Assembly: GCA_030834695.1 (NCBI GenBank)
Contig: JAUQXK010000127.1
Span: forward strand, 1-64,000
Source of the DNA: Desulfobacterales bacterium
GTDB lineage: Bacteria; Desulfobacterota; Desulfobacteria; Desulfobacterales; SpSt-501
DNA: 64,000 bases
Direction: 5' to 3'
Below are positions 1-64,000 of this stretch, one piece after another. The position numbers were made by a program, and so were the translations under genes. The notes beneath the pieces were generated by a model that was not told the origin of the DNA, did no database searches, and saw only the letters and a list, made by a program, of their open reading frames with translations. Each line of letters opens with the position of its first letter. Within the stretch, counting starts at the first letter, position 1.

Positions 1-1
1 C

Positions 2-451
2 ACTCCGCGCATTCTCATGTCCGGCTGCCCCATGGCGGTGCCCAACTGGAAGCTGCCCTGGATCGTCGAGACCTCCGGTGCGGTCATCGTCGGCGAGGAG
101 TCCTGCGTGGGCGAGCGCGGCACGCGCAACCTCGTGAATGCTTCCGGCAACACGGTGGACGAGCTCATGGACGCCATCGTCGACCGCTACTTCCAGGTCG
201 ACTGCGCCATCTTCACGCCGAACCCGGACCGCCTGAATCACGTCGAGGAGATGGTCAAGGCCTACAAGGCCGACGGCGTGATCCACTACGGGCTGCAGTT
301 CTGCCAGCCCTACCTGATGGAATCGATACCGGTCGCCAAAGCGCTCGAAGACAAGAAGATCCCCACGCTAAGGATCGAAACCGACTACAGCATGGAGGAT
401 GTCGGCCAGCTGAAGACCCGGGTCGAGGCGTTTATCGAGATGCTGAAGTGA
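2..451 (+). CDS. Double-cubane-cluster / 2-hydroxyacyl-CoA dehydratase family reductase, C-terminal part
   Basis: The frame is open to the left edge (codons begin at base 2), so only about the last 150 residues of an expected protein of roughly 400 are present. Visible cysteine motifs are SGCPM, GEESC and YGLQFCQPY, the pattern of HgdB-like subunits and of stand-alone double-cubane cluster proteins. These family members take electrons from an ATP-dependent activator for difficult reductions. A BadF-type activase lies two genes downstream with a CCG-type Fe-S protein between, which favours the stand-alone reductase over a two-subunit acyl-CoA dehydratase. The second dehydratase subunit could however lie upstream, outside the window. 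Substrate unknown. Confidence 0.75.
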   Translation, partial: TPRILMSGCPMAVPNWKLPWIVETSGAVIVGEESCVGERGTRNLVNASGNTVDELMDAIVDRYFQVDCAIFTPNPDRLNHVEEMVKAYKADGVIHYGLQFCQPYLMESIPVAKALEDKKIPTLRIETDYSMEDVGQLKTRVEAFIEMLK

Positions 452-527
452 TGGGCCGCATCCGGTTTCGCATTGAACGGCCGTCGATAGGCGGACGACC
501 TGTCTGTCATTTAATTCGTACTGCGAA

Positions 528-1736
528 ATGATTGAGCGATTACCTAACATCTCATGTGCGCAAAAAGCGGCGATGGGGGCGCACGATGGTTCGCTCCCGT
601 CGCTAACGCCCTATCTGAGAGACATTCGCGAGCGCTGCACCGAGTGCGGCGCCTGCACCAAGGCTTGTGCCTTCCTATCGCATTACGGCACACCCAAGGC
701 AATTGCGACTGGGTTCGATTTTTCATCACCTCGGCATCAGGCCATCGCCTACGAGTGCAGCCTCTGCAGCCTGTGCAGCGCGGTCTGTCCCGAGAAACTC
801 GACCCTTTCCGGCTGTTTCTCGAAATTCGGCGTCTATATGTCGACGGGGGGCACTTCGACGAGTCCGCCTACGGGGCAATCCTGGGCTACGAAAAGCGCG
901 GCACCTCGCCCCTGTTTTCGTGGTACGGCCTGCCCGAAGGCTGCGACACGGTGTTCTTCCCCGGATGCAGTCTGCCGGGGACCCGGCCGGAGGTGACCCT
1001 GCGCATGTTCCGGGATCTTCAAAAGGCCGTGCCTGCGCTTGGGATCGTGCTCGACTGCTGCGCGAAGCCCTCGCATGACCTGGGGCGTCAGGCGCATTTC
1101 GAACACGTGTTCGGAGAAATGACCGGATATCTGTCCGACCAGGGGGTGAAGCGGGTGCTGGTGGCCTGCCCGAACTGCTTCAAGATTTTTCAGCACCACG
1201 GCAACGGGATCGCGGTTCAGACCGTCTACGAATTCATCCACGCCAACGGATTCAAAGCTGAATCCAAAAACGGAGGTCGGGAGGTCGGCGTCCACGACCC
1301 CTGCGCGCTGCGCAGCGAAGTCCCGGTGCAAAAGGCCGTCCGTGGCCTGCTCAGTGAGATGGGGCTGACGATCACGGAATTGAAGCACCGCGGCCGGCGC
1401 ACGGTCTGCTGCGGAGAGGGCGGCATGGTGGGGTTCGTCAAGCCCGAATATGCCAAGGCATGGGGGGCCATCCGGCAGCGCGAAGCCTCCGACCGCCCGA
1501 TGGTCGCCTATTGCGCCGGCTGCACCGGGTTCCTGAACCGGGTGTCGCCGACGATCCACATCGTCGATCTTTTGTACCGACCCGAGGCGGCCTTGAACGG
1601 AAAACTGAAGGTGGCCCGGGCGCCCTTCACCTATTGGAATCGATTGATGCTCAAAAGACGCTTGAGGCAGGAGCTGAATCCAAAGACCAGCCGGATCCGG
1701 CAACTGAGCAGGGCTGAATCGCAGTCATCAACTTGA
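528..1736 (+). CDS. CCG-domain Fe-S oxidoreductase (HdrD/GlpC-like)
   Basis: 402 residues. The N-terminus carries two [4Fe-4S] ferredoxin motifs, CTECGACTKAC and CSLCSLCSAVCP. Two cysteine-rich CCG units follow: DCCAKPSHD with ACPNCFKIF, then HDPCALR, CCGEGGM and YCAGCTGF. This layout is that of the HdrD/GlpC/LutA superfamily, electron-carrying proteins that bind Fe-S clusters and, in some members, a noncubane cluster at the CCG motifs. Placed between a double-cubane-type reductase and its activase (40 bp before the latter), it probably relays electrons to that system; this is inference. No strong ribosome binding site precedes the ATG, so the exact start is uncertain. Confidence 0.8.
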   Translation: MIERLPNISCAQKAAMGAHDGSLPSLTPYLRDIRERCTECGACTKACAFLSHYGTPKAIATGFDFSSPRHQAIAYECSLCSLCSAVCPEKLDPFRLFLEIRRLYVDGGHFDESAYGAILGYEKRGTSPLFSWYGLPEGCDTVFFPGCSLPGTRPEVTLRMFRDLQKAVPALGIVLDCCAKPSHDLGRQAHFEHVFGEMTGYLSDQGVKRVLVACPNCFKIFQHHGNGIAVQTVYEFIHANGFKAESKNGGREVGVHDPCALRSEVPVQKAVRGLLSEMGLTITELKHRGRRTVCCGEGGMVGFVKPEYAKAWGAIRQREASDRPMVAYCAGCTGFLNRVSPTIHIVDLLYRPEAALNGKLKVARAPFTYWNRLMLKRRLRQELNPKTSRIRQLSRAESQSST

Positions 1737-1775
1737 ATAATATGAGTGGGAGCGGCTTCCAGCCGCGATGAGATT

Positions 1776-2543
1776 ATGACCATGCGCTGCGCAGGCATTG
1801 ACATCGGCTCACGGGCCATCAAACTGGTCGTTGTTGAAAACGGCACGATCGTGGAACACCGCCAAGCGGACACGGGCTATGACCCTATGGCCGCAGCCCG
1901 CACCCTGCTGCAGGGAGTGCGCTATGATCGCATTTTGGCCACCGGCTACGGCCGCGGGCAGTTTGAAGTGGACTTCGATGCCCCCACCGTGACCGAGATC
2001 AAGGCTCACGCCGCCGGTGCCAGGTACTTTTTCCCTGAGGCCACGACGGTCCTCGACATCGGCGGTCAGGACAGCAAGGCCATTTCCATGAACGACGCCG
2101 GCAAGGTCGTGAAGTTCGAGATGAACGACCGCTGTGCTGCCGGCACCGGCAAGTTTTTGGAGATCATGGCGCGGTCCCTGGGGTTCAGTCTGGAGCATTT
2201 CGCCACTGAAGCGCTGGGTGCTGAAAAGGACATTCAGATTAACAGCATGTGCACCGTCTTTGCGGAATCTGAAGTGACATCCCTCGTGGCGCGAGGAGAA
2301 GGCCGCCGCAACATTGCGCTCGGTCTGCATAAATCCGTGGTCCGGCGGGCGGTCGGCATGCTGCGCCGGGTGGCCGGCGACGGGCCGGTAGTGTTCTCGG
2401 GCGGAGTTGCCAAGAATCGCTGCATGCATCGCCTGCTCGAGGAAACCCTGCAGCAGGCGGTCATGAGGGCGGAAGAACCCCAAATGACCGGGGCGTTGGG
2501 GGCGGCCCTGCTGGTCGGCCGCGAAGGCTCCGGCGCCCGGTGA
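1776..2543 (+). CDS. 2-hydroxyacyl-CoA dehydratase activase-type ATPase (BadF/BadG/HgdC family)
   Basis: 255 residues of the ASKHA ATPase fold. Phosphate-binding motifs are GIDIGSRAIK near the start and DIGGQDSKAI near the middle. The homodimer's bridging [4Fe-4S] cluster should be held by the cysteines in NDRCAAGTG and NSMCTVFAESE. Activases of this family couple ATP hydrolysis to electron injection into a dehydratase or double-cubane reductase, which fits the gene at the left edge. GTG at 1746 would extend it by 10 residues, but the conserved fold begins directly after ATG 1776/1782. The neighbourhood resembles the YjiM/YjiL pair with an additional Fe-S protein. Confidence 0.85.
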   Translation: MTMRCAGIDIGSRAIKLVVVENGTIVEHRQADTGYDPMAAARTLLQGVRYDRILATGYGRGQFEVDFDAPTVTEIKAHAAGARYFFPEATTVLDIGGQDSKAISMNDAGKVVKFEMNDRCAAGTGKFLEIMARSLGFSLEHFATEALGAEKDIQINSMCTVFAESEVTSLVARGEGRRNIALGLHKSVVRRAVGMLRRVAGDGPVVFSGGVAKNRCMHRLLEETLQQAVMRAEEPQMTGALGAALLVGREGSGAR

Positions 2544-2559
2544 AGATGCCTCGACCCCG

Positions 2560-3174
2560 GTGGCTGGCGGCCGTTCAGACCGGGAAAGCGGAAAGGTCGG
2601 GACTGCGTTGAACGAACCCCTGCCACTTGAAAATCAAAAGCGGATCTGCCTCAACCCGAAGGTCATGGATCAGATAGCATCGCTTCGCAAAGCCGGCACG
2701 ACGGGAGTTCTTCTGGCCGACAAGGCCGAGGCGATCATCTGCAGACTGAAATCGGGAGAAGCCTGGCAGGCGGATCGAAAGATCGCTCCCCGCACGGCGC
2801 ACGGCGAAAAACGCATCCGCAAGTGCGTCAAGTATGATCTGGGCTGGGGGTTCCGGCTGATCACCATATTGCGCAAGAATTGCCTTTTCATCTGCTATTT
2901 GGGGCCACACGACGAATGCGACCGCTGGCTGGCGGAGAACAGCCGCCTTAAAGATCTCGAGGCCGGCAAATGGATTTTCTGCCGGATGGTAGCACCAAAA
3001 CCCATCAAAGAAGTTGCTCAACCTGAGGACTTCCGCGATGGGACGGATGATCTCGATTATCGCCTGCAAGAACTGCCAGACCGATTGCTGCGCCGCATAT
3101 TCTGCGGTTTAGTCGAAGCACGAAAGAGGCCTCCCGCTTCAAAAGCAACACGTTTCAGCGGGACGTGTGGTTGA
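2560..3174 (+). CDS. Uncharacterised protein with RelE-like segment
   Basis: 204 residues from GTG 2560; TTG 2608 (giving NEPLPLEN) is an alternative. I do not recognise the whole protein. Residues about 95-125 (GWGFRLITILRKNC, then YLGPHDECDRWLAEN) resemble the central strands and HDEYDRW-like signature of RelE/ParE-superfamily proteins, but it is about twice the length of a toxin and no small antitoxin gene adjoins it. It starts 16 bp after the activase and may be co-transcribed. The tail after residue 165 is basic and low in complexity. Function unknown; the RelE link rests on pattern resemblance only. Confidence 0.5.
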   Translation: MAGGRSDRESGKVGTALNEPLPLENQKRICLNPKVMDQIASLRKAGTTGVLLADKAEAIICRLKSGEAWQADRKIAPRTAHGEKRIRKCVKYDLGWGFRLITILRKNCLFICYLGPHDECDRWLAENSRLKDLEAGKWIFCRMVAPKPIKEVAQPEDFRDGTDDLDYRLQELPDRLLRRIFCGLVEARKRPPASKATRFSGTCG

Positions 3175-3419
3175 CTGACAGCTAAAGGGGCCAACCATAA
3201 AACGGAGGGATGAGCAATGAAGAGCGAATTCGAATTGCGACGGGAGGGGCAAGCCGCCGGCAGGCCATAGATAATAGCTATACGATAAGACCGGTTTATC
3301 AGATTAATCAATTTGCCTTTTCAGGCGCCACAACCTATCAATAATATTTCAAAACCTGAATCCGAAGGGACCCCTTTTTTACAAGCCAAGCCTTTCGCGA
3401 CTGAAAATGATTGAAAGCG

Positions 3420-4433
3420 ATGAAACGGTTTTTTACATCAGACACGGCTTACTGCTTCATGCGCTGGTCTCTTGGGGTTATCTTCCTTTACGCTGGCGGC
3501 TCCAAGCTTCTGGATCCCGAGGCATTTTCCGTGCTGATCGACTCCTACGGCATCGTGCCGGACCCCCTGCTCATGCCGGTGGCCATAGGGTTGCCCCTTT
3601 TTGAAGTGTTTGCCGCCGTGGGATTGATGATCGATGTTCGCGGGTCGCTCACGTCCATCTGCGCGCTGCTGTTGGTCTTCATGGCGATCCTGGGTTACGG
3701 GATCTGGATGGGACTGGATGTGGATTGCGGGTGCTTCGGCCCCGAAGACCCCGAATCCCGTGCCTACCATGGGCTTCGCCCTGCTCTATACCGTGATCTC
3801 GCCATGTTAGCAGGAGTCCTCTATCTTTACGTCTGGCGCGCTTACCGGCAAAAATCGCCGGTTAAACTATGGGATATCATTTCATCGATTCGGAAAGGAG
3901 AAGTTGCCATGGTTAAAGGGACATTGTGGATGCTTGTTGGGATAGGTTTGATTCTGGGAGGATACGGCCAAGCGGTCGCCGCGGACAAGTTCGAAGAGGA
4001 GTTCGGCTGGGAGAAAATCAGCATTGCACTTTACAACCAGACCAAGTCCGGCGGCTACAAACTGGTCGGCACCGAAGAACTGAAGTCATGGATCGATGCC
4101 AAGAAGGATATGATCGTCATCGACACCATGCCTTATGAGGATAGCTACAAGAAAGAGCATGTCCCTGGCGCCAAACAGTTCCTTTTTCCGATCCCCGACA
4201 TGAAAGCCTGGGACACGAAAGAGACCGCCGGCAAGAGCGAGCAGGATTTTCTGCAAATGCTGGGGCCGGACAAGAACAAGCTGGTCGTGATCTACTGCGG
4301 CTTCGTCAAATGCACCCGCAGCCACAATGGCGCGACGTGGGCGGTGAAGAACGGCTATACGAACGTCTATCGTTACCCCGGAGGTATTTTCGCCTGGAAG
4401 GGTGCGAAATACCCCGTCGGTGAGGTGAAGTAA
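3420..4433 (+). CDS. MauE/DoxX-like membrane protein fused in frame to a secreted rhodanese-domain protein
   Basis: 337 residues from ATG 3420. Residues 1-150 form four hydrophobic segments with the MauE/DoxX redox motif DCGCFG. Residues from about 164 look like a fresh signal peptide (MVKGTLWMLVGIG, then AVAAD), followed by a rhodanese domain whose active loop is VIYCGFVKCTRS. No stop codon separates the parts, and a good Shine-Dalgarno precedes an internal ATG at 3909, so two products may be made from one frame. MauE/DoxX proteins are thought to pass reducing power across the membrane; rhodaneses handle sulfane sulfur or selenium. The neighbouring selD and yedF suggest chalcogen metabolism. 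Predicted inner membrane with a periplasmic domain. Confidence 0.7.
   Translation: MKRFFTSDTAYCFMRWSLGVIFLYAGGSKLLDPEAFSVLIDSYGIVPDPLLMPVAIGLPLFEVFAAVGLMIDVRGSLTSICALLLVFMAILGYGIWMGLDVDCGCFGPEDPESRAYHGLRPALYRDLAMLAGVLYLYVWRAYRQKSPVKLWDIISSIRKGEVAMVKGTLWMLVGIGLILGGYGQAVAADKFEEEFGWEKISIALYNQTKSGGYKLVGTEELKSWIDAKKDMIVIDTMPYEDSYKKEHVPGAKQFLFPIPDMKAWDTKETAGKSEQDFLQMLGPDKNKLVVIYCGFVKCTRSHNGATWAVKNGYTNVYRYPGGIFAWKGAKYPVGEVK
3893..3911 (+). promoter_or_regulatory. Internal ribosome binding site and ATG for the rhodanese part
   Basis: AAAGGAG at 3893-3899 lies 9 bases before ATG 3909, in frame with the surrounding gene. The peptide that follows is a typical cleavable signal sequence. This suggests independent translation of a secreted rhodanese (3909-4433) as well as, or instead of, the fused product. 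Confidence 0.55.
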
Positions 4434-4449
4434 GACGGTCAACTATTGT

Positions 4450-4665
4450 ATGGAATTCATCTTCGTCTGCCCGCTGAAGCGAGAATCGTTTTTCAGCGGG
4501 CATTTTGAAGTTACCGACAACCAGGGAATCACGGTCGATGAAGACGGCAGCCGGTACCTGAACGCACGCATCCGTCTCACCGAGCCGTGCCCGCATTGTG
4601 GGGAGCACCACGAGTACCGAGCGAATGAACTGGCATGCCCTTTCTCTTCTAAAGAAAGGGACTAA
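4450..4665 (+). CDS. Small conserved-looking zinc-ribbon protein
   Basis: 71 residues, starting 16 bp after the rhodanese gene and ending 47 bp before selD. It has one N-terminal cysteine (FVCPLKRE), a CPHCGEHH knuckle near residue 50 and a late cysteine (LACPF), consistent with a small zinc-binding fold. I cannot assign a function. Position inside the rhodanese-selD-yedF block suggests a minor role in selenium or sulfur handling, but that is guilt by association only. Confidence 0.55.
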   Translation: MEFIFVCPLKRESFFSGHFEVTDNQGITVDEDGSRYLNARIRLTEPCPHCGEHHEYRANELACPFSSKERD

Positions 4666-4712
4666 GGTACCGCTACTTTTCCCCATCACCGAAATATGAG
4701 AAACCCGAATAG

Positions 4713-5771
4713 ATGAGTTCCACTTCAAAAGACCAACCAATTCGTTTGACCGCGACCGTCGCCGGATCCGGCTGAGCGTCCAAGCTGGCTCCAGGGGACC
4801 TGGATCGGGCCCTGTGCGGGATGGTGTTCCCGACCGATGAGAATGTCATTGTCGGGCTGGACCGGGCCGATGACGCCGGAGTTTACAGGATATCGGACGA
4901 CCTGGCCCTGATCCAGACCGTGGACTTCTTCACGCCCATCGTCGACGATCCGTATTGGTTCGGACAGATTGCGGCCGCCAACGCCCTGAGCGATGTCTAC
5001 GCCATGGGCGGAGTTCCCAAGACCGCCATGAACCTGGTGGCCTTTCCGATCAAGGAGATGGACATCACCATCCTGCGGCGGATCATCCAGGGCGGGGTCG
5101 ACAAACTCTCGGAAGCCGGTGTCGTCCTGGTGGGCGGCCACAGCATCGAAGACCGGGAGCTCAAATACGGTCTTTCCGTTACCGGGTTCGTGCATCCGCA
5201 GCGCGTGCTCGTCAAGAAAAATCTGCGGGAAGGCGACCGGCTGATCCTGACAAAGCCGCTCGGGACGGGAATCGTGAACACCGCCGTCAAGGCCGGGATG
5301 GCCTCAGCGGAGTTGACGGCCCGGGTCACGAACCTCATGGCGGCTTTGAACCGGACGGCCGCCGAAGTCATGGCATCCTTCGACGTGCACGCCTGTACCG
5401 ACGTGACCGGGTTCGGGTTGCTGGGGCATCTTTCCGAAATGGTCTGCGGGTCCGGTCTGGGAGTTCGCGTTTTCGCGGGCCGGGTGCCGATGATTCCCGA
5501 AGCCCTGGAATATGCATCCATGGGGCTCATCCCCGCCGGCGCATACAAGAACCGGGATTTTCGGGAGGCGATGGTTGCCTTCGCGGAGCCGGTGGAACGC
5601 GCGCACCGGGACGTGCTCTTCGACCCGCAGACTTCCGGCGGGCTGCTGATCAGCTCACAGGGTGGGCAAGCCACCGAGCTGTTGGAAGCCTTGAAGCAAA
5701 ATGGCGTTCGCGATGCCGTCGAAATCGGCGAAGTCATAGCCGGACCGGAAGAGAAGATCTGGGTTATTTGA
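4713..5771 (+). CDS. selD: Selenide, water dikinase (selenophosphate synthetase), selenoprotein form
   Basis: SelD makes selenophosphate from selenide and ATP, the selenium donor for Sec-tRNA and selenouridine. Reading from ATG 4713 gives 352 residues, the normal family length, provided TGA 4773-4775 (codon 21) is read as selenocysteine. The context is then AGSGU-ASKLAPGDL, exactly the SelD active-site loop that carries Sec or Cys followed by the essential Lys. Later motifs include DFFTPIVDDP, NALSDVYAMGG and DVTGFGLLGH. Without recoding the frame would begin only at ATG 4821 and lose the catalytic loop. yedF follows 77 bp downstream. The organism must therefore have selA, selB and selC elsewhere. 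Confidence 0.93.
4773..4803 (+). promoter_or_regulatory. UGA-Sec codon and candidate bacterial SECIS hairpin in selD
   Basis: TGA at 4773-4775 is followed by CCAGG (4791-4795), loop GGA and CCTGG (4799-4803), a perfect 5-bp stem beginning 15 bases after the UGA. That is the spacing range expected for SelB-bound bacterial SECIS apical stems. The stem was found by eye and not folded computationally. Confidence 0.65.
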
Positions 5772-5848
5772 GAAGCCGTTCGTTTTCTCACCGGCAGCCC
5801 CAAACACGAAACACCAAACACCATACGCCCTTTACGAAAGGTCCTGCC

Positions 5849-6445
5849 ATGAAGGAAATCGACGCGAGAGGGTTGGCCTGTCCGGCTCCGGTGCTGCACA
5901 CCAAGGCCACTCTCCAGGAAGAGAAACCGGCGGCCGTGAAAGTCGTCGTCGACAACGCCGCATCCCAGCAAAACGTCCAGCGCTTTCTCGAATCGCAGGG
6001 TTTTCAGACGACCCTCCAACGGGAAGGGGGAGACTACTTCGTTATGGGCCGCTGCGGCGAGGTGGCGGGGGAGCAGCCGAAACCGATCGAACCGGCGGCG
6101 GTCGAGCACAAGAAAATTTTGGTGCTCTGCGCCACTGACCGCCTGGGGACCGGCGACGACGCGCTGGGTCTAAAGTTGATGGTCAATTTCCTGCGCACGC
6201 TGAAGGAAATGGGACCGGAGCTGTGGCGGCTGGTTTTCGTGAACAACGGAGTCAAGCTGACGGTAGGAGGCTCGGACGTGCTCGACGATCTCAAGGCCTA
6301 CGAAAGGTCCGGGTTGAAAATCATGGTCTGCGGAACGTGCCTCACTCACTTCAACCTGTTGGAAAACAAGCAGGTCGGCGAGACGACCAACATGTTGGAC
6401 ATCGTGACTGCCATGCAAGTGGCCGACAAGGTGATATCAATATGA
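5849..6445 (+). CDS. yedF: Selenium-metabolism-associated TusA/DsrE fusion protein YedF
   Basis: 198 residues. The N-terminal TusA/SirA domain (about 1-75) opens with EIDARGLACPAPVL, whose Cys is the sulfurtransferase-type active residue. The C-terminal DsrE-like domain (about 90-198) holds further cysteines, including KIMVCGTCLTHF. YedF-type fusions commonly sit beside selD in selenium-using anaerobes and are proposed to carry or buffer selenium; the mechanism is not settled. Preceded by GAAAGG seven bases before the ATG. Confidence 0.85.
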   Translation: MKEIDARGLACPAPVLHTKATLQEEKPAAVKVVVDNAASQQNVQRFLESQGFQTTLQREGGDYFVMGRCGEVAGEQPKPIEPAAVEHKKILVLCATDRLGTGDDALGLKLMVNFLRTLKEMGPELWRLVFVNNGVKLTVGGSDVLDDLKAYERSGLKIMVCGTCLTHFNLLENKQVGETTNMLDIVTAMQVADKVISI

Positions 6446-6470
6446 TTCGATCTCAAAAAGGGAGGAAGCC

Positions 6471-6680
6471 ATGAAGTACGGAGCCCGCAATCGCATCAGA
6501 GCCACGGTGAAGCGCGTTAAAAAAGGCGATGTCATGTCCCTGGTCAAGTTCGAGGTGACCGAGCCCCACGAGATGGCCTCGGTGCTGACCACCGAATCCG
6601 TCAACGATCTGAAACTCAAGGCCGGCGAGCCGATCGAGCTGATCATCAAGGCGATCCACGTTCTCCCCGTGAAGGATTAG
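6471..6680 (+). CDS. Molybdopterin/molybdate-binding TOBE-domain protein (molbindin-like)
   Basis: 69 residues forming one Mop/TOBE unit: SARN-like start (ARNRIRATVKRVKKG), central MSLVKFEV and the C-terminal IELIIKAIHVLPVKD strand. Single-domain TOBE proteins oligomerise to bind molybdate or tungstate for storage. AGGGAGGAAGCC gives a strong ribosome binding site before ATG 6471. It starts 25 bp after yedF, so it is likely co-transcribed with the selenium genes. That would be useful for Mo/W-selenoenzymes such as formate dehydrogenase, which are not in this window. Confidence 0.8.
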   Translation: MKYGARNRIRATVKRVKKGDVMSLVKFEVTEPHEMASVLTTESVNDLKLKAGEPIELIIKAIHVLPVKD

Positions 6681-6758
6681 CGTCCGCTTCGTTTTGGGGA
6701 CCCTCGCTGCGCCCTTCCGGGCGTTGGGAGCATTCGCTATCCGGGCATCATCCGGGGC

Positions 6759-7193
6759 TCAAGCCGGGGCCTTGGGCGGCCGGGGCGTGCTCACCACGGC
6801 TTCGCCGGTGAGCACCCGCGTGCCATCCTGGTTGTCGCAGGTCGTCAACAGTTTGGCGCGGCCCTTGACCGTGTCGATTTCGATCACTTCCACCCGGGCG
6901 GTGATGGTGTCCCCGATCTTGACCGCACCCAGGAAGGTCAGCTCCTGGCGCAGGTAGACCGTTCCCGGGCCCGGCAGCCGTGTCCCCATTACCGTTGAGA
7001 TGAATCCCGCCGCCAGCAGGCCGTGCGCGATCCGCGTGCCGAAATAGGTCTTGCGGCAGTATTCCTCGTCGACGTGGGCCGGGTTGAAATCGCCCGTGAT
7101 TCCGGCAAACAGATAGATGTCCGTTTCGGTGACCGTCTTGGAGAACTGGGCGCTGTCGCCGATGGCCAGCTCATGGATGGTTTTTCCGATCAT
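6759..7193 (-). CDS. MaoC-like (R)-specific enoyl-CoA hydratase (PhaJ type)
   Basis: 144 residues with the single hot-dog fold of PhaJ-like hydratases. The catalytic Asp/His motif is visible as GDFNPAHVDEEYC (about residues 34-46), followed by GTRIAHGLL. Such enzymes hydrate trans-2-enoyl-CoA to (R)-3-hydroxyacyl-CoA. The gene converges with the TOBE gene, ending 78 bp from it. No PHA synthase or beta-oxidation partner adjoins it, so the pathway is open. Confidence 0.85.
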   Translation of the reverse strand: MIGKTIHELAIGDSAQFSKTVTETDIYLFAGITGDFNPAHVDEEYCRKTYFGTRIAHGLLAAGFISTVMGTRLPGPGTVYLRQELTFLGAVKIGDTITARVEVIEIDTVKGRAKLLTTCDNQDGTRVLTGEAVVSTPRPPKAPA

Positions 7194-7297
7194 GCCCTCA
7201 CCTCCTGGCCCGTCCCGGGCCGAAGCCGTTGACAGCGATACCTATTTCCGTTACTCCTCTAATGGAATCGCCGCAAAAACACAACCGGGATGGCTGC

Positions 7298-8998
7298 ATG
7301 ATTATCGGGCTGGATGTTGGGGGCACCCACACGGATGTCGTTCTGCTGGATAACGCCGGTCTGCTGCGGGAAGTCAAAGTAACCACGGATGCGTCGGATC
7401 TCTTCCGGTCGGTTCTGAAAGGCCTGGACGCGGTTACGGAAGGCGTGAATAGCGCCGACATCCGACGCATTGTCCTCAGCACCACGCTGACGACCAACGC
7501 CGTCATTCAAAACACGATTCCGGCCGTCGGCATGATCGTGTCCGCCGGCCCCGGGATCGACCCGGAGCATTTTCGCACCAATCCTCACTACATCTGCGTG
7601 AAGGGCTCCATCGACCACCGCGGCCGCGAGGTCGAGCCGGTCCGGCCGGAAGAGATCCTGGCCGCCGCCGAACACTTCCGCGACAACGGGATCCGGCAGG
7701 TGGGCGTGGTAGGGAAATTTTCGGTTCGCAACCCCGCGCACGAAATCCGCATCGGCGAACTCCTGGGGGATTCCTTCGACAAAATTTTCCTCGGCCACCG
7801 CGTATCCGGCAGCCTGAATTTCGGCCGCCGCATCGCCACCACCTACCTAAATGCGGCCGTCTACCCGATTCACAAGTCGTTTTTCGATGCCGTCCTGAAC
7901 AGCCTGAGCGCGAAGGGCATGCATCTGCCCTTGCGTCTGCTCAAAGCCGACGGCGGCAACATGAAACTGGAGGCTTCGATCGAGTACCCGGCCCAAACCA
8001 TTCTCTCCGGACCGGCGGCCAGCGTCATGGGCGCCGTTGCCATGGCCGCGGGGGACGAGGATGCGATCGTGATGGACATCGGCGGAACGACCACCGACCT
8101 GGCGGTGCTGATCGGCCGGGCGCCGGTGCTCGACCCCCACGGCATCGCCATCGGCCCCTATCGGACCGTGATCCGTTCGCTGGAGACCCTCTCGATCGGC
8201 ATGGGCGGCGACAGCGCCGTTCGTCTGCAAAACGGCCGCCTGAGCGTCGGCCCGCATCGGGAAGGCCCGGCCGTGCTTTTCGGCGGAAGCACGCCCACGC
8301 CGACCGATGCGCTCGCGGTTATGGGGGACATGGCCCATGACGATTGCGGGCGTGCCCGCGACGGCCTCAAGCCGGTAGCGGACCAAATGGGAGTCTCGGT
8401 CGAGGCCCTTGCCGACCAGGTGGTTGAAACCGCATGCCGGGCGATGCTGGAGGCTGCCGAGCGACTCACGGCACACATCAACGGCAAGCCTGTCTATACG
8501 CTGCATGAATTCAAGGAAGGCTATCGGGTGCAGCCCCGCTCCGTTATAGTCCTCGGCGGCCCGGCCCCCTATTTCGCCCGGCGCCTTCAGCGCCTGACCC
8601 CCATGCAGGTCCGGGTCGTCCCGCGATGGCAGGTTGCCAACGCCATTGGAGCGGCGCTGGCGCGCACCACGTGCGAGGTCGGGCTTTTTGCCGACACCGA
8701 ACAAAAGGTAGCGAACGCACCGGCGGAAAATTTCCGGCAGGCCATCACGGACGGCTATGACCTGGAGGCCGCCACGACTCAGGCGCTGGGCCTGCTGCGG
8801 GCCAAGGCCCTGGAGCGCGGCGCCAACCCCGATTACCTGGAGATGGAAGTGGTGGAGAGCCAGCAGTTCAACATGGTGCGGGGATTCACCACTTCCGGCC
8901 GCAACATCCGCGTGCGGGTACAGGTCAAGCCGGGGCTGATCCACGGCTATGACAACCTGCTCAAGAGCCTCGCGGCCGGCGGCGAGCAGAGCGCATAG
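7298..8998 (+). CDS. Hydantoinase A / oxoprolinase family ATPase
   Basis: 566 residues of the HyuA/acetophenone carboxylase-beta ASKHA family. The N-terminal phosphate loop is IIGLDVGGTHTDVVLL and the second is VMDIGGTTTDLAVL (around residue 265). It is shorter than classical HyuA (about 690) and has no HyuB partner beside it. That matches the smaller stand-alone group whose substrates are mostly unknown. An upstream ATG at 7229 would add 23 residues without family similarity. Divergent from the MaoC gene, and followed by a miniature inverted-repeat element and the deacetylase-like gene. Confidence 0.8.
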   Translation: MIIGLDVGGTHTDVVLLDNAGLLREVKVTTDASDLFRSVLKGLDAVTEGVNSADIRRIVLSTTLTTNAVIQNTIPAVGMIVSAGPGIDPEHFRTNPHYICVKGSIDHRGREVEPVRPEEILAAAEHFRDNGIRQVGVVGKFSVRNPAHEIRIGELLGDSFDKIFLGHRVSGSLNFGRRIATTYLNAAVYPIHKSFFDAVLNSLSAKGMHLPLRLLKADGGNMKLEASIEYPAQTILSGPAASVMGAVAMAAGDEDAIVMDIGGTTTDLAVLIGRAPVLDPHGIAIGPYRTVIRSLETLSIGMGGDSAVRLQNGRLSVGPHREGPAVLFGGSTPTPTDALAVMGDMAHDDCGRARDGLKPVADQMGVSVEALADQVVETACRAMLEAAERLTAHINGKPVYTLHEFKEGYRVQPRSVIVLGGPAPYFARRLQRLTPMQVRVVPRWQVANAIGAALARTTCEVGLFADTEQKVANAPAENFRQAITDGYDLEAATTQALGLLRAKALERGANPDYLEMEVVESQQFNMVRGFTTSGRNIRVRVQVKPGLIHGYDNLLKSLAAGGEQSA

Positions 8999-9042
8999 GG
9001 CCAAGGGCATAGAGCAAAAAAGTTCGCTGTATTCTTGGTAGT

Positions 9043-9135
9043 TATTACTCCGGCAAGTAAACAGGTTTAACTCGAGCTGAGGTTCGCCGACAAGTGGTAT
9101 ATCCGTATTGAACATATTTTATTGCCGGAGTAATA
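9043..9135. repeat. Miniature inverted-repeat element, copy A (best preserved)
   Basis: 93 bp bounded by perfect 14-bp terminal inverted repeats TATTACTCCGGCAA (9043-9056) and TTGCCGGAGTAATA (9122-9135). It contains no open frame. It is flanked by a wider imperfect inverted pair (GGGCATAGAGC near 9005, GCTCTCTGCCC near 9150). Related copies occur at 20053, 34159, 51521, 51733, 53470 and 60067 of this window. Confidence 0.8.
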
Positions 9136-9218
9136 CCCTCTGCTTTATGCTCTCTGCCCTAAGCCGTCGGGCATTCAGCATAGCATGCGAAATTTGAAAC
9201 AAGCTGTTGGGAGCCTCA

Positions 9219-10535
9219 ATGCTAAGAGCGAAGAATAGAGTCGGCCTGGTTTTCTTTCCGGCTTACGACTGGGCCATCAGCCCGAGTCATCCCGAGCGGG
9301 AGGAACGGCTGCTTTACACCCAGGACCAGATCCTCGAGGAGGGCCTGTTCGACATCGAGGGAATCGTCGAACTCAAGCCGGACCCGGTGGTTCTCGCCGA
9401 CATTCAGCGCGTGCATTTCTGCGTTCCGGACGCATGGAGCATCGCCACCGAATCCCATTTCATCAGCGCCGGCGGGGCCAAGACCGTCGGCATGGCGGTG
9501 CTCGAGCGGCGGGTCGACAAAGGGTTTGCGCTGGTACGCCCCCCGGGCCACCATGCGATGCGGGTCGCTCACGGGTCGCGCGGTTTCTGCAACATCAACA
9601 TCGAAGCGGTCATGATCGAATTCCTGCGGCGCAAATACGGCGTTGATCGCGTGGCCATCGTCGACACGGACTGTCACCACGGCGACGGCACCCAGGATAT
9701 CTACTGGCATGATCCCAATACCCTGTTCATTTCCATGCACCAAGACGGACGGACGCTTTATCCCGGCAGCGGGTTTCCCGGCGAGTTGGGCGGACCGAAT
9801 GCCGTGGGCACCACGCTCAACATCCCGCTGCCGCCCCACACCAGCGAAGAAGGATTCCTGCACGTCATCCGCCATGCCGTCCGGCCGATCCTGGACGATT
9901 TCAAACCCCAGCTCGTCGTCAACTCGGCCGGCCAGGACAATCACTACACCGACCCCATCACCAACATGAATTTCTCGGCTCAGGGCTATGCGGAACTGAC
10001 CTCCATCCTGAACGCCGACATCGCCGTGCTGGAGGGCGGCTACTCCATCGAGGGCGCCCTGCCCTACGTCAATCTGGGTATCGTTCTCGCCATGGCCGGC
10101 CTGGACTACAGCAAGGTGCGCGAACCGGACTACGATCGCCGCCAGATCCGGCAGACCGAAACCGTGACGGATGCGGTCAAGAATGTCACCGATCTCATTC
10201 TGTCCTGCTGGCAGGGGCGGAATCAGCTGCGCGAAAAAATGCTGGAAAAAAGAGACAGCCACCGCCGCACGCGTCGCATCTATTACGACACCGATGGGTT
10301 TTCCGAGTCGCAGCAGGAAGAGGTGAAGATCTGTGAGGCCTGCGGCGGTGCGCTGCGGATCGACTCCGTCTCCGATCGCGGCCCTCACATCCTGGCGGTC
10401 CACATTCCCCGGAAAGCCTGCCCGCAGTGCCGGCGGGCCGGCTTGCAGTGGTACGAACAAGCCGCCGCCAAACGCTTCGACCGGGTTTTTCTGCAAGACG
10501 GCGGCGAAGACAAATTTATCGTCAAAAAGAACTGA
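9219..10535 (+). CDS. Histone deacetylase-family protein with C-terminal zinc ribbon
   Basis: 438 residues from ATG 9219 (GGGAG five bases upstream). The arginase/deacetylase fold (about 1-330) has the catalytic pair in RPPGHHAM and DTDCHHGDGTQ, a metal Asp in AGQDNH and the transition-state Tyr in LEGGYS. Bacterial members deacetylate acetyl-lysine (AcuC), polyamines or other amides, so the substrate cannot be read from sequence. Residues about 375-425 add two zinc knuckles, CEACGG and CPQCRRAG, absent from ordinary bacterial members, suggesting a partner- or nucleic-acid-binding tail. It is followed 48 bp later by a sensor kinase. Confidence 0.85.
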   Translation: MLRAKNRVGLVFFPAYDWAISPSHPEREERLLYTQDQILEEGLFDIEGIVELKPDPVVLADIQRVHFCVPDAWSIATESHFISAGGAKTVGMAVLERRVDKGFALVRPPGHHAMRVAHGSRGFCNINIEAVMIEFLRRKYGVDRVAIVDTDCHHGDGTQDIYWHDPNTLFISMHQDGRTLYPGSGFPGELGGPNAVGTTLNIPLPPHTSEEGFLHVIRHAVRPILDDFKPQLVVNSAGQDNHYTDPITNMNFSAQGYAELTSILNADIAVLEGGYSIEGALPYVNLGIVLAMAGLDYSKVREPDYDRRQIRQTETVTDAVKNVTDLILSCWQGRNQLREKMLEKRDSHRRTRRIYYDTDGFSESQQEEVKICEACGGALRIDSVSDRGPHILAVHIPRKACPQCRRAGLQWYEQAAAKRFDRVFLQDGGEDKFIVKKN

Positions 10536-10583
10536 TGGACAGCGGCGTGAACCGCGCGTCCTTCCCCGACCACAGGTGACTTC

Positions 10584-12128
10584 ATGGATTTCAACCAGCG
10601 CGAACAACTGTTGCAGGCCTTGTTCGAAAATGCACCGTTAGGCATCTCCATCGCCGATTCCGCCGGCCGGTTCGTCGAGGTGAACCAGGCCTTCTTGGAC
10701 ATGTTGGGCTATACCCGCGAAGCGGCGCTCGCGCTGTCAATTTTAGACGTCACGCACCCGGATGACCGCGCGGAAACCCGTCGCCTCGGTGAGGAGGTTG
10801 GCCAGGGTAAAACCTCCTCCTATCGCCAGGAAAAACGCTTCGTGACGAGGGAAGGCGAATCCATCTGGGCGATGGTGCGCGTCACCGTTCTGCGCGATGC
10901 GGCGGGCACCGTCCGCTATTGGCTCGGAATCATGGAAAACATCATGGAGCGCCGCCAGGCGGAAAAGGAACGCCAGCAAATGGCGGTGCAGGTCCAGCAG
11001 GCCCAGAAAATGGAAGCCATCGGCACCCTGGCCGGCGGCATCGCGCACGACTTCAACAACCTGCTGATGGCGATTCAGGGCAACATCTCGCTGCTGCTGC
11101 TGAACAAGGAACCCCACCATCGCGACACCACTTACCTGAAGAACATTGAAACCGCAGTCCAGCGCGCCTCCGAGCTCACCCGCCAGATCGTCGGGTTTGC
11201 GCGCGGTGGAAAGTATGAGGCCAGGATCACCGACCTCAATCAGGTGCTGGCCAAAACCGCCGACATGTTCGGACGGTCCAAAAAAGAAATCACGGTCCAC
11301 ACCCACCTTCAGAGGGGTCTGTGGGCGGTGGAGGCCGACCAGAGCCAGATTGAACAGGTCTTGCTGGGCATGTTCGTCAACGCCTGGCAAGCCATGCCGG
11401 ACGGCGGCGAACTGCGCCTGACGACCACCAATGCCGTTGTCGAGCCCCAGGACTCTCAAAAACCGCCTGACGCCCCCGCCGGCCGTTACGCCTGCATCGC
11501 CATCGTCGATACCGGGGTCGGTATGGATGCCGGCGTCCAGGCGCGGATCTTCGAACCCTTTTTCACAACCAAGGCTACCAGCCAGGCCACGGGCATGGGG
11601 CTTTCCTCCGCGTTCGGCATTATCAAGAATCACCGGGGATTTATATCGGTCCAAAGCCAACCGGGCCGCGGGTCCATTTTTCGGATCTATCTGCCCGCTG
11701 CCGGTGAGGAGGCGCCCTTATCGCCCCCGGGGCCGACTCGGAGGCATGCCAGCAAGGCCGTCCGCACTATTCTGCTGGTGGAAGATGAAGGGATCGTGGC
11801 TGAAATCGGAAGCCAGATGCTGGAGCGGTTGGGATATCGGGTGCTGGTCGCGAAATCCGGCGCCGAGGCGATGAGCCTGCATGAACAGCATCAGGCTGAG
11901 ATCGATCTGGTCATCCTCGACATGATCATGCCGGGCATGGGCGGCGGGGTCGTCTTCGACCGGCTGCACGCCCTCAGCCCCGAGACGCCGGTGTTGCTAT
12001 CGAGTGGCTACAGCCTTAACGGCCAGGCGCTGGACATTCTCAAACGCGGCTGCCGGGGCTTTATCCAGAAGCCATTCAACATCGAGCAGCTCCAGCAGAA
12101 AATCCGTGAAATTCTCTCGGGCGATTGA
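10584..12128 (+). CDS. PAS-domain hybrid sensor histidine kinase with C-terminal receiver
   Basis: 514 residues, no membrane segment, so cytoplasmic. A PAS domain (about 5-125) with its PAC tail leads into a HisKA domain with the phospho-accepting His in [11 protein letters not shown] (about 155). An HATPase domain ([21 protein letters not shown]) follows, then a receiver domain (about 395-514) with VEDEG, phospho-acceptor Asp in [10 protein letters not shown] and Lys in IQKPFN. This is the FixL/NtrB-like hybrid layout. No response regulator gene adjoins it. AGGTGA precedes ATG 10584. Signal unknown. Confidence 0.9.
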
Positions 12129-12318
12129 TTCCAGCCGCCGGCGGCGGGAGAGCCTTTATAGAACGTTCGGTATCAGCCGCGGCTTGATCTCAAGCGCCTC
12201 TTTTGAAACCGGGCAGCCGCTATCCGGCCGGGAAGAAACCCCTGCCGCCGGGCCGGCCGCCGCGTCAACGTCAGAGAACGTTGTAGCGTACGCGAGGTCG
12301 AACCCGGATTCTACCGAT

Positions 12319-12591
12319 TCACGATTGAAAATAGTGCTTGTTTTTCCCGATGAAGGAAAGCCCCGGCGTTGTCTTTGATAATCGTCCGATCCGGTTTTCG
12401 AACACGGTTTTCCCGAACGGATGAACACTGAGAAGGCTGGTGGTGTCCACAAAAACTTGAGATGCGGTTGAACGTCCCTCTTCGAGCCGTTTGATCAGGT
12501 CACAAGCTGCACTGCCATCAAATTCCCCCGACATCTGCAGGTGTAACGCGTTATTCTCGAGGCTGGCAACAATTTGAAACTTTGATGACAT
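12319..12591 (-). CDS. STAS-like small protein (anti-sigma-factor-antagonist fold)
   Basis: 90 residues. The ATG at 12591 is preceded by a very strong AAGGAGG (12598-12604), which fixes the start. The pattern FQIVASLENNALHLQMSGEF, a helix (AACDLIKRLEEG) and VFVDTTSLLSVHPFG resembles STAS-domain beta-alpha alternation. The last strand region names a Ser/His rather than the usual DSS phosphorylation site. No kinase or phosphatase partner of the SpoIIAB/RsbW type adjoins it. Weak family call. Confidence 0.5.
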   Translation of the reverse strand: MSSKFQIVASLENNALHLQMSGEFDGSAACDLIKRLEEGRSTASQVFVDTTSLLSVHPFGKTVFENRIGRLSKTTPGLSFIGKNKHYFQS

Positions 12592-12923
12592 GAACAACCT
12601 CCTTGGTTCCCCGGGCAACAATTGAGTTCTTGCCGCGATCAATCCTCCGAAGGTGTTTCACTTTCTTAGTGATTTTCTAAATGCAAAATTTGTGCAGGTC
12701 CCCCAAAAAAAATAATATGCAATAATATTAACCCGATAAATTTAGCGCACTAAAAAAAGCGCAAGCCACAGGGAAATGAAATTTACTTTAGAGAGAAATA
12801 TTATCCATACCCTTGGCGCGGCCGGAGCGAGCCGCGGTCATCGGCTCCTCCGCTTGATTGAAAATGACGACAGGTAACGTTATCAGGGGGGGAAGAGGGG
12901 CAGGGCCTCTGGCGGAAAATACC
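12592..12923. other. Intergenic stretch without genes
   Basis: 332 bp between the STAS-like gene and the convergent end of the sensor kinase gene. It holds the STAS gene's ribosome binding site (12598-12604) and a markedly AT-rich segment (about 12660-12800), probably promoter DNA for that gene. I see no RNA gene, repeat or convincing terminator in it. Confidence 0.5.
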
Positions 12924-14930
12924 CTATGCTGCAGCGGGGTTGCCGGTCGGGAAGCTCAGGTGGAAGGCCGCCCAGGAGCCGGGTTCGGATTCCGCCCAGG
13001 CTCGCCCACCGTGAAGCTCCGCGATGTTCTTCACCGTGAAAAGCCCGATGCCGCTTCCGCGTTTGGCGTTCGTGCTTGAATCCCTGACCCGAAAAAACTT
13101 CTCGAAGAGATGCGCCGCGGCGGCGGCCGGAAAACCCTCGCCCTCGTTCCAGACGCTCAGGGTGACCCGATCATCTTCCGCCTTAATGGTTACGGCCGCG
13201 CGGCCGCCTTCGCGGCCGTATTTGGCGGCATTCGTAAGGAAATTGTTGAGGGCGATCCGCAGAAGGCTCGGATCGGCGACCACCGGCAGTTCGCTCGGGC
13301 AACTGACCTCGACGTTGATTCCCCTGGAACGGAAAAACACCGCTGTCTGATCCACCGTCATGGCCACCACCGTCTTGGACAAATCGATGAGGGATTTGTT
13401 CGCGACGAGTTCACCGCGTTCCAGCCGTGAAAGGTCCAGGTAGTCCCGCACCATGTCCTGGAGTTCCTCGCAGTTGCGCTGAATCCGGATGAAAAAATCC
13501 GATACCTGGGGCGAGACTTTTCCGAGATAGCCGTCCACCATCGTTCCGATCAGCATCTGGATGGCCGCCAAAGGGGCCTTTAACTCATGGGTCACGAATC
13601 CCAGGGTCTGCATGTAATTGCGGTTGGATTGCTCGAGTTTCTCATTGATAAGACTCAGATCCTCGTTGCGGGCCCGCAGCTCTTTGTCCCGTTTTTGAAT
13701 GGCCGTCCGCATGTCGGCGTAGGCACCGGACAGATTTTCGAGCTCCTGATAGGTGTGCGGAATAACAATCCGGTGTTCCCAATCGCCTCTGGCCAGCCGC
13801 GAGGCGGATTGGCTCAGCGCGCGCACGGGCAGGGTGATCCGATTGACGATGTAGAGGGCGGCCCAAACGGCCAGCAGCCCGACAATGCCGACCGGCAGCA
13901 GAAACCTGGCGATGAAGCCGTCGCGCATGTCGTCGTACGGCGCCCGTAGAAGGCCGACGTAGATCATGCCGATCGTTTTTCCCGAAGGGTCGCGGAGAGG
14001 CGTGTACGCGCTCAGGTACCAGGCATCCACCACCAGGGCCTCGCCGGTGTAGTTCATCCCCTGTTCGAGAACGGTGGGCCGCACGGCTTCCGAAACCTTG
14101 GTCCCGATGGCCCGGGCCCCGTCATGAGTCAGCACGTTGGTGGCGACCCGCACCTCGTTCTTAAAAATGGTCACGGTGCCGCGCGGCTTGCCCTTGTAGT
14201 CCATCTCGCTGAACACCGTGCCGCGCAGCTTGTCCACCAGTTCGTAGTTGAAGTTCAGCACCCTTCCGCCGTAAAGCAGGGCCTTCACCCGCCCGCTGGG
14301 CTCGACGATCGGGCAGGCGATCCACCACAGCAGCGCCGCACGGCTGATCGGTTCGCCGCTCTTGTCGCCGTTGTAGATCGGGACCGCGTTCTGCAGCGCC
14401 GGGCCGCCCTCCATAAGGAGCCGGTCCGGATCCAGCAGCACGGTACCCCAGGCCGATCTTCCTTCCAACGCTTTGCGCAGAACCGGATCGCGGCTCAGCG
14501 GGACCCGCTGCACCGTGTCCGGGTGGCTTCCGGCAATCGGCCGGCCTTCGGCGTCGCAGAGATTGAGGACGGTCAGATCCAGTTCACGTCGGAGGGCAGA
14601 AAGGATTTCGGCGGGAGCGTCGGCGGCAAGGCTGACCCGTCCGGAAGAGGCGTCCAGCGAGTAGGCCAGGCGTGCCAGTTGCTCGCGGTAGCTCGTCATC
14701 ACGATTTCGAGGTCTTGATTGACCCGTGACTGAGCCTCGCTGCGCACGCTTTTGTTGATGCTGTAAACACCGATGGCGCTGATGAGGACCGCAGGCACCA
14801 GAGCGACTGCCAGCATCCCGGCCACCAGAACCGTTCGAATCGAAATGGAAAAGCCTTTCGCTTTCACGTACCGCCGCGTATTCAGCGCAGATTCAGGATG
14901 GTGTCTGCCAATGCCGCTTGAAAGCATCAA
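12924..14930 (-). CDS. Membrane sensor histidine kinase with extracytoplasmic Cache-type domain
   Basis: 668 residues. A first membrane helix (about 33-56, TVLVAGMLAVALVPAVLISA) is followed by a long periplasmic sensor of the single-Cache type (about 57-340). A second helix (FLLPVGIVGLLAVWAALYIV), HAMP linker, HisKA with the phospho-His in FVTHELKAPLAAIQ and an HATPase domain (NNFLTNAAKYG, GSGIGLFTVKN) complete it. The sensor probably binds a small ligand such as a carboxylate; which one cannot be told. No response regulator is adjacent. Its upstream side is occupied by the 128-bp tandem repeat array. Confidence 0.9.
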   Translation of the reverse strand: MMLSSGIGRHHPESALNTRRYVKAKGFSISIRTVLVAGMLAVALVPAVLISAIGVYSINKSVRSEAQSRVNQDLEIVMTSYREQLARLAYSLDASSGRVSLAADAPAEILSALRRELDLTVLNLCDAEGRPIAGSHPDTVQRVPLSRDPVLRKALEGRSAWGTVLLDPDRLLMEGGPALQNAVPIYNGDKSGEPISRAALLWWIACPIVEPSGRVKALLYGGRVLNFNYELVDKLRGTVFSEMDYKGKPRGTVTIFKNEVRVATNVLTHDGARAIGTKVSEAVRPTVLEQGMNYTGEALVVDAWYLSAYTPLRDPSGKTIGMIYVGLLRAPYDDMRDGFIARFLLPVGIVGLLAVWAALYIVNRITLPVRALSQSASRLARGDWEHRIVIPHTYQELENLSGAYADMRTAIQKRDKELRARNEDLSLINEKLEQSNRNYMQTLGFVTHELKAPLAAIQMLIGTMVDGYLGKVSPQVSDFFIRIQRNCEELQDMVRDYLDLSRLERGELVANKSLIDLSKTVVAMTVDQTAVFFRSRGINVEVSCPSELPVVADPSLLRIALNNFLTNAAKYGREGGRAAVTIKAEDDRVTLSVWNEGEGFPAAAAAHLFEKFFRVRDSSTNAKRGSGIGLFTVKNIAELHGGRAWAESEPGSWAAFHLSFPTGNPAAA

Positions 14931-15013
14931 CCTGGGTCGATCATATCATCTGGCGTAAAAAATCCAAACGAATTTTTCCTCCCGAAATCGAGCGTCTGGC
15001 CTCTCCGCCCAGC

Positions 15014-15508
15014 ATGGCGGCGCCCGAAGACCGCGTTCAAGGCCCGCTAATCCCCACCGAGCGAGGCGTACTTCTCGTACGCCGCAGCAAGCGCGGAATG
15101 AAGCCCAACGCCGAATTCGGCTGCCGGATGCTGCGCCCAGCATGGCGGCGCCCGAAGACCGAGTTCAAGGCCCGCAAATCCCCGCCAAGCGAGGCGTACT
15201 CCGCGTACGCCGCAGCAAGCGCGGAATGAAGCGCAACGCCGAATTCGGCTGCCGGATGCTCCGACCAGCATGGCGGCGCCCGAAGACCGAGTTCAAGGCG
15301 CGCAAATCCCCGCCAAGCGAGGCGTACTTCACGTACGCCGCAGCTAGCGCGGAATGAAGCGCAACGCCGAAATCGGCTGCCGGATGCTCCGACCAGCATG
15401 GCGGCGCCCGAAGACCGAGTTCAAGGCGCGCAAATCCCCGCCGAGCGAGGCGTACTCCGCGTACGCCGCAGCAAGCGCGGAATGAAGCGCAACGCCGAAA
15501 TCGGGCTT
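15014..15508. repeat. 128-bp tandem repeat array, about 3.9 copies, each with a hairpin
   Basis: The marker ATGGCGGCGCCCGAAGACCG starts at 15014, 15142, 15270 and 15398, exactly 128 bp apart; a decayed partial copy precedes the first. Each unit contains arms GGCGTAC and GTACGCC around a 5-base loop (15065-15083, 15193-15211, 15321-15339, 15449-15467). Arms are identical in all copies whereas loops differ (TTCTC, TCCGC, TTCAC, TCCGC). 128 is not a multiple of three, so the open frames seen across it are not a repeat protein. The array fills the gap between the sensor kinase and FadR-type regulator genes. Confidence 0.9.
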
Positions 15509-15520
15509 CCGGCGCCGCCA

Positions 15521-16222
15521 TCAGAGGATGTCCTTGATCTCTCGGCGTATAGCGTTCAAATGATCCCGCATCCATTCGGCGGCACCGCGGCCGTCTTCTC
15601 GTTCTAGACAGGCCAGGACCTGCTTGAGGGTGCGGATGGAGTGCGCCCGGTAGTCCGGCGACAGCAGGCGGGTCTGGAACTGGTCATGATGATCGACCAC
15701 TTTTTCGAGCAGAAATCGTAACATCTCGCTAAAAATCCGGTTGGCGGTGGCTTCCGACAGGAGCGTGTGGAACTCGAGATCAGCCTTGAAAAACCGGCGG
15801 TAGTCGTCTGAACTCTCCTCCATCTCCCGCAGGGTCTGCTTCAACTGGCTCAGTTGGCGGCTCTCGATCCGCTCTGCCGCCAATTCGGCCGCCTTGCACT
15901 CCAGGGTCTCCCGGAGCTCGATGATATCGAGCAGGCTGCCGGCTTTAAGGGCGGCTTTCAGCTTCTGCAGCGATGGATCCGAACCGGGAAGCTTGGCAGC
16001 GACGAAGGTCCCGCGGCCCTGCTGAACGTCAAGATGCCCCATGACGGCCAGGGCGTTCAAAGCCTCCCTTATGGACGAACGGCCGACACCGAAGCTCAAG
16101 GCCAGATCGCGCTGGGAAGGCAGCCTCGATCCGGCGGGGATTTCTCCGGATCTGATTTTCCGAAGAAGCTGCTCCACCACCATCTCGGGCGCAGTGTTTT
16201 TGCGGATGACCTCAAAAACCAT
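15521..16222 (-). CDS. GntR/FadR-family transcriptional regulator (FCD type)
   Basis: 233 residues. The N-terminal winged helix contains LPSQRDLALSFGVGRSSIREAL and the wing QQGRGTFV. The C-terminal FCD domain shows metal/effector-pocket residues in ADLEFHTLL and a late His in MRDHLNA. FCD regulators usually bind organic acids or amino acids and repress the adjacent catabolic operon. It is divergent from the glycyl radical operon, and the shared 314-bp gap contains matching palindromes, so it is the likely local repressor. The ribosome binding site is GGAGG, a few bases before the ATG. Confidence 0.9.
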   Translation of the reverse strand: MVFEVIRKNTAPEMVVEQLLRKIRSGEIPAGSRLPSQRDLALSFGVGRSSIREALNALAVMGHLDVQQGRGTFVAAKLPGSDPSLQKLKAALKAGSLLDIIELRETLECKAAELAAERIESRQLSQLKQTLREMEESSDDYRRFFKADLEFHTLLSEATANRIFSEMLRFLLEKVVDHHDQFQTRLLSPDYRAHSIRTLKQVLACLEREDGRGAAEWMRDHLNAIRREIKDIL

Positions 16223-16266
16223 ACAGCGCCTCCTTGATCGAGCTTTTCAAACAAAAGGTATCGACA

Positions 16267-16321
16267 TCTGATTATCAGACCACTCAGGGGATTTACTATT
16301 ATCTTATGGTGGACCTGTCAA
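16267..16321 (-). promoter_or_regulatory. Candidate promoter and operator of the FCD regulator gene
   Basis: On the minus strand, TTGACA (16316-16321) is followed after 17 bp by a weak TAGTAA -10 (16293-16298). A perfect 13-bp palindrome TCTGATTATCAGA lies at 16267-16279, between promoter and gene, and continues into GACCAC, a half-site also found beside the divergent promoter. This suits autorepression. The -10 is poor, so the promoter is tentative; the palindrome is certain. Confidence 0.45.
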
Positions 16322-16381
16322 GATATCTATCATTCTATTTATCAGCCTTTATCATTGAAGAATAAAGCAATGAATCATGGC

Positions 16382-16430
16382 TTGACATTGGTTCAAGGTC
16401 ACCTTATAAAATTCATCAGAAGGTCTGACC
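16382..16430 (+). promoter_or_regulatory. Sigma-70 promoter with two overlapping operators for the glycyl radical operon
   Basis: TTGACA (16382-16387), 17-bp spacer, TATAAA (16405-16410): close to consensus. The palindrome AAGGTCACCTT (16395-16405) sits inside the spacer and touches the -10. A second palindrome, GGTCTGACC (16422-16430), lies over the expected start point and runs into ACCAC. GGT-N-ACC/GGTCNGACC cores are typical FCD-regulator sites. Repression by the divergent regulator is the simplest reading. Confidence 0.7.
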
Positions 16431-16536
16431 ACCTGATCTATTTGCATTCTAAAGGCTCCAAATTATAAAAAGCAAGGCTTCGAAATACACTGCCCTTCCT
16501 TCCCTTGGCTGTAAAAGGATGGAATGGAGACGGTCG

Positions 16537-17508
16537 ATGACATCACGACTCGCCGGCGGCTCGCTGAAAACAAACGCACTGGTTCCTGCAGCGAACAACG
16601 GTTCGCTGCCCGGAACCATTTTCAGCATCATCCGCTTCTCAACGCATGACGGCCCGGGAATACGTACCACCGTCTTTATGAAAGGCTGCCCGCTTGCCTG
16701 CTGGTGGTGCCACAACCCCGAAAACTGGCAGCATCTGCCGAGTGAACTCTACCGGGTCGAACGCTGCATCGGCTGCGGACGGTGCATTGCCGGCTGCCCT
16801 TCCGGGGCCCTCTCGGCAGGGCCTCAGGGAATTTCCACCGACCCTGGCCGTTGCGGACATTGCGGGCGCTGTGCCGATGCCTGTCCGGCAGAGGCACGCG
16901 AACGCACGTCACGGCGGGTCGACGCAGCCGATCTGGTCCGGTCCATCTCCAGGGATGCCCCTTTTTACGACCAATCCGGCGGCGGCGTCACATTTTCGGG
17001 CGGAGAGCCTCTTGCTCAGCCCGATTTTCTGCTCGACGCGCTGCAGCGGTGCGGCGAGCTTGAAATCCATCGGGTCGTGGACACTTCCGGTTATGCCGAA
17101 AGCGGCACGGTTCTGGCCGTAGCCCGGCACACCGATCTTTTTCTCTATGACCTCAAGCTCATCGACCCGCAACAGCACAGCATCCACACCGGCGTAGACA
17201 ACGCCCGGATCCTGTCCAATCTGCGGATGCTCTCGGAGTCGGGCGCGGCGATCGTCGTCCGCATCCCGCTGATCCCGGGGGTCAACGATGATGCGGAAAG
17301 CATCACCCGCGCCGGTGAATTCATCGCCGGGCTGCCGCGCAGCCATGCAGTGGACCTGCTGCCTTTTCACCGGGCCGCCGACGCGAAATACGCCAAACTC
17401 GGTCTCGGTTATCGCGGCGGAAGTCTCGCTCCACCGTCTCCGGGATGCGTGGCCGAAGCTGCTCGCCGGCTTTCAGATTTTGGCCTGATAGTGGGCATAG
17501 GAGGTTGA
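16537..17508 (+). CDS. Glycyl radical enzyme-activating radical SAM protein
   Basis: 323 residues from ATG 16537, chosen for the TGGAGA seven bases upstream; ATG 16519 has a poorly placed site. The SAM-binding [4Fe-4S] motif CPLACWWC (CX3CX2C) follows STHDGPGIRTTVF. Two ferredoxin motifs, CIGCGRCIAGCP and CGHCGRCADACP, mark the cluster-bearing activase class used by non-PFL glycyl radical enzymes. TFSGGEP is the conserved GGE motif. It abstracts a hydrogen from the partner's C-terminal glycine via the 5'-deoxyadenosyl radical. The partner begins 5 bp after its stop, with the ribosome binding site AGGAGG inside this gene's end. Confidence 0.95.
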   Translation: MTSRLAGGSLKTNALVPAANNGSLPGTIFSIIRFSTHDGPGIRTTVFMKGCPLACWWCHNPENWQHLPSELYRVERCIGCGRCIAGCPSGALSAGPQGISTDPGRCGHCGRCADACPAEARERTSRRVDAADLVRSISRDAPFYDQSGGGVTFSGGEPLAQPDFLLDALQRCGELEIHRVVDTSGYAESGTVLAVARHTDLFLYDLKLIDPQQHSIHTGVDNARILSNLRMLSESGAAIVVRIPLIPGVNDDAESITRAGEFIAGLPRSHAVDLLPFHRAADAKYAKLGLGYRGGSLAPPSPGCVAEAARRLSDFGLIVGIGG

Positions 17509-17513
17509 CGCGC

Positions 17514-19871
17514 ATGAACGAACGCATCCAGCGACTGCGTCAGGAAAGCCTGAACGCCGTACCCCGGATCTCCATCGAACGGGCGCGGCTGGTCACCGAA
17601 TTCTACCGCGAAAACGCCGGCAAGCATTCCACCCCCGTGCTGCGGGCTCTTGCCTTCATGCACCTGAACCGGCACAAAACCATCACCATCGGCCGCGACG
17701 AGTTGGTCGTGGGCGAACGCGGACCCGCCCCCAAGGCCGTGCCGACCTTTCCGGAGCTGACCTGCCATTCGGCGGAAGACCTTCGCATCTTGGATTCCCG
17801 GCCGATGACCCGCTACCGGGTCGACGAGGAGGATGTTCGCACCTACGAACGCGAGGTCATCCCCTACTGGCAGGGCCGCAGCATGCGCGACCGAATTTTC
17901 GGCCGCATTCCCGCAGCATGGAAACGGGCCTACGAGTCCGGGCTGTTCACCGAGTTCATGGAGCAACGCGCCCCGGGCCACACGGCACTCGACGGGACCA
18001 TTTACCGCAAGGGCATGCTGGACTTCAAACAGGAGATCGCCGAGCGCCTGGCCGATCTGGACTACCTGAACGACCCGGCCGCCGCCGACCGCGCCGAGCA
18101 GCTGAAAGCCATGGACATCGCCTGCGATGCGGCCATTCTCTTCGCCGAGCGTCACGCCGATCTGGCCGAACGCATGGCCGCCGACGAGACCAGCGCCGCC
18201 AGAACGGCGGAACTGCACCGTATCGCGGCGGTCTGCCGGCGGGTCCCGGCCCGGGCCCCCCGCGACTTGTGGGAAGCCCTGCAGATGTATTGGTTCGCGC
18301 ATCTATGCATCATCACCGAGCTGAACGGCTGGGACGCCATGACGCCCGGACATTTGGACCAGCACCTGCAGCCCTTCTACGAAAAGGGAATCGCCGACGG
18401 CGCGCTCACCCGCGATCAGGCCAAGGAGCTCATCAGCTGTTTCTGGATCAAGGTGAACAACCACCCCGCGCCTCCCAAGGTGGGGGTTACGGCCAAGGAA
18501 AGCGGCACCTACAACGACTTCACCAATATCAACCTCGGCGGCCTCACGCGCGAGGGCGCGAACGGGGTGAGCGACGTCAGCTATCTCATCCTGGAAGTGG
18601 CCGATGAGTTGCATCTGCTGCAGCCCCAGCCCAGCGTTCATATCAGCCTTCAGACCCCGGACCGCTTCCTGAAAGCGGCCGGCCGGGTCATCCGCAAGGG
18701 CTACGGCTATCCGTCCGTGTTCAACACCGACGAAACCGTCATGGAGATGCTGCGGGTCGGCAAGAGCATCGAGGATGCCCGCGAGGGCGGCTGCAGCGGC
18801 TGCATCGAAACGGGCGCGTTTGGCAAGGAAGCGTATGTTCTGACCGGCTATCTGAACGTTCCCAAGGTTTTCGAACTGGCCCTGAACGACGGCCGAGACC
18901 CGCTGACCGGCCGGCCGGTAGGGCCGGAAACAGGCGACCCGCGCACCTTCGCATCGTTCGACGAACTGTATGCGGCGTTCGAAACCCAGCTGGAGTGGGT
19001 CGTCGACCTCAAGATCCGGGTCAATAACCAGATCGAACGCATGTATGCCTTGAACTCGCCGGCCCCGTTCCTGTCGGTGGTCATCCACGACTGCATCGCC
19101 AAGGGGCGGGACTACTACGACGGCGGACCGCGCTACAACACGAACTACATCCAGTGCTGCGGCATCGGCACCGTCACCGACAGCCTGTCGGCGATCAACA
19201 CGCATGTGTATCAGAACCGATCCGTCTCCATGGAACGGCTGCTCAAAACCCTCTCGGACAACTTCGAAGGCGAAGAAACCCTGCGCCGGGCACTTTTGAA
19301 CAAGACTCCCTTCTTCGGCAACGACGACGACCGCGCCGACGCCATCATGCAGCGCGTCTACGCATCGCTTTTCGCCGCCATCGACGGCCAGCCGAACACC
19401 AAGGGCAGCACCTACCACCTCAACATGCTCTCAACCACCTGCCATGTCTATTTCGGCCGGATGTTGGGAGCCACGCCCAACGGCCGGTTGGCCGGAGCCC
19501 CTGAATCCGACGGGACTTCGCCGTCCCACGGGGCCGACCGCAACGGGCCGACTGCGGTGATCCAATCGCTCGCCAAGATGGATCAGATAAAATCCGGCGG
19601 GACCCTGCTCAACATGCGTTTTCTGCCCGGCATGTTGCAGTCGGAAAAAGATCTCGAGCAATTGACGCACCTCATCCGCACCTACTTTCGCATGAACGGC
19701 CACCACATCCAGTTCAACGTGGTGGACACGGACACCCTGCGCCGGGCCCAGGCCGCCCCGGCCGAATACCGGGACCTGCTGGTGCGGGTCGCAGGCTACA
19801 GCGACTATTTCGTGGACCTGGACCGCTATCACCAGGAGGAGATCATCAGCCGTACCGCCCAAAGCAAGTAG
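17514..19871 (+). CDS. Glycyl radical enzyme, trans-4-hydroxyproline dehydratase (HypD)-like
   Basis: 785 residues from ATG 17514 (AGGAGG upstream). The thiyl-radical Cys430 and acid/base Glu432 lie in GGCSGCIETG; the radical Gly761 is in RVAGYSDYF. The CxE pair marks the eliminase (dehydratase-type) branch rather than pyruvate formate-lyase. From memory, HypD has C434, E436 and G765, a constant offset of four. Its ligand-contact motifs APGHT, WDAxTPG, ESxTYxDF and LTGY are all present here. Against a simple HypD call, no proC (pyrroline-5-carboxylate reductase) is adjacent; instead a serine dehydratase and a sulfite-oxidase-fold protein follow. It could be a HypD relative acting on another hydroxylated amino acid. 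Confidence 0.75.
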   Translation: MNERIQRLRQESLNAVPRISIERARLVTEFYRENAGKHSTPVLRALAFMHLNRHKTITIGRDELVVGERGPAPKAVPTFPELTCHSAEDLRILDSRPMTRYRVDEEDVRTYEREVIPYWQGRSMRDRIFGRIPAAWKRAYESGLFTEFMEQRAPGHTALDGTIYRKGMLDFKQEIAERLADLDYLNDPAAADRAEQLKAMDIACDAAILFAERHADLAERMAADETSAARTAELHRIAAVCRRVPARAPRDLWEALQMYWFAHLCIITELNGWDAMTPGHLDQHLQPFYEKGIADGALTRDQAKELISCFWIKVNNHPAPPKVGVTAKESGTYNDFTNINLGGLTREGANGVSDVSYLILEVADELHLLQPQPSVHISLQTPDRFLKAAGRVIRKGYGYPSVFNTDETVMEMLRVGKSIEDAREGGCSGCIETGAFGKEAYVLTGYLNVPKVFELALNDGRDPLTGRPVGPETGDPRTFASFDELYAAFETQLEWVVDLKIRVNNQIERMYALNSPAPFLSVVIHDCIAKGRDYYDGGPRYNTNYIQCCGIGTVTDSLSAINTHVYQNRSVSMERLLKTLSDNFEGEETLRRALLNKTPFFGNDDDRADAIMQRVYASLFAAIDGQPNTKGSTYHLNMLSTTCHVYFGRMLGATPNGRLAGAPESDGTSPSHGADRNGPTAVIQSLAKMDQIKSGGTLLNMRFLPGMLQSEKDLEQLTHLIRTYFRMNGHHIQFNVVDTDTLRRAQAAPAEYRDLLVRVAGYSDYFVDLDRYHQEEIISRTAQSK

Positions 19872-19892
19872 ACCGGTATGCCTTGTACGAAT

Positions 19893-19939
19893 TTATGCAA
19901 AAACAGCCATTAATTGCATAAAAATATACAATATGGCTG
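19893..19939. other. Interleaved inverted repeats (pseudoknot-like arrangement) after the glycyl radical gene
   Basis: TTATGCAA (19893-19900) is complementary to TTGCATAA (19914-19921), and CAGCCAT (19904-19910) to ATGGCTG (19933-19939). The arms alternate A-B-A'-B', so the two stems either exclude each other or form an H-type pseudoknot. It starts 21 bp after the stop codon in otherwise AT-rich DNA. There is no U-run after it on the + strand, so it is not an ordinary terminator. Role unknown. Confidence 0.5.
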
Positions 19940-19964
19940 AACTCAAAAAAAATGGTGCCGAGTG

Positions 19965-20128
19965 AATCCGTCATTTCGACCACAGGGAGAAATCTATTTC
20001 TTGACCGCATGGCAGCCAGCAGATTTCTCGCTTAGCTTGCTGACCGGATGGTTGCGGTGCGCTGCCGCCGAAAACCCGCCCCGCCGAACCTCAGCTCAAG
20101 TTGAACCTGTTTACTTGCCGGAGTAATA
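19965..20128. repeat. Repeat-filled gap: inverted repeat plus inverted-repeat element copy B
   Basis: The 356-bp gap before the serine dehydratase gene holds two repeat pieces. GAGAAATCT (19987-19995) and AGATTTCTC (20021-20029) form a 9-bp inverted repeat with 25 bp between. From about 20053 to 20128 lies a one-ended relative of the dispersed element, ending in the exact terminal repeat TTGCCGGAGTAATA (20115-20128) and containing CCGAAAACCCGCC, which is shared with the copies at 34159 and 51733. Confidence 0.65.
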
Positions 20129-20227
20129 ATGGAACGTTGCGAGCCCATCCAAATTCGTCCGGAATAACAATCATCACATCACCCCATTTTTCTGATGAGG
20201 GAGATTTCGTGGAAGCGACATCTGGCC

Positions 20228-21793
20228 ATGGCGACTCCTCCCAGCATATTTAATGACGTCATCGGGCCGGTGATGCGCGGGCCGTCCAGCTCGCATTGCG
20301 CCGCCGCGCTGCGCATCGGCCGCATGGCGCGCGACCTGATGGGCGGCCGGATCGAACGGGTGCGGGTGGAGTTCGACTCGCGCGGCTCGCTGGCATTCAC
20401 CCACGCCAGCCAGGGCTCCGATATGGGCATCTTCGGCGGCCTGCTCGGATGGGATGCCCAGGATGAGCGCCTGCTCGACTCGGCCGCGGCGGTGGAACGG
20501 GCCGGCATCCAGATCGACATCCGCATCGGTGACTACGGCGACGCCCATCCCAACACCTTCCGGTTGACCCTCTCCAATTCCCGGGAGACCCATCGGATGA
20601 TCGCGCTGTCGACGGGCGGCGGCATGATCGAGGTAGTCGCGATCGACGAGGTTCCCCTGTCCATTGCCGGCGATTATTTCGAGACGCTCATCGCCGTCCG
20701 CGCCGTGGACATGGACATGCACGAAACCCTGAAGCGGAATGTGGCGGCCGAGGAAATCCTTCTGCATACCGGCCGCAGCGGCACCCTGATCGAGATCCGG
20801 AGCCGTGAACCTCTATCCGCGCCCGTTGCAATGCGACTCGCCGGTCTGAAGGAGACGGTCTGGATGCGAACGCTCGCGCCGGTGCTTCCGGTGCTATCGC
20901 GTCGCGGCCTGCAGGTTCCTTTCATCACCTGCAGCCAAATGATGGAATGGAACCGCGGCCGTCATCTCGACCTGGCCGCGCTGGCCACGGCCTATGAAAG
21001 CGCCCGCGGCGGCGGCGCCGAAGGCGAGGTGGAGGACCGCATGCGGGAGATCGTGGGCATTCTGCGGCGATCCCTTTCCCAGGGCATCGCGGGCACCCGC
21101 TTCGCAGACCGCATCCTCGGAGTTCAGTCCGCCGGTTTCAAGTCGGCCATGCAGAACGGCGCGCTGCTCGATGCCGGGATGCTCAACGCCATGATCCACT
21201 ACGTAACGGCCCTGATGGAGGTAAAGAGCGCCATGGGGGTCATTGTGGCCGCTCCCACGGCCGGCTCCTGCGGATGTCTTCCGGGCGCGGTCATGGCGGC
21301 CGCCGACGCCATGGGCCGGCCGGAGCGGGACATGGCCCGAGCCTTGCTGGCGGCCGGCATGATCGGCGTATTCATTTCGGCCCATGCCACGTTCGCAGCC
21401 GAGGTGTGCGGCTGCCTGGCCGAATGCGGAGCCGGGTCGGGCATGGCGGCGGCGGCCCTGGTCACCCTGGCCGGCGGCGGCGCGCAGCAGGCGGTGGACG
21501 CCGCGGCCATGGCGCTCCAGAACGTGCTCGGCCTGATCTGCGACCCCGTGGCCAACCGCGTCGAGGTGCCTTGCCTCGGCCGCAACGTGCTGGCCGCGAG
21601 CAACGCGCTCGCCTGCGCCAACATGGCCCTGGCCGGCTACGATGCCGTCATTCCGCTGGACGAGGTGATCGAGACCATGGACCGGGTGGGCAAGAGCCTG
21701 CCCATGGAGCTGCGCTGCACGGGCCTGGGCGGACTCTCGACCACTCCGGCTGCGAAGGCCGTCGAAAAGAGACTCTCCTCGCCGCAGATTTGA
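20228..21793 (+). CDS. Fe-S-dependent L-serine ammonia-lyase, single-chain (beta+alpha)
   Basis: 521 residues from ATG 20228; ATG 20195 is an in-frame alternative and neither has a good ribosome binding site. The N-terminal beta-type domain contains GPSSSHCAAALRIGRMAR. The C-terminal alpha-type domain has APTAGSCGCLPG, EVCGCLAECGAG and CDPVANRVEVPCLGRNV, whose cysteines hold the catalytic [4Fe-4S] cluster. The enzyme deaminates L-serine (or a related 3-substituted amino acid) to a 2-oxoacid and ammonia and is oxygen-labile. Fusion of both domains in one chain is normal for gamma/delta-proteobacterial SdaA. It follows the glycyl radical operon after 356 bp of repeats, so co-regulation is not certain. 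Confidence 0.85.
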   Translation: MATPPSIFNDVIGPVMRGPSSSHCAAALRIGRMARDLMGGRIERVRVEFDSRGSLAFTHASQGSDMGIFGGLLGWDAQDERLLDSAAAVERAGIQIDIRIGDYGDAHPNTFRLTLSNSRETHRMIALSTGGGMIEVVAIDEVPLSIAGDYFETLIAVRAVDMDMHETLKRNVAAEEILLHTGRSGTLIEIRSREPLSAPVAMRLAGLKETVWMRTLAPVLPVLSRRGLQVPFITCSQMMEWNRGRHLDLAALATAYESARGGGAEGEVEDRMREIVGILRRSLSQGIAGTRFADRILGVQSAGFKSAMQNGALLDAGMLNAMIHYVTALMEVKSAMGVIVAAPTAGSCGCLPGAVMAAADAMGRPERDMARALLAAGMIGVFISAHATFAAEVCGCLAECGAGSGMAAAALVTLAGGGAQQAVDAAAMALQNVLGLICDPVANRVEVPCLGRNVLAASNALACANMALAGYDAVIPLDEVIETMDRVGKSLPMELRCTGLGGLSTTPAAKAVEKRLSSPQI

Positions 21794-21866
21794 CTTTTCG
21801 GACGACCTCTGGAATGCTCCAAGCCGAATCAGGCTTCGTCCTTTGTTCCCCGCCAAGGAGGCCCCC

Positions 21867-22910
21867 ATGAAAGACGAAATGCGCATCATGGCGGAGCGGC
21901 CCCTCAATGCCGAAACCCCCGCTGCAGCTCTCCGCTCCTGGATCACCCCCAACCGGCTGTTCTTCGACCGCAACCAGGGTGCGATTCCGCGGCGGCGCAT
22001 TTCCCTGGCGCGCTGGAGGCTTTCCGTGGAAGGTGAGCTCGAAACTCCGCTGGTGCTCTCCTTTGAGGACATCCGCCGAATGCCCAAGGCCATCGCCGCC
22101 GACACTCTGGAATGCTCGGGCAACGGCCGCTCCCTCCTTGCGGAAAAATCCGCCGGCAACCCTTGGACCGTCGGAGGAGTGGGCAACGCCGTCTGGGGAG
22201 GGGTTTGGCTGCGGGATGTGCTGAATCCGGCCGGCCTGAAGCCAGCGGCGGCGCACGTGGCCTTCGAGGGTTTCGACCGGCCGCTGGGTGCTGCCGGCGT
22301 CAAATTCATCCGCAGCATCCCGCTCGAAAAGGCGCTTTCCACCACCCTGCTCGCCTATGAAATGAACGGCGAGCCGCTGCCTCTCAAGCACGGCTATCCC
22401 CTGCGCGCGCTGGCCCTGGGCTGGACCGGCGCCAACTGCGTCAAGTGGCTGAGCCGCCTCACGGTCATGGACCGGCCGTTCGCCGGGTTCTTCATGGACA
22501 ACGTCTACCGGGTGTTCCAAAAAGGCCAGGATCCCGCCGCCGGAGAACGCGTCGCCGGCATGAAGCTCAAAGCCATCATCACCCAGCCGCTTCCGGGCGA
22601 AACGCTGACCGCCGGGACGATCGTGGTCCTCGGCGCGGCCTACGCCGGCCCCGAACGCGTAACAGGCGTGGACCTATCGTTTGACGGCGGGACGACCTGG
22701 AAGGCGGCGCAATTCATCGGACCGGATGAGCCCTTTGCCTGGCGCCAGTGGCAGGTTGTCTGGACGGATGCCGGCCCCGGAGAATACACCCTGATGGCCT
22801 GCGCGACGGACGCGCGCGGCCGACGGCAGCCCCTGCAGGCCGAATGGAACGTGCTCGGCTACGGCAACAACGGCGTGCGCGAGCACGCCGTCAGCATTAG
22901 GATTACGTAG
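21867..22910 (+). CDS. Sulfite oxidase-fold molybdopterin oxidoreductase
   Basis: 347 residues; AAGGAGG six bases before ATG 21867 sets the start. The Mo-coordinating Cys is in TLECSGNGRSLL, followed by GGVGNAVWGGVWLRDVL and the C-terminal Mo-co dimerisation (Ig-like) domain from about residue 225 (VDLSFDGGTTWKAAQF). There is no signal peptide and no heme domain, so it is a cytoplasmic-looking member unlike SorA or plant sulfite oxidase. Sulfite is the default substrate guess, but cytoplasmic members are poorly known. It starts 73 bp after the serine dehydratase. Confidence 0.8.
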   Translation: MKDEMRIMAERPLNAETPAAALRSWITPNRLFFDRNQGAIPRRRISLARWRLSVEGELETPLVLSFEDIRRMPKAIAADTLECSGNGRSLLAEKSAGNPWTVGGVGNAVWGGVWLRDVLNPAGLKPAAAHVAFEGFDRPLGAAGVKFIRSIPLEKALSTTLLAYEMNGEPLPLKHGYPLRALALGWTGANCVKWLSRLTVMDRPFAGFFMDNVYRVFQKGQDPAAGERVAGMKLKAIITQPLPGETLTAGTIVVLGAAYAGPERVTGVDLSFDGGTTWKAAQFIGPDEPFAWRQWQVVWTDAGPGEYTLMACATDARGRRQPLQAEWNVLGYGNNGVREHAVSIRIT

Positions 22911-22977
22911 CGCATAGGGCCAAAAAGCCGGTTTCCTGCCTTCAACTCGACGCGCTCTGCCCGTTGCCCTCTGCCGA

Positions 22978-23889
22978 TCAATTTAGATCGACGGGCTTCC
23001 AGACGCCCCCGTCATCCCACAAGCGCGAAAACGGCGCTCCGACCGGCAGCAGGCTTTGGGACAATTTGCCGGCCTCGATCCGCAAGTCCGTTTGGCCGTA
23101 CATCGGATCCCATGGCTCGATGATGACCGCACCCCGGCCCTTTCCCAGCGCAACCAGCCGCGGGAAGATCGGCTCGCCCCAGCCCCGATGCCGAAGTCCC
23201 TGCTCCAGATGTTCCAGGGATGCATAGCCCATCAACTCGTGCAGCGTCACCAGCGTCGGCGGGCTCAACGGCGTCCGGCCGTCCATGTTCTGCGTCAGGG
23301 CCTGCCGCGCGCTGACCCACAGGCCTTCGGTGGTCTCACGCGAATCCGGCCGACCGGCCTGGCCCGCGGGCAGGATCGCCATGAAAAAGCGGGTGTCGAA
23401 GCGCCGCGGCATGCCCACGGGGGTAACCCAGTGCGCCCAGGGCCAGAGCGCCGAGAGCGTCAGGATCCAGCCCTCGGCCGCCGCCCCCTGCCCCAGCCAA
23501 TCCGGCGGGAGTCTCTCCAGGCAACGGCGTTCGTCTGCTCGCTGCAGGGCTGCTGACCCGGCGGCCGCGGTCGAAGCGAACAGGACCCCGGCCTCCTCGA
23601 AGGTTTCACGGATCGCGGCGACCGCGTATCGCAAGGCGAGGGAGCGATCGAGATCTCGGCCCAGCCGCGTGCTGAGCGCCGGCGGGGCTACATCCACACG
23701 GCTGGCCCAGAAGTCCTCATCGCCATCGGCCGGCTCCACGAGCCCGCCGGGAAAAACAAAGAGGCCGGGCATGAATCGGCTCTTCGGGCTGCGGCGCAAC
23801 AGATAGGTCTGCAATTCACCGGCGTGCTGCCGCACCAGGATCAGCGTGGCGGCCTGGGGAAGCGCCGAGGGCCCCGGATCGATAACCAT
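22978..23889 (-). CDS. Nudix hydrolase-like protein (NUDT19 type)
   Basis: 303 residues. The Nudix region is split in the manner of NUDT19/RP2p CoA hydrolases: FMPGLFVFPGGLVEPAD near residue 40, then a roughly 30-residue insertion before RETFEEAGVLF. The catalytic Glu pair is present. These enzymes cleave CoA or acyl-CoA species, but the bacterial members are mostly untested. The C-terminal half (TTEGLWVSARQAL, then MYGQTDLRIEAG) matches the long form of the family. It lies just upstream of the ABM gene's stop on the same strand order (ABM first, then this gene). Confidence 0.75.
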   Translation of the reverse strand: MVIDPGPSALPQAATLILVRQHAGELQTYLLRRSPKSRFMPGLFVFPGGLVEPADGDEDFWASRVDVAPPALSTRLGRDLDRSLALRYAVAAIRETFEEAGVLFASTAAAGSAALQRADERRCLERLPPDWLGQGAAAEGWILTLSALWPWAHWVTPVGMPRRFDTRFFMAILPAGQAGRPDSRETTEGLWVSARQALTQNMDGRTPLSPPTLVTLHELMGYASLEHLEQGLRHRGWGEPIFPRLVALGKGRGAVIIEPWDPMYGQTDLRIEAGKLSQSLLPVGAPFSRLWDDGGVWKPVDLN

Positions 23890-23898
23890 TTGACCGGC

Positions 23899-24207
23899 TC
23901 ACGCCGGGGTGAGCACGTGAAGGCTGATGTTCTTGACGATGTCCTTGACCTTTTCACGGTAATTCAGCATGTGGGGGGTCTTGAGATGAGTCTGCAGATC
24001 CGCGAGGCTCTCCCATGTCTCGACGAGCGTCACCACATCCGGCCGCAGGTCCACCTGCACCGGGATGCCGGACTCCACATCCACCGTCGGCACGTAGGCG
24101 ATGCAGCCTTTTTCCGCCAGGACGTTGGGCACATTGGCCTTCAGGATCCCGAGATACGTCTCGCGCATCCCCGGTTTGACTTTGATCGTGGCAATGACGT
24201 GAATCAT
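23899..24207 (-). CDS. Antibiotic biosynthesis monooxygenase (ABM) domain protein
   Basis: 102 residues from the ATG at 24207 (GAGGAG seven bases upstream). The small ferredoxin-like fold is recognisable from MIHVIATIKVKPGM, GCIAY, LVETWESLADLQTHLKTPHM. ABM/YgiN-type proteins act on quinones or as small oxygenases/isomerases. In an anaerobe the latter or a scavenging role is likelier. It ends 10 bp before the Nudix gene begins, so the two probably form a transcript. Confidence 0.8.
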   Translation of the reverse strand: MIHVIATIKVKPGMRETYLGILKANVPNVLAEKGCIAYVPTVDVESGIPVQVDLRPDVVTLVETWESLADLQTHLKTPHMLNYREKVKDIVKNISLHVLTPA

Positions 24208-24314
24208 GACCGCTCCTCTCGATGGGCTTTTTGCGACCATACTCGTCTTGCCGGTGAAGGTCAATCGGCTCCGGCGTCTTTCTTTTGCGGTGCGGTTGTG
24301 GTATGCTTTTTCTA

Positions 24315-24346
24315 ACGTGCCCGGATCTCGGGCACGTCGTTTTTTG
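24315..24346 (+). terminator. Rho-independent terminator-like hairpin upstream of the DedA gene
   Basis: ACGTGCCCG (24315-24323), loop GATCT, CGGGCACGT (24329-24337), then CGTTTTTTG. The U-run is on the + strand, although the genes to its left are on the minus strand. It therefore either ends a transcript entering from the left or acts as an attenuator in the dedA leader. Confidence 0.7.
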
Positions 24347-24451
24347 ATTCAAACCCACTGGTGACGCCTATCGTCACTTACGAATGCCCTCTTCTCCCCC
24401 GTTGCCGATTGATGAGGGAATCCGACTGCGAATGACACAGGGAAAGATTCA

Positions 24452-25120
24452 ATGGAAGCTGTCACCTTCTTGATCGACTTCGTTCTGCACATCGATCAGC
24501 ATCTCCAGGTGCTGTGCGCCAATTATGGCCTCTGGGTGTATGCGATTCTTTTCATCATCGTTTTTTGTGAAACCGGGCTGGTGGTGACCCCGATCCTGCC
24601 GGGCGATTCGCTCCTGTTTGCGGTGGGGTCGATGGCCGCCATCGGCGCCATGGACGTCACCTGGGTGATCCTGGTCCTGGTCGCGGCGGCCATCCTCGGC
24701 GATTCGGTGAACTATTCGGTCGGCAATTTTTTCGGCCCCAAAGTCTTCCATGAAGAGCACGGCCGATTCCTCAACAAGGAGTACCTGCGCCGCACCCACG
24801 CCTTCTACGAAAAGCACGGCGGCAAGACCATCATCATCGCCCGGTTCCTGCCGATCATCCGCACGTTCGCGCCGTTCGTGGCCGGCATCGGCAGCATGAC
24901 CTACCCGCGCTTTCTGTTCTTCAACGTCTTCGGCGGGGTGCTGTGGGTGCTGCTCTTCGTAATGGCCGGCTACTGGTTCGGCAACATTCCCGTCATCAAG
25001 AAGAACTTCAGCCTGGTGATCATCGCTCTGGTGCTGATCCCGGGCATCCCCAGCGTGGTGGAGTTCATCCGCATCCAACTCGCCCGCCGCAAGGCGAAGT
25101 CGGCGCCCCTTGAGGGCTGA
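24452..25120 (+). CDS. DedA-family inner-membrane protein
   Basis: 222 residues with about five hydrophobic segments. Family signatures are ETGLVVTPILPGDSLLF near residue 45 and ARFLPIIRTFAPFVAGIGSM near residue 130. DedA/SNARE-associated proteins are proposed undecaprenyl-phosphate or phospholipid transporters needed for envelope integrity. AGGGAAAG precedes ATG 24452. It stands alone between a terminator-like hairpin and the kup riboswitch promoter. Confidence 0.9.
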   Translation: MEAVTFLIDFVLHIDQHLQVLCANYGLWVYAILFIIVFCETGLVVTPILPGDSLLFAVGSMAAIGAMDVTWVILVLVAAAILGDSVNYSVGNFFGPKVFHEEHGRFLNKEYLRRTHAFYEKHGGKTIIIARFLPIIRTFAPFVAGIGSMTYPRFLFFNVFGGVLWVLLFVMAGYWFGNIPVIKKNFSLVIIALVLIPGIPSVVEFIRIQLARRKAKSAPLEG

Positions 25121-25153
25121 GCGGGTCCGGCCCTGCGTTCTTCGCCGAAATGC

Positions 25154-25182
25154 TTGACACCCCCTGAATTCAAGGATAATTT
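25154..25182 (+). promoter_or_regulatory. Sigma-70 promoter for the riboswitch-kup transcript
   Basis: TTGACA at 25154-25159, 17-bp spacer, TAATTT at 25177-25182. Transcription would begin near 25189, about 20 bases before the aptamer's P1 stem. The -35 is consensus and the -10 moderate. Confidence 0.6.
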
Positions 25183-25208
25183 ACCGCCCGCCTAATTCCG
25201 GCCACCGG

Positions 25209-25363
25209 CCGGAAGCGGGGGACCCGTGACAGCGGGGCGAATCGCGAACCAGCGATGGGCAACCTCTTCGGCCCTATCCCTTCAGCTAACCTCGCCGGCA
25301 TCGATGAGGAGAACCTTCGGAGGAGACCGGAGGGGGACTTCTCCCGCATCCAACTTCCGGAGG
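25209..25363 (+). ncRNA. ydaO-type c-di-AMP riboswitch with translational expression platform
   Basis: Conserved ydaO landmarks appear in order: GGGGGACCC (25217-25225), GGGGCGAATC, GCGATGGG, CCCTATCCC and CAGCTAACCTCG. P1 is CCGGAAG (25209-25215) with CCTTCGG (25314-25320). CCTTCGG can instead pair with CCGGAGG (25327-25333), and CCGGAGG can alternatively pair with CTTCCGG (25354-25360), whose last two bases belong to the kup Shine-Dalgarno GGAGG (25359-25363). Ligand binding should therefore hide the ribosome binding site: c-di-AMP turns K+ uptake off. Class identification is from remembered consensus; the pairings are read directly. Confidence 0.9.
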
Positions 25364-25370
25364 CAACACC

Positions 25371-27311
25371 ATGCCCGATGTGCATGAGACCGGCTCGGAC
25401 GCATGTCCAGCGCCCGGCATAGCCGACTCGGCCCCCCCCCAACCGGTTCACGGAAATACCGCAGCGCTCGCTCTGGCGGCTCTCGGCGTCGTATACGGCG
25501 ACATCGGCACCAGCCCTCTCTATGCCGTCCGCGAATGCTTTAACGGCATACACGCCGTGGCCAGGACCGATGTCAACCTCTACGGCGTGGCATCGCTGAT
25601 TTTCTGGTCGCTGACCATCGTCGTAAGTATCAAGTATGTGGGGTTCATCCTCAAGGCCGACAACCGGGGCGAGGGCGGCATTTTCGCCTTGCTCGGCCTC
25701 ATCCTTGGGTCCACGAACCAACTCAAACCGAAGCTGCGATCCGCGATTATCGGAGGAGGCATCTTCGGCGCGGCTCTGCTTTACGGCGACGGCATCATCA
25801 CCCCATCCATATCGGTGCTATCCGCCATCGAAGGATTAGAAGTCGCCACCGAAGCGGCCAAGCCCCTCGTCGTTCCGTTGACGTGCATGGTGCTCGTGGC
25901 GCTCTTCAGCCTGCAAAAGCGCGGCACCGGAGGAGTCGGCAAGCTCTTCGGCCCCGTCATGATCATCTGGTTCTTGACGATCGCGGCGCTGGGACTGGGG
26001 GAGATCCTGAAATCGCCCCGCATTTTATTATCCCTCAACCCCTGGCACGCTTGGGAGTTCTTCAGCGCCAACCGCCTGCACGGATTCGTCGTTCTCGGAT
26101 CGGTCGTTCTGTGCATCACCGGCGGCGAGGCGCTCTACGCCGACCTGGGCCATTTCGGCCGCCGGGCCATTCGCATGAGCTGGCTGGGATTGGCCTGTCC
26201 GGCCCTGCTGCTCAATTATTTCGGCCAATGTGCCCTGCTGCTGGAAAATCCCGACGCAAGCTTCCACCCGTTCTATGGGTTGGTGCCGTCGGCCGCCCTC
26301 TATCCGATGGTGGCGTTGTCCACGATTGCCACCGTGATCGCCTCTCAGGCGCTGATCTCCGGAGCATTTTCGTTGACCCAACAGGCCATTCAGCTCGGCT
26401 TCAGCCCTCGAGTCCACATCGTGCACACATCGGCGGAAGTGAAGGGACAGATATACATCCCGGCCGTAAACTATGCCCTGCTGATCGCCTGCCTCGTACT
26501 GGTCCTGACCTTCAGGGAATCCAGCCGGCTCGCCGGTGCATACGGGCTCGCAGTGACCGCCACCATGGGGCTCACCTCGGTCCTTTACCTGGTTTCCGCG
26601 GTCCAGGTGTGGGGTTGGCCGCTGTGGAAGGCCGTGCCGCCGGTCGCCCTTTTCTTGCTTTTCGATGTAGGTTACTTCAGCGCCAATCTATTCAAGCTTT
26701 TTGACGGGGGCTGGATCACTCTGGCGGTTGCGTTCGCGATCACTATCATCTTCGCCTCATGGCGAAAGGGCCGTGAGGAGATGAAACGCCAGCTGTCCAC
26801 CGGTCTTATACCGCTGGAGGACTTCGTGGCCGACATTGAAAAGCATCCTCTGCCCCGGGTGCGCGGAACGGCGGTTTTTATGACCCTTTCGCCGACTGGA
26901 ACGCCGCCGACCCTCCTCCACCATGTCAAGCACAACCACATGCTTCATGAGCACGTGCTCCTGCTGACCATCCACTCGGTGGACTCGCCAAAGGTGGCGG
27001 ACAAGGATCGTTTGCGCCTCGAACGGCGGCCGGCGGGGTTCTACCGGCTCGTGGCCTGGTACGGTTACATGGAAGCCCCGAAAATTCCGGAAATCATGCG
27101 ATTGGCAGCCTGCTTTGGGCTGCCCCTTGAGCCAACCAAAACCACCTTTTATTTGGGCCGAGAAACCCTGTTGACCAACGGCACCTCCCCCATGCCGCGC
27201 TGGCGGAAAGCCCTTTTTGCATTCATGTCGCGCAACGCCGCCAATCCGGCAGGGTATTTCGGAATTCCGCCCAATCGTGTCGTCGAACTCGGGGCACAGG
27301 TCCGAATTTAG
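25371..27311 (+). CDS. kup: KUP-family potassium uptake transporter
   Basis: 646 residues. After a roughly 28-residue cytoplasmic tail comes the family signature GVVYGDIGTSPLYAVRECF. About twelve hydrophobic segments follow, and a C-terminal cytoplasmic domain starts near residue 470. Kup imports K+ with H+. Its leader is the c-di-AMP riboswitch, so expression should fall when c-di-AMP (a high-K+ signal) rises. The ktrB/ktrA pair follows 163 bp downstream, making this a potassium-uptake cluster. Confidence 0.95.
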   Translation: MPDVHETGSDACPAPGIADSAPPQPVHGNTAALALAALGVVYGDIGTSPLYAVRECFNGIHAVARTDVNLYGVASLIFWSLTIVVSIKYVGFILKADNRGEGGIFALLGLILGSTNQLKPKLRSAIIGGGIFGAALLYGDGIITPSISVLSAIEGLEVATEAAKPLVVPLTCMVLVALFSLQKRGTGGVGKLFGPVMIIWFLTIAALGLGEILKSPRILLSLNPWHAWEFFSANRLHGFVVLGSVVLCITGGEALYADLGHFGRRAIRMSWLGLACPALLLNYFGQCALLLENPDASFHPFYGLVPSAALYPMVALSTIATVIASQALISGAFSLTQQAIQLGFSPRVHIVHTSAEVKGQIYIPAVNYALLIACLVLVLTFRESSRLAGAYGLAVTATMGLTSVLYLVSAVQVWGWPLWKAVPPVALFLLFDVGYFSANLFKLFDGGWITLAVAFAITIIFASWRKGREEMKRQLSTGLIPLEDFVADIEKHPLPRVRGTAVFMTLSPTGTPPTLLHHVKHNHMLHEHVLLLTIHSVDSPKVADKDRLRLERRPAGFYRLVAWYGYMEAPKIPEIMRLAACFGLPLEPTKTTFYLGRETLLTNGTSPMPRWRKALFAFMSRNAANPAGYFGIPPNRVVELGAQVRI

Positions 27312-27327
27312 ACCTTGAACGAAAAAC

Positions 27328-27383
27328 GGCGGACCCCGCACCCCTTGCATCAGCTGCAGGATCGTTGACGCGGTGGGTCCGCC
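27328..27383. repeat. Inverted repeat between kup and ktrB
   Basis: GGCGGACCC (27328-27336) and GGGTCCGCC (27375-27383) form a perfect 9-bp stem around a 38-base loop. It starts 16 bp after the kup stop. There is no U-run, so it may be an RNA-stability or partial termination element that lowers downstream expression. Confidence 0.4.
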
Positions 27384-27474
27384 TTGATAAATTGTCGGCC
27401 CGAATTCACCGGAAAAAGATTAATCCTAACCGGCGGGCTACAGGTGGATGGAATCGCTTCGCGGCGGGACCCAT

Positions 27475-28884
27475 ATGACGATTTCAAAGCGCAACACGTC
27501 CGATCGACGTTCAAAAGCATCTTCGCATCCGGGGCCCTTTTTGTCCCGCCATTTTTCCCCCGAGCGAATTTTCATCCTGAGTTTCGCGGCGATAATCTTA
27601 TTGGGCGGTTTAGTGCTCTGGCTTCCGTTTTCCGCAGCCTCAAAACCTCTTTCGGCGGTCGATGCCCTGTTCACTTCGGCTTCGGCGGTGTGCGTGACCG
27701 GATTGGCTGCGATCGATCTGAGCCAAGACCTTTCGACCGCGGGCCAGGTGACCACCATCGTGCTCTTCCAGGTCGGCGGGCTGGGTATTCTAACGTTTTC
27801 GGCTTTATTTTTCGTCATCCTGGGCAAGGGGCTAGCCTCCAAGGAGCGCGACATCATGCAGTCCGCCTTTCTGTACGCGCCCCGCAGGGATCTGGCCACG
27901 ATTCTCAAGTTCGTCTTCCTGTCAACCTTCCTGTACGAAGCCGCGGGGACGCTGCTGCTGTGGACCCGCCTGCTGCGCGATTTTCCGCCCGGCGAGGCGC
28001 TTTTTCACGCCGTCTACCTCGCCATCTCGGCTTTCAACAACTGCGGCTACACCCTGTTCAGCGACGGCCTCGTCGCTTACCAGGGAGACCCGATCGTCAA
28101 CCTGACGATCATGACGCTCATCGTAGCCGGCGGGATCGGTTTCGTGGTGCATTACGAGCTGCACATGCGTTTTTTCGGTAAACAGCGGCGGCTGTCGGTT
28201 CATACCAAGGTCGTCCTGTTCGCAACCGGCATCCTGATCATCGGCGGCGCGGTATTGTTCTTTGTTTTCGAGAACCAGCGGGTTCTGAAAGACCTCCCGT
28301 GGCAGAACCGGGTGCTGGCGTCCCTGTTTCAATCCATCACCCCGCGCACGGCCGGTTTCAGCACGGTGGACATCGGCTTGCTCGCCAATGAGACCATCCT
28401 GCTGATGATCACCCTGATGTTTATCGGCGCCTCGCCGGGCTCCACCGGCGGAGGCGTCAAGACTACCAGCGCGAGCCTGCTGCTGCTGATCATGTGGAGC
28501 CGCCTGCGAGGTCGCGAGGACGTAAACGTTTTCAACCGCACCATTCCCCGGGAGCTCCTGCAGCGCACGATTTCGATCATTCTGGCGGCGACGCTGTCCA
28601 TCTGCTTCATCATGTCGATCCTGCTGTTGACGGCCGATCACGGCGGCGCCCCGGCCGAAAGCCGCCATCGCTTCGTCGAGTATGTTTTCGAAACCACATC
28701 GGCGTTTGCGACCGTGGGGCTTTCCATGAATTTGACCCCGAGTCTGAACACCCCTCAGAAGCTGGCCATCATCCTGATGATGTTTGCCGGCCGCGTAGGA
28801 CCGCTGACCCTGGCCTTCTCACTGGCCCGCATGGTCACGAAAAAAAGCTTCACCTACGCCGAAGAAGGGGTCATGGTGGGATAA
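27475..28884 (+). CDS. ktrB: K+ transporter membrane subunit, KtrB/TrkH family
   Basis: 469 residues from ATG 27475 (GCGGGAC upstream); ATG 27448 would add nine residues. The four selectivity-filter P-loops characteristic of the superfamily are visible: SAVCVTGLA, FNNCGYTLF, TPRTAGFST and SAFATVGLS. About eight transmembrane helices surround them. This subunit forms the ion pore, gated by the cytoplasmic RCK ring encoded by the next gene 12 bp downstream. Length and filter sequence favour KtrB over the longer TrkH. Confidence 0.9.
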   Translation: MTISKRNTSDRRSKASSHPGPFLSRHFSPERIFILSFAAIILLGGLVLWLPFSAASKPLSAVDALFTSASAVCVTGLAAIDLSQDLSTAGQVTTIVLFQVGGLGILTFSALFFVILGKGLASKERDIMQSAFLYAPRRDLATILKFVFLSTFLYEAAGTLLLWTRLLRDFPPGEALFHAVYLAISAFNNCGYTLFSDGLVAYQGDPIVNLTIMTLIVAGGIGFVVHYELHMRFFGKQRRLSVHTKVVLFATGILIIGGAVLFFVFENQRVLKDLPWQNRVLASLFQSITPRTAGFSTVDIGLLANETILLMITLMFIGASPGSTGGGVKTTSASLLLLIMWSRLRGREDVNVFNRTIPRELLQRTISIILAATLSICFIMSILLLTADHGGAPAESRHRFVEYVFETTSAFATVGLSMNLTPSLNTPQKLAIILMMFAGRVGPLTLAFSLARMVTKKSFTYAEEGVMVG

Positions 28885-28896
28885 GGAGGCTGTAGC

Positions 28897-29544
28897 ATGA
28901 AACGCGTCGTGGTGGTCGGATTGGGTATTTTCGGATCTCAACTGGCCCGCCAGCTCTACGAAAAAGGAATCGAGGTCATCGCGATCGACAAGAACCGGGA
29001 CGTCGTTCAGAAAATCAAGGACCACAGCACCAAGGCGGTGCTGGCCGATGCCACGGACAAGGAGGTGCTCGAATCCATCGGGATCGACGCGCAAGACACT
29101 GTGGTCATCTCCTTTGGAGAGGATCTCTCGGCCAGCACGTTGTTGACGCTCTATCTGAGGGAATTGAAGGTCAAGGAAATCATCGTCAAGGTGCCGAACG
29201 AGGACTATAAGCGCATCCTGCTCAAGGTGGGCGCCAGCGAGGCCATCATTCCCGAACGCGAAATGGCCAACAAAGTGGCGCGCAGCATCATCTCACCGAA
29301 CGTCCTGGAGTATCTGCCGATTTCCGAGGACTTCACCATCTGCGAACTGGCCCCGCCCACGGCCTTCATCGGGAAGAGCCTCGCCGAACTCGACCTGCGG
29401 AAAAAATATCAACTGCAGGTGATCGCCATCCGCGATGTGCTTTCGGAGAGCCTGCAGCTGGTGCCCCGCGCCAGTTCGATCATCAAGGACAGCGATGTGC
29501 TGGTGATCATCGGCCGGGAAGAGGACATCCAGAGAGTCAAATAG
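28897..29544 (+). CDS. ktrA: K+ uptake regulatory subunit, KtrA/TrkA RCK protein
   Basis: 215 residues. The RCK-N Rossmann domain shows VVGLGIFGSQLA and the ribose-binding acidic residue in VIAIDKN. The RCK-C domain starts near residue 135. One RCK unit, rather than TrkA's two, identifies it as KtrA. The octameric ring binds ATP/ADP to gate KtrB; RCK-C domains of KtrA are known c-di-AMP targets in Gram-positives. With the upstream riboswitch, c-di-AMP may act twice on this cluster (inference). AAGGAGG precedes the ATG. Confidence 0.92.
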   Translation: MKRVVVVGLGIFGSQLARQLYEKGIEVIAIDKNRDVVQKIKDHSTKAVLADATDKEVLESIGIDAQDTVVISFGEDLSASTLLTLYLRELKVKEIIVKVPNEDYKRILLKVGASEAIIPEREMANKVARSIISPNVLEYLPISEDFTICELAPPTAFIGKSLAELDLRKKYQLQVIAIRDVLSESLQLVPRASSIIKDSDVLVIIGREEDIQRVK

Positions 29545-29566
29545 GATGGCTTCGTAAAGAGGCCAA

Positions 29567-30382
29567 TTAGGGAAACTGGCCGCAGAACCAGTCGATGAGC
29601 TTGCGGGCGATGCTGATGGGCGGCGGGATTTCCGGCAGCCGGTCCGCGCGGAACCAACCGGCGTCGGTGATCTCCGCCGGGTTGACGCGGATGTCGCCGG
29701 CTGCATGCTCCGCGGTGAAAGCCACCATGAGCGAATCCGGAAACGGCCAGGGCTGGCTCCCGAAATAGCGGATGTTACGGATCTCCAGGCCGGTTTCCTC
29801 GAACACCTCGCGCTGCACGCATTCCTCCAGGGTCTCCCCGGGTTCCACGAACCCGGCCAGCACGCTGTAGAATTTTACCGGAAATCGCGCGGCATGCGCC
29901 AGGAGCAGCTGCCGCTCCTTGACGACCGCCACGATGATGGCCGGCGACACGCGCGGATGGTTCATCAAACCGCAACCCGGGCAGAGTTTGGCCCGCTCCT
30001 GGGGGTGATCCTCGGTGCGGGCTCCGCAACGGCCGCAGAAGCAATGGTTGCGGTGCCAGTGCACCAACTGCCCGGCACGTCCGGCCACCCAGATCAGGTC
30101 CTCCTCCATCCGGCCGAACAGCTCTCTTAATCCTTTCCAGGCAAAGCCGAGCGGCGCCGGCGTATCCGGCGCGAAGCTGACGGCCCAGCAGGCCGATCCG
30201 TTCCAGTCGCCGAAGTAATGCTGCCAGACCGGGCCGATGCCAAGCCCGGCCAGGTCTTCACGGGCTGGTATCAACGGCGTTCCGTCAGCCTGCTTCACGA
30301 GAACTTTGCCCGATTCGAAACCAAACCACAGCGCGCGCGGCGCCGGCTCTGTACCTGTCTTGAACCCGGAAACAAACGGCAT
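29567..30382 (-). CDS. nudC: NAD+ diphosphatase, NudC-type Nudix hydrolase
   Basis: 271 residues from the ATG at 30382 (GGGAG about ten bases upstream). A four-Cys zinc site (CGRCGAR and CPGCGLMNHPR) precedes the Nudix box GFVEPGETLEE-REVFEETGLE. The array SQPWPFPDS after the box is the NudC signature. These enzymes hydrolyse NADH/NAD+ to NMN(H) and AMP and can decap NAD-capped RNA. The open frame continues well upstream, but without family similarity. It follows the DadA-like gene on the same strand. Confidence 0.92.
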   Translation of the reverse strand: MPFVSGFKTGTEPAPRALWFGFESGKVLVKQADGTPLIPAREDLAGLGIGPVWQHYFGDWNGSACWAVSFAPDTPAPLGFAWKGLRELFGRMEEDLIWVAGRAGQLVHWHRNHCFCGRCGARTEDHPQERAKLCPGCGLMNHPRVSPAIIVAVVKERQLLLAHAARFPVKFYSVLAGFVEPGETLEECVQREVFEETGLEIRNIRYFGSQPWPFPDSLMVAFTAEHAAGDIRVNPAEITDAGWFRADRLPEIPPPISIARKLIDWFCGQFP

Positions 30383-30417
30383 GATACAATGACTCCCAAC
30401 GCGCGGAACGGCTTTTG

Positions 30418-31704
30418 TTAGCGGCGCCCGACGCGAAACGGCGAAGGATCGATGTGGGGCGTCTGCCCGCAGATCATCTCCTGCACCAGCTTGCCCGTGG
30501 CCGGCGCCGCCGTAATGCCGAGCATGCCGTGGCCGGTCGCGACCCAAAGGTTGCGGAAGCCGGGAGCCGGCCCGATCAGCGGCAGGTCGTCGAAGGTCAT
30601 GGGCCGCAATCCGGTCCACTCCTCGACCACGGCGCTCCCGACCGGTTCCCTTAAATAGTCGGCCGCTGCAGCAGTCAACGCGGCAAAGCGCCGCGGATCC
30701 GGCGGGGCGGCAAACCCCGAAAACTCCATGGTCCCGCCGAGACGGTAGCCGCTCGGCCAGGGGGTGGCGACCACTCGTCGCTCGGAAAAGCTGCAGGGAA
30801 TCCGCGGGCACACGGCAGGGCGGGTCATGGTCATGCTGTAGCCTTTGCCCGGCTGCAGCGGCAGCCGCAGTTTGAGTTGAGCCGCCACGGGCGCCGACCA
30901 GGCCCCTGCGGCCAGCACCACCTCACGGGCTTCGAATTCCGCGCGGTTCGTGACGGCCGCCGCGATGCGGTCCCCCGCCCGGCGAAACCCGACCAGGCGG
31001 CATCCCTCTTCGATGGTCACCCCGGACCGGGTCAAAACCTGCTTCCAGGATTGAAGCAGTCGGTCCGGCCGCAGGTGGCTGTCCGTGCGATGATGCCAGG
31101 CCCCGAAGACATCCTCGCGCAGCGCCGGCTCAGCCGCTTGCAGCGCTTTTCCAACGAGCGGTTCGGCGGCATGGCCGAACGGGCGCAGACGATCGTTCTT
31201 GGCTTCGTACGCCCGCATCGCCTTTTCGCCCCGGCAAACAATGAGAACCCCCCGCCGTTCATACTCTCCCTCCAGTCCATGGTCCCGGAACAGCTCCTGA
31301 AACAGCCCGTCCGAACTGCCCAGGAGCGCCGCCCGCGCGGGGATGGCGTGGCGCAGGTGCCCCTCCCGGCACATCCCGGCAAACCGCAGCAGCCAGATCA
31401 GCAGGCTGACGTCGAGCGCCGGCTTCACATAGAGCGGCGAGGACGTCCGCAGCAGGCCGGATATTTCTTTTTGCACGACGCCCGGCGCGCACATCGGCAG
31501 CAGGTAGCTGACAACCACCAGCCCGCAGTTGCCGTGCGAGGCGCCGGCGCCGATCCGTTCCTGTTCGATCAGGCGTACCGCGCGGCCGGCTTGCGCCAGG
31601 TAATGCGCGCAGGCCATGCCGATCACCCCACCGCCGATGACCAAGACGTCGCTGGACCTTGACGCGCGCCATCTCACGAGGCCGTCTGTTGATTCGCTAT
31701 TCAT
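30418..31704 (-). CDS. FAD-dependent D-amino-acid dehydrogenase-like oxidoreductase
   Basis: 428 residues from the ATG at 31704. The dinucleotide-binding motif is VLVIGGGVIGMACAHYLA. A DAO-family substrate domain follows, and the C-terminal FAD contact is ATGHGMLGITAAPATGK. This is the DadA/glycine oxidase branch, which oxidises D- or N-substituted amino acids and passes electrons to the membrane pool. The substrate is not resolved. It is 35 bp upstream of nudC and probably co-transcribed. Confidence 0.8.
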   Translation of the reverse strand: MNSESTDGLVRWRASRSSDVLVIGGGVIGMACAHYLAQAGRAVRLIEQERIGAGASHGNCGLVVVSYLLPMCAPGVVQKEISGLLRTSSPLYVKPALDVSLLIWLLRFAGMCREGHLRHAIPARAALLGSSDGLFQELFRDHGLEGEYERRGVLIVCRGEKAMRAYEAKNDRLRPFGHAAEPLVGKALQAAEPALREDVFGAWHHRTDSHLRPDRLLQSWKQVLTRSGVTIEEGCRLVGFRRAGDRIAAAVTNRAEFEAREVVLAAGAWSAPVAAQLKLRLPLQPGKGYSMTMTRPAVCPRIPCSFSERRVVATPWPSGYRLGGTMEFSGFAAPPDPRRFAALTAAAADYLREPVGSAVVEEWTGLRPMTFDDLPLIGPAPGFRNLWVATGHGMLGITAAPATGKLVQEMICGQTPHIDPSPFRVGRR

Positions 31705-31961
31705 CCGTTCACCTGGCGGTCGCAGGGCCGGGACGTGGCAACCGCCTGTTTCGATCGATTTGACAGGACTCCGCCTTTTTGCCATACCTTGCCCTCGCGA
31801 GTCACACTATTTGTAAAAGCGTCAACGCCCGATCGAGGAGCACGGTCATGGTTCAAGCTGGGGTTGGAAAAATATCGAAAACCGGTCCGAACGCCTTCAT
31901 GGAACTCTCCCGGATGCATCGCGCCCGTGTCGCGCCGCGTGCGCGCAGGCGGGCGTGACCG

Positions 31962-32525
31962 ATGTTGGACGCCGGTACCCTCCTGACCGGGATCCTGATC
32001 TTCCTGGCTCGGATCTGCGACGTTTCGCTCGGCACGGTGCGAACTATCGTCACCGTCCAGGGCAGAGGGGTTGTCGCCTTTTTCCTCGCCATCTTCGAGA
32101 TTCTGATCTGGATCACCGTCATCAGCACGGTGGTGCAGAAGGTGGCGTCGCAGCCGATCCTCGCCTTGTTCTACGCTCTGGGTTTCGCCACCGGCAATCT
32201 GGTTGGAATCGCCGTCGAACGCAAAATCGCCCTGGGCTTCATGATTCTGAGGGTGTTTACCCGAACCGCCGGACGGGCGTTGACCGAACGGCTGCGCGCC
32301 ATGGGCCAGCCGGTGACGGTGTTCCAGGGCGAGGGCATGCGGGGGCCCGTGGATGAGCTCACCATCGCCTGCCGGCGCCGCGACCTGGCTCGCATCCTAT
32401 CCATCGTCAACAAAGAAGATCCCGAAGCCTTCTACATCACGGAGATGGCGCGCGATGTGTGCCGGACGATCCGCCCGCTGTCCACCGAATGCAGCGGCTG
32501 GCGATCGGTGTTCAAGCGCAAATGA
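31962..32525 (+). CDS. UPF0316/DUF2179-family membrane protein
   Basis: 187 residues with three hydrophobic segments (within residues 5-75), the signature RICDVSLGTVRTIVTVQGR, and a soluble C-terminal domain of the DUF2179 type (ERLRAMGQPVTVFQGEG). The family is common in Firmicutes and deltaproteobacteria; its function is not established. It diverges from the DadA-like gene with 257 bp between; no riboswitch or repeat was seen in that gap. Confidence 0.8.
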   Translation: MLDAGTLLTGILIFLARICDVSLGTVRTIVTVQGRGVVAFFLAIFEILIWITVISTVVQKVASQPILALFYALGFATGNLVGIAVERKIALGFMILRVFTRTAGRALTERLRAMGQPVTVFQGEGMRGPVDELTIACRRRDLARILSIVNKEDPEAFYITEMARDVCRTIRPLSTECSGWRSVFKRK

Positions 32526-32549
32526 AACCCCGCGGCCGGTGGCGCCGCT

Positions 32550-34118
32550 TCATCGGTGGGCTTCGCCCGGCAGACCTCCCCGCATGGCAGCGATCAGCTT
32601 CTGCTTGATCTGCCACACTTTCTCGGTGAGCGACACGTGATAGATATGCGGGTTCATCAGCCGCTTGACCCCCGGATCGAGCCGCTCCATGTCGGCCTGG
32701 CGAAGGGCGCGGATCTGCCCGATGGTCGGGCTTTCGACGGTTCTTCGCCCCTCCCGGAGCACATCGACGAGCAATGCTTCGATCTCGAGTAAATCCTTCG
32801 GAATGAGAAATCGCTTGAGGCTGGATTCGGTCATGTGCCGGAGAACGATTTTCGGCAGATCCGCCGGCACTTCGTCCTTGGCGCTCAACAGATCGGCGGT
32901 GGCCTTGCCGCGCCGGTCATACAAGCGCCAGGCGCGCTTGTCACCCGGGTTGGGGATCTTCGAGGGCGAATCGGAGAGCTTCATGGCCGGCACCCACCGG
33001 GAGTCCCGCCGCAGGGCCACCAGCTTGTAGACACCGTTCAGGGCCGAGTCGCCGGCCGAGGTCACCAAGCGGGTGCCGACCCCGAACGCCAGGCGCCGGA
33101 TGAGACGATCCGCATCCAGCCCGTTGCGGGCCGATTCCTGGCCGATCTGGGTGAGGATCTGCCAGATGCTGAGTTCGTCCAGCTCGTTCGAAAGCACGAT
33201 CGTGGTATCGGGGAAGCCGGCCTCGTCCAGCATCCGCGCCGCCTGAATGCTGAGATGGGCGAGATCGCCGGAGTCCAGACGGATGCCGATGGGCGTATGC
33301 CCTCTGCCTTTCAGCTCCTCGAACACTTTAATGGCGTTGGGAATGCCGCTGCCGAGCGTATCGATGGTGTCCACCAGCAGAATGCAGTCATCCGGATAGG
33401 TCTCGGCAAAGGCCCGGAACGCGTCCAGTTCGGTCATTCCCAGTGCCAGAAACGCCTGCACCATGCTGTGGGCGTGGGTGCCCTTGGGCTCCAGTCCGAG
33501 AGCATGCGAGATCCCCACATTGGAGCTGAAATCCGCCCCGCCGATCAGCGCCGCGCGCGCTCCCGCGGTGACCCCCTTGCCGTGGCCGCGGCGGGCGCCG
33601 AACTCGATGATCAGCTGGCCGCGGCTGCTCTCACGGATGCGCGCGGCCTTGGTGGCGATCAGGGTCTGGTAGTTGAGGTGGTTGAGCAGCGAGGTTTCCA
33701 GAATCTGGCCGGCGGCCAAAGGGCCGGTGACGACCGCCAACGGCACGTTGGGATGGACCACGCGGCCCTCCGGGATCGCCCGGATGGAAAGCCCGTCGAA
33801 GTTGCCGTTTTTTTCAAGCCATCCGATAAAGTCCGCGCTGAAAACCGGGGTCCCGGCACGCCCGGTTTGAGACCGCAGGCAGTCCAGCTCCGCGGACCGG
33901 AACCGGGCCGTCTGCATCCAGTTCAACAGCCAATCCAGGCCGGCGGCGATGCAGTAACCGGCCTTATGGGCACCGTAGTCCGGGTAGTCGCGGAAGAAAT
34001 AGTCGAACTGCGCAGGTTTTTCGTGCAGGCCCAAACGATAGTACATCTGGGCCATGGTGAACTGGTATTCGTCGGTGAAGAGGATGCCTTCGGCCAATTG
34101 CTGCTGAGCTGTGTTCAT
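32550..34118 (-). CDS. pncB: Nicotinate phosphoribosyltransferase
   Basis: 522 residues. The protein opens with [17 protein letters not shown], contains the substrate region [11 protein letters not shown] and the catalytic-His segment EPKGTHAHS, and the phosphate-binding part [12 protein letters not shown]. It converts nicotinate, PRPP and ATP to nicotinate mononucleotide in NAD salvage, which pairs logically with nudC 2 kb away. Its stop lies 24 bp from the convergent DUF2179 gene. Upstream is a large palindromic repeat. Confidence 0.92.
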
Positions 34119-34158
34119 GGCGGATATTTACCGAATGGAACCGGAGAATTCAATTAAA

Positions 34159-34450
34159 TATTACTCCGGCACGTGGTACAACTTGAGCCAGGGTCCGGCG
34201 GGGCGGGTTTTCAGCCGCAGCCCACCGCGACCATCCGATCAACGAACCAGCGGACGGCAGCAAGCCCGCTTCATGCTTGTCCGGACAGTCCCGGAGGACC
34301 GATGCCCACGCAGCCGCCGGCCGTCTCTGCCTGTCTGCAATTCCTCTAGACGGCTTAAGGGCGTGGCCGAGTTGCCTGAAAATTTGGTTGCGGCGCGCTG
34401 CGGCCGAAAACCCGCCCTGCCGATGAGTGATGTAGTTGAATTAGACATCT
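34159..34450. repeat. Large palindromic copy C of the dispersed element
   Basis: Left arm 34159-34232 begins with TATTACTCCGGC and contains GGGGCGGGTTTTCAGCCGCAG and ends CCGCGACC. The right arm, about 34385-34450, begins GGTTGCGGCGCGCTGCGGCC with AAAACCCGCCC and is its imperfect reverse complement. About 150 bp of unrelated sequence separate them. The right terminus has decayed and runs up to the mlaA stop codon. This occupies the whole 333-bp gap between pncB and mlaA; no gene is visible in it. Confidence 0.7.
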
Positions 34451-34451
34451 T

Positions 34452-35222
34452 TTATTCGGAAATCATTTTGTTCCGGTTCTGGATGTAGCCGTTGCGAAGG
34501 GCGACGTAGGGGTCGAGCGAGGCTTTCTTGATGGCCTCATAGTCTCCGATGCGGAAACTGGTGTCGTTGACGGCTTCTCCGCCCCGCAGGGAAAGCGACA
34601 GCGTGAGATTCGCATACCAGAACAGAGGATCGATAACGGCATCGGGCAGTTTGCCTAAAGCGTCGCGAACGGTGGACGGACCGAAAAAAGGCAGGGTCAC
34701 ATACGAACTCTCCTCCCACCCCCAAACGGCGAATGTCTGGCCCATATCCTCCGGGCTGGTGTTGAAGCCGGGATAGGTGGCCGCCACGTCGGCCATGCCC
34801 AGGAATCCGACGGTCGTATTCAGGAAAAACGAGGCGAATTCGTCCCCTCCCTTCTCCCACTTGCCTTGGAGCAGGCAACTCACGAAACGCACCGGGAAGC
34901 GAATATTGCGCAGCATGTTGCGAAAGATCGTCCGGAACTCCCATGGAATGACCGCTTTCTCTACTTTAGCGGCCGGCTCCAGAACATAAAGCACCAGAAA
35001 ATCGTTGAACTGGTACATTTCCTGGTTGAACGGTTCGATCGGGTCGGCGACCGTAACCTTCTTCGCATCGTCCTCGTACTCGTCTTCGTAGTCGTCCGCT
35101 TCGGCGGCGCTGGCGGCCGACGGATCCGTCTGGGCCCCGGCGGCCACGGGGAACAAGGGCAGGATCGCGAACACGAGCAGAGCGGCGTATACCGCAGCGG
35201 CGAAACCGATTTTCCTCTGCAT
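34452..35222 (-). CDS. mlaA: MlaA/VacJ-family outer-membrane lipid-asymmetry protein
   Basis: 256 residues. A signal peptide (about 1-30, ending AAGA) is followed by an acidic linker (DDYEDEYEDDAKK). The MlaA domain shows DPIEPFNQEMYQFND and FLNTTVGFLGMAD. MlaA removes misplaced phospholipids from the outer leaflet via the Mla pathway. Unlike E. coli MlaA there is no lipobox Cys at the cleavage site, so it is probably not lipidated. The other Mla genes are not in this window. A two-domain periplasmic protein is encoded just upstream (15 bp). Confidence 0.9.
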   Translation of the reverse strand: MQRKIGFAAAVYAALLVFAILPLFPVAAGAQTDPSAASAAEADDYEDEYEDDAKKVTVADPIEPFNQEMYQFNDFLVLYVLEPAAKVEKAVIPWEFRTIFRNMLRNIRFPVRFVSCLLQGKWEKGGDEFASFFLNTTVGFLGMADVAATYPGFNTSPEDMGQTFAVWGWEESSYVTLPFFGPSTVRDALGKLPDAVIDPLFWYANLTLSLSLRGGEAVNDTSFRIGDYEAIKKASLDPYVALRNGYIQNRNKMISE

Positions 35223-35237
35223 CCAGAATGATCTCCT

Positions 35238-35825
35238 TTACTTTCGTCTCTCAACTTTGATGGCGATCGGCTCGGTAACCCGTAGGACGACTTCTTCTCC
35301 TTTTTTAAAGCGCTCGATATTTTTCATGCTCTTGTCGACCGGGACAATCCGGAAGCCGCCATTGGGTTCTTTCAGAGTCACCAGACGTGCCTTGGGGTCG
35401 ATGGACTCGATGACCGCGGACACCGCAAAGGTCTCGGCGAGAAGAACTCCGATCTTTGCGCCCTTCGGTGCGACGGAGACCAGCCGCGCCTCGCCGGGGC
35501 TTTGGGGCGCTCTGGCGGAACGGATGGAAATCGCCACGGATTCGACGAAATCCGCCAAAACCATGTCGCCTTTTTTCAACTGCTCGAAGTTTCGGACGGC
35601 CTTGTCCGCTTTTAAGGCAACGGCCTTGCCCTGAATTCCTTTCAGCGTCATCGTGCGCTTCTTGTAATCAATGGCTTCCAGGGTGGCCTTGACCTCGAGC
35701 ACGTCGGTCACCACGACCCCCGGCTTGGCCATTTCTTTTTCGGCGTCCGGCGACAGCCCGCCGGCCATTGCCGGCCCCGCGGCAATCCCCATCATCATCA
35801 CAACTGCCAGCAGAATAGATTTCAT
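35238..35825 (-). CDS. Periplasmic protein of two duplicated beta-type domains
   Basis: 195 residues with a signal peptide (cut near AMA-GG). Two units align: VKATLEAIDYKKRTMTLKG to FVESVAISI (about 45-105), and VSAVIESIDPKARLVTLKE to VTEPIAIKV (about 133-190). Each has a matching K-x-F/I-x-x-x-KKG(D/E) segment before its last strand. I do not recognise a named family; small OB- or SH3-like barrels are plausible. Directly upstream of mlaA on the same strand, so an envelope role is likely. Confidence 0.65.
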   Translation of the reverse strand: MKSILLAVVMMMGIAAGPAMAGGLSPDAEKEMAKPGVVVTDVLEVKATLEAIDYKKRTMTLKGIQGKAVALKADKAVRNFEQLKKGDMVLADFVESVAISIRSARAPQSPGEARLVSVAPKGAKIGVLLAETFAVSAVIESIDPKARLVTLKEPNGGFRIVPVDKSMKNIERFKKGEEVVLRVTEPIAIKVERRK

Positions 35826-35972
35826 TCGGTATCCTCAAGCCTGCAGACTCAACCCCGCCGACCGATCGCTTCTCGGTTGCATAAGGCCTGCATAAAACGA
35901 TTGCCTTAAAAAATCCAGAGGTTTCTAATCAGCGCCGGGTTTCGTTCGCGCAACGTTCATTCGCCGTCATCG

Positions 35973-37370
35973 CTAGAGGGTGACGCCTTTCAACAAGAGG
36001 TTGACGACTTTTTCCGTTTTCTCCGCTGACACTTTTTTGAGGACCTCTCGGAATTCGGGATACTCGCTCTTGATGTGGTTGAATTCCTTCTTGGTCAAGA
36101 CAAAGACCTCGCAGTAGGTCAGGGCTTTGACCGATGCGGTGCGCTTCTCCTTGAGAATCAGAGAGAGATCGCCGAAATATTCGCCGCCTTCCAGAGTCCC
36201 GAAAGTTTCATCTCCGTCTTCCGATAGAATCGCGACCTGTCCGTGGCTCAAAAAGAAAATCTCTTTCCCGATCTCCCCGGCTCGGGCGATCAAAACGCCG
36301 GGGGCGTAGGTCTGGGGTTTGAGCGCCATCAAGAGAATGTTGCGCAGAACCGGTGAGCAGTATCTGAAGAGGGGCACTTTCTCGAGAAGGTCCCGGGTTA
36401 AATACAGCAGGAGGTTGAGCCGGAACGAAGGCGGCAGATCTTCAAAAAGAGCCTCCTCTTTCACCCCGCGGTGGTGAGCCCACAAATACTCATAGTAATT
36501 GCGGACCTGTTCGTTCAAGTGCGCCGGCACCTGCCGCGCGTGCAGATAGTGGCTGATCGCCTCGATTCGGCCGAAAAAAGCAGCGCGGGACGCATCGAGA
36601 TTGCTGGCCAGCGAAGCGATGTTGCCGATGATGAAGGCATAGGTCGATGCCCCCAATAGCATGATCAGGATGCTGAACACGTATTCAAAATCACGGTGCG
36701 GGGTGATATCGCCGTACCCGACAGTGGCCATGGTCTGGATCACCCAATAGAGCGCACGGATGTACTGCGTGGCCGGCCGTGCATGTTCAATGCCCTGCTG
36801 CACCACCCAACAGTTCTCGGGGAACCCTTCGAGATAGGGCACCAGGAACCACGCACAGGCGATCCAGTGAATAAGCAGAAAAAAAGCCGTGAAAAGCTTG
36901 GCGATGCGGAGATGACCGGCGCTGGTCCAGCTCAGGCTCTGCCAGCGGCGGAAAATTATGAAAAGCCGGATCACGCGCAGGAGCCTAAGCTGACGCAGAA
37001 CCAATACAACCGACACCCCGGCCATGCCGAGGCCCGCATCGCCCAGAAAGATCGCATCGAACGGCAGGTTCGCCGCCAGGTCGACGCAGAAGAGGGTTTT
37101 CAGGTAGTGCCGAGCGGTCTGGTCCGCTGCGGTGATCTTTTCACCACGCCGTCGGAAGGTGGTGAAGAAGTTCAGAATAATATCCAGACCAAAAAACAGG
37201 TCGATGAGATAGACGAGTCCGGAGCCAAGAGGCACAGCGACGTGCCGAAATGAAAGTTGAAGCGGGATCAAGAAACAGCTGGCGATGATCAACAGGGAAA
37301 TGAAGATATCCCAAATCAACCGGAACGTTGAATTCTCATCGATGGTTCGCATGCGGTCTTGGTCGGTCAT
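35973..37370 (-). CDS. Cyclic-nucleotide-gated-type potassium channel
   Basis: 465 residues. Six transmembrane segments lie between about 17 and 255, with an S4-like helix rich in arginine (LRQLRLLRVIRLFIIFRR) and the K+ filter TMATVGYGD. A C-linker (about 262-345) connects to a cyclic-nucleotide-binding domain with GEYFGDLSLIL and the phosphate-binding Arg of RTASV. This is the HCN/CNG architecture, also found in some bacteria. The ligand (cAMP or cGMP) is not known here. It lies just past the terminator of the tRNA-Val/Asp unit. Confidence 0.9.
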   Translation of the reverse strand: MTDQDRMRTIDENSTFRLIWDIFISLLIIASCFLIPLQLSFRHVAVPLGSGLVYLIDLFFGLDIILNFFTTFRRRGEKITAADQTARHYLKTLFCVDLAANLPFDAIFLGDAGLGMAGVSVVLVLRQLRLLRVIRLFIIFRRWQSLSWTSAGHLRIAKLFTAFFLLIHWIACAWFLVPYLEGFPENCWVVQQGIEHARPATQYIRALYWVIQTMATVGYGDITPHRDFEYVFSILIMLLGASTYAFIIGNIASLASNLDASRAAFFGRIEAISHYLHARQVPAHLNEQVRNYYEYLWAHHRGVKEEALFEDLPPSFRLNLLLYLTRDLLEKVPLFRYCSPVLRNILLMALKPQTYAPGVLIARAGEIGKEIFFLSHGQVAILSEDGDETFGTLEGGEYFGDLSLILKEKRTASVKALTYCEVFVLTKKEFNHIKSEYPEFREVLKKVSAEKTEKVVNLLLKGVTL

Positions 37371-37423
37371 GAAGGGTCAAGAAAGCCTGCCCCGGCGCCG
37401 CCGGGTTCTCAGATGGCCGAAAC

Positions 37424-37459
37424 AGAAAACCGGATGGCTCCGTAGCCATCCGGTTTTCT
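37424..37459 (-). terminator. Terminator of the tRNA-Val/tRNA-Asp transcript
   Basis: AGAAAACCGGATGGCT (37424-37439) and AGCCATCCGGTTTTCT (37444-37459) form a perfect 16-bp stem with a 4-base loop. On the minus strand it follows the tRNA-Asp 3' end by about 9 bp and ends in GGTTTTCTGTTT. The symmetric arm lets it work in both directions. Confidence 0.85.
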
Positions 37460-37468
37460 ATTGAAAAA

Positions 37469-37546
37469 TGGCGGGGACGACGAGGCTCGAACTCGCGACC
37501 TCCGACGTGACAGGCCGGCGCTCTAACCAAACTGAGCTACGCCCCC
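37469..37546 (-). tRNA. tRNA-Asp (GTC)
   Basis: Minus strand: acceptor GGGGGCG pairs with CGTCCCC, discriminator G, encoded CCA (complement of 37469-37471). The anticodon loop is CTGTCAC, giving GTC; the T arm is GCGAG-TTCGAGC-CTCGT. 78 nt. Confidence 0.95.
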
Positions 37547-37601
37547 GCAAATCTTGTTTTCATGGTAGTTCGCCCCTCGGTGCCTCCCACCGGAACGTCA
37601 G

Positions 37602-37677
37602 TGGTAGGCGGAACAGGGATCGAACCTGTGACCTTCGGCTTGTAAGGCCGACGCTCTCCCGGCTGAGCTATCCGCCC
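37602..37677 (-). tRNA. tRNA-Val (TAC)
   Basis: Minus strand: acceptor GGGCGGA with TCCGCCT, discriminator A, encoded CCA (complement of 37602-37604). The anticodon loop CTTACAA gives TAC; T loop GTTCGATCC. 76 nt. It is 55 bp upstream of tRNA-Asp in the same transcript direction, downstream of lon. Confidence 0.95.
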
Positions 37678-37752
37678 TGAGCGAATTGCGCAAATTTTTT
37701 TACTACTAGCTTGGCCTTAAAGTGTCAAGCGCAATTTCAGTGACACACGGAT

Positions 37753-40191
37753 TCAGTTGATGGCGCGTTCCGCTGGCTGATCTTTTTCAATCGGAATCTT
37801 AAGCGGAATGTCTGCATTCTTGAAAATCGACTCCCCCTCGCGCGCGATGAGCGCATGGCCGAGCACTTCGTCCATATGCTCGACAAACCGGACGTCCATC
37901 TGGCTGGTAATGCTCTTGGGGACATCCTTGAGGTCCTTTTCGTTCTCTTTGGGAATGATCACGCATTTGACCCCGCCCCGGTGGGCGGCGATGAGCTTCT
38001 CCTTCAGGCCGCCGATCGGCAGCACCCGTCCCCGCAGCGTGATCTCGCCCGTCATGGCGATGTCGCGGTGCACCGGTCGTTTGGTCAAGGCCGAAACGAG
38101 CGACGTACACATCGATATCCCGGCCGAGGGTCCGTCCTTGGGTATTGCCCCCTCCGGAATGTGGATATGGATGTCGTATTTGCGGTGGAACTTGTCGTCG
38201 ATCATCAGGTGATCCGCCCGTGAACGCACATAGCTCAGCGCGGCGTGGGCCGACTCCTGCATGACCTCCCCAAGCTTTCCGGTAACGGTCAGCTGCCCGC
38301 GGCCGGGCATCAACAGGGTTTCGATGAACAGCAGTTCGCCGCCCACCTGCGTCCATGCCAGACCCGTGACCATGCCGACCTGATCCTGCTCCTCCACCTG
38401 TTCATGGCGGAAGCGGTAAGGTCCCAGGTGTTTGGGAACGGATTTCTCCCCCACGGCGAACTCGTTTCGGTCGGGGTGGGTCACGGCCTCGCGCGCCAGC
38501 TTGCGGCAGATCGAAGCGATTTCGCGTTCAAGGTTGCGCACCCCGGCCTCGCGGGTGTAGCGCCGAATGAGCATCAGAACGGCGTTGCGCGAAAATTCAA
38601 CCTTTTTGCCCTCCAGGCCGTTGGTCTTGATCTGCTTAGGCAGGAGGAACTGCTCGGCAATGTGGTATTTTTCGACCTCGGTGTATCCCGGCAGCCGAAT
38701 GATCTCCATTCGGTCCTGAAGCGGTAGCGGGATGTCAGGCAGCGTGTTGGCCGTCGTGATGAACAGGATATCCGACAGGTCGTAGTCCAGGTCGAGGTAG
38801 TGATCGTTGAAGGCGAAATTCTGCTCGGGATCCAGCACTTCGAGCAAGGCCGCCGAGGGGTCTCCCCGGAAATCCATGCTCATCTTGTCGACTTCGTCCA
38901 GGCAGAACACCGGGTTGCTCGCGCCCACCTTCTTAAGCGATTGGATGATCTTGCCGGGCATGGCGCCGATGTACGTGCGGCGGTGCCCGCGGATTTCGGC
39001 CTCATCCCGTACCCCGCCCAGGGACAAGCGCACGTATTTTCGGCCGGTGGCGCGGGCGATGGACTTGGCCAACGAGGTCTTGCCGACACCGGGAGGGCCT
39101 ACGAAGCACAGGATCGGCCCCCGGATTTTCTTCACCAGCGCCTGCACGGCGAGGTATTCCAGGATGCGCTCCTTGGGCTTTTCCAGCCCGTAATGGTCTT
39201 CTTCCAAAATCCGCTCCGCCTGCGGCAGGTCGTCCGCCACATCGGTCTTCTCAGACCAGGGCAGGCTCAAAATCCAGTCGATGTAGTTACGCACCACCGT
39301 GGCCTCGGCCGACATGGGCGTCATCATCCTGAGCTTCTTGAGCTCATGCTCGACTTTCTCGGTGGCCTCCTTGGGCAATTTCTTGTTTTTGAGCTTTTCC
39401 TCGATTTCGCGGATCTCGTCGCTGAGATCGTCCTCTGCGCCCATTTCCTTCTTGATGGCCCGCATCTGCTCGTTCAGGTAGTATTGCTTCTGGGTCTTCT
39501 CCATCTGGTCTTTGATGCGGGTTTTGATGCGCTGGTCCATGCGGAAGACCTCGATCTCCATCTTGATCAGGCTCAGCAGCAGGGGCAGGCGATCGGCCAG
39601 GTCGACCGTGTCGAGCAGCCGCTGTTTGTCCTCGAGCTTGAAGGAGAAATGCGAGGCCACCGTGTCGGCCATCTGGGATGGATCCGCGATGGAGGTCACG
39701 TTGGTGACCAGTTCTTTGGAAATGCTGCGGTTGAGACCGGCGTATTCCTCGAAGGTCTCAATGACCGAACGCATCAGGGCGGTGGATTCCGCCGTGGAGA
39801 GCTCTTTTTCGGCCTGCCGCTCCAGTTCCACCCGGAAGAATTCCTCCTCCGGAAGAAACCGCACGACCCGCGCCCGGCTTTTGCCCTCCACCAGGGCCTT
39901 CACCGTGCCGTCGGGCAGGCGCAGCAGCTGCAGCACCTTGCCGATCGTGCCCATCTCGCTGATGTCCTGCTCTCCCGGGTTGTCGATGCCGGCCTTTTTC
40001 TGGGTGGCCAAAAAAACCACCTTGTCTTTGTTCATGGCCTCGGTCAGGGCATTGACGGATTTGGGCCGTCCCACGAACAAGGGCGCCACCATGAATGGAA
40101 ACACCACGATATCCCGCAAAGGCAGCAGCGGCAGCACGATTCGGTTCGGGTGGGGTTCCCCGTCTTTGAAAAACTTTGGAATGTTCACCAT
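37753..40191 (-). CDS. lon: ATP-dependent protease La (Lon)
   Basis: 812 residues. The N-terminal LON substrate domain ([15 protein letters not shown]) is followed by coiled regions (about 190-290). The AAA+ module has Walker [14 protein letters not shown] and Walker [10 protein letters not shown]. The C-terminal protease domain has the catalytic Ser in DGPSAGIS and the Lys in [13 protein letters not shown]. It degrades misfolded and regulatory proteins in the cytoplasm. Last gene of the tig-clpP-clpX-lon series, 65 bp after clpX. Confidence 0.97.
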
Positions 40192-40256
40192 ATGTCACAC
40201 CGAAAATGAGCCCCCCGTGGAGGCTCAAGGCTAAGAGTCGGTCTGGCCCGATTGGG

Positions 40257-41501
40257 TCAGGCTTGCTTTTTGGTTTGTTCGAACAGCAGGATGGGGTCTT
40301 CCTTGTTCAGCACCACATCCTCGCTGATGACGCATTCTTTGACGTTTTCGAGGGAGGGCAGCTCGTACATGATATCGAGCATGCAGGACTCCATGATGGC
40401 GCGCAGGCCGCGGGCCCCGGATTTGCGCTTGATCGCCTCCCTGGAGACCGCCGACAGGGAGCTGTCGGTGAAGCGCAGATTCACGCCCTCCATCTCGAAG
40501 AGTTTCTGGTACTGCTTGATCAGGGCGTTCTTGGGCTCCTTGAGGATGCGGATCAGGCTGTCTTCGTTCAGTTCGTGCAGCGTGGCGATCACGGGCAGCC
40601 GGCCGAGGAATTCGGGGATCATGCCGTATTTGACCAGATCCTCCGGCTGCACCATCTTGAGCGTGTCGCTGATCGTGCGCTCCTTTTCCTGGACGATCTT
40701 GGCGCCGAAACCCATCAGCTTGGGACCGAGGCGGCGCTGGATGATCTTCTCCAGGCCGGTGAAGGTGCCGCCGCAGATGAAGAGAATGTTGGTGGTATCG
40801 ACCTTGATGAAATCCTGCTGGGGATGCTTGCGCCCGCCCTTGGGCGGCACGCTGGCCAGCGTGCCCTCCAGGATTTTGAGCAGCGCCTGCTGCACACCTT
40901 CACCCGAAACGTCCCGGGTGATCGAGGGGTTGTCGGCCTTGCTGGCGATTTTGTCGATTTCGTCGATGTAGACGATCCCGCGCTTGGCCTTTTCGACGTC
41001 GTAATCGGCACTCTGCAGCAGGGACAGAATGATGTTTTCGACGTCTTCCCCCACGTAACCGGCCTCGGTCAGGCTGGTGGCGTCCGCGATCGTGAACGGC
41101 ACGTTCAGAAACCGCGCCAGGGTCTGGGCCAGAAGCGTCTTGCCGCAGCCGGTCGGGCCGATCAGCAGGATGTTGCTTTTCTGAACGTCCACGTCGCCGG
41201 CGTTGAAAGCCGACTCCAGGCGCTTGTAGTGGTTGTATACCGCAACCGAAAGAATCTTCTTGGCCGGCTCCTGCTCGATCACATAACCGTCCAGGCGCTC
41301 CTTGATTTCCTTGGGGGTCAGGAAATGGGTCGTATCCTTGGTGTCCTTTTCGGTCTCTTCCTCGATGATTTCGCTGCAGAGCTGGATGCACTCATCGCAG
41401 ATGTACACCGCGGGACCGGCGATCAGCTTGCGGACCTCGGACTGGTTCTTGCCGCAAAACGAGCAGAAGAGGTTGTCGTTGTCGTCCTTCTTTTTCGCCA
41501 T
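40257..41501 (-). CDS. clpX: ClpX, ATP-binding unfoldase of the Clp protease
   Basis: 414 residues. The N-terminal zinc-binding domain has CSFCGKN and CDECIQLC (about 10-38). The AAA+ domain has Walker A GPTGCGKT, pore loop GYVG and Walker [12 protein letters not shown]. The loop that docks ClpP includes IGF-type residues near 265-275 (KLMGFGAK). ClpX unfolds substrates into the ClpP chamber. Its ribosome binding site GGAGG overlaps the 3' end of clpP, implying coupled translation. Confidence 0.97.
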
Positions 41502-41502
41502 G

Positions 41503-42117
41503 CTATGCCTCCGGCTTATCCAATAAGTCGAGATCCTGACGGTTGGCGATCACGTGATCGATGATTCCGTAGGTCTTGGCCTCCTGGGCGCTCATGAAAT
41601 AATCCCGGTCGGTATCGCGCTGGATCGAGTCCATCGTCTTGCCGGTATGCTGGACAAGGATCTGGTTCAGCGTCTCCTTCATCCGCAGGATTTCCTTGGC
41701 CTGGATCTCGATGTCCGAGGCCTGCCCCTGAAACCCGCCCATCGGCTGGTGGATCAGAATCCGCGCATTGGGCAGCGAGTAGCGCTTGCCATGGGCGCCG
41801 GCCGTGAGCAACAGGGCTCCCATGCTGGCGGCTTGGCCGATGCAAACCGTGGCAATGTCCGGCTTGATGTACTGCATGGTATCGTAAACGGCCAAACCGG
41901 CGGTCACCAGGCCGCCGGGCGAGTTGATGTAGAAATTGATGTCCTTGTCCGGATCCTCGGATTCCAGAAATAGCAGCTGCGCAATCAGCAGATTGGCAAC
42001 TTCGTCGTTCATGGCGGAGCCCAGGAAAATAATCCGATCCTTCAGCAAACGGGAATAGATGTCATAGGCCCGTTCGCCGCGGCTGCTTTGTTCGATGACC
42101 ATGGGAATCAGCGGCAC
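41503..42117 (-). CDS. clpP: ClpP, proteolytic subunit of the Clp protease
   Basis: 204 residues of the self-assembling serine peptidase. The catalytic triad is Ser in [10 protein letters not shown], His in ILIHQPMGG and Asp in [10 protein letters not shown]. The N-terminus ([25 protein letters not shown] split by a short propeptide-like start) is standard. It lies between tig and clpX, the usual order in proteobacteria. Confidence 0.97.
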
Positions 42118-42191
42118 TCTGTGTCTCCTTCTTGTTCGGTTTCGTCAATCGGCTTTATGGCTTCAGGTCGCGTTGGCTGGCCCATCGCTCG

Positions 42192-43496
42192 CTATCGGGA
42201 TTCGGGCGCAAGGTCCTCGATCGCGCTGGCGTCGAGGACGAGCTTGATCGCCTTTTTTTCCAGCAACGCATGTTTGTAGTAATCCAGTTTTTCGGGATTT
42301 TCTCGGTAGTATCGCCGAATCTCCGCCACCGGCTGCTGGAAGTTGTCGGCCATTTTCTGCAGGGCGTCATCGAGCTCGTCGTCGCTCAACTCCAGTTTTT
42401 CCTGGTCGATGATCTTGCCCAGGATCAGGTGACGCTTGACTTGCTTCAACGCCGTGTCGCGGTATTTTTCGGCGATGATCTCGCGGGACAACCCGGCCTC
42501 GGCCAACGACGTATTGCGGTAGGAAAAGGAGCGCTCGGCCTCCTCGACGATGCCGTCAAGTTCCATTTCCACCAACGCCTCCGGCACCTCGAACGCCGCC
42601 CGCTCGATCAAACCGCTGAAGGCCTGCTCGCTGAGTTCCTGCTCGACCCGTTTTTCGTATCCCTGGGTCAGGTTCGTCGTGATGCCTCGTTTGAGGTCTT
42701 CAAGAGTTTCGAACCGGCCGGCACTTTTGGCAAATTCGTCATTGATTTCCGGCAGGATCTCATCGCGGATTTCGTTCAACTTCACCTTGAATTGCAGGGT
42801 TTGGCCGGCCAATGCCTTGTTGCCGTAATCCCCTGGAAAGGTCACCGGGAATTCGCGCGTCTCGCCGGCGGCCATGCCCGCCAACTGCTGGTCGAACTCT
42901 TTGAGGACGGCGCCGGCCCCGAGCTTCATTGTGAAATTTTCGGTCTTGGGGGCGCCCGCAAACGGCCGGCCGTCTTTAAACCCCTCGAAATCGATCAGCA
43001 GGTGGTCGCCTTCGCGCACGGGACGGCTGTCGGCGGTCTTCTCCAACCGGGCCAGATTTTTCTGGAGCATCTTCAGCTGAGCATCCACCTCTGCCTCGCT
43101 GACCGTGTAAACGGACCGCTTCAGCTGCATCCCCTTCAAATCAATGTCCGCAATCGGAGGCGTCACCTCGACGGTTGCAGCATACTTGTACGGCTGCGAA
43201 ATGTCGATTTCCGGCGGGTCCAATTTGGGTCGGCCCACGACCCGCAGGTCTTTCTCTTTGACCGCATCAATAAATGAGCTCTGAATCAGCCGGGAGGATA
43301 CATCGGCCAGAACGTCTTTCCGAAACATTTTTTCCAACACCGACCGCGGAACTTTTCCGGGCCGGAACCCTTTGATTTTGGCGGTTTTTTTGATTTCGTC
43401 ATAGGCCTTGTCGATCTCACGAACGACATCTTCACGGGGAATCTCGACATGAAGGGTTTTCTTGACGCTGCTGATGTCTTCAACGGTTACCTGCAT
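42192..43496 (-). CDS. tig: Trigger factor, ribosome-associated chaperone/prolyl isomerase
   Basis: 434 residues from the ATG at 43496, which lies ten bases after AGGAAGG; the ATG at 43505 sits almost on top of that site and is less likely. Domains: ribosome-binding N-terminus with the signature GFRPGKVP (about 44-51), FKBP-type isomerase (about 155-240, GDYGNKALAGQTLQF) and C-terminal chaperone arms. It meets nascent chains at the exit tunnel. First gene of the proteostasis operon, just downstream of tRNA-Leu. Confidence 0.95.
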   Translation of the reverse strand: MQVTVEDISSVKKTLHVEIPREDVVREIDKAYDEIKKTAKIKGFRPGKVPRSVLEKMFRKDVLADVSSRLIQSSFIDAVKEKDLRVVGRPKLDPPEIDISQPYKYAATVEVTPPIADIDLKGMQLKRSVYTVSEAEVDAQLKMLQKNLARLEKTADSRPVREGDHLLIDFEGFKDGRPFAGAPKTENFTMKLGAGAVLKEFDQQLAGMAAGETREFPVTFPGDYGNKALAGQTLQFKVKLNEIRDEILPEINDEFAKSAGRFETLEDLKRGITTNLTQGYEKRVEQELSEQAFSGLIERAAFEVPEALVEMELDGIVEEAERSFSYRNTSLAEAGLSREIIAEKYRDTALKQVKRHLILGKIIDQEKLELSDDELDDALQKMADNFQQPVAEIRRYYRENPEKLDYYKHALLEKKAIKLVLDASAIEDLAPESR

Positions 43497-43567
43497 CGAT
43501 ACCATGCCTTCCTAACGTATAAGTTTTCCCGGATGGGACGGGTCGCCGAGTTGAGGAGCGTCGAATA

Positions 43568-43654
43568 TGGTGCGAGAGGGGAGACTTGAACTCCCATTCT
43601 GTCGCCAGAGCTGGATCCTAAATCCAGTGCGTCTACCAGTTCCGCCACTCTCGC
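43568..43654 (-). tRNA. tRNA-Leu (TAG)
   Basis: Minus strand, 87 nt with the long class II variable arm. Acceptor GCGAGAG pairs with CTCTCGC, discriminator A, CCA encoded (complement of 43568-43570). Anticodon stem CTGGA/TCCAG surrounds loop TTTAGGA, giving TAG. Confidence 0.95.
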
Positions 43655-43886
43655 TCGTCGGCAGCATCACGCCGCTTTAGGCAAGAAAAATCCCACCTGA
43701 GCCTAGCGAGGGGCTCCATCAGCGGGCAAAAACTACATAAAGGTAATTTTTTCACGCTTTTGGTCCAGTATAAAGTCAAAAACCAGCCATGTCAACAACG
43801 GTGGGCGTTCCCGGGCGCTGGCCGCCGGGATTGGCGGCCGAGTGCTTGCGCAAACGATCCGGCCGTGTTAGAAATATAAACCGAAT

Positions 43887-43963
43887 CGGGGCGTGGCGCA
43901 GCCTGGTAGCGCACCTGCTTTGGGAGCAGGGGGCCGTCAGTTCAAATCTGACCGCCCCGACCA
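43887..43963 (+). tRNA. tRNA-Pro (TGG)
   Basis: Plus strand, 77 nt. Acceptor CGGGGCG with CGCCCCG, discriminator A, CCA encoded at 43961-43963. Anticodon stem CCTGC/GCAGG around TTTGGGA gives TGG. Divergent from tRNA-Leu. Confidence 0.95.
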
Positions 43964-43965
43964 GA

Positions 43966-44001
43966 AATTCAGCCGGTTCAATCCCGGCTGAATTTTTTTT
44001 C
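43966..44001 (+). terminator. Rho-independent terminator of tRNA-Pro
   Basis: AATTCAGCCGG, loop of about eight bases, CCGGCTGAATT, then eight T's, starting 3 bp after the tRNA's CCA end. A textbook intrinsic terminator. Confidence 0.93.
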
Positions 44002-44095
44002 GGGTCTTCCATCGACCTTCCGGCTGCTGCTGGAAATGACGCCCAAGACGAGCCTCTCCTTAGCTGACTAAACCGCCTCCATTTTGATGGTTCCC

Positions 44096-45505
44096 ATGAG
44101 CACGCTCAGCGATATAGACCTGATCCACCACCGGTTCAAAACCGTTGGCTCCGCGCTCATGCGCACAAACCTCAACAACACCCACAGCGGCAACCTGTCC
44201 TGCCGCGGCCCCCGGGGCTCGGATCGTTTTTGGATAACCGCCTCCGGATCACCGTGCGGCAACCTCTCCCCGGAGGACCTCGTTGCGGTACGTTTCAGCG
44301 ATATGCACTATGAGGGATCGATCCGGCCGTCATCCGAAGCCAACACGCACCGCCGCGTATTGGATCTGCCCGGAGTGAACGCCTGCGTCCACTGCCATGC
44401 GATCGCCAGCACCTTGATCGGTTTTGAAACCGCCCAGCAGCCGATCTTCCTGAGCCCACTCGGCTCCCCGGAGCCGGAACCGCGGGAGCACCTCTTCCAG
44501 CCGGTGGATGTTTGGGGAGCGGACCTGATCGGAGCGGTCCCGGTGGGAGTCTTCCAAAACACGGTCGGCTCATCCGAGATGGAGCAACGGATCCCCGCCT
44601 ACCTGCGCCGGGCTCCCGTCGCCATTGTTAAAGGCCATGGGCCGTTTGCCCGCGGACAGAGTCTCGAACAGTGCCTGCATCACCTGAGCGTCCTGGAAAA
44701 CAGTGCAACCGTGGCCATTGCGTTGCGGCGGCGGGGAGTCGATATCCGGGCGCTTCAACAGGCCATCCATTCCGCAGGCGCTCGGGCGATCTTCGCACGG
44801 GAACCCGGCCGGATGGATGGATCGGCCCCGCCGTCGACGCTACACGTCGACGCCCGCATCCGGCGCGAATTCGACGATTGGCTTTCCTACCATTACGACC
44901 TTGGCTTGGGCGCATTCGGCACCGGCTCCATGAGTTGGAAGCTATCTGCCGACGAGATGATCTTCTGCCCCACGTCGGCCGCACCCCGAGGCATTGAAGT
45001 CCCCCTGCAGCGCATTTCGCTTCATCCAACGGGCGCCGACGCCGCGGATGTGCGCATTCACCGGCTCGTTCACACCGGCACGCCGTATAAGGCCTGCATG
45101 ATGACGGCCAGTCCGCTGGCGACCGCTGAAGCGATGGCAATCCTGGCGGCAGCTGAAGGAATAGATGCACTCGTCAAAGCCTCCGGGTCCCGCCTGCGCC
45201 CTGCCGGTGAATACCCGATGGTCGTCCCCATCGACGCCGAGTCCATTCATTATAAAGTCCGGCTGCCGGTCGCGAGCGTCCACGACCTGGCGGTCGGCGC
45301 GGGAGCCGACATCGTTCCCGGCCTGCTTCAAATCGGCAACGGCTGCGGTCTCATTGCGGGCTGCGGGGTCGTCTCCGCCGGCGAAGAGCATCTCGGACAG
45401 GCGGCCTACCGCGCGTCGCTGGCCGAGCGGATCGCGCGCTTCCGCCTGGAGGTGGATCTCAACCATCGCATGCTCGGCACACCGCCGCTGGCCGTATTCG
45501 AATGA
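44096..45505 (+). CDS. Tandem class II aldolase/adducin-domain protein
   Basis: 469 residues from ATG 44096 (ATG 44087 adds three). Residues 1-200 form a class II aldolase domain: NTHSGNLSCR, ITASGSPCG, SSEANTHRRV, the metal histidines in VHCHA and a later KGHGPFA. Residues about 255-450 repeat the pattern in diverged form: GLGAFGTGSMSWKLS, then ADVRIHRLVHTGTPYKACMM. The metal-ligand HxH position has become KACMMTAS, so the second half probably lost zinc catalysis. Class II aldolases and epimerases act on phosphorylated sugars; the substrate is unknown. Its stop overlaps the next gene by 4 bp (ATGA). Confidence 0.75.
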   Translation: MSTLSDIDLIHHRFKTVGSALMRTNLNNTHSGNLSCRGPRGSDRFWITASGSPCGNLSPEDLVAVRFSDMHYEGSIRPSSEANTHRRVLDLPGVNACVHCHAIASTLIGFETAQQPIFLSPLGSPEPEPREHLFQPVDVWGADLIGAVPVGVFQNTVGSSEMEQRIPAYLRRAPVAIVKGHGPFARGQSLEQCLHHLSVLENSATVAIALRRRGVDIRALQQAIHSAGARAIFAREPGRMDGSAPPSTLHVDARIRREFDDWLSYHYDLGLGAFGTGSMSWKLSADEMIFCPTSAAPRGIEVPLQRISLHPTGADAADVRIHRLVHTGTPYKACMMTASPLATAEAMAILAAAEGIDALVKASGSRLRPAGEYPMVVPIDAESIHYKVRLPVASVHDLAVGAGADIVPGLLQIGNGCGLIAGCGVVSAGEEHLGQAAYRASLAERIARFRLEVDLNHRMLGTPPLAVFE

Positions 45506-46272
45506 CGACGATACTGCACTGCAAGCGCTATGGCGCGGGCGAGCCCCTGCTGATTCTGCACGGACTCTTCGGCTGCTGGGACAATTGGCACCCGGTCGCG
45601 AAGGCGCTCTCACAGCGTTTCTGTGTTTATGTTCCGGACCTGCGCAACCACGGGCGTTCCTTTCACAGTCCACAGTTCGATTACGATGCCATGGCCGGCG
45701 ACATCCAAAACCTGATGGACGCGCTCGCGCTCGACCGGGCAATGCTCCTCGGCCATTCGATGGGCGGCAAGGTTGCGCTGCGCGTCACCGCCCTGCTTCC
45801 CGAACGGGTGGCGAGGCTGGCCGTGGTGGATATCACCCACAAGGCCCGGCCCCCGATTTACGGCGAAGCCATCGAGGCCCTCGTGCGCCTCGATCTCAAC
45901 GCCCTCAGTCGCATTAAGGACGCCGAGACGGAACTGCGGCCGTCCGTCCCGGACCCTGCCGTTCGTTTTTTTCTGCTGAAAAACCTGGAGCATCTGCCGG
46001 GCGGTGCTTACCGCTGGAAAGTCAACCTGGACGCCATCCGGCGCAACCTGCCGCTGATCTGCGGAGCGGTGGACATCCGCGCGTTTCCCAAACCTTGCCT
46101 GTTTATCCGCGGCTCGGACTCGAACTACATCGAGCCAAGCGACTGGCCCGAAATCAAGACCTGCTTCCCGCAGGCGCAGTTGGTGACCATCGCCGGCTCC
46201 GGGCATTGGCCGCACGTGGACAACAAGGCCGCCTTCCTGGCCGCTTTAAACGATTTTCTGGCCGCAACCTGA
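45502..46272 (+). CDS. Alpha/beta hydrolase (YbfF-like esterase)
   Basis: 256 residues. The oxyanion region LLILHGLFGCWDNW, PDLRNHGRS and the nucleophile elbow LLGHSMGGKVA give the catalytic Ser. The acid and His lie in the C-terminal third (RGSDSNYI, GSGHWPHVDN). The profile matches the YbfF/BpHL-type short esterases. Translationally coupled to the aldolase gene through a 4-bp overlap, so it may act on the same metabolite, perhaps as a thioesterase or ester hydrolase (inference). Confidence 0.85.
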   Translation: MTTILHCKRYGAGEPLLILHGLFGCWDNWHPVAKALSQRFCVYVPDLRNHGRSFHSPQFDYDAMAGDIQNLMDALALDRAMLLGHSMGGKVALRVTALLPERVARLAVVDITHKARPPIYGEAIEALVRLDLNALSRIKDAETELRPSVPDPAVRFFLLKNLEHLPGGAYRWKVNLDAIRRNLPLICGAVDIRAFPKPCLFIRGSDSNYIEPSDWPEIKTCFPQAQLVTIAGSGHWPHVDNKAAFLAALNDFLAAT

Positions 46273-46503
46273 CTTTGCCGCGGGAGGAGGATCCCCCTGG
46301 CTTCGTCCCATCGGCGGCTACGATGGTTCTCAAGCCCCGCAGTTAAAACGGCGCTCCGTTCGCAAATCCCGCTATAGGCTTTACAGCGATAGGGAATGGT
46401 GCTAAGAAATTTAATTTTCGTATACAAGCCATCTCAGCGGGTTATCCGCTCCGAAGCCCCCTCGCGGCGGCCTGTCCGCAGGCGGTTGCGCAGATCACCT
46501 GGC

Positions 46504-47721
46504 ATGGTCAACAAGGCTGAATTCATGGCCCGCAAAAGCGTTTTGGAAAAACTGGTGGATGTCCAGCCGAAGGCCGAGCTTTGGTGGGACTCCTCGCCGC
46601 TGGTCTTCGCCAGCTGGCGCCGCCGCATGATCGAAAAGTCCGCTGATCCGGCGGAAATGGCGGCCTGGCTGGATCGACTCTACAGCCCATCCAACCTCCC
46701 GACGGACAACCTCTTCCGGGGCGTCACCACCAATCCACGGCTGAGCTTCAACGTCATCAAGGACGAGCCGGCCTACTGGTCGAACTGGATCGATGGCTTC
46801 ATCCGCTCCCGGAAGTGCCGCGACGCCGAGGTGGTGTTCTGGGAGACCTACAAGGAGATTGCCGGCCGCGGAGCCCAACTGCTCCGGCCCCTTTTCGAAG
46901 CCAGCGGCAAGACCCACGGCTTTTTTTCGGCCCAGACCGATCCGCGCCTGCGCCACGACGTTGAAAAGATGGTCGCGCAGGGCCTGGAACTGCATGCGCT
47001 GGCGCCCAACGTAATGATCAAAATCCCGGGAACAGCCGAGGGTTACGAAGCCATCCGACGGTTGACGGCTCGGGGCATTTCCACGAACAACACGGTCTCG
47101 CTGGTCATCTCCCAGTTCGTCGCCTGCATGCAGGTGGTGTCCCAGGGCTTGGCCCAGGCACGGGCCGAGGGGGTGGATCTGACCGGATGGCGTTCGGTCA
47201 TCACCATCATGAGCTCGCGTTTCGGCACCCAGGGCGCCCTGGAGCAGGAAGCGGCCGATATCGGCCTGGAAATGAACGAAAGCGACGTGCGCTGGGCGGA
47301 GATCGCCCTCATCAAGCGCGCTTACGATCTCGTCCGGCGGAACCGGGATTACCCCGGCAAGATCTTGATCAGTTCGATGCGGGTGAGTCCGGTGGTGAAC
47401 GGTACCGCCCGCGTCTGGCATCTTGAGAAGATGGCCGGCGCCGACATCGTCTACACCTTGCCGCCGTCTTTCCTGGAGACGCTGCTGCTCAAAGTCCCCA
47501 ACCTCGAATTCAGCCGCCAATGGGACGCGCCCGTACCGCCGGACGTCCTGTCCCGTCTGCTGCGGATCCCCTATTTTGAACGAGGGTACCGCGAAGACGG
47601 CTACTCCAACGGCGAATTCAATGCCCACCCCGCTCTGGTCGCCACGGCCCGCGAGTTCAGCGCCGCCACCCGCGGCATGGTGGACTTCATCGCCGAACGC
47701 ATTCGTTTTTCGCTTGACTAA
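46504..47721 (+). CDS. Transaldolase-family protein
   Basis: 405 residues from ATG 46504; the frame extends to 46396, but with unlikely composition. Family motifs: GVTTNPRLSF at about 75, the Schiff-base Lys region MIKIPGTAEGYEAI with GISTNNTVSL around 180-205, and ISSMRVSP late in the barrel. It is longer than canonical Tal (about 215-320) and lacks typical active-site spacing, so the sugar substrate is uncertain. It precedes the TPP-dependent dehydrogenase genes by 72 bp and may supply or process their substrate. Confidence 0.75.
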   Translation: MVNKAEFMARKSVLEKLVDVQPKAELWWDSSPLVFASWRRRMIEKSADPAEMAAWLDRLYSPSNLPTDNLFRGVTTNPRLSFNVIKDEPAYWSNWIDGFIRSRKCRDAEVVFWETYKEIAGRGAQLLRPLFEASGKTHGFFSAQTDPRLRHDVEKMVAQGLELHALAPNVMIKIPGTAEGYEAIRRLTARGISTNNTVSLVISQFVACMQVVSQGLAQARAEGVDLTGWRSVITIMSSRFGTQGALEQEAADIGLEMNESDVRWAEIALIKRAYDLVRRNRDYPGKILISSMRVSPVVNGTARVWHLEKMAGADIVYTLPPSFLETLLLKVPNLEFSRQWDAPVPPDVLSRLLRIPYFERGYREDGYSNGEFNAHPALVATAREFSAATRGMVDFIAERIRFSLD

Positions 47722-47793
47722 ACCGTCAACATCGTAAATTGATAATGGTTTGATGGCTCTCCGGCTGGAGATGCGTCAACTGAATTCTGGGAG

Positions 47794-48777
47794 ATGATTA
47801 TGCCAACTCCGCCTGCCAAGGGCGGATCGCCTCGGCCGCCCGAGCCGATCCTGCTCGGCATGTACCGCAGCATCTACGCCACCCGGCAGTTCGAGCTCAA
47901 GTGCATCGAGCTCTACCGGCAGGGACTGATCCGCGGCTACCTGCACCCGTACATCGGCCAGGAGGCTGTCGCCGCCGGGGCCTGCGCGGCTTTGAACCCT
48001 GCGGACTACATCGTCAGCACGCACCGCGGCCATGGCCACTGCATCAGCAAAGGCGCGGACTTGAAGCTGATGATGGCCGAAATCATGGGCAAAGCTACAG
48101 GCTATTGCCGCGGGCACGGCGGCTCGATGCACATCTCAGACAAGCGAGTGAACAACCTGGGCGCCAACGGCATCGTCGGCGCCGGCATCCCCATCGCCAC
48201 CGGTGCCGGCATGGGGATCAAGGTCCGCGGAACCGACCAGGTCGTGGTGGTCTTCTTCAGCGACGGGGCTTCCAACAACGGGGTTTTTGCCGAATCCCTG
48301 AACCTGGCCGGTATCTATGGGCTCCCGGTAGTCTATCTTCTGGAGAACAACCACTACGCCGTCTCCACCCCGATTGAATGCGCCACCGGCTGCTGCGACT
48401 TGGCCGGCCGGGGTCCGGCTTACGGCATCCCCGGCATCTGTGTGGACGGAAATGACGCCCTCGCCGTCTACCGGGAAGCGGCCGCCGCGGTCGCGCGCGC
48501 GCGCCGCGGGCAAGGTCCGACCCTGATCGAAGCCAAGACCTATCGCCACGGCGGCCATCATGTGAACGACCCCGGTCTGTACATGGATCCGGCGGTTCTG
48601 GCGGAATGGAAGGCACGCGATCCGTTGCTCCGGACGCGCCGGGCCATCGACGACGACGCCCGGTCCGCTGAAATCGAAGCGCAGGTGGATGCCGAGTTGG
48701 AGGCCGCGGTCGCGTTCGCCACGAACAGCCCCGAGCCGTCCGTGGACGCCTTCCTCGCGGGCATCGAGGATCGATAA
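47794..48777 (+). CDS. TPP-dependent 2-oxoacid/acetoin dehydrogenase E1 alpha subunit
   Basis: 327 residues. The thiamine-diphosphate motif is SDGASNNGVFAESLNLA with ENNHYAVSTP; substrate-side residues are in STHRGHGH and GHGGSMHI. It decarboxylates a 2-oxoacid or cleaves acetoin and passes the acyl group to E2. Size and gene order (alpha, beta, E2) match acetoin dehydrogenase AcoABC and one type of pyruvate dehydrogenase; sequence alone does not settle which. The ATG is preceded by GGGAG. Confidence 0.88.
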   Translation: MIMPTPPAKGGSPRPPEPILLGMYRSIYATRQFELKCIELYRQGLIRGYLHPYIGQEAVAAGACAALNPADYIVSTHRGHGHCISKGADLKLMMAEIMGKATGYCRGHGGSMHISDKRVNNLGANGIVGAGIPIATGAGMGIKVRGTDQVVVVFFSDGASNNGVFAESLNLAGIYGLPVVYLLENNHYAVSTPIECATGCCDLAGRGPAYGIPGICVDGNDALAVYREAAAAVARARRGQGPTLIEAKTYRHGGHHVNDPGLYMDPAVLAEWKARDPLLRTRRAIDDDARSAEIEAQVDAELEAAVAFATNSPEPSVDAFLAGIEDR

Positions 48778-48789
48778 GGAACCCTTGAA

Positions 48790-49761
48790 ATGATCGAAAT
48801 GATGTACCGTGAAGCCCTGCGGCGGGCCATCGACGAGGAAATGCAGCGGGATCCGTTGGTTTTCCTGATGGGGGAAACGATCGCCGAACGCGGAGGCTCC
48901 TACAAGGTCACCGAAGGCCTGTGGCGGAAGTACGGACCCCAACGGGTCATCGACACGCCGATCGCCGAAGCGTCCTTTACGGGCATGGCGGTCGGCGCGG
49001 CCCTGGTCGGCTGCCGGCCGGTCATCGAAATCCTCTTCATCGACTTTGCCATGCTGGCCATGGACCAGATCGTCAACCAGGCGGCCAAGTACGATTTCAT
49101 CTCCGGCGGCCAGGGCACGGTCCCCATGGTCGTCAGGACCCAGGGGGGCGCCGGCAACGGCCTGGCGGCTCAGCACTCCCAGAGCCTCGAGGCGCTGTTC
49201 TACCACATCCCGGGGCTCAAGGTCGTGATGCCGTCCACCCCTCAGGATGCCTACGGCCTGCTGAAAGCCGCCATCCGCGACGAACACCCGGTGGTGTTCA
49301 TCGAGCACAAGCTGCTCTACATGACCAAGGGGCCGGTGTCGGAGGAGGAGACCGTCATCCCCCTGGGTCGGGCCGACATCAAGCGCTCCGGCACGGATGT
49401 CACCCTGGTGACCTACTCTCACATGACGCTCAAATGCCTGGAGGCCGCAGCCCTGCTGGAATCCGAAGGCATCAGCGTGGAGGTCGTCGATCTGAGAACC
49501 CTCTCGCCCCTGGATAAAGATACCGTCTTGAGCTCGGCCCGCAAAACCGGGCGGGTGATCATCGTGCACGAGGCCGTCAAACGCGGCGGCATCGGCGGAG
49601 ACATCGCGGCCATGCTCATGGAAGAGGCCTACGACGACCTGGACGGACCGGTGCTGCGGATCGCCGGCCGCAATACTCCGATCCCATACAATCTCAACAT
49701 CGAGAAAGCATGCGTTCCTTCGGTGGCGGACATCGTCGAAGGCGTGCTCCGCATGGTGTAA
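48790..49761 (+). CDS. TPP-dependent 2-oxoacid/acetoin dehydrogenase E1 beta subunit
   Basis: 323 residues. The transketolase-pyrimidine domain opens with YREALRRAIDEEMQRDP, the cofactor-contact Glu is in DTPIAEASFTGMAVGAAL, and HSQSLEALFYHIPGLKVVMPST is a family hallmark. The C-terminal transketolase domain contains DLRTLSPLDKDTV. It forms the alpha2beta2 E1 with the preceding gene (12 bp upstream). AAGGAA precedes the ATG. Confidence 0.9.
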   Translation: MIEMMYREALRRAIDEEMQRDPLVFLMGETIAERGGSYKVTEGLWRKYGPQRVIDTPIAEASFTGMAVGAALVGCRPVIEILFIDFAMLAMDQIVNQAAKYDFISGGQGTVPMVVRTQGGAGNGLAAQHSQSLEALFYHIPGLKVVMPSTPQDAYGLLKAAIRDEHPVVFIEHKLLYMTKGPVSEEETVIPLGRADIKRSGTDVTLVTYSHMTLKCLEAAALLESEGISVEVVDLRTLSPLDKDTVLSSARKTGRVIIVHEAVKRGGIGGDIAAMLMEEAYDDLDGPVLRIAGRNTPIPYNLNIEKACVPSVADIVEGVLRMV

Positions 49762-49767
49762 GCGGCG

Positions 49768-50934
49768 ATGGCCACCAACATCATCATGCCCCAGGGAGGG
49801 CAGGACATCACCGAAGGGCTGGTGGTCCGCTGGTTCAAGAAAGAGGGCGAGCCGCTGCAGCGCGGCGAGGTCATCTGCGAGGTGGAGACCGAAAAAGCCG
49901 TTTTCGAAGTGGCGGCACCCGTCGACGGCGTGCTCCTGAAGATTGTGGCGCCGGCCGGCACGAAAGTGCCGGTCTTCGCGGTGATCGGAATCGTGGGCGC
50001 GGCGGGCGAAGAAATCGGCTCCGACCGGCCCGGCTCCGCTTCGGTGCCGCCGGACCAAGCGCCGGACATTGCGGCCATTCGGCGCCGTGCGGCGGATCGA
50101 ACCGGAAGTTCCCGACGAGTGCCGGCCTCTGGGAGGGCCTGCCGGCTGGCTGCTGAAAAGGGGGTGGACTTGAACGATGTCGCCGGAAGCGGGCCCCGGG
50201 GTCGCATCATCGAGAAGGACATCCTGCTCCACGTGGAAAAACGCAAACTCTCGGTCGAGGCGCTGCGCGGTCGAAGCACGCCCCTGTCGTCCATGCGCCG
50301 TGCGATTGCACGTCGGATGGGACAGAGCAAGCAGACCATCCCTCATTTCTACGCCACGGTCTCCGCGGATGTCACCGCAGCGCTGGATCTGCGCGACCGA
50401 CTCCATCGAGAGACCGGCGCCGACATCTCCGTCACCGATCTGATCCTCAAGGCTACGGCCCTGGCGCTGAGAACCTTTCCGGCCATGAACTGTCGGCTTC
50501 AGGCGGACCAGATCGTTTGGCTGGAGGATGTCAATATCGGGATGGCCGTCATGCGGGAAGACGGAGTGATGGTGCCGGTCCTCACACGGATGGACCGGCT
50601 GGGCCTTGAGGATATCGCGCGCCGTTCAGCCGAGGCTGCAGCGCTCGCCCGGGCGGGCAAGCAAACCGGCGTGGAGCCGGCGTGTTTCACGGTGAGCAAC
50701 CTGGGCATGCTCGGGGTGGACAGCTTCACCGCCATCATCAACCCGCCGGAGGCCGGCATTCTGGCCGCCGGCAGGATCGAAAAACGGCCGGTAGTGAAAA
50801 ACGACGACGAGGTTTGCATCCGCAGCATGCTCACCCTGACGCTCTCGGTGGATCATCGGATCGTGGATGGCGCTCTCGCAGCGCGATTTATTGCGCAAAT
50901 CCGGCATCACCTGGAAAACCCCCTCACCCTGTAA
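49768..50934 (+). CDS. Dihydrolipoamide acyltransferase E2 component
   Basis: 388 residues. The lipoyl domain (1-80) has the lipoylated Lys in EVETEKAVFEV. A peripheral subunit-binding domain (about 115-150, AAEKGVDLNDVAGSGPRG) follows. The catalytic core contains the active-site motif DHRIVDGALAA near the C-terminus. It transfers the acyl group from E1 to CoA. No E3 (lipoamide dehydrogenase) or lipoate-attachment gene is nearby, so E3 must be shared with another complex. Starts 6 bp after E1 beta. Confidence 0.9.
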   Translation: MATNIIMPQGGQDITEGLVVRWFKKEGEPLQRGEVICEVETEKAVFEVAAPVDGVLLKIVAPAGTKVPVFAVIGIVGAAGEEIGSDRPGSASVPPDQAPDIAAIRRRAADRTGSSRRVPASGRACRLAAEKGVDLNDVAGSGPRGRIIEKDILLHVEKRKLSVEALRGRSTPLSSMRRAIARRMGQSKQTIPHFYATVSADVTAALDLRDRLHRETGADISVTDLILKATALALRTFPAMNCRLQADQIVWLEDVNIGMAVMREDGVMVPVLTRMDRLGLEDIARRSAEAAALARAGKQTGVEPACFTVSNLGMLGVDSFTAIINPPEAGILAAGRIEKRPVVKNDDEVCIRSMLTLTLSVDHRIVDGALAARFIAQIRHHLENPLTL

Positions 50935-51034
50935 CCGGCCGGCGGCGCTCGGCAACGGGCGGGGCATCCGGAAAAAACGATTTCGGAATCCCCCTATCCT
51001 CATTTTCAAAAAGGGAAAAGATAGGGATCCGAGA

Positions 51035-51499
51035 TTACCGGCCAGCGTTGCGGGTGTTTCGGAACATGGCCGGCACTCCGCAGAGAATCAGAATATCTCC
51101 CAAGGGGCCGATACAGAGAAGGGCCGCCAGGGTAAAGAAGGGAGATATCCGGCGATCGGCAATCGAAAGAGCGAAATCGATTTCAGAATCAATTAAATAA
51201 GCCGGAAGCCCATCCTTTATAAAAACAACGAAAAACAACCCGATCACGGATAGTGCCACCAAACCCCAGGCGGCCCAACGTTTGCGATTCATTATACCAA
51301 TTGCGCAAATTATAAACGGGACCGAAAATAGAAGGTTTTTATAGCCCAGCAATCGAAGGGTCATATCCGGCAGGTTGACCGGCTCATAAGCCAACCACAA
51401 TACAGACTTGAGCGTAGCCATCCAGCCGATCGCCCATAACGCCCAAGGGTAGTCCGTATTTATCCGTTCCGGTGGGAACGGGTTCATTTTCATTTTCAT
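51035..51499 (-). CDS. Uncharacterised four-helix membrane protein
   Basis: 154 residues from the ATG at 51499 (MKMKMNPFPPERI); the open frame reaches 51547 with weaker starts. About four hydrophobic helices are visible (WALWAIGWMATLKSVLW, LLFSVPFIICAIGIM, WGLVALSVIGLFFVVF, FFTLAALLCIGPLGDILIL). No family recognised. It ends 100 bp from the convergent E2 gene and its upstream side is full of repeats. Confidence 0.55.
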   Translation of the reverse strand: MKMKMNPFPPERINTDYPWALWAIGWMATLKSVLWLAYEPVNLPDMTLRLLGYKNLLFSVPFIICAIGIMNRKRWAAWGLVALSVIGLFFVVFIKDGLPAYLIDSEIDFALSIADRRISPFFTLAALLCIGPLGDILILCGVPAMFRNTRNAGR

Positions 51500-51520
51500 A
51501 CCATCACCCGCCATGCATGT

Positions 51521-51614
51521 TATTACTTCGGCAATTAAATATGCCAAGATTTGTCATTCCGGCGAAAGCCGGAATCCAGAGCGGCAATGGATGCCGGATC
51601 AAGTCCGGCATGAC
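51521..51614. repeat. Terminal repeat of the dispersed element followed by a GTCATTCCGG-type palindromic repeat
   Basis: TATTACTTCGGCAA at 51521 matches the element's 14-bp terminus with one change. At 51553-51614 follow two hairpins: CATTCCGGC-GAAA-GCCGGAATC and TGCCGGA-TCAAG-TCCGGCA, framed by GTCAT...ATGAC ends. This second repeat resembles a motif seen widely in proteobacterial genomes and may have inserted into the element. Confidence 0.6.
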
Positions 51615-51732
51615 GGTAATTGCGTATTTCGCTGCCGGTCTAGTAGCTCCCGCAATTCAGCCCAAGCCAATTAAGCGATTTGGACGGAGAAGTCAAATAA
51701 CAGCGCACCGGCTTGCGGCGGGTCATGTTTTG

Positions 51733-51809
51733 TTACTCCGGCAATTGAACCGGTACACTTTCAGCCGAGATCCGACGGGGCGAGTTTTCGGCCGCAGCGC
51801 GCCGCGACC
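51733..51809. repeat. Copy D of the dispersed element (left arm only)
   Basis: TTACTCCGGCAATTGAACCG at the left, then GGGGCGAGTTTTCGGCCGCAG and an end in GCCGCGACC: the same order as the left arm of the palindromic copy at 34159. It stops one base before the stop codon of the following minus-strand gene. Confidence 0.65.
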
Positions 51810-51810
51810 G

Positions 51811-52422
51811 TCAGTGCAGCAGATTGAGGATGGACAGTACGATGAGCAGGCAGGAAATGGAGCCTCCCAGCAGCCCGAAAAAAATAGGATAGCGGAAGAA
51901 GACCGTGTCCAGGCTCTTGACCGGTCGGTTGACCTTCTCGATCAGCACCCGGGTCTCGATCCAGCGATTCATCCGTCGTTCGATTGCGCGCAGCCTGCGC
52001 GGCGCCAGAATCAGGCTGAGACCGGCCGCCAGGCCGAACAGGCAAGCCACCCGGCCGATCCAGCCGATGGTCTGGAACAGGATCTCGCCGAAGACGGTGT
52101 AGCCGCGGATACCGAAAAATATCAGCGTGAACAGGGAAACGTCGAACTTGAACAGGAAAAATAGGAAGGCAAACGTCGAACCGGCCACCAACAGGGCTCC
52201 GACTGCGATCGAGTGGCCGTATACGAAATTCTCAGTCGGGATATCCCTGTCAAGAAACCCGAGTTTGCGATCGATATCCAGACTGCGGTTGAACAGGTTG
52301 CTGACACTCTGAGTGGCCCGAGGTGCGAACAGCAGCATGAGCGAAAGCGTCATCCCTAAAATTCCAAACACCAGCGTCAGGATTTCGATCGTCTGAAGGC
52401 CGATTTCCAAGAGCAGGTTCAT
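51811..52422 (-). CDS. Uncharacterised membrane protein
   Basis: 203 residues. Hydrophobic segments near 8-32, 70-92, 95-112, 118-138 and 175-200 suggest five helices, with a charged cytoplasmic-looking loop between (LRAIERRMNRWIETR). No family recognised. Its start is 4 bp from the stop of the following gene in the transcript (52427), so the two are probably co-transcribed. Confidence 0.65.
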   Translation of the reverse strand: MNLLLEIGLQTIEILTLVFGILGMTLSLMLLFAPRATQSVSNLFNRSLDIDRKLGFLDRDIPTENFVYGHSIAVGALLVAGSTFAFLFFLFKFDVSLFTLIFFGIRGYTVFGEILFQTIGWIGRVACLFGLAAGLSLILAPRRLRAIERRMNRWIETRVLIEKVNRPVKSLDTVFFRYPIFFGLLGGSISCLLIVLSILNLLH

Positions 52423-52426
52423 GTCG

Positions 52427-53173
52427 TTATGGATCCTTCCGGCTCCCAGTCTGTGTCAGGGCTGTCGCCAGCTCCTGGATTTCCGGCGCGGCGATGACCA
52501 CCAGTTTTTTCTTGACCACCCGCGAATAATATTCGCGCTCGGTCTTGGTCAGGTGCTGATTCTTGAGCTTCTTGAAAATCAGCTCCTTCTGTTTTTCGGA
52601 GAACAGCAGCTCCAGTTGCTGGCCCAGGTGAGCCGATCCGACGCGCGGGGTTTGGGTCGGCGGCGGCTTTCGCTCCGCCGGCCTTTCGCCCGCGAACTGC
52701 TTCAAGGCGGACTGCATATCGGCCACCGCAACCCGTGGGCCGCCGGATAACTGAATATAATCTGCGGCCGCCAGAGCCGCATGTCGCATTTTCAGGCTTT
52801 CCGCAATCTGACGCAGATGGTGGGGGGCGGCGATGCCCTCGCGGCGGAAGAGCTCGGCGCTGATGAACAGAAGTTTTTCCAGGTTCTGCCGCTTCGCGTT
52901 GGATTCCCAATAGCGTCCCAGGAGATTCGTGCTGTCCACCTCGATTCCGCGGCGTCCGCAGATGGCAAGCACAGCCGGAAAACGGGATACCAGAGCGGGA
53001 TCCTGCGCACCGGCCAAGGCATCCAGAATGATCATGATCTGAGGCGGAGACACCTTCCGCTGCCCGGAAAGCTTCAGGATGGAGTTTAACAGGTGCAGCG
53101 CATCCCGGGATGAATTCTCAGGGACGGCCGCCGCGCCGGATTCGTCTTTATTCACGCCGAATGCCTCTATCAT
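52427..53173 (-). CDS. Uncharacterised soluble protein with a KQKELIFKKL...TKTEREYYSRVVKKKL tail
   Basis: 248 residues, helical throughout, no signal peptide. The middle (about 85-140) is rich in Ala/Leu helices. Residues about 190-235 (FSEKQKELIFKKLKN, then LTKTEREYYSRVVKKKL) resemble a helical module I have seen at the end of several DNA-associated regulators, but I cannot name the family. First gene of a two-gene unit with the membrane protein at 51811. Confidence 0.6.
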   Translation of the reverse strand: MIEAFGVNKDESGAAAVPENSSRDALHLLNSILKLSGQRKVSPPQIMIILDALAGAQDPALVSRFPAVLAICGRRGIEVDSTNLLGRYWESNAKRQNLEKLLFISAELFRREGIAAPHHLRQIAESLKMRHAALAAADYIQLSGGPRVAVADMQSALKQFAGERPAERKPPPTQTPRVGSAHLGQQLELLFSEKQKELIFKKLKNQHLTKTEREYYSRVVKKKLVVIAAPEIQELATALTQTGSRKDP

Positions 53174-53604
53174 GGCATATCTATTTCTAATTCTTAGATG
53201 ACGCCATCATACAATGAATCCCAATACATAACAAGTAAATTGTACAGTCATATACAAGCACCTCAAGGTTCCTTCGATCGATGGTTGGTGGGGTTGTATG
53301 CTTTCGGATTGTGCGCGGTGTTTATTGTAGATATGCATCCAACGGATGGCAAAAGAGGGCCGGCGGCAATTTCCCCTTTGTATAAATCCCAAACGATGTT
53401 GTACGATTCTTACAGGTCACGCCGATCCCGGTAAAGGGCTGGCCCCTCTCGGAGAGGATCAGCAATAGATTATTCCTCCGGTTATTGAACATGCAAACCT
53501 TATCCGAGGTACGGCGGGGCCGATGAGTGACCTATCCGAATTTGCCATATTTTGTGGCCGGAGCAATAAGGTGAACCCTGAACGGAGCCGAGTGGGTCGG
53601 AAGC
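53174..53604. repeat. Gene-free gap containing copy E of the dispersed element (53470-53569)
   Basis: 431 bp without a supported gene. From 53470 (TTATTCCTCCGG) to 53569 (GGCCGGAGCAATAA) lies a diverged full-length copy of the dispersed inverted-repeat element, about 100 bp, sharing GGGGCCGATGAGTGA with the 34159 copy. Upstream, AT-rich DNA with the inverted repeat TTGTA/TACAA near 53240-53260 may be the promoter of the 53173 gene. Confidence 0.55.
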
Positions 53605-54975
53605 TCAGTTGCGGTGGTAGACGCGCTGCCGGGCGCTGGCCGCCCTGACCAGGGTTTCCACCTCAACATCGACGTAATCGAAGACCCGCGCCTTCTGTTT
53701 GCCGGGGGCCGGCCGGAGAACCCGCCCGAGGTATTGCAGCACCCGGCCGCTGAAGCGGATCGGGGTTGATAGAAACAGGGTGGACAGGCTGGCGCAGTCA
53801 AACCCCTCACCGATGAGCTGGCCGGTTGCGATCACCACGCGCACCCGCCCGGCGTTCATCCGTTCGACAACCTCCTGCCGCTCTTGAATCGGCATTTCGC
53901 CGGTCATCAATGCGCAGTCGACCTTGAACCGGTAGCGCAACAACGCCTGCAGGTTCTCGCAGTGGGCGCGGCGGTCGGAAAGCACGAGGGCGATGCCGGG
54001 GTGTTCGCGCACCTCTTCCGCCACGTCGCCTGCGATCAGCAAATTGCGTTCGGTGTCCCCCGTAAGCTCGGAAAGCATCTTGCTGTACTCGTTGACCGGA
54101 TCGTGGAAAGGTTTGAAGCGGGTTTTGCGGATGATCACCTCCGCCGGCAGCACCTCTCCGGCAGCCACCAGGCCGGCCTTGTCCACCTCGTGGTGCACAT
54201 CGCCGAGGTGCCAGAAAATCAGCCGCGAGAGGTTGTCGCGACGCCAGGGGGTGGCCGAAAGGCCCAGCATGAACCGGGCGTCGAAGTCGGCGACCGCCTC
54301 GGTGAAGGTCCGGCTCGGGCAGCGGTGGCACTCGTCGGCCACCACGAACCCGATGTGCTTGGAGACCTCCTCGGCGCATTTGTACAGGGACTGAACCAGC
54401 GCCACGCTGATCCGGGGGCCGATCTTGATGCGGCCGCCCGCGATCATTCCGCACTCCGCCGACGGTATGCCGAGGAAGGCCTCGATTCGCTCGACCCATT
54501 GCGCGGCCAGATCCTTGGTGTGCACGATGACCAGCGCGGGCTGCCGGCGCCGGGCCACCATGTTCAGGGCCATCACCGTCTTGCCGGAGCCGGTGGGCGC
54601 ATTCAAGGTTCCGAAGTCGCGCGCCAGCATTTGATCGACGGCGGCCTCCTGAAAAGCGCGCAGCTCGCCCCGGAAGGTGAAATCGACCGGCGGCAGGCTG
54701 CGCCGCCGGTCCTCGAGCTGGTGGTCGAGCCCCATGCGGCGGCACATCAGCAGCACCTGCCGGAGGCAGCCGCGCGGAATCCACAGCCCGTCGGCGCCCA
54801 CTTTGTCGTAGTACTTGAGCACCCGGGGAGTGCCCCGGTTCCAGCGCCCCATGCGTTCGTTCTCCAGCCACTTGGGGTTCGGAAATTCGAGCTTCTCCAT
54901 CAACGCCTGCTTGAGCTCGGGCGGGAGGCCTTTCAGACGGAGGTCGTGCGCGAGGGTGAGGGTCAGCGAAGGCAT
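53605..54975 (-). CDS. Superfamily 2 DNA helicase (SSL2/XPB-like)
   Basis: 456 residues. Motif I is NAPTGSGKTVMA, motif II VVADECHRC (DExH), motif III GLSATPWRRD, and motif VI QYLGRVLRPAPG. An N-terminal region of about 100 residues precedes the helicase core, as in XPB-type and phage-like SSL2 proteins. ATP-driven duplex unwinding or translocation is expected; the pathway is unknown. No restriction or defence partner adjoins it apart from the 84-residue protein upstream. Confidence 0.88.
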   Translation of the reverse strand: MPSLTLTLAHDLRLKGLPPELKQALMEKLEFPNPKWLENERMGRWNRGTPRVLKYYDKVGADGLWIPRGCLRQVLLMCRRMGLDHQLEDRRRSLPPVDFTFRGELRAFQEAAVDQMLARDFGTLNAPTGSGKTVMALNMVARRRQPALVIVHTKDLAAQWVERIEAFLGIPSAECGMIAGGRIKIGPRISVALVQSLYKCAEEVSKHIGFVVADECHRCPSRTFTEAVADFDARFMLGLSATPWRRDNLSRLIFWHLGDVHHEVDKAGLVAAGEVLPAEVIIRKTRFKPFHDPVNEYSKMLSELTGDTERNLLIAGDVAEEVREHPGIALVLSDRRAHCENLQALLRYRFKVDCALMTGEMPIQERQEVVERMNAGRVRVVIATGQLIGEGFDCASLSTLFLSTPIRFSGRVLQYLGRVLRPAPGKQKARVFDYVDVEVETLVRAASARQRVYHRN

Positions 54976-54998
54976 GGCGGGGTCGAAGCCGGCGGGCC

Positions 54999-55253
54999 TC
55001 AGCCCGTTTCGTCGAGCACCCCGCGGGCCAGCTCGATGTCATAGGCCCGGCGCGGGTCGAAGGTTTTGCCGGTGTACATGTCGGCGGCCTTCAGGATGGC
55101 GCCGTACGGCACCCAATCGTGCTGTTCCCACAGTTGGGGGTCGTCGGCGTTCCATAGGCGGAACCAGACCGCTCCTTCGGAATCCTTCACGTACATGTGG
55201 ACCCGGCGGTTGTCCGGAAACGGATAATAGTAAATGCCTCGTTCGTCTTTCAT
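54999..55253 (-). CDS. Small uncharacterised protein upstream of the helicase
   Basis: 84 residues, soluble, aromatic-rich (GIYYYPFPDNRRVHMYV, then VWFRLWNADDPQLW). It looks like a compact all-beta start followed by a helix ending in RAYDIELARG. Stop is 23 bp before the helicase start. No family recognised; similar short proteins are common in deltaproteobacteria to my recollection, but no function is attached. Confidence 0.6.
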   Translation of the reverse strand: MKDERGIYYYPFPDNRRVHMYVKDSEGAVWFRLWNADDPQLWEQHDWVPYGAILKAADMYTGKTFDPRRAYDIELARGVLDETG

Positions 55254-55270
55254 AATAAAAAACCGTTTTT

Positions 55271-55371
55271 ACGTTTTAAGTGTTACGTTTTAAGCCGGAA
55301 AGCAATATCGCTTCCAGTCTATAAGAGCCGTTATCTGTTTCTTAAAACTTAACACGTAAAACTTAAAACTT
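55271..55371. repeat. AT-rich inverted repeat built from GTTTTAAG units
   Basis: ACGTTTTAAG occurs twice as a direct repeat (55271-55280, 55285-55294). Its reverse-complement units CTTAAAACTT, ACACGTAAAA and CTTAAAACTT fill 55341-55371, making an imperfect inverted repeat with about 46 bp between arms. It lies between the small protein gene and the end of the hydrolase gene. Confidence 0.6.
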
Positions 55372-55378
55372 CTTGTCA

Positions 55379-56149
55379 TTAAAGTCCGTTGGCGTCCAAA
55401 AACGCCGCGATGGCCGCGTTGACTTCCTGCGGTTTCTCAATGGGCACAAAATGCCCCGCTTCCCGAACATGGCAGCGCACCGCGTTCGGGATGTTCTTTT
55501 CCAGAAACAGGCCGTACTTGGGCGGCGTGAGCTGGTCGTCTTCGGCCGAGACGATCAGGACCGGCATCCGCATGGACCCGAGTCGCTGCAGGACGTCGAA
55601 CCGATCGCAGGCCTTGAAATCGCCGTGGACGACGGCGGGATCGGCCTTGAGCGAATCCTCCAGAAACGCCTGTTTCACGAGGACCGGCGTCTTTTCGGAA
55701 AAGCCCGATCGGTCGATCATCGCGATGTAGGCCTGAAAATCCGTTTCGATCGTCGCGAACAAAGCGGGCAGCACCCGCAGCCGGGCGCCCGAACTGATGA
55801 TGATGCCGGCCGGGAAACGCACCGGCTCATCCAGCAGCAGCTGCTGGGTGATGGCTCCGCCCATGCTCAAACCGCAGGGCACCGGGCGCGGCGCGGCGAT
55901 CCCGTCGATGAAATCGATGACCGCGCGGGCGTAATCCTCCACCCGGGATTGCGCCCGGCCGCCGCTGCGGCCGTGGCCGGGCAGGTCGATGGCGACGGTG
56001 TTCACGCGCTCTGCCAGGCCCTCCACCTGAGCGTGCCACAGCAGCGACGACTCCCCGGCGCCATGGATGCAGACGATCGTCGACCGTGACGGATCCAGCG
56101 GCCATCGGCCGCAGATGAAGGCGATGTCTCCGCTGATGCGGCGTTCCAT
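55379..56149 (-). CDS. Alpha/beta hydrolase
   Basis: 256 residues from the ATG at 56149, preceded by GGAGG. Motifs: IVCIHGAGESSLLW, DLPGHGRSGG, nucleophile elbow CGLSMGGAIT, acid region SAEDDQLTP and catalytic His in EAGHFVPIEKP. The 3-oxoadipate-enol-lactonase/haloperoxidase-like profile does not define the substrate. It lies 92 bp downstream of the VWA-protein gene on the same strand. Confidence 0.85.
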   Translation of the reverse strand: MERRISGDIAFICGRWPLDPSRSTIVCIHGAGESSLLWHAQVEGLAERVNTVAIDLPGHGRSGGRAQSRVEDYARAVIDFIDGIAAPRPVPCGLSMGGAITQQLLLDEPVRFPAGIIISSGARLRVLPALFATIETDFQAYIAMIDRSGFSEKTPVLVKQAFLEDSLKADPAVVHGDFKACDRFDVLQRLGSMRMPVLIVSAEDDQLTPPKYGLFLEKNIPNAVRCHVREAGHFVPIEKPQEVNAAIAAFLDANGL

Positions 56150-56241
56150 AAGCAACCTCCCGGAGGCACCTGTATGCGCCGACAAAATTCGGAGCTGAGA
56201 TTTTATAAGAGACTGTCTCCTATCTGTCAAATCCTTCCATA

Positions 56242-57624
56242 TCACAGCACGAGTGCGGTGATGAACGCCAGCAGCTGGTTCAGATTCTGACAGGGCCGCA
56301 CCTCGTCGCAGACGGCTTCAAACACCCGCATCTCGCTGTCGCCCGTGTACCAGAACTGGCGGGCCTCCGGGTTGAGCCAGATCAGCCGCCGGCAGCGCGC
56401 CCGCATTTCGGCCAGGATCCCTTCCTGCGGATCGGTGTAGTTGCAGCGGCCGTCGCCGATGAGGATCAGCGTCGTCTGCCGGTTGAGGATGTCCAGGTAG
56501 TGCTGCCGAAACTCCCGGAAGGTGCGGCCGTAATCCGTGGCGGCGTTGTAGTCGATGTCCGCATCTTTTAGGATCTTCTCGATCGCCGGGTTGACCGCAT
56601 GCTGCTTGAAGACCTCCGAGACTTCCTGCACCCCGGCCACGAAGATGAAGCTGCGCACCTGGGCGAAGCAGCCCTGCAGGGAGTAAAGCATGTTGAGCAT
56701 GAAGCGGGCGGCCGACCACACCGAGCCCGATACGTCGCAGAGGGTGACGATCTTGGCCTTGCGCGGCGGGCGGCGCCGGTGGAACACCTCCAGGGGAATC
56801 CCCTCGTAGGCGGCGGCGCGCCGCAGGGTCTTCTTGACGTCCAGCACCCCCCGACGGCGCGCAGCCTGGCGGCGGCTGATGCGATCCTTGAGCCGCCGGA
56901 CCAACTGGGCGATGGCCTCTCGCATGGCCTCCACTTCGCGCGGCGTCAGCGAGGCGAAATGCACCTCTCCCAATTCGTCGAGGGGGTGGCGCAAAAGCCG
57001 ACGCCCTCCCTCGGGCGGCGGACGGTAGTCGCCGGCCTCCCCGAGCAGCCGACGCGCAGCCGCCAGGCGGTCCTGAAAATGCTCGGTCAGGTCGCGCCGT
57101 TCCTCCCATCCCAGCTCATCGCGGCGCTCGGCCAGGGCCTGGGTCAACTGCTCCTCCAGCATCCGAATGCGGTCCGCCAGCTCCGTGCGCCGTCCCGCCG
57201 AGCTTCCGCCGCCGCTGAAAGCCAACCCCGGCGATCCGGCGGCGCCGCTCCCGGCGGGCGTTTGCTCCAGCAACCGGACCGGATCACCGGCCAGAAAATC
57301 GACGATGGCCTGCAAAGCCGGGTCGCTTCCAGCCGCAGGCTGCAGGGATTGGAGGATGGATCGGATCGCCGCCGCCAGTTCGGGCGACCGCGCGATCGAC
57401 GGATCCTGGCGCAGTTCGTGGAAGAACAGGCGAAACAGCCGCTCGAAATGCGCCTGCTCGCGCCGGCTCTTGGCGAAATTCGCCTGCAGGACGGATTTGA
57501 ACTGGGCCGCTTCCAGCGGATCGATCCGCTCCAGGTGCTGAAGGCAGTCGAGCACCTCCGCAGTGGAAACCCGCAGCCCGGCGGCCCGTGCGCCGGCCAC
57601 GAACCGAAGCAGCATCGGAACCAT
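56242..57624 (-). CDS. VWA-domain CoxE-like protein
   Basis: 460 residues. A helical N-terminal half with charged linkers precedes a von Willebrand A domain whose MIDAS motif is CDVSGSVWS (near residue 295), with a later Thr in TDYGRTFREF and the strand LILIGDGRCNY. CoxE proteins work with a MoxR/CoxD AAA+ ATPase in metalloenzyme maturation, best known for Mo-Cu CO dehydrogenase. The partner ATPase gene ends 2 bp upstream. No cox structural genes are in the window. Confidence 0.85.
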   Translation of the reverse strand: MVPMLLRFVAGARAAGLRVSTAEVLDCLQHLERIDPLEAAQFKSVLQANFAKSRREQAHFERLFRLFFHELRQDPSIARSPELAAAIRSILQSLQPAAGSDPALQAIVDFLAGDPVRLLEQTPAGSGAAGSPGLAFSGGGSSAGRRTELADRIRMLEEQLTQALAERRDELGWEERRDLTEHFQDRLAAARRLLGEAGDYRPPPEGGRRLLRHPLDELGEVHFASLTPREVEAMREAIAQLVRRLKDRISRRQAARRRGVLDVKKTLRRAAAYEGIPLEVFHRRRPPRKAKIVTLCDVSGSVWSAARFMLNMLYSLQGCFAQVRSFIFVAGVQEVSEVFKQHAVNPAIEKILKDADIDYNAATDYGRTFREFRQHYLDILNRQTTLILIGDGRCNYTDPQEGILAEMRARCRRLIWLNPEARQFWYTGDSEMRVFEAVCDEVRPCQNLNQLLAFITALVL

Positions 57625-57625
57625 C

Positions 57626-58567
57626 TTAGGACTTCAATCGCGGCGCAACGCTGAAGATCTTGCCGATCTTCTCGTTGACCAGCTGGCCATCGGATCGATG
57701 TTTGCAGACGACGTTCAGGGTTTCGCGCAGGACCTCCGCCGAAAGATCCTCCACCTGGAGCGCGAGAAGGGCCTGAGCCCAATCCAGAGTCTCCGATATG
57801 GCGGGCTTTTTCTTAAGGTCCAGCTTGCGGATCTGCCGGATGGCATCCACCAGCTGGACGACCAGCCGTTCTCCGATGCGGGGCAGCTTGAGCCGCACGA
57901 TCTCCAGTTCGAGGTCGCGGTCCGGGTAATCGATGTACAGGTGCAGGCAGCGGCGCTTCAGCGCATCGCTCATGTCGCGGGAGTCGTTGGACGTCAGAAA
58001 AACGGACGGAATCTGCCGTGCCCGGCGCGTGCCGAGCTCGGGAATCGACACCTGAAAATCGCTCAGGACCTCCAACAGAAAGGCCTCGAATTCCGGGTCG
58101 GACTTGTCGACTTCGTCGATCAGCAGCACCACCGGGTGCTCGGCGCTGATGGCCTGCAGCAGGGGCCGCGGCTGGATGAACCGTTCCGAGAAGAAGGCAT
58201 CTTCCTGCGCGGCGATGCGGTCCACGGCCTCGGCGATCGACCGCGCTCCGGCGATGACGTCGCTGATCTTTTCCTTGACCATCTGGGTGTAGAGCAGCTG
58301 CTTGGCGTATTCCCACTCGTAGAGGGCCTTGGACTCGTCCAGCCCCTCGTAACACTGCAGGCGGATCAGCTCGCGGTCCTGGCAGCGGGCGACGGCCTTG
58401 GCCAGTTCGGTCTTGCCCACGCCGGCCGGCCCTTCGACCAGGACCGGTTTGTGGGTGGCCTGCGCCAGGAACACGACGGTGGCGACCACCGGCGAGCAGA
58501 TGTACCCCGCCCCTTGGAGAGCGTCGCGCACGTGCGCGACATTTTCGAACTGGGGTGCCGTTTCCAT
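57626..58567 (-). CDS. MoxR/CoxD-family AAA+ ATPase
   Basis: 313 residues from the ATG at 58567 (METAPQFENV); upstream frame extends without similarity. Walker A VEGPAGVGKTELAKAVA, Walker B VVLLIDEVDKSD, sensor region SNDSRDMSDALKRRC. MoxR ATPases pair with VWA proteins to remodel or load cofactors into client enzymes. The 2-bp gap to the VWA gene indicates co-translation. The client here is unknown. Confidence 0.9.
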   Translation of the reverse strand: METAPQFENVAHVRDALQGAGYICSPVVATVVFLAQATHKPVLVEGPAGVGKTELAKAVARCQDRELIRLQCYEGLDESKALYEWEYAKQLLYTQMVKEKISDVIAGARSIAEAVDRIAAQEDAFFSERFIQPRPLLQAISAEHPVVLLIDEVDKSDPEFEAFLLEVLSDFQVSIPELGTRRARQIPSVFLTSNDSRDMSDALKRRCLHLYIDYPDRDLELEIVRLKLPRIGERLVVQLVDAIRQIRKLDLKKKPAISETLDWAQALLALQVEDLSAEVLRETLNVVCKHRSDGQLVNEKIGKIFSVAPRLKS

Positions 58568-58709
58568 TTTTCCTATTTTAGCACAGGCTCTCATTCGGCA
58601 AAACGATAATCTTGGGAAAACGGATTCGATCGATTTCTCTTGATTCTTTGGACATGATTCATTAGGGTTTCGGCCGCGAATACCGACCCCCAACGCGATG
58701 GAGGCAACC

Positions 58710-59363
58710 ATGGATAAACCCCTGGAGCATTACTGGGCGAAGCGGCTGGCCGATCTGCAGCAGACGCTGGAGGCCAACAACTTCGAAGTGTATGCAGCGG
58801 CGGACCCCGCCGCCGCCCACCGCATCGTCATGGACGAGATTCTTCCCAAATGCGGCGCCCGCAGCGTCGGCTGGGGCGGCTCAATGACGGTGGCCGGCAC
58901 GGGGCTGTTCCAGGCCGTCAAAGCCCGCACCGACATCGAGATGATCGATACGATAGACAAACAGGTTCCCCCCGAAGAGTTCGTCGAACGCCGCCGCAAA
59001 TCCCTTCTCGTCGACCTGTTCATCACGGGTGCCAATGCCGTCACCGAGGACGGCCAGCTCGTCAATCTCGATATGTTCGGGAACCGCGTGGCCGCCCTCA
59101 CCTTCGGCCCCCGGCACGTGGTGGTCATTGTCGGCCGCAACAAAATCGTGCCGAGCCTCGACGATGCCATGTTCCGGGTGAAAAATATTGCCGCCCCCGC
59201 CAATGCGATGCGGCTGGACAAAAAAACACCCTGCGTGAAGACGTCCTACTGCGATGAGTGCAAGAGCCCGGATCGCATCTGCAACACCTGGACCATTACC
59301 GAAAAATCCTATCCCAAGGGCCGCGTTAAAGTCGTGCTCGTCAACCAGGATCTCGGACTCTGA
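58710..59363 (+). CDS. LUD-domain (DUF162, LutC-like) protein
   Basis: 217 residues from ATG 58710 (GGAGG six bases upstream). The LUD fold shows GARSVGWGGSMT, ITGANAVTEDGQLVN and FGPRHVVVIVGRNKIV. The C-terminal cysteine motif KTSYCDECKSPDRICNTW is typical of the stand-alone LUD group. LutC helps oxidise lactate with LutA/LutB, neither of which is nearby, so this is probably the independent family seen in anaerobes, function unproven. A universal stress protein follows 12 bp later. Confidence 0.85.
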   Translation: MDKPLEHYWAKRLADLQQTLEANNFEVYAAADPAAAHRIVMDEILPKCGARSVGWGGSMTVAGTGLFQAVKARTDIEMIDTIDKQVPPEEFVERRRKSLLVDLFITGANAVTEDGQLVNLDMFGNRVAALTFGPRHVVVIVGRNKIVPSLDDAMFRVKNIAAPANAMRLDKKTPCVKTSYCDECKSPDRICNTWTITEKSYPKGRVKVVLVNQDLGL

Positions 59364-59375
59364 GAAGGAGGCATC

Positions 59376-59768
59376 ATGAACATTCTCGTTGCCTACGACG
59401 GAACCAAGGAAGCCCGGGAAGCGGTCCGCGTGGCCGCCAAACACGCCAAAGCCTTTGACGGGCGGATCATCCTCGCCTTCTCCATGGTCGGCGGTCCGGA
59501 GATCCCACGCCAGGAGTTCGAACGGGCCGAAAAGGAGCTCCAGGGCCAGGCCATCACGCTGAAGGAAGAGGGATTCGAGTGCGAAACTCTGCTTTCGGTG
59601 CGCGGCCTGGAAACCGGCGAGGACATCGTCAAGATCGCTGAAGAAAAAGGAGCCGAGGAAATCATCATCGGCGTTCAGCGCAAATCCAAAGTCGGAAAGC
59701 TTCTGTTCGGTTCAACGGCCCAATACATCATTTTGAACTCCGTCTGTCCGGTCGTAACGGTCCGCTGA
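59376..59768 (+). CDS. Universal stress protein (UspA family)
   Basis: 130 residues. Starts MNILVAYDGTKEAREAV and carries the ATP-binding pattern GVQRKSKVGKLLFGSTAQYI (G-2x-G-9x-GS type) near the C-terminus, closing with SVCPVVTVR. Small Usp proteins bind ATP and help survival in energy or redox stress. GAAGGAGG precedes the ATG; co-transcribed with the LUD gene. Confidence 0.93.
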   Translation: MNILVAYDGTKEAREAVRVAAKHAKAFDGRIILAFSMVGGPEIPRQEFERAEKELQGQAITLKEEGFECETLLSVRGLETGEDIVKIAEEKGAEEIIIGVQRKSKVGKLLFGSTAQYIILNSVCPVVTVR

Positions 59769-59799
59769 GATTCGACCGGCATCCAGCCCGTCGCCCCGG

Positions 59800-59816
59800 G
59801 GGCCTTGCGGCCCTTT
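59800..59816 (+). terminator. Weak terminator-like hairpin after the Usp gene
   Basis: GGGCC-TTGC-GGCCC followed by TTTG. Short U-run, so only a possible terminator of the LUD-Usp transcript. Confidence 0.35.
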
Positions 59817-59880
59817 GAGGCGAGCCGCTTCGCCGGCGGGCCGGCGTGCTTGCCGCCATCGCCCTCCGCCCCGCTGAGCC

Positions 59881-59909
59881 TTGACACCCGCCCGCGCACC
59901 CACTAAATT
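59881..59909 (+). promoter_or_regulatory. Sigma-70 promoter of the thiamine operon
   Basis: TTGACA (59881-59886), 17-bp spacer, TAAATT (59904-59909). The start would fall near 59916, directly at the TPP aptamer. Confidence 0.65.
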
Positions 59910-59917
59910 ACGAACTA

Positions 59918-60002
59918 GAATTCGTTCAGGGGTGGCTGACAAAGCCTGAGATCACACCCGCGGAACCTGATCTGGATCATGCCAGCGTAGGGAAACGAAT
60001 TC
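59918..60002 (+). ncRNA. TPP (THI-box) riboswitch aptamer
   Basis: P1 GAATTCGT (59918-59925) with ACGAATTC (59995-60002). The conserved core GGGGTGGCTGAC, CTGAGATCACACCCG, GAACCTGATCTGGATCATGCCAGCGTAGGGAA matches the THI box point by point in these segments. It controls the downstream thiM-E-L-D operon; high TPP should favour the terminator at 60033. Confidence 0.95.
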
Positions 60003-60032
60003 GGGTTGGCTGCCGCAGCATCGGCGACTCGA

Positions 60033-60066
60033 GGCCGTTTCCCATGGAAACGGCCTTTTTTGTTTT
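60033..60066 (+). terminator. Riboswitch-controlled intrinsic terminator
   Basis: GGCCGTTTCC (60033-60042), loop CAT, GGAAACGGCC (60046-60055), then TTTTTTGTTTTTA. A perfect 10-bp stem 30 bases after the aptamer, as expected for transcriptional TPP control. I did not resolve the antiterminator pairing. Confidence 0.9.
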
Positions 60067-60160
60067 TATTGAACCGGCAACAAAATATATTCAATTGCGG
60101 CCATGTCGCTCATCGCCGGACCTCGGCTAAAGTTGAACCTATTTACTTGCCGCACTAATA
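60067..60160. repeat. Copy F of the dispersed inverted-repeat element, in the thiM leader
   Basis: From TTATTGAACCGGCAACAAAA (60067) to TTGCCGCACTAATA (60147-60160), 94 bp, the same length and internal order as copy A read in reverse (GTTGAACCTATTTACTTG). It begins at the end of the terminator's T-run and ends 17 bp before the thiM ATG, so it is transcribed into the leader. Confidence 0.7.
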
Positions 60161-60177
60161 TTCAACGGAGGAAGGAC

Positions 60178-60993
60178 ATGTCGGACTATGCCCAACGGGC
60201 GGCGCGCAACCTGGCGGCCCTTCGTGCGCAAAAACCCCTGATCCACAACATTACCAACTTCGTGGTCATGAATTACACCGCCAATGCCCTGTTGGCGATG
60301 GGCGCCTCGCCGGTGATGGCCCATGCTCCCAACGAAGTCGAAGAAATGGTCGGCCTGGCCGGAGCCCTGGTGCTCAACATCGGCACGCTCACCGATGAAT
60401 GGATCGATTCCATGCTCACGGCCGGAAAGGCCGCCGCCGGGCGCGGGATCCCCGTCGTTTTGGACCCGGTGGGTTCGGGGGCCACCGCACTCCGGACGCG
60501 TTCCGCCCGCAGGATCATATCCGATGTGCGGCCGGCGGTCATCCGCGGCAACGCCTCGGAGGTGTTGTCGCTCCAGGACGCATCGTCCAGAACCAAAGGG
60601 GTGGACGCCCTGCACGCCGTGGACGACGCCGCTCGAACCGCCGGGGCATTGGCGCGTGAGCTGAATGCCGTTATAGCCATCACCGGCCCGGTGGACCTCG
60701 TCACGGACGGCAGCCGCATGGCGCGGATCGCCAACGGTCATTTTTTGATGGGCTGCGTCACCGGCACCGGGTGCACGGCGACGGCGGCGATCGGTGCTTT
60801 CATGGCGGTGGACCCCGACCCCCTGGGCGCCGCCGCCACGGCGCTGGCCTATTTCGGACTGGCGGGCGAAGTCGCCGCCCAGACCGCCGCGGCCCCCGGC
60901 AGCTTCATGATCCGCATGCTGGATGCCCTTTACACCATCTCACCGGAGCAGTTGCGGGAGGGATGCAAAATAGTCATGAGCGATGAGGACTGA
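60178..60993 (+). CDS. thiM: Hydroxyethylthiazole kinase
   Basis: 271 residues from ATG 60178, preceded by GGAGGAAGG. Family signatures: PLIHNITNFVVMNYTANALLA, MGASPVMAHAPNEVEEM, and the catalytic region GCVTGTGCTATAAIGAF. It phosphorylates salvaged thiazole alcohol for ThiE. The frame extends upstream into the repeat element, but that has no family similarity. First gene after the TPP riboswitch. Confidence 0.96.
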   Translation: MSDYAQRAARNLAALRAQKPLIHNITNFVVMNYTANALLAMGASPVMAHAPNEVEEMVGLAGALVLNIGTLTDEWIDSMLTAGKAAAGRGIPVVLDPVGSGATALRTRSARRIISDVRPAVIRGNASEVLSLQDASSRTKGVDALHAVDDAARTAGALARELNAVIAITGPVDLVTDGSRMARIANGHFLMGCVTGTGCTATAAIGAFMAVDPDPLGAAATALAYFGLAGEVAAQTAAAPGSFMIRMLDALYTISPEQLREGCKIVMSDED

Positions 60994-61093
60994 GGTCTGA
61001 GCAGAAACAAAAAGGCCCTTCTCAGTCCTCAGCACTTGGCCCTGGAGCCCAACCAACTGGTGCCGTTTTGACAGACGGCGGTGGCCTTCGAAA

Positions 61094-61744
61094 ATGTCTG
61101 AGTCCCGAATTGATTACTCGCTTTACCTCGTCACGGACCGCGGCCTGTCGCGCGGGCGTTCCACGCTGGAGATCGTCCGCGCCGCGGTACGGGGCGGGGT
61201 CACCTGCGTGCAGCTGCGTGAGAAGACCGGCTCCACCCGCGGGTTCATCGAAGAGGCCGTCAGCGTGAAGGCGTTTCTGAATTCATGCGGCGTTCCGCTC
61301 ATCATCAACGACCGCGTCGACGTCGCCATGGCGGTAGGCGCGGACGGCGTACACCTCGGCCAGAGCGACATGCCGCTCGCTGCGGCGCGGCCCCTGGTGG
61401 GGGCCTCGATGGTGATCGGCATCTCGGCCGAATCGATCCGGGACGCGGTCGCGGCCCAGGCCGCCGGAGCCGACTACCTCGGCGTCAGCCCCGTTTTCAC
61501 GACCCCCACCAAGGCCGACACGGCGGCCCCTTTGGGTCTGGCGGGCCTGCGGGCCATCCGGGAGGCGGTGAAAACCCCGCTGGTCGCCATCGGCGGATTG
61601 AACTGCAGCAACGCCGCCGAGGCCATTCGCAACGGAGCGGACGGGATCGCCGTGGTCTCCGCAATCGTGGCGGCGGAAGACCCCGAACAAGCCGCCCGCG
61701 CGATCCGGCGCGAAATCGACACGGCGAGGCGGCCATGGGTCTGA
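61094..61744 (+). CDS. thiE: Thiamine-phosphate synthase
   Basis: 216 residues. TIM-barrel motifs YLVTDRGLSRGR, VTCVQLREKTGSTR, LIINDRVDVAMAVGADGVHLGQ, GVSPVFTTPTK and the phosphate-binding GADGIAVVSAI. It joins HMP-diphosphate with thiazole phosphate. Lies 100 bp after thiM and overlaps thiL by 10 bp. Confidence 0.96.
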   Translation: MSESRIDYSLYLVTDRGLSRGRSTLEIVRAAVRGGVTCVQLREKTGSTRGFIEEAVSVKAFLNSCGVPLIINDRVDVAMAVGADGVHLGQSDMPLAAARPLVGASMVIGISAESIRDAVAAQAAGADYLGVSPVFTTPTKADTAAPLGLAGLRAIREAVKTPLVAIGGLNCSNAAEAIRNGADGIAVVSAIVAAEDPEQAARAIRREIDTARRPWV

Positions 61745-62745
61745 AAGACATCGGCGAATTCGGGTTCATCCGGCGCATCCGCCGCGGATGCCTCATGCGG
61801 CCGGAAGGCGTCATCCAGGGCATCGGCGATGACGCCGCCGCCTTCCGCAGCGATGGCCGCCTGGTGTCCCTGCTGACCACCGACCTGCTCGTGGAGCGCG
61901 TCCATTTTCTGCGGCATGCCATCAGCGGCCGCGACCTGGGCCACAAGTCGCTCGCGGTGAATCTGAGCGACATCGCCGCCATGGGCGGCACCGCGCGGGA
62001 GGCCTTCGTGAGCATCGCCATCCCGGACGGCTGCGAGCTGGCCTATCTCGAGGACATCTTCCAGGGCATGAAGGACCTCGCCCGCAACTACGCGGTCAAT
62101 ATTCTCGGCGGGGACACCACCTTCTCCTGCTCCGACCTGATCATCAACGTGGCCGTATACGGGGTGGTGGCCGAAAACGAAATGCTGACCCGCGCGGCGG
62201 CCCGGCCGGGGGACGTCATTTTCTGCACCGGGTGCCTGGGCGACAGCCGTGCCGGCCTGCACCTCATCCTCGAAGGCGCGCCGGTCGATACCCCGGAGCT
62301 GCAGGCCCTGCTGGCCGCTCACCGCCGGCCCGAGCCCCACCTGAGAGAGGGAAGGCTGCTGGCCGCCGCGCCGGGAGTCCGGGCCGCCATCGATGTCAGC
62401 GACGGGCTGAGCTCCGACCTCGGCCATATCGTAGAGGAAAGCCGGGTCGGGGCCCGGATCTACGCCGCCCGCCTGCCGATCTCCGACAACCTGCGGTTCT
62501 TCTGCCGGCGCTTCGGCCGGTCGCCGCTCGACTATGCCCTTTCCGGCGGCGAGGACTACACCCTGCTGCTGACCGCTGCGGCCGGCAGCGCCGAAGCGAT
62601 CGCCGGCGCCTTTCAAACCGCCTTCGGCCGCCCGCTCAGCGCCATCGGCGAAATCACGGACACGGCCCGCCTGGAGCTCGTGGACGACGCCGGCAACATC
62701 ACTCCCGTCGCCCCCACCGGATGGGACCACTTCAAGAGGCCCTGA
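61735..62745 (+). CDS. thiL: Thiamine-monophosphate kinase
   Basis: 336 residues from ATG 61735 inside the thiE end. Motifs: the N-terminal EFGFIRRI, GIGDDAAAF, TTDLLVERVHF, NLSDIAAMGG, GGDTTFS and SGGEDYTLL. It makes TPP, the riboswitch ligand, from TMP, closing the feedback loop. Overlap with thiE implies coupled translation. Confidence 0.96.
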   Translation: MGLKDIGEFGFIRRIRRGCLMRPEGVIQGIGDDAAAFRSDGRLVSLLTTDLLVERVHFLRHAISGRDLGHKSLAVNLSDIAAMGGTAREAFVSIAIPDGCELAYLEDIFQGMKDLARNYAVNILGGDTTFSCSDLIINVAVYGVVAENEMLTRAAARPGDVIFCTGCLGDSRAGLHLILEGAPVDTPELQALLAAHRRPEPHLREGRLLAAAPGVRAAIDVSDGLSSDLGHIVEESRVGARIYAARLPISDNLRFFCRRFGRSPLDYALSGGEDYTLLLTAAAGSAEAIAGAFQTAFGRPLSAIGEITDTARLELVDDAGNITPVAPTGWDHFKRP

Positions 62746-62746
62746 C

Positions 62747-63577
62747 ATGGAACGATCCGCTCACCCCCCCCGCGCCTACCGCCGCGTGCTGACCATCGCC
62801 GGTTCCGACAGCGGCGGCGGCGCCGGCATCCAGGCCGATCTGAAAACCTTCGCCGCCCTGGAATGCTACGGCATGTCGGCCGTCACCGCGCTCACCGCCC
62901 AGAACACCCTCGGCGTGAGCGCCATTCACCCGGTGCCGCCCGAGTTTGCCGCCGCGCAGATCGCGGCGGTTTTCGAGGACATCGGCGCGGACGCCGTCAA
63001 GATCGGCATGCTCTACTCCGCCCGGCTGATCCGCGTGGTGGCCGAGCAGTTGCGCAAATACGGGGCCCGCCACATCGTCCTGGATCCGGTGATGGTGGCG
63101 CAGAGCGGGGACCGGCTGCTCGAAGACGATGCGGTCGGCGCCATCCGGGAATACCTGATGCCGCTGGCGGAGGTCGTCACACCCAACGTGCCTGAAGCTG
63201 AAGTGCTCGCCGGCCGCCGCATCACCGGCCTCGCCGACATGCAGACAGCGGCCCGGGACCTGGCGCGCGGCGGAAGCGAAGCGGTCCTGATGAAAGGCGG
63301 CCATCTGGAAGAGGCCGACAGCAGCGACCTGCTCTACCTCTGCCGCGATAACCGTTGGGTGACGTTTCCGGCCGAACGCATCGCCAGCCGGAACACCCAC
63401 GGCACCGGCTGCACCCTGTCATCGGCCATCGCCGCGCACCTCGCCCGGGGAGAAGATCTGGAAGCCGCCGTGCGCCAAGCCAAGATCTACATCACCGCCG
63501 CCTTGCGGGCCGGCGCCGCCTATCGGCTGGGAAACGGCCACGGCCCGGTGCATCACTTCTTTCGCTATTGGGAATGA
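62747..63577 (+). CDS. thiD: Hydroxymethylpyrimidine (phosphate) kinase
   Basis: 276 residues. Ribokinase-like fold: TIAGSDSGGGAGIQADLKTF at the start, ALTAQNTLGV, and the C-terminal anion hole HGTGCTLSSAIAAHLARG. It phosphorylates HMP-P to HMP-PP for ThiE. It starts one base after the thiL stop. Its TGA abuts the stop of the convergent rhomboid gene. Confidence 0.96.
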   Translation: MERSAHPPRAYRRVLTIAGSDSGGGAGIQADLKTFAALECYGMSAVTALTAQNTLGVSAIHPVPPEFAAAQIAAVFEDIGADAVKIGMLYSARLIRVVAEQLRKYGARHIVLDPVMVAQSGDRLLEDDAVGAIREYLMPLAEVVTPNVPEAEVLAGRRITGLADMQTAARDLARGGSEAVLMKGGHLEEADSSDLLYLCRDNRWVTFPAERIASRNTHGTGCTLSSAIAAHLARGEDLEAAVRQAKIYITAALRAGAAYRLGNGHGPVHHFFRYWE

Positions 63578-64000
63578 TCAGAAGAGTCTATAATAAAGGC
63601 TTGTCAGAATCGCCCAGGCGAGAATGCCGGCCGTGCCGGCCAGACACACCATCGATAGGGTTTGGTGGACAGCGGTTTCACGTTTGCGTTCCGTGTAGCC
63701 GAACAGGTATCCCAGCAGCGCGCCCGCGGCGATTCCACCGGCATGCCCCCAGTTGTCGATGCCGGGCACCGCGAATCCGAACACGAACATGATGACCACC
63801 CACATGCCGACCTGCTTGTAAAGCGCCGTACCGTAAGTCCCTCCACGGCTCTTGCCGTAGTACATGATGGCGCCCACCAGCCCGCAGACTCCGGCCGAGG
63901 CCCCGATGGTCAAACCGACCCCCGCCAGGTAGGACGCCCCGAATCCCGCCACGCCCCCCAAAGCATAGATGGCGAACATCCGGCGGATTCCGAATTCCCG
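63578..64000 (-). CDS. Rhomboid-family intramembrane serine protease, C-terminal part
   Basis: The frame stays open to the right edge of the window (GIRRMFAIYALGG), so the N-terminus is missing; about 140 residues are visible. The catalytic Ser lies in TIGASAGVCGLVGA and the His in NWGHAGGIAAGALLGYLFGY, with four or so membrane helices. Rhomboids cleave membrane proteins within the bilayer. Substrate unknown. The final helix (LAGTAGILAWAILTSLYYRLF) extends past the core fold. Confidence 0.88.
   Translation of the reverse strand, partial: REFGIRRMFAIYALGGVAGFGASYLAGVGLTIGASAGVCGLVGAIMYYGKSRGGTYGTALYKQVGMWVVIMFVFGFAVPGIDNWGHAGGIAAGALLGYLFGYTERKRETAVHQTLSMVCLAGTAGILAWAILTSLYYRLF

Follow-up and report, generated by a model that had tools for sequence, protein, structure and literature searches.

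The window, by which we mean the whole 64,000-nucleotide stretch that was analysed (positions 1 to 64,000 of contig JAUQXK010000127.1, Desulfobacterales bacterium assembly GCA_030834695.1), carries near its left end a series of forward-strand genes that includes selD and yedF. The features discussed here are as follows.

1–451, + strand: double-cubane-cluster reductase gene of the HgdB/BcrC family (NF040772, 196.7 bits; PF06050), 3' part only, as the contig starts inside it
528–1736, + strand: iron-sulfur oxidoreductase, heterodisulfide-reductase/GlpC-like (partial match to NF045663, 226 bits)
1746–2543, + strand: acyl-CoA dehydratase activase (TIGR00241, 227.8 bits)
3411–4433, + strand: membrane protein with a C-terminal rhodanese-like domain (TsoB-like partial match, 84.7 bits)
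4713–5771, + strand: selD, coding for selenide, water dikinase, 352 aa, predicted Sec at residue 21 (TIGR00476; PDB relatives 2yye and 3u0o; orthologues in Desulfobacterales)
4773–4775, + strand: in-frame UGA, predicted Sec codon at the position equivalent to catalytic Cys17 (from alignment with the E. coli and Aquifex proteins)
4791–4803, + strand: predicted apical stem-loop of a bacterial SECIS, CCAGG-GGA-CCTGG (silent-site constraint at codons 26–30, pairing kept in orthologues)
5849–6445, + strand: yedF, sulfurtransferase-like selenium metabolism protein (TIGR03527, 210.7 bits), adjoining selD

The activase is likely the partner of the double-cubane-cluster reductase. Between the activase and the rhodanese protein lies a 204-aa protein (2560–3174) with no Pfam or NCBIfam match, a homologue of which (37%) is found near the tRNA gene selC* (see below) in locus L275. 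A 71-aa ORF with a CPHC...CP zinc-ribbon-like pattern (4450–4665) sits just upstream of selD, and a small ORF like it also precedes selD in genome G002 (locus L196). The adjacency of yedF and selD is repeated in L196, L275, L210 and L211. Far from these genes, the window holds a c-di-AMP (ydaO/yuaA) and a TPP riboswitch, at 25179–25315 and 59917–60010 respectively, both above the Rfam gathering score.

The selD frame is bounded by an in-frame TAG at 4710–4712, directly followed by ATG 4713, and by the stop TGA at 5769–5771, and the single internal TGA of this frame, 4773–4775, is codon 21. Read through, the product matches the SelD family model TIGR00476 over residues 11–317 with 385.5 bits (cutoff 125), in agreement with the first-pass annotation of this DNA, which had described the frame from 4713 as SelD apart from this one TGA and had placed the TGA at the Sec/Cys position of the catalytic loop. 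Alignment bears out the latter placement as well: residue 21 falls on the first Cys of the loop (GAGC17GCK in E. coli, 3u0o; SSGCAAK in Aquifex, 2yye), and the loop Lys follows three residues after Sec or Cys, in U21-A-S-K24 as in C17-G-C-K20 of E. coli (Lys20). A mechanical ORF caller starts the gene at 4821 and returns 316 aa without residues 1–36, the very loss of the active site that had been foreseen for standard annotation, so that the catalytic residue of this selD is missed by plain gene callers.

The UGA is conserved at the Sec/Cys site among relatives. selD was present in 52 of 58 relatives (those that are named being mostly Desulfobacterales), and every full-length copy among the matches listed has exactly one TGA. 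An unbiased selD search of 291 genomes of the class, in which a few copies were incomplete, likewise gave one in-frame TGA in nearly all full-length copies among the matches listed. One apparent selD without the UGA, in G288, was rejected because the stretch is masked with N.

Beyond the UGA, the arms CCAGG (4791–4795) and CCTGG (4799–4803) enclose the loop GGA, with the stem starting 15 nt and the loop 20 nt after the codon. Bacterial SECIS elements place their loop 16–37 nt past the UGA and have G among the first two bases of the loop, and GGA at 20 nt has both properties. The first-pass annotation had proposed a SECIS hairpin at this place; the stem is there at the proper distance, but its fold taken alone is uninformative. 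The folding energy of the single sequence was no better than that of shuffles (z = -0.36 for 39 nt, +1.15 for 51 nt), and a stem of at least 5 bp arose within the allowed window in 57% of synonymous shuffles, the observed stem of 6 bp being reached in 9%. With z near 0 and chance stems this common, we rejected the single-hairpin fold as evidence and relied on conserved silent sites and pairing.

We examined silent sites in a codon alignment of 80 selD genes, taking each gene's own codon use as the expectation; these genes were gathered with a pattern that requires the UGA, so that its presence in 80/80 is by selection. Pro27 is encoded by CCA in 80% of the genes (expected 16%), Gly28 by GGG in 100% (expected 27%), Asp29 by GAC in 99% (expected 40%) and Leu30 by CTG in 99% (expected 39%), and across the 79 orthologues the codons CCR-GGG-GAC-CTG are almost invariant at silent sites (z 11–16). 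No other 5-codon window of selD is constrained as strongly as codons 26–30 in this alignment, where 95% is reached in no more than 3 of 275 codon columns, and codons 22, 24 and 25, ahead of the hairpin, are used near expectation. All five pairs are retained in 78 of the 79 orthologues. Position 3 of the Pro27 codon, the pairing partner of the U in CTG, holds A or G in 79/79, as pairing requires, although in these genes every second Pro codon ends in C or T. As the orthologues are related rather than independent, we place weight on the contrast within the gene and not on p-values. The silent-site freeze and the kept pairing together support the hairpin at 4791–4803 as a predicted bacterial SECIS.

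The source genome encodes the machinery for Sec insertion: selA (contig C41, 615 bits), a full selB (C54, 375 bits) and tRNA-Sec(UCA) (C140, 75 bits), with slight uncertainty in their co-occurrence across contigs of a draft in 149 contigs with 4.96% contamination. In G016 and G054, assembled in one or two contigs, a UGA-type selD also occurs with selB and tRNA-Sec. We searched the source genome for a Cys-type selD and found none. A second, divergent selD (C5, 32429–33418; 331 aa, 47% identical) was considered as a Cys-type backup and rejected, since it has a UGA at the same position (TCGUAAK). Both selD types are carried by several relatives, including the one-contig genome G016. The first-pass reading had hinged on selA, selB and selC being in the same genome and on the lack of a Cys-type selD elsewhere in it, and on both counts it came through.

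We put at roughly nine in ten the probability that this is an ordinary Sec-type selD whose UGA at 4773 is decoded as Sec by way of SelB and the downstream hairpin. With selA, selB and tRNA-Sec(UCA) in the genome, Sec insertion is the best explanation, and from it we infer both the decoding as Sec and the identity of the acting SelB. SelB carrying Sec-tRNA-Sec would bind the hairpin at 4791–4803 and the ribosome would insert Sec at UGA 4773; the resulting Sec21-SelD would make selenophosphate, which SelA would use to convert Ser-tRNA-Sec to Sec-tRNA-Sec. The start at 4821 given by a plain ORF caller is what one would expect if selD were decayed or mis-sequenced, with the TGA a true stop and the gene either dead or translated from 4821. 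This has next to no chance of being correct: the region upstream of 4821 is conserved as protein, the UGA stands at the same codon throughout Desulfobacterales and the silent sites downstream of it are constrained, comparative data that contradict decay. Suppression of the stop by a near-cognate tRNA without SelB, for which we found nothing specific in favour, would leave unexplained both a frozen hairpin at the proper distance and the presence of selA, selB and selC, and we regard it as very improbable. The central claim of the first-pass annotation, that selD is a selenoprotein gene, is thus upheld by the UGA conserved in relatives, the constrained silent sites of the hairpin and the machinery in the genome.

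That annotation had also asserted that SelD needs its own product to be made. A self-dependence of this kind was remarked on earlier (PMC1794560), and an autocatalytic loop is plausible, its strictness varying with the routes at hand: it follows for a cell with the Sec route alone, but an obligate loop is put in doubt by a Cys kit, consisting of a UGA-decoding Cys-type tRNA and its own SelB*, which makes a bypass through Cys-SelD conceivable. Parts of such a kit lie on contig C11 of the source genome.

C11 4806–4897: selC* tRNA (UCA anticodon, U73, A1:U72, 8-bp acceptor stem, 4-bp T stem with a bulged A)
C11 from 4921: selB*, 24 bp downstream of selC* and running off the contig end (selC*-selB* 4806–6342)

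A selC* tRNA-Cys/SelB*/CysRS* module of Desulfobacterales comes from Mukai et al. (2017), as presented in a review (PMC7609411), and that a non-canonical tRNA-Cys with SelB can recode the Sec UGA as Cys is asserted in the title of Vargas-Rodriguez et al. (2018), as cited in PMC8762117. The C11 tRNA has the traits of selC* tRNA-Cys, including selB* downstream, and U73, the short T stem with its bulged A and A1:U72 led us to reject it as a plain second tRNA-Sec; its helices show compensatory changes in 10 of 28 pairs, as against 0 of 500 shuffles. In a quick tree, where can_L183 and can_L195, two rows in the wrong frame, stand out as long outliers, the SelB* proteins form one clade apart from canonical SelB, with which they are 57% identical at the N-terminus and about 18–23% in the C-terminal winged-helix region. 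Contamination is an unlikely source of the duplicate machinery, since the C11 SelB* groups with that of same-genus G002 and genomes of one or two contigs carry both selB genes. CysRS* is 436 aa long, and its match to positions 2–384 of the 466 in the CysRS model, taken with the translated end, indicates that the C-terminal anticodon-binding part is missing. cysS* follows selB* in G002 and G174 and is absent directly after it in G029 and G022; in the source genome its site would lie in the stretch missing from the assembly between C11 and the window contig, C65. The C11 tRNA and selB* are members of the published selC*/selB*/cysS* kit.

Two variants of the kit were seen among relatives. In L206 (G011 C128, 4719–4810) the anticodon of a selC*-type tRNA adjoining selB* is GCA (Cys) rather than UCA. 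In L276 (G122 C40, 14533–18720) two selC*-selB* units stand in tandem, with the reductase, activase, yedF and selD genes close by, and one selB* match is split in two pieces.

The kit recurs beside the genes of the window. The double-cubane reductase gene follows selB* or cysS* in relatives (L196, L197, L198, L275), and a homologue of the rhodanese protein lies just upstream of selC* in L196. On one contig of G002, which is of the same genus, the order is rhodanese protein-selC*-selB*-cysS*-double-cubane reductase-activase-selD-yedF; in G174, of another family, it is selC*-selB*-cysS*-reductase-activase-second reductase-like gene-selD-yedF, so that in both genomes a single additional gene or fragment separates activase from selD. 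The window reads reductase 3' part-iron-sulfur oxidoreductase-activase-rhodanese protein-selD-yedF, and C11 ends inside selB*. Judged from G002, C11 is probably the neighbour of the window contig, adjoining its left end across a gap of about 2.6 kb that would contain the rest of selB* at its 3' side, cysS* and the missing 5' portion of the reductase gene. A covariance-model search of the 291 class genomes gave about 36 strong copies of selC*, and at least 8 of the about 36 selC* genomes, from 6 families, have a selD no more than 25 kb from selC*, against about 0.5 expected; this count is of pairs on the same contig, which are not independent cases, and is a lower bound partly because contigs are broken. 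The linked genomes are G029, G122, G022, G002, G255, G174 and G093, together with G086, where the selD is a divergent one.

This recurrent placement suggests Cys insertion at the selD UGA as a bypass independent of selenium. The codon would be read as Sec when selenium is available and as Cys through selC* and SelB* (and CysRS* where present), a proposal we hold to be unlikely on balance. The match of the C11 tRNA to published selC* tRNA-Cys (PMC7609411), selB* 24 bp behind it and in a clade of its own, the CysRS* without an anticodon-binding part, the shared order through to yedF in G002 and G174 and the excess of selD-selC* linkage over expectation all point towards it, and the Cys enzyme of E. 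coli works. Yet selC* is missing from most genomes that carry this UGA-type selD, the selD hairpin is the same whether or not selC* is there, and the far-diverged winged-helix region of SelB* may bind another SECIS. Linkage itself may stem from shared redox regulation only; in several selC* genomes, such as G016 and G054, selD is distant from selC*, and in the source genome selC*/selB* and selD are on separate contigs whose adjacency we infer. It is equally doubtful that an active Cys-SelD restarts the selenium pathway; if it did, the loop would not be strictly autocatalytic. If dual decoding were true, the UGA of selD would be a dual-identity codon in the gene that underlies selenium use, and a selenium-independent SelD would start or rescue the Sec pathway. 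The recurring cluster of kit and selD offers a concrete, testable idea of the kit's purpose and of how a self-dependent pathway might be started.

Decoding as Sec remains our preferred reading, and as such the window selD has close counterparts. By sequence it belongs to the same family as E. coli SelD (3u0o) and shares its catalytic loop, but has Sec in GSGUASK where the E. coli protein, functional with Cys, has Cys17 in GAGCGCK. A selD with an in-frame UGA is the usual form in sulfate-reducing bacteria and has been known for a long time, Sec-type SelD being a classic bacterial selenoprotein; it is among the most widespread of these, many Deltaproteobacteria being listed as having it (PMC1794560), and a bSECIS of prokaryotic SelD has already been reported (PMC4561486). 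With Sec-type SelD/SPS2 of Deltaproteobacteria and other bacteria the window gene shares Sec at the Cys17 equivalent, a bSECIS immediately downstream and selA/selB/selC in the genome, and, differing in nothing of substance, it is a new sequence in that family. The likeness to the published selC* module extends from the C11 tRNA (UCA, U73, A1:U72, 8/4 acceptor/T stems, bulged A) and downstream selB* to the cysS* of G002, without an anticodon-binding domain, and, in G174, a cysS* homologue in the corresponding position. In the literature searched, which lay outside the primary selC* reports, we found no placement of the kit beside double-cubane reductase, activase, selD and yedF, and this recurrent position is where the genomes here differ from the published module. 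Sec-SelD and selC*/selB*/cysS* are each known, and the less usual point is their occurrence beside each other in this lineage.
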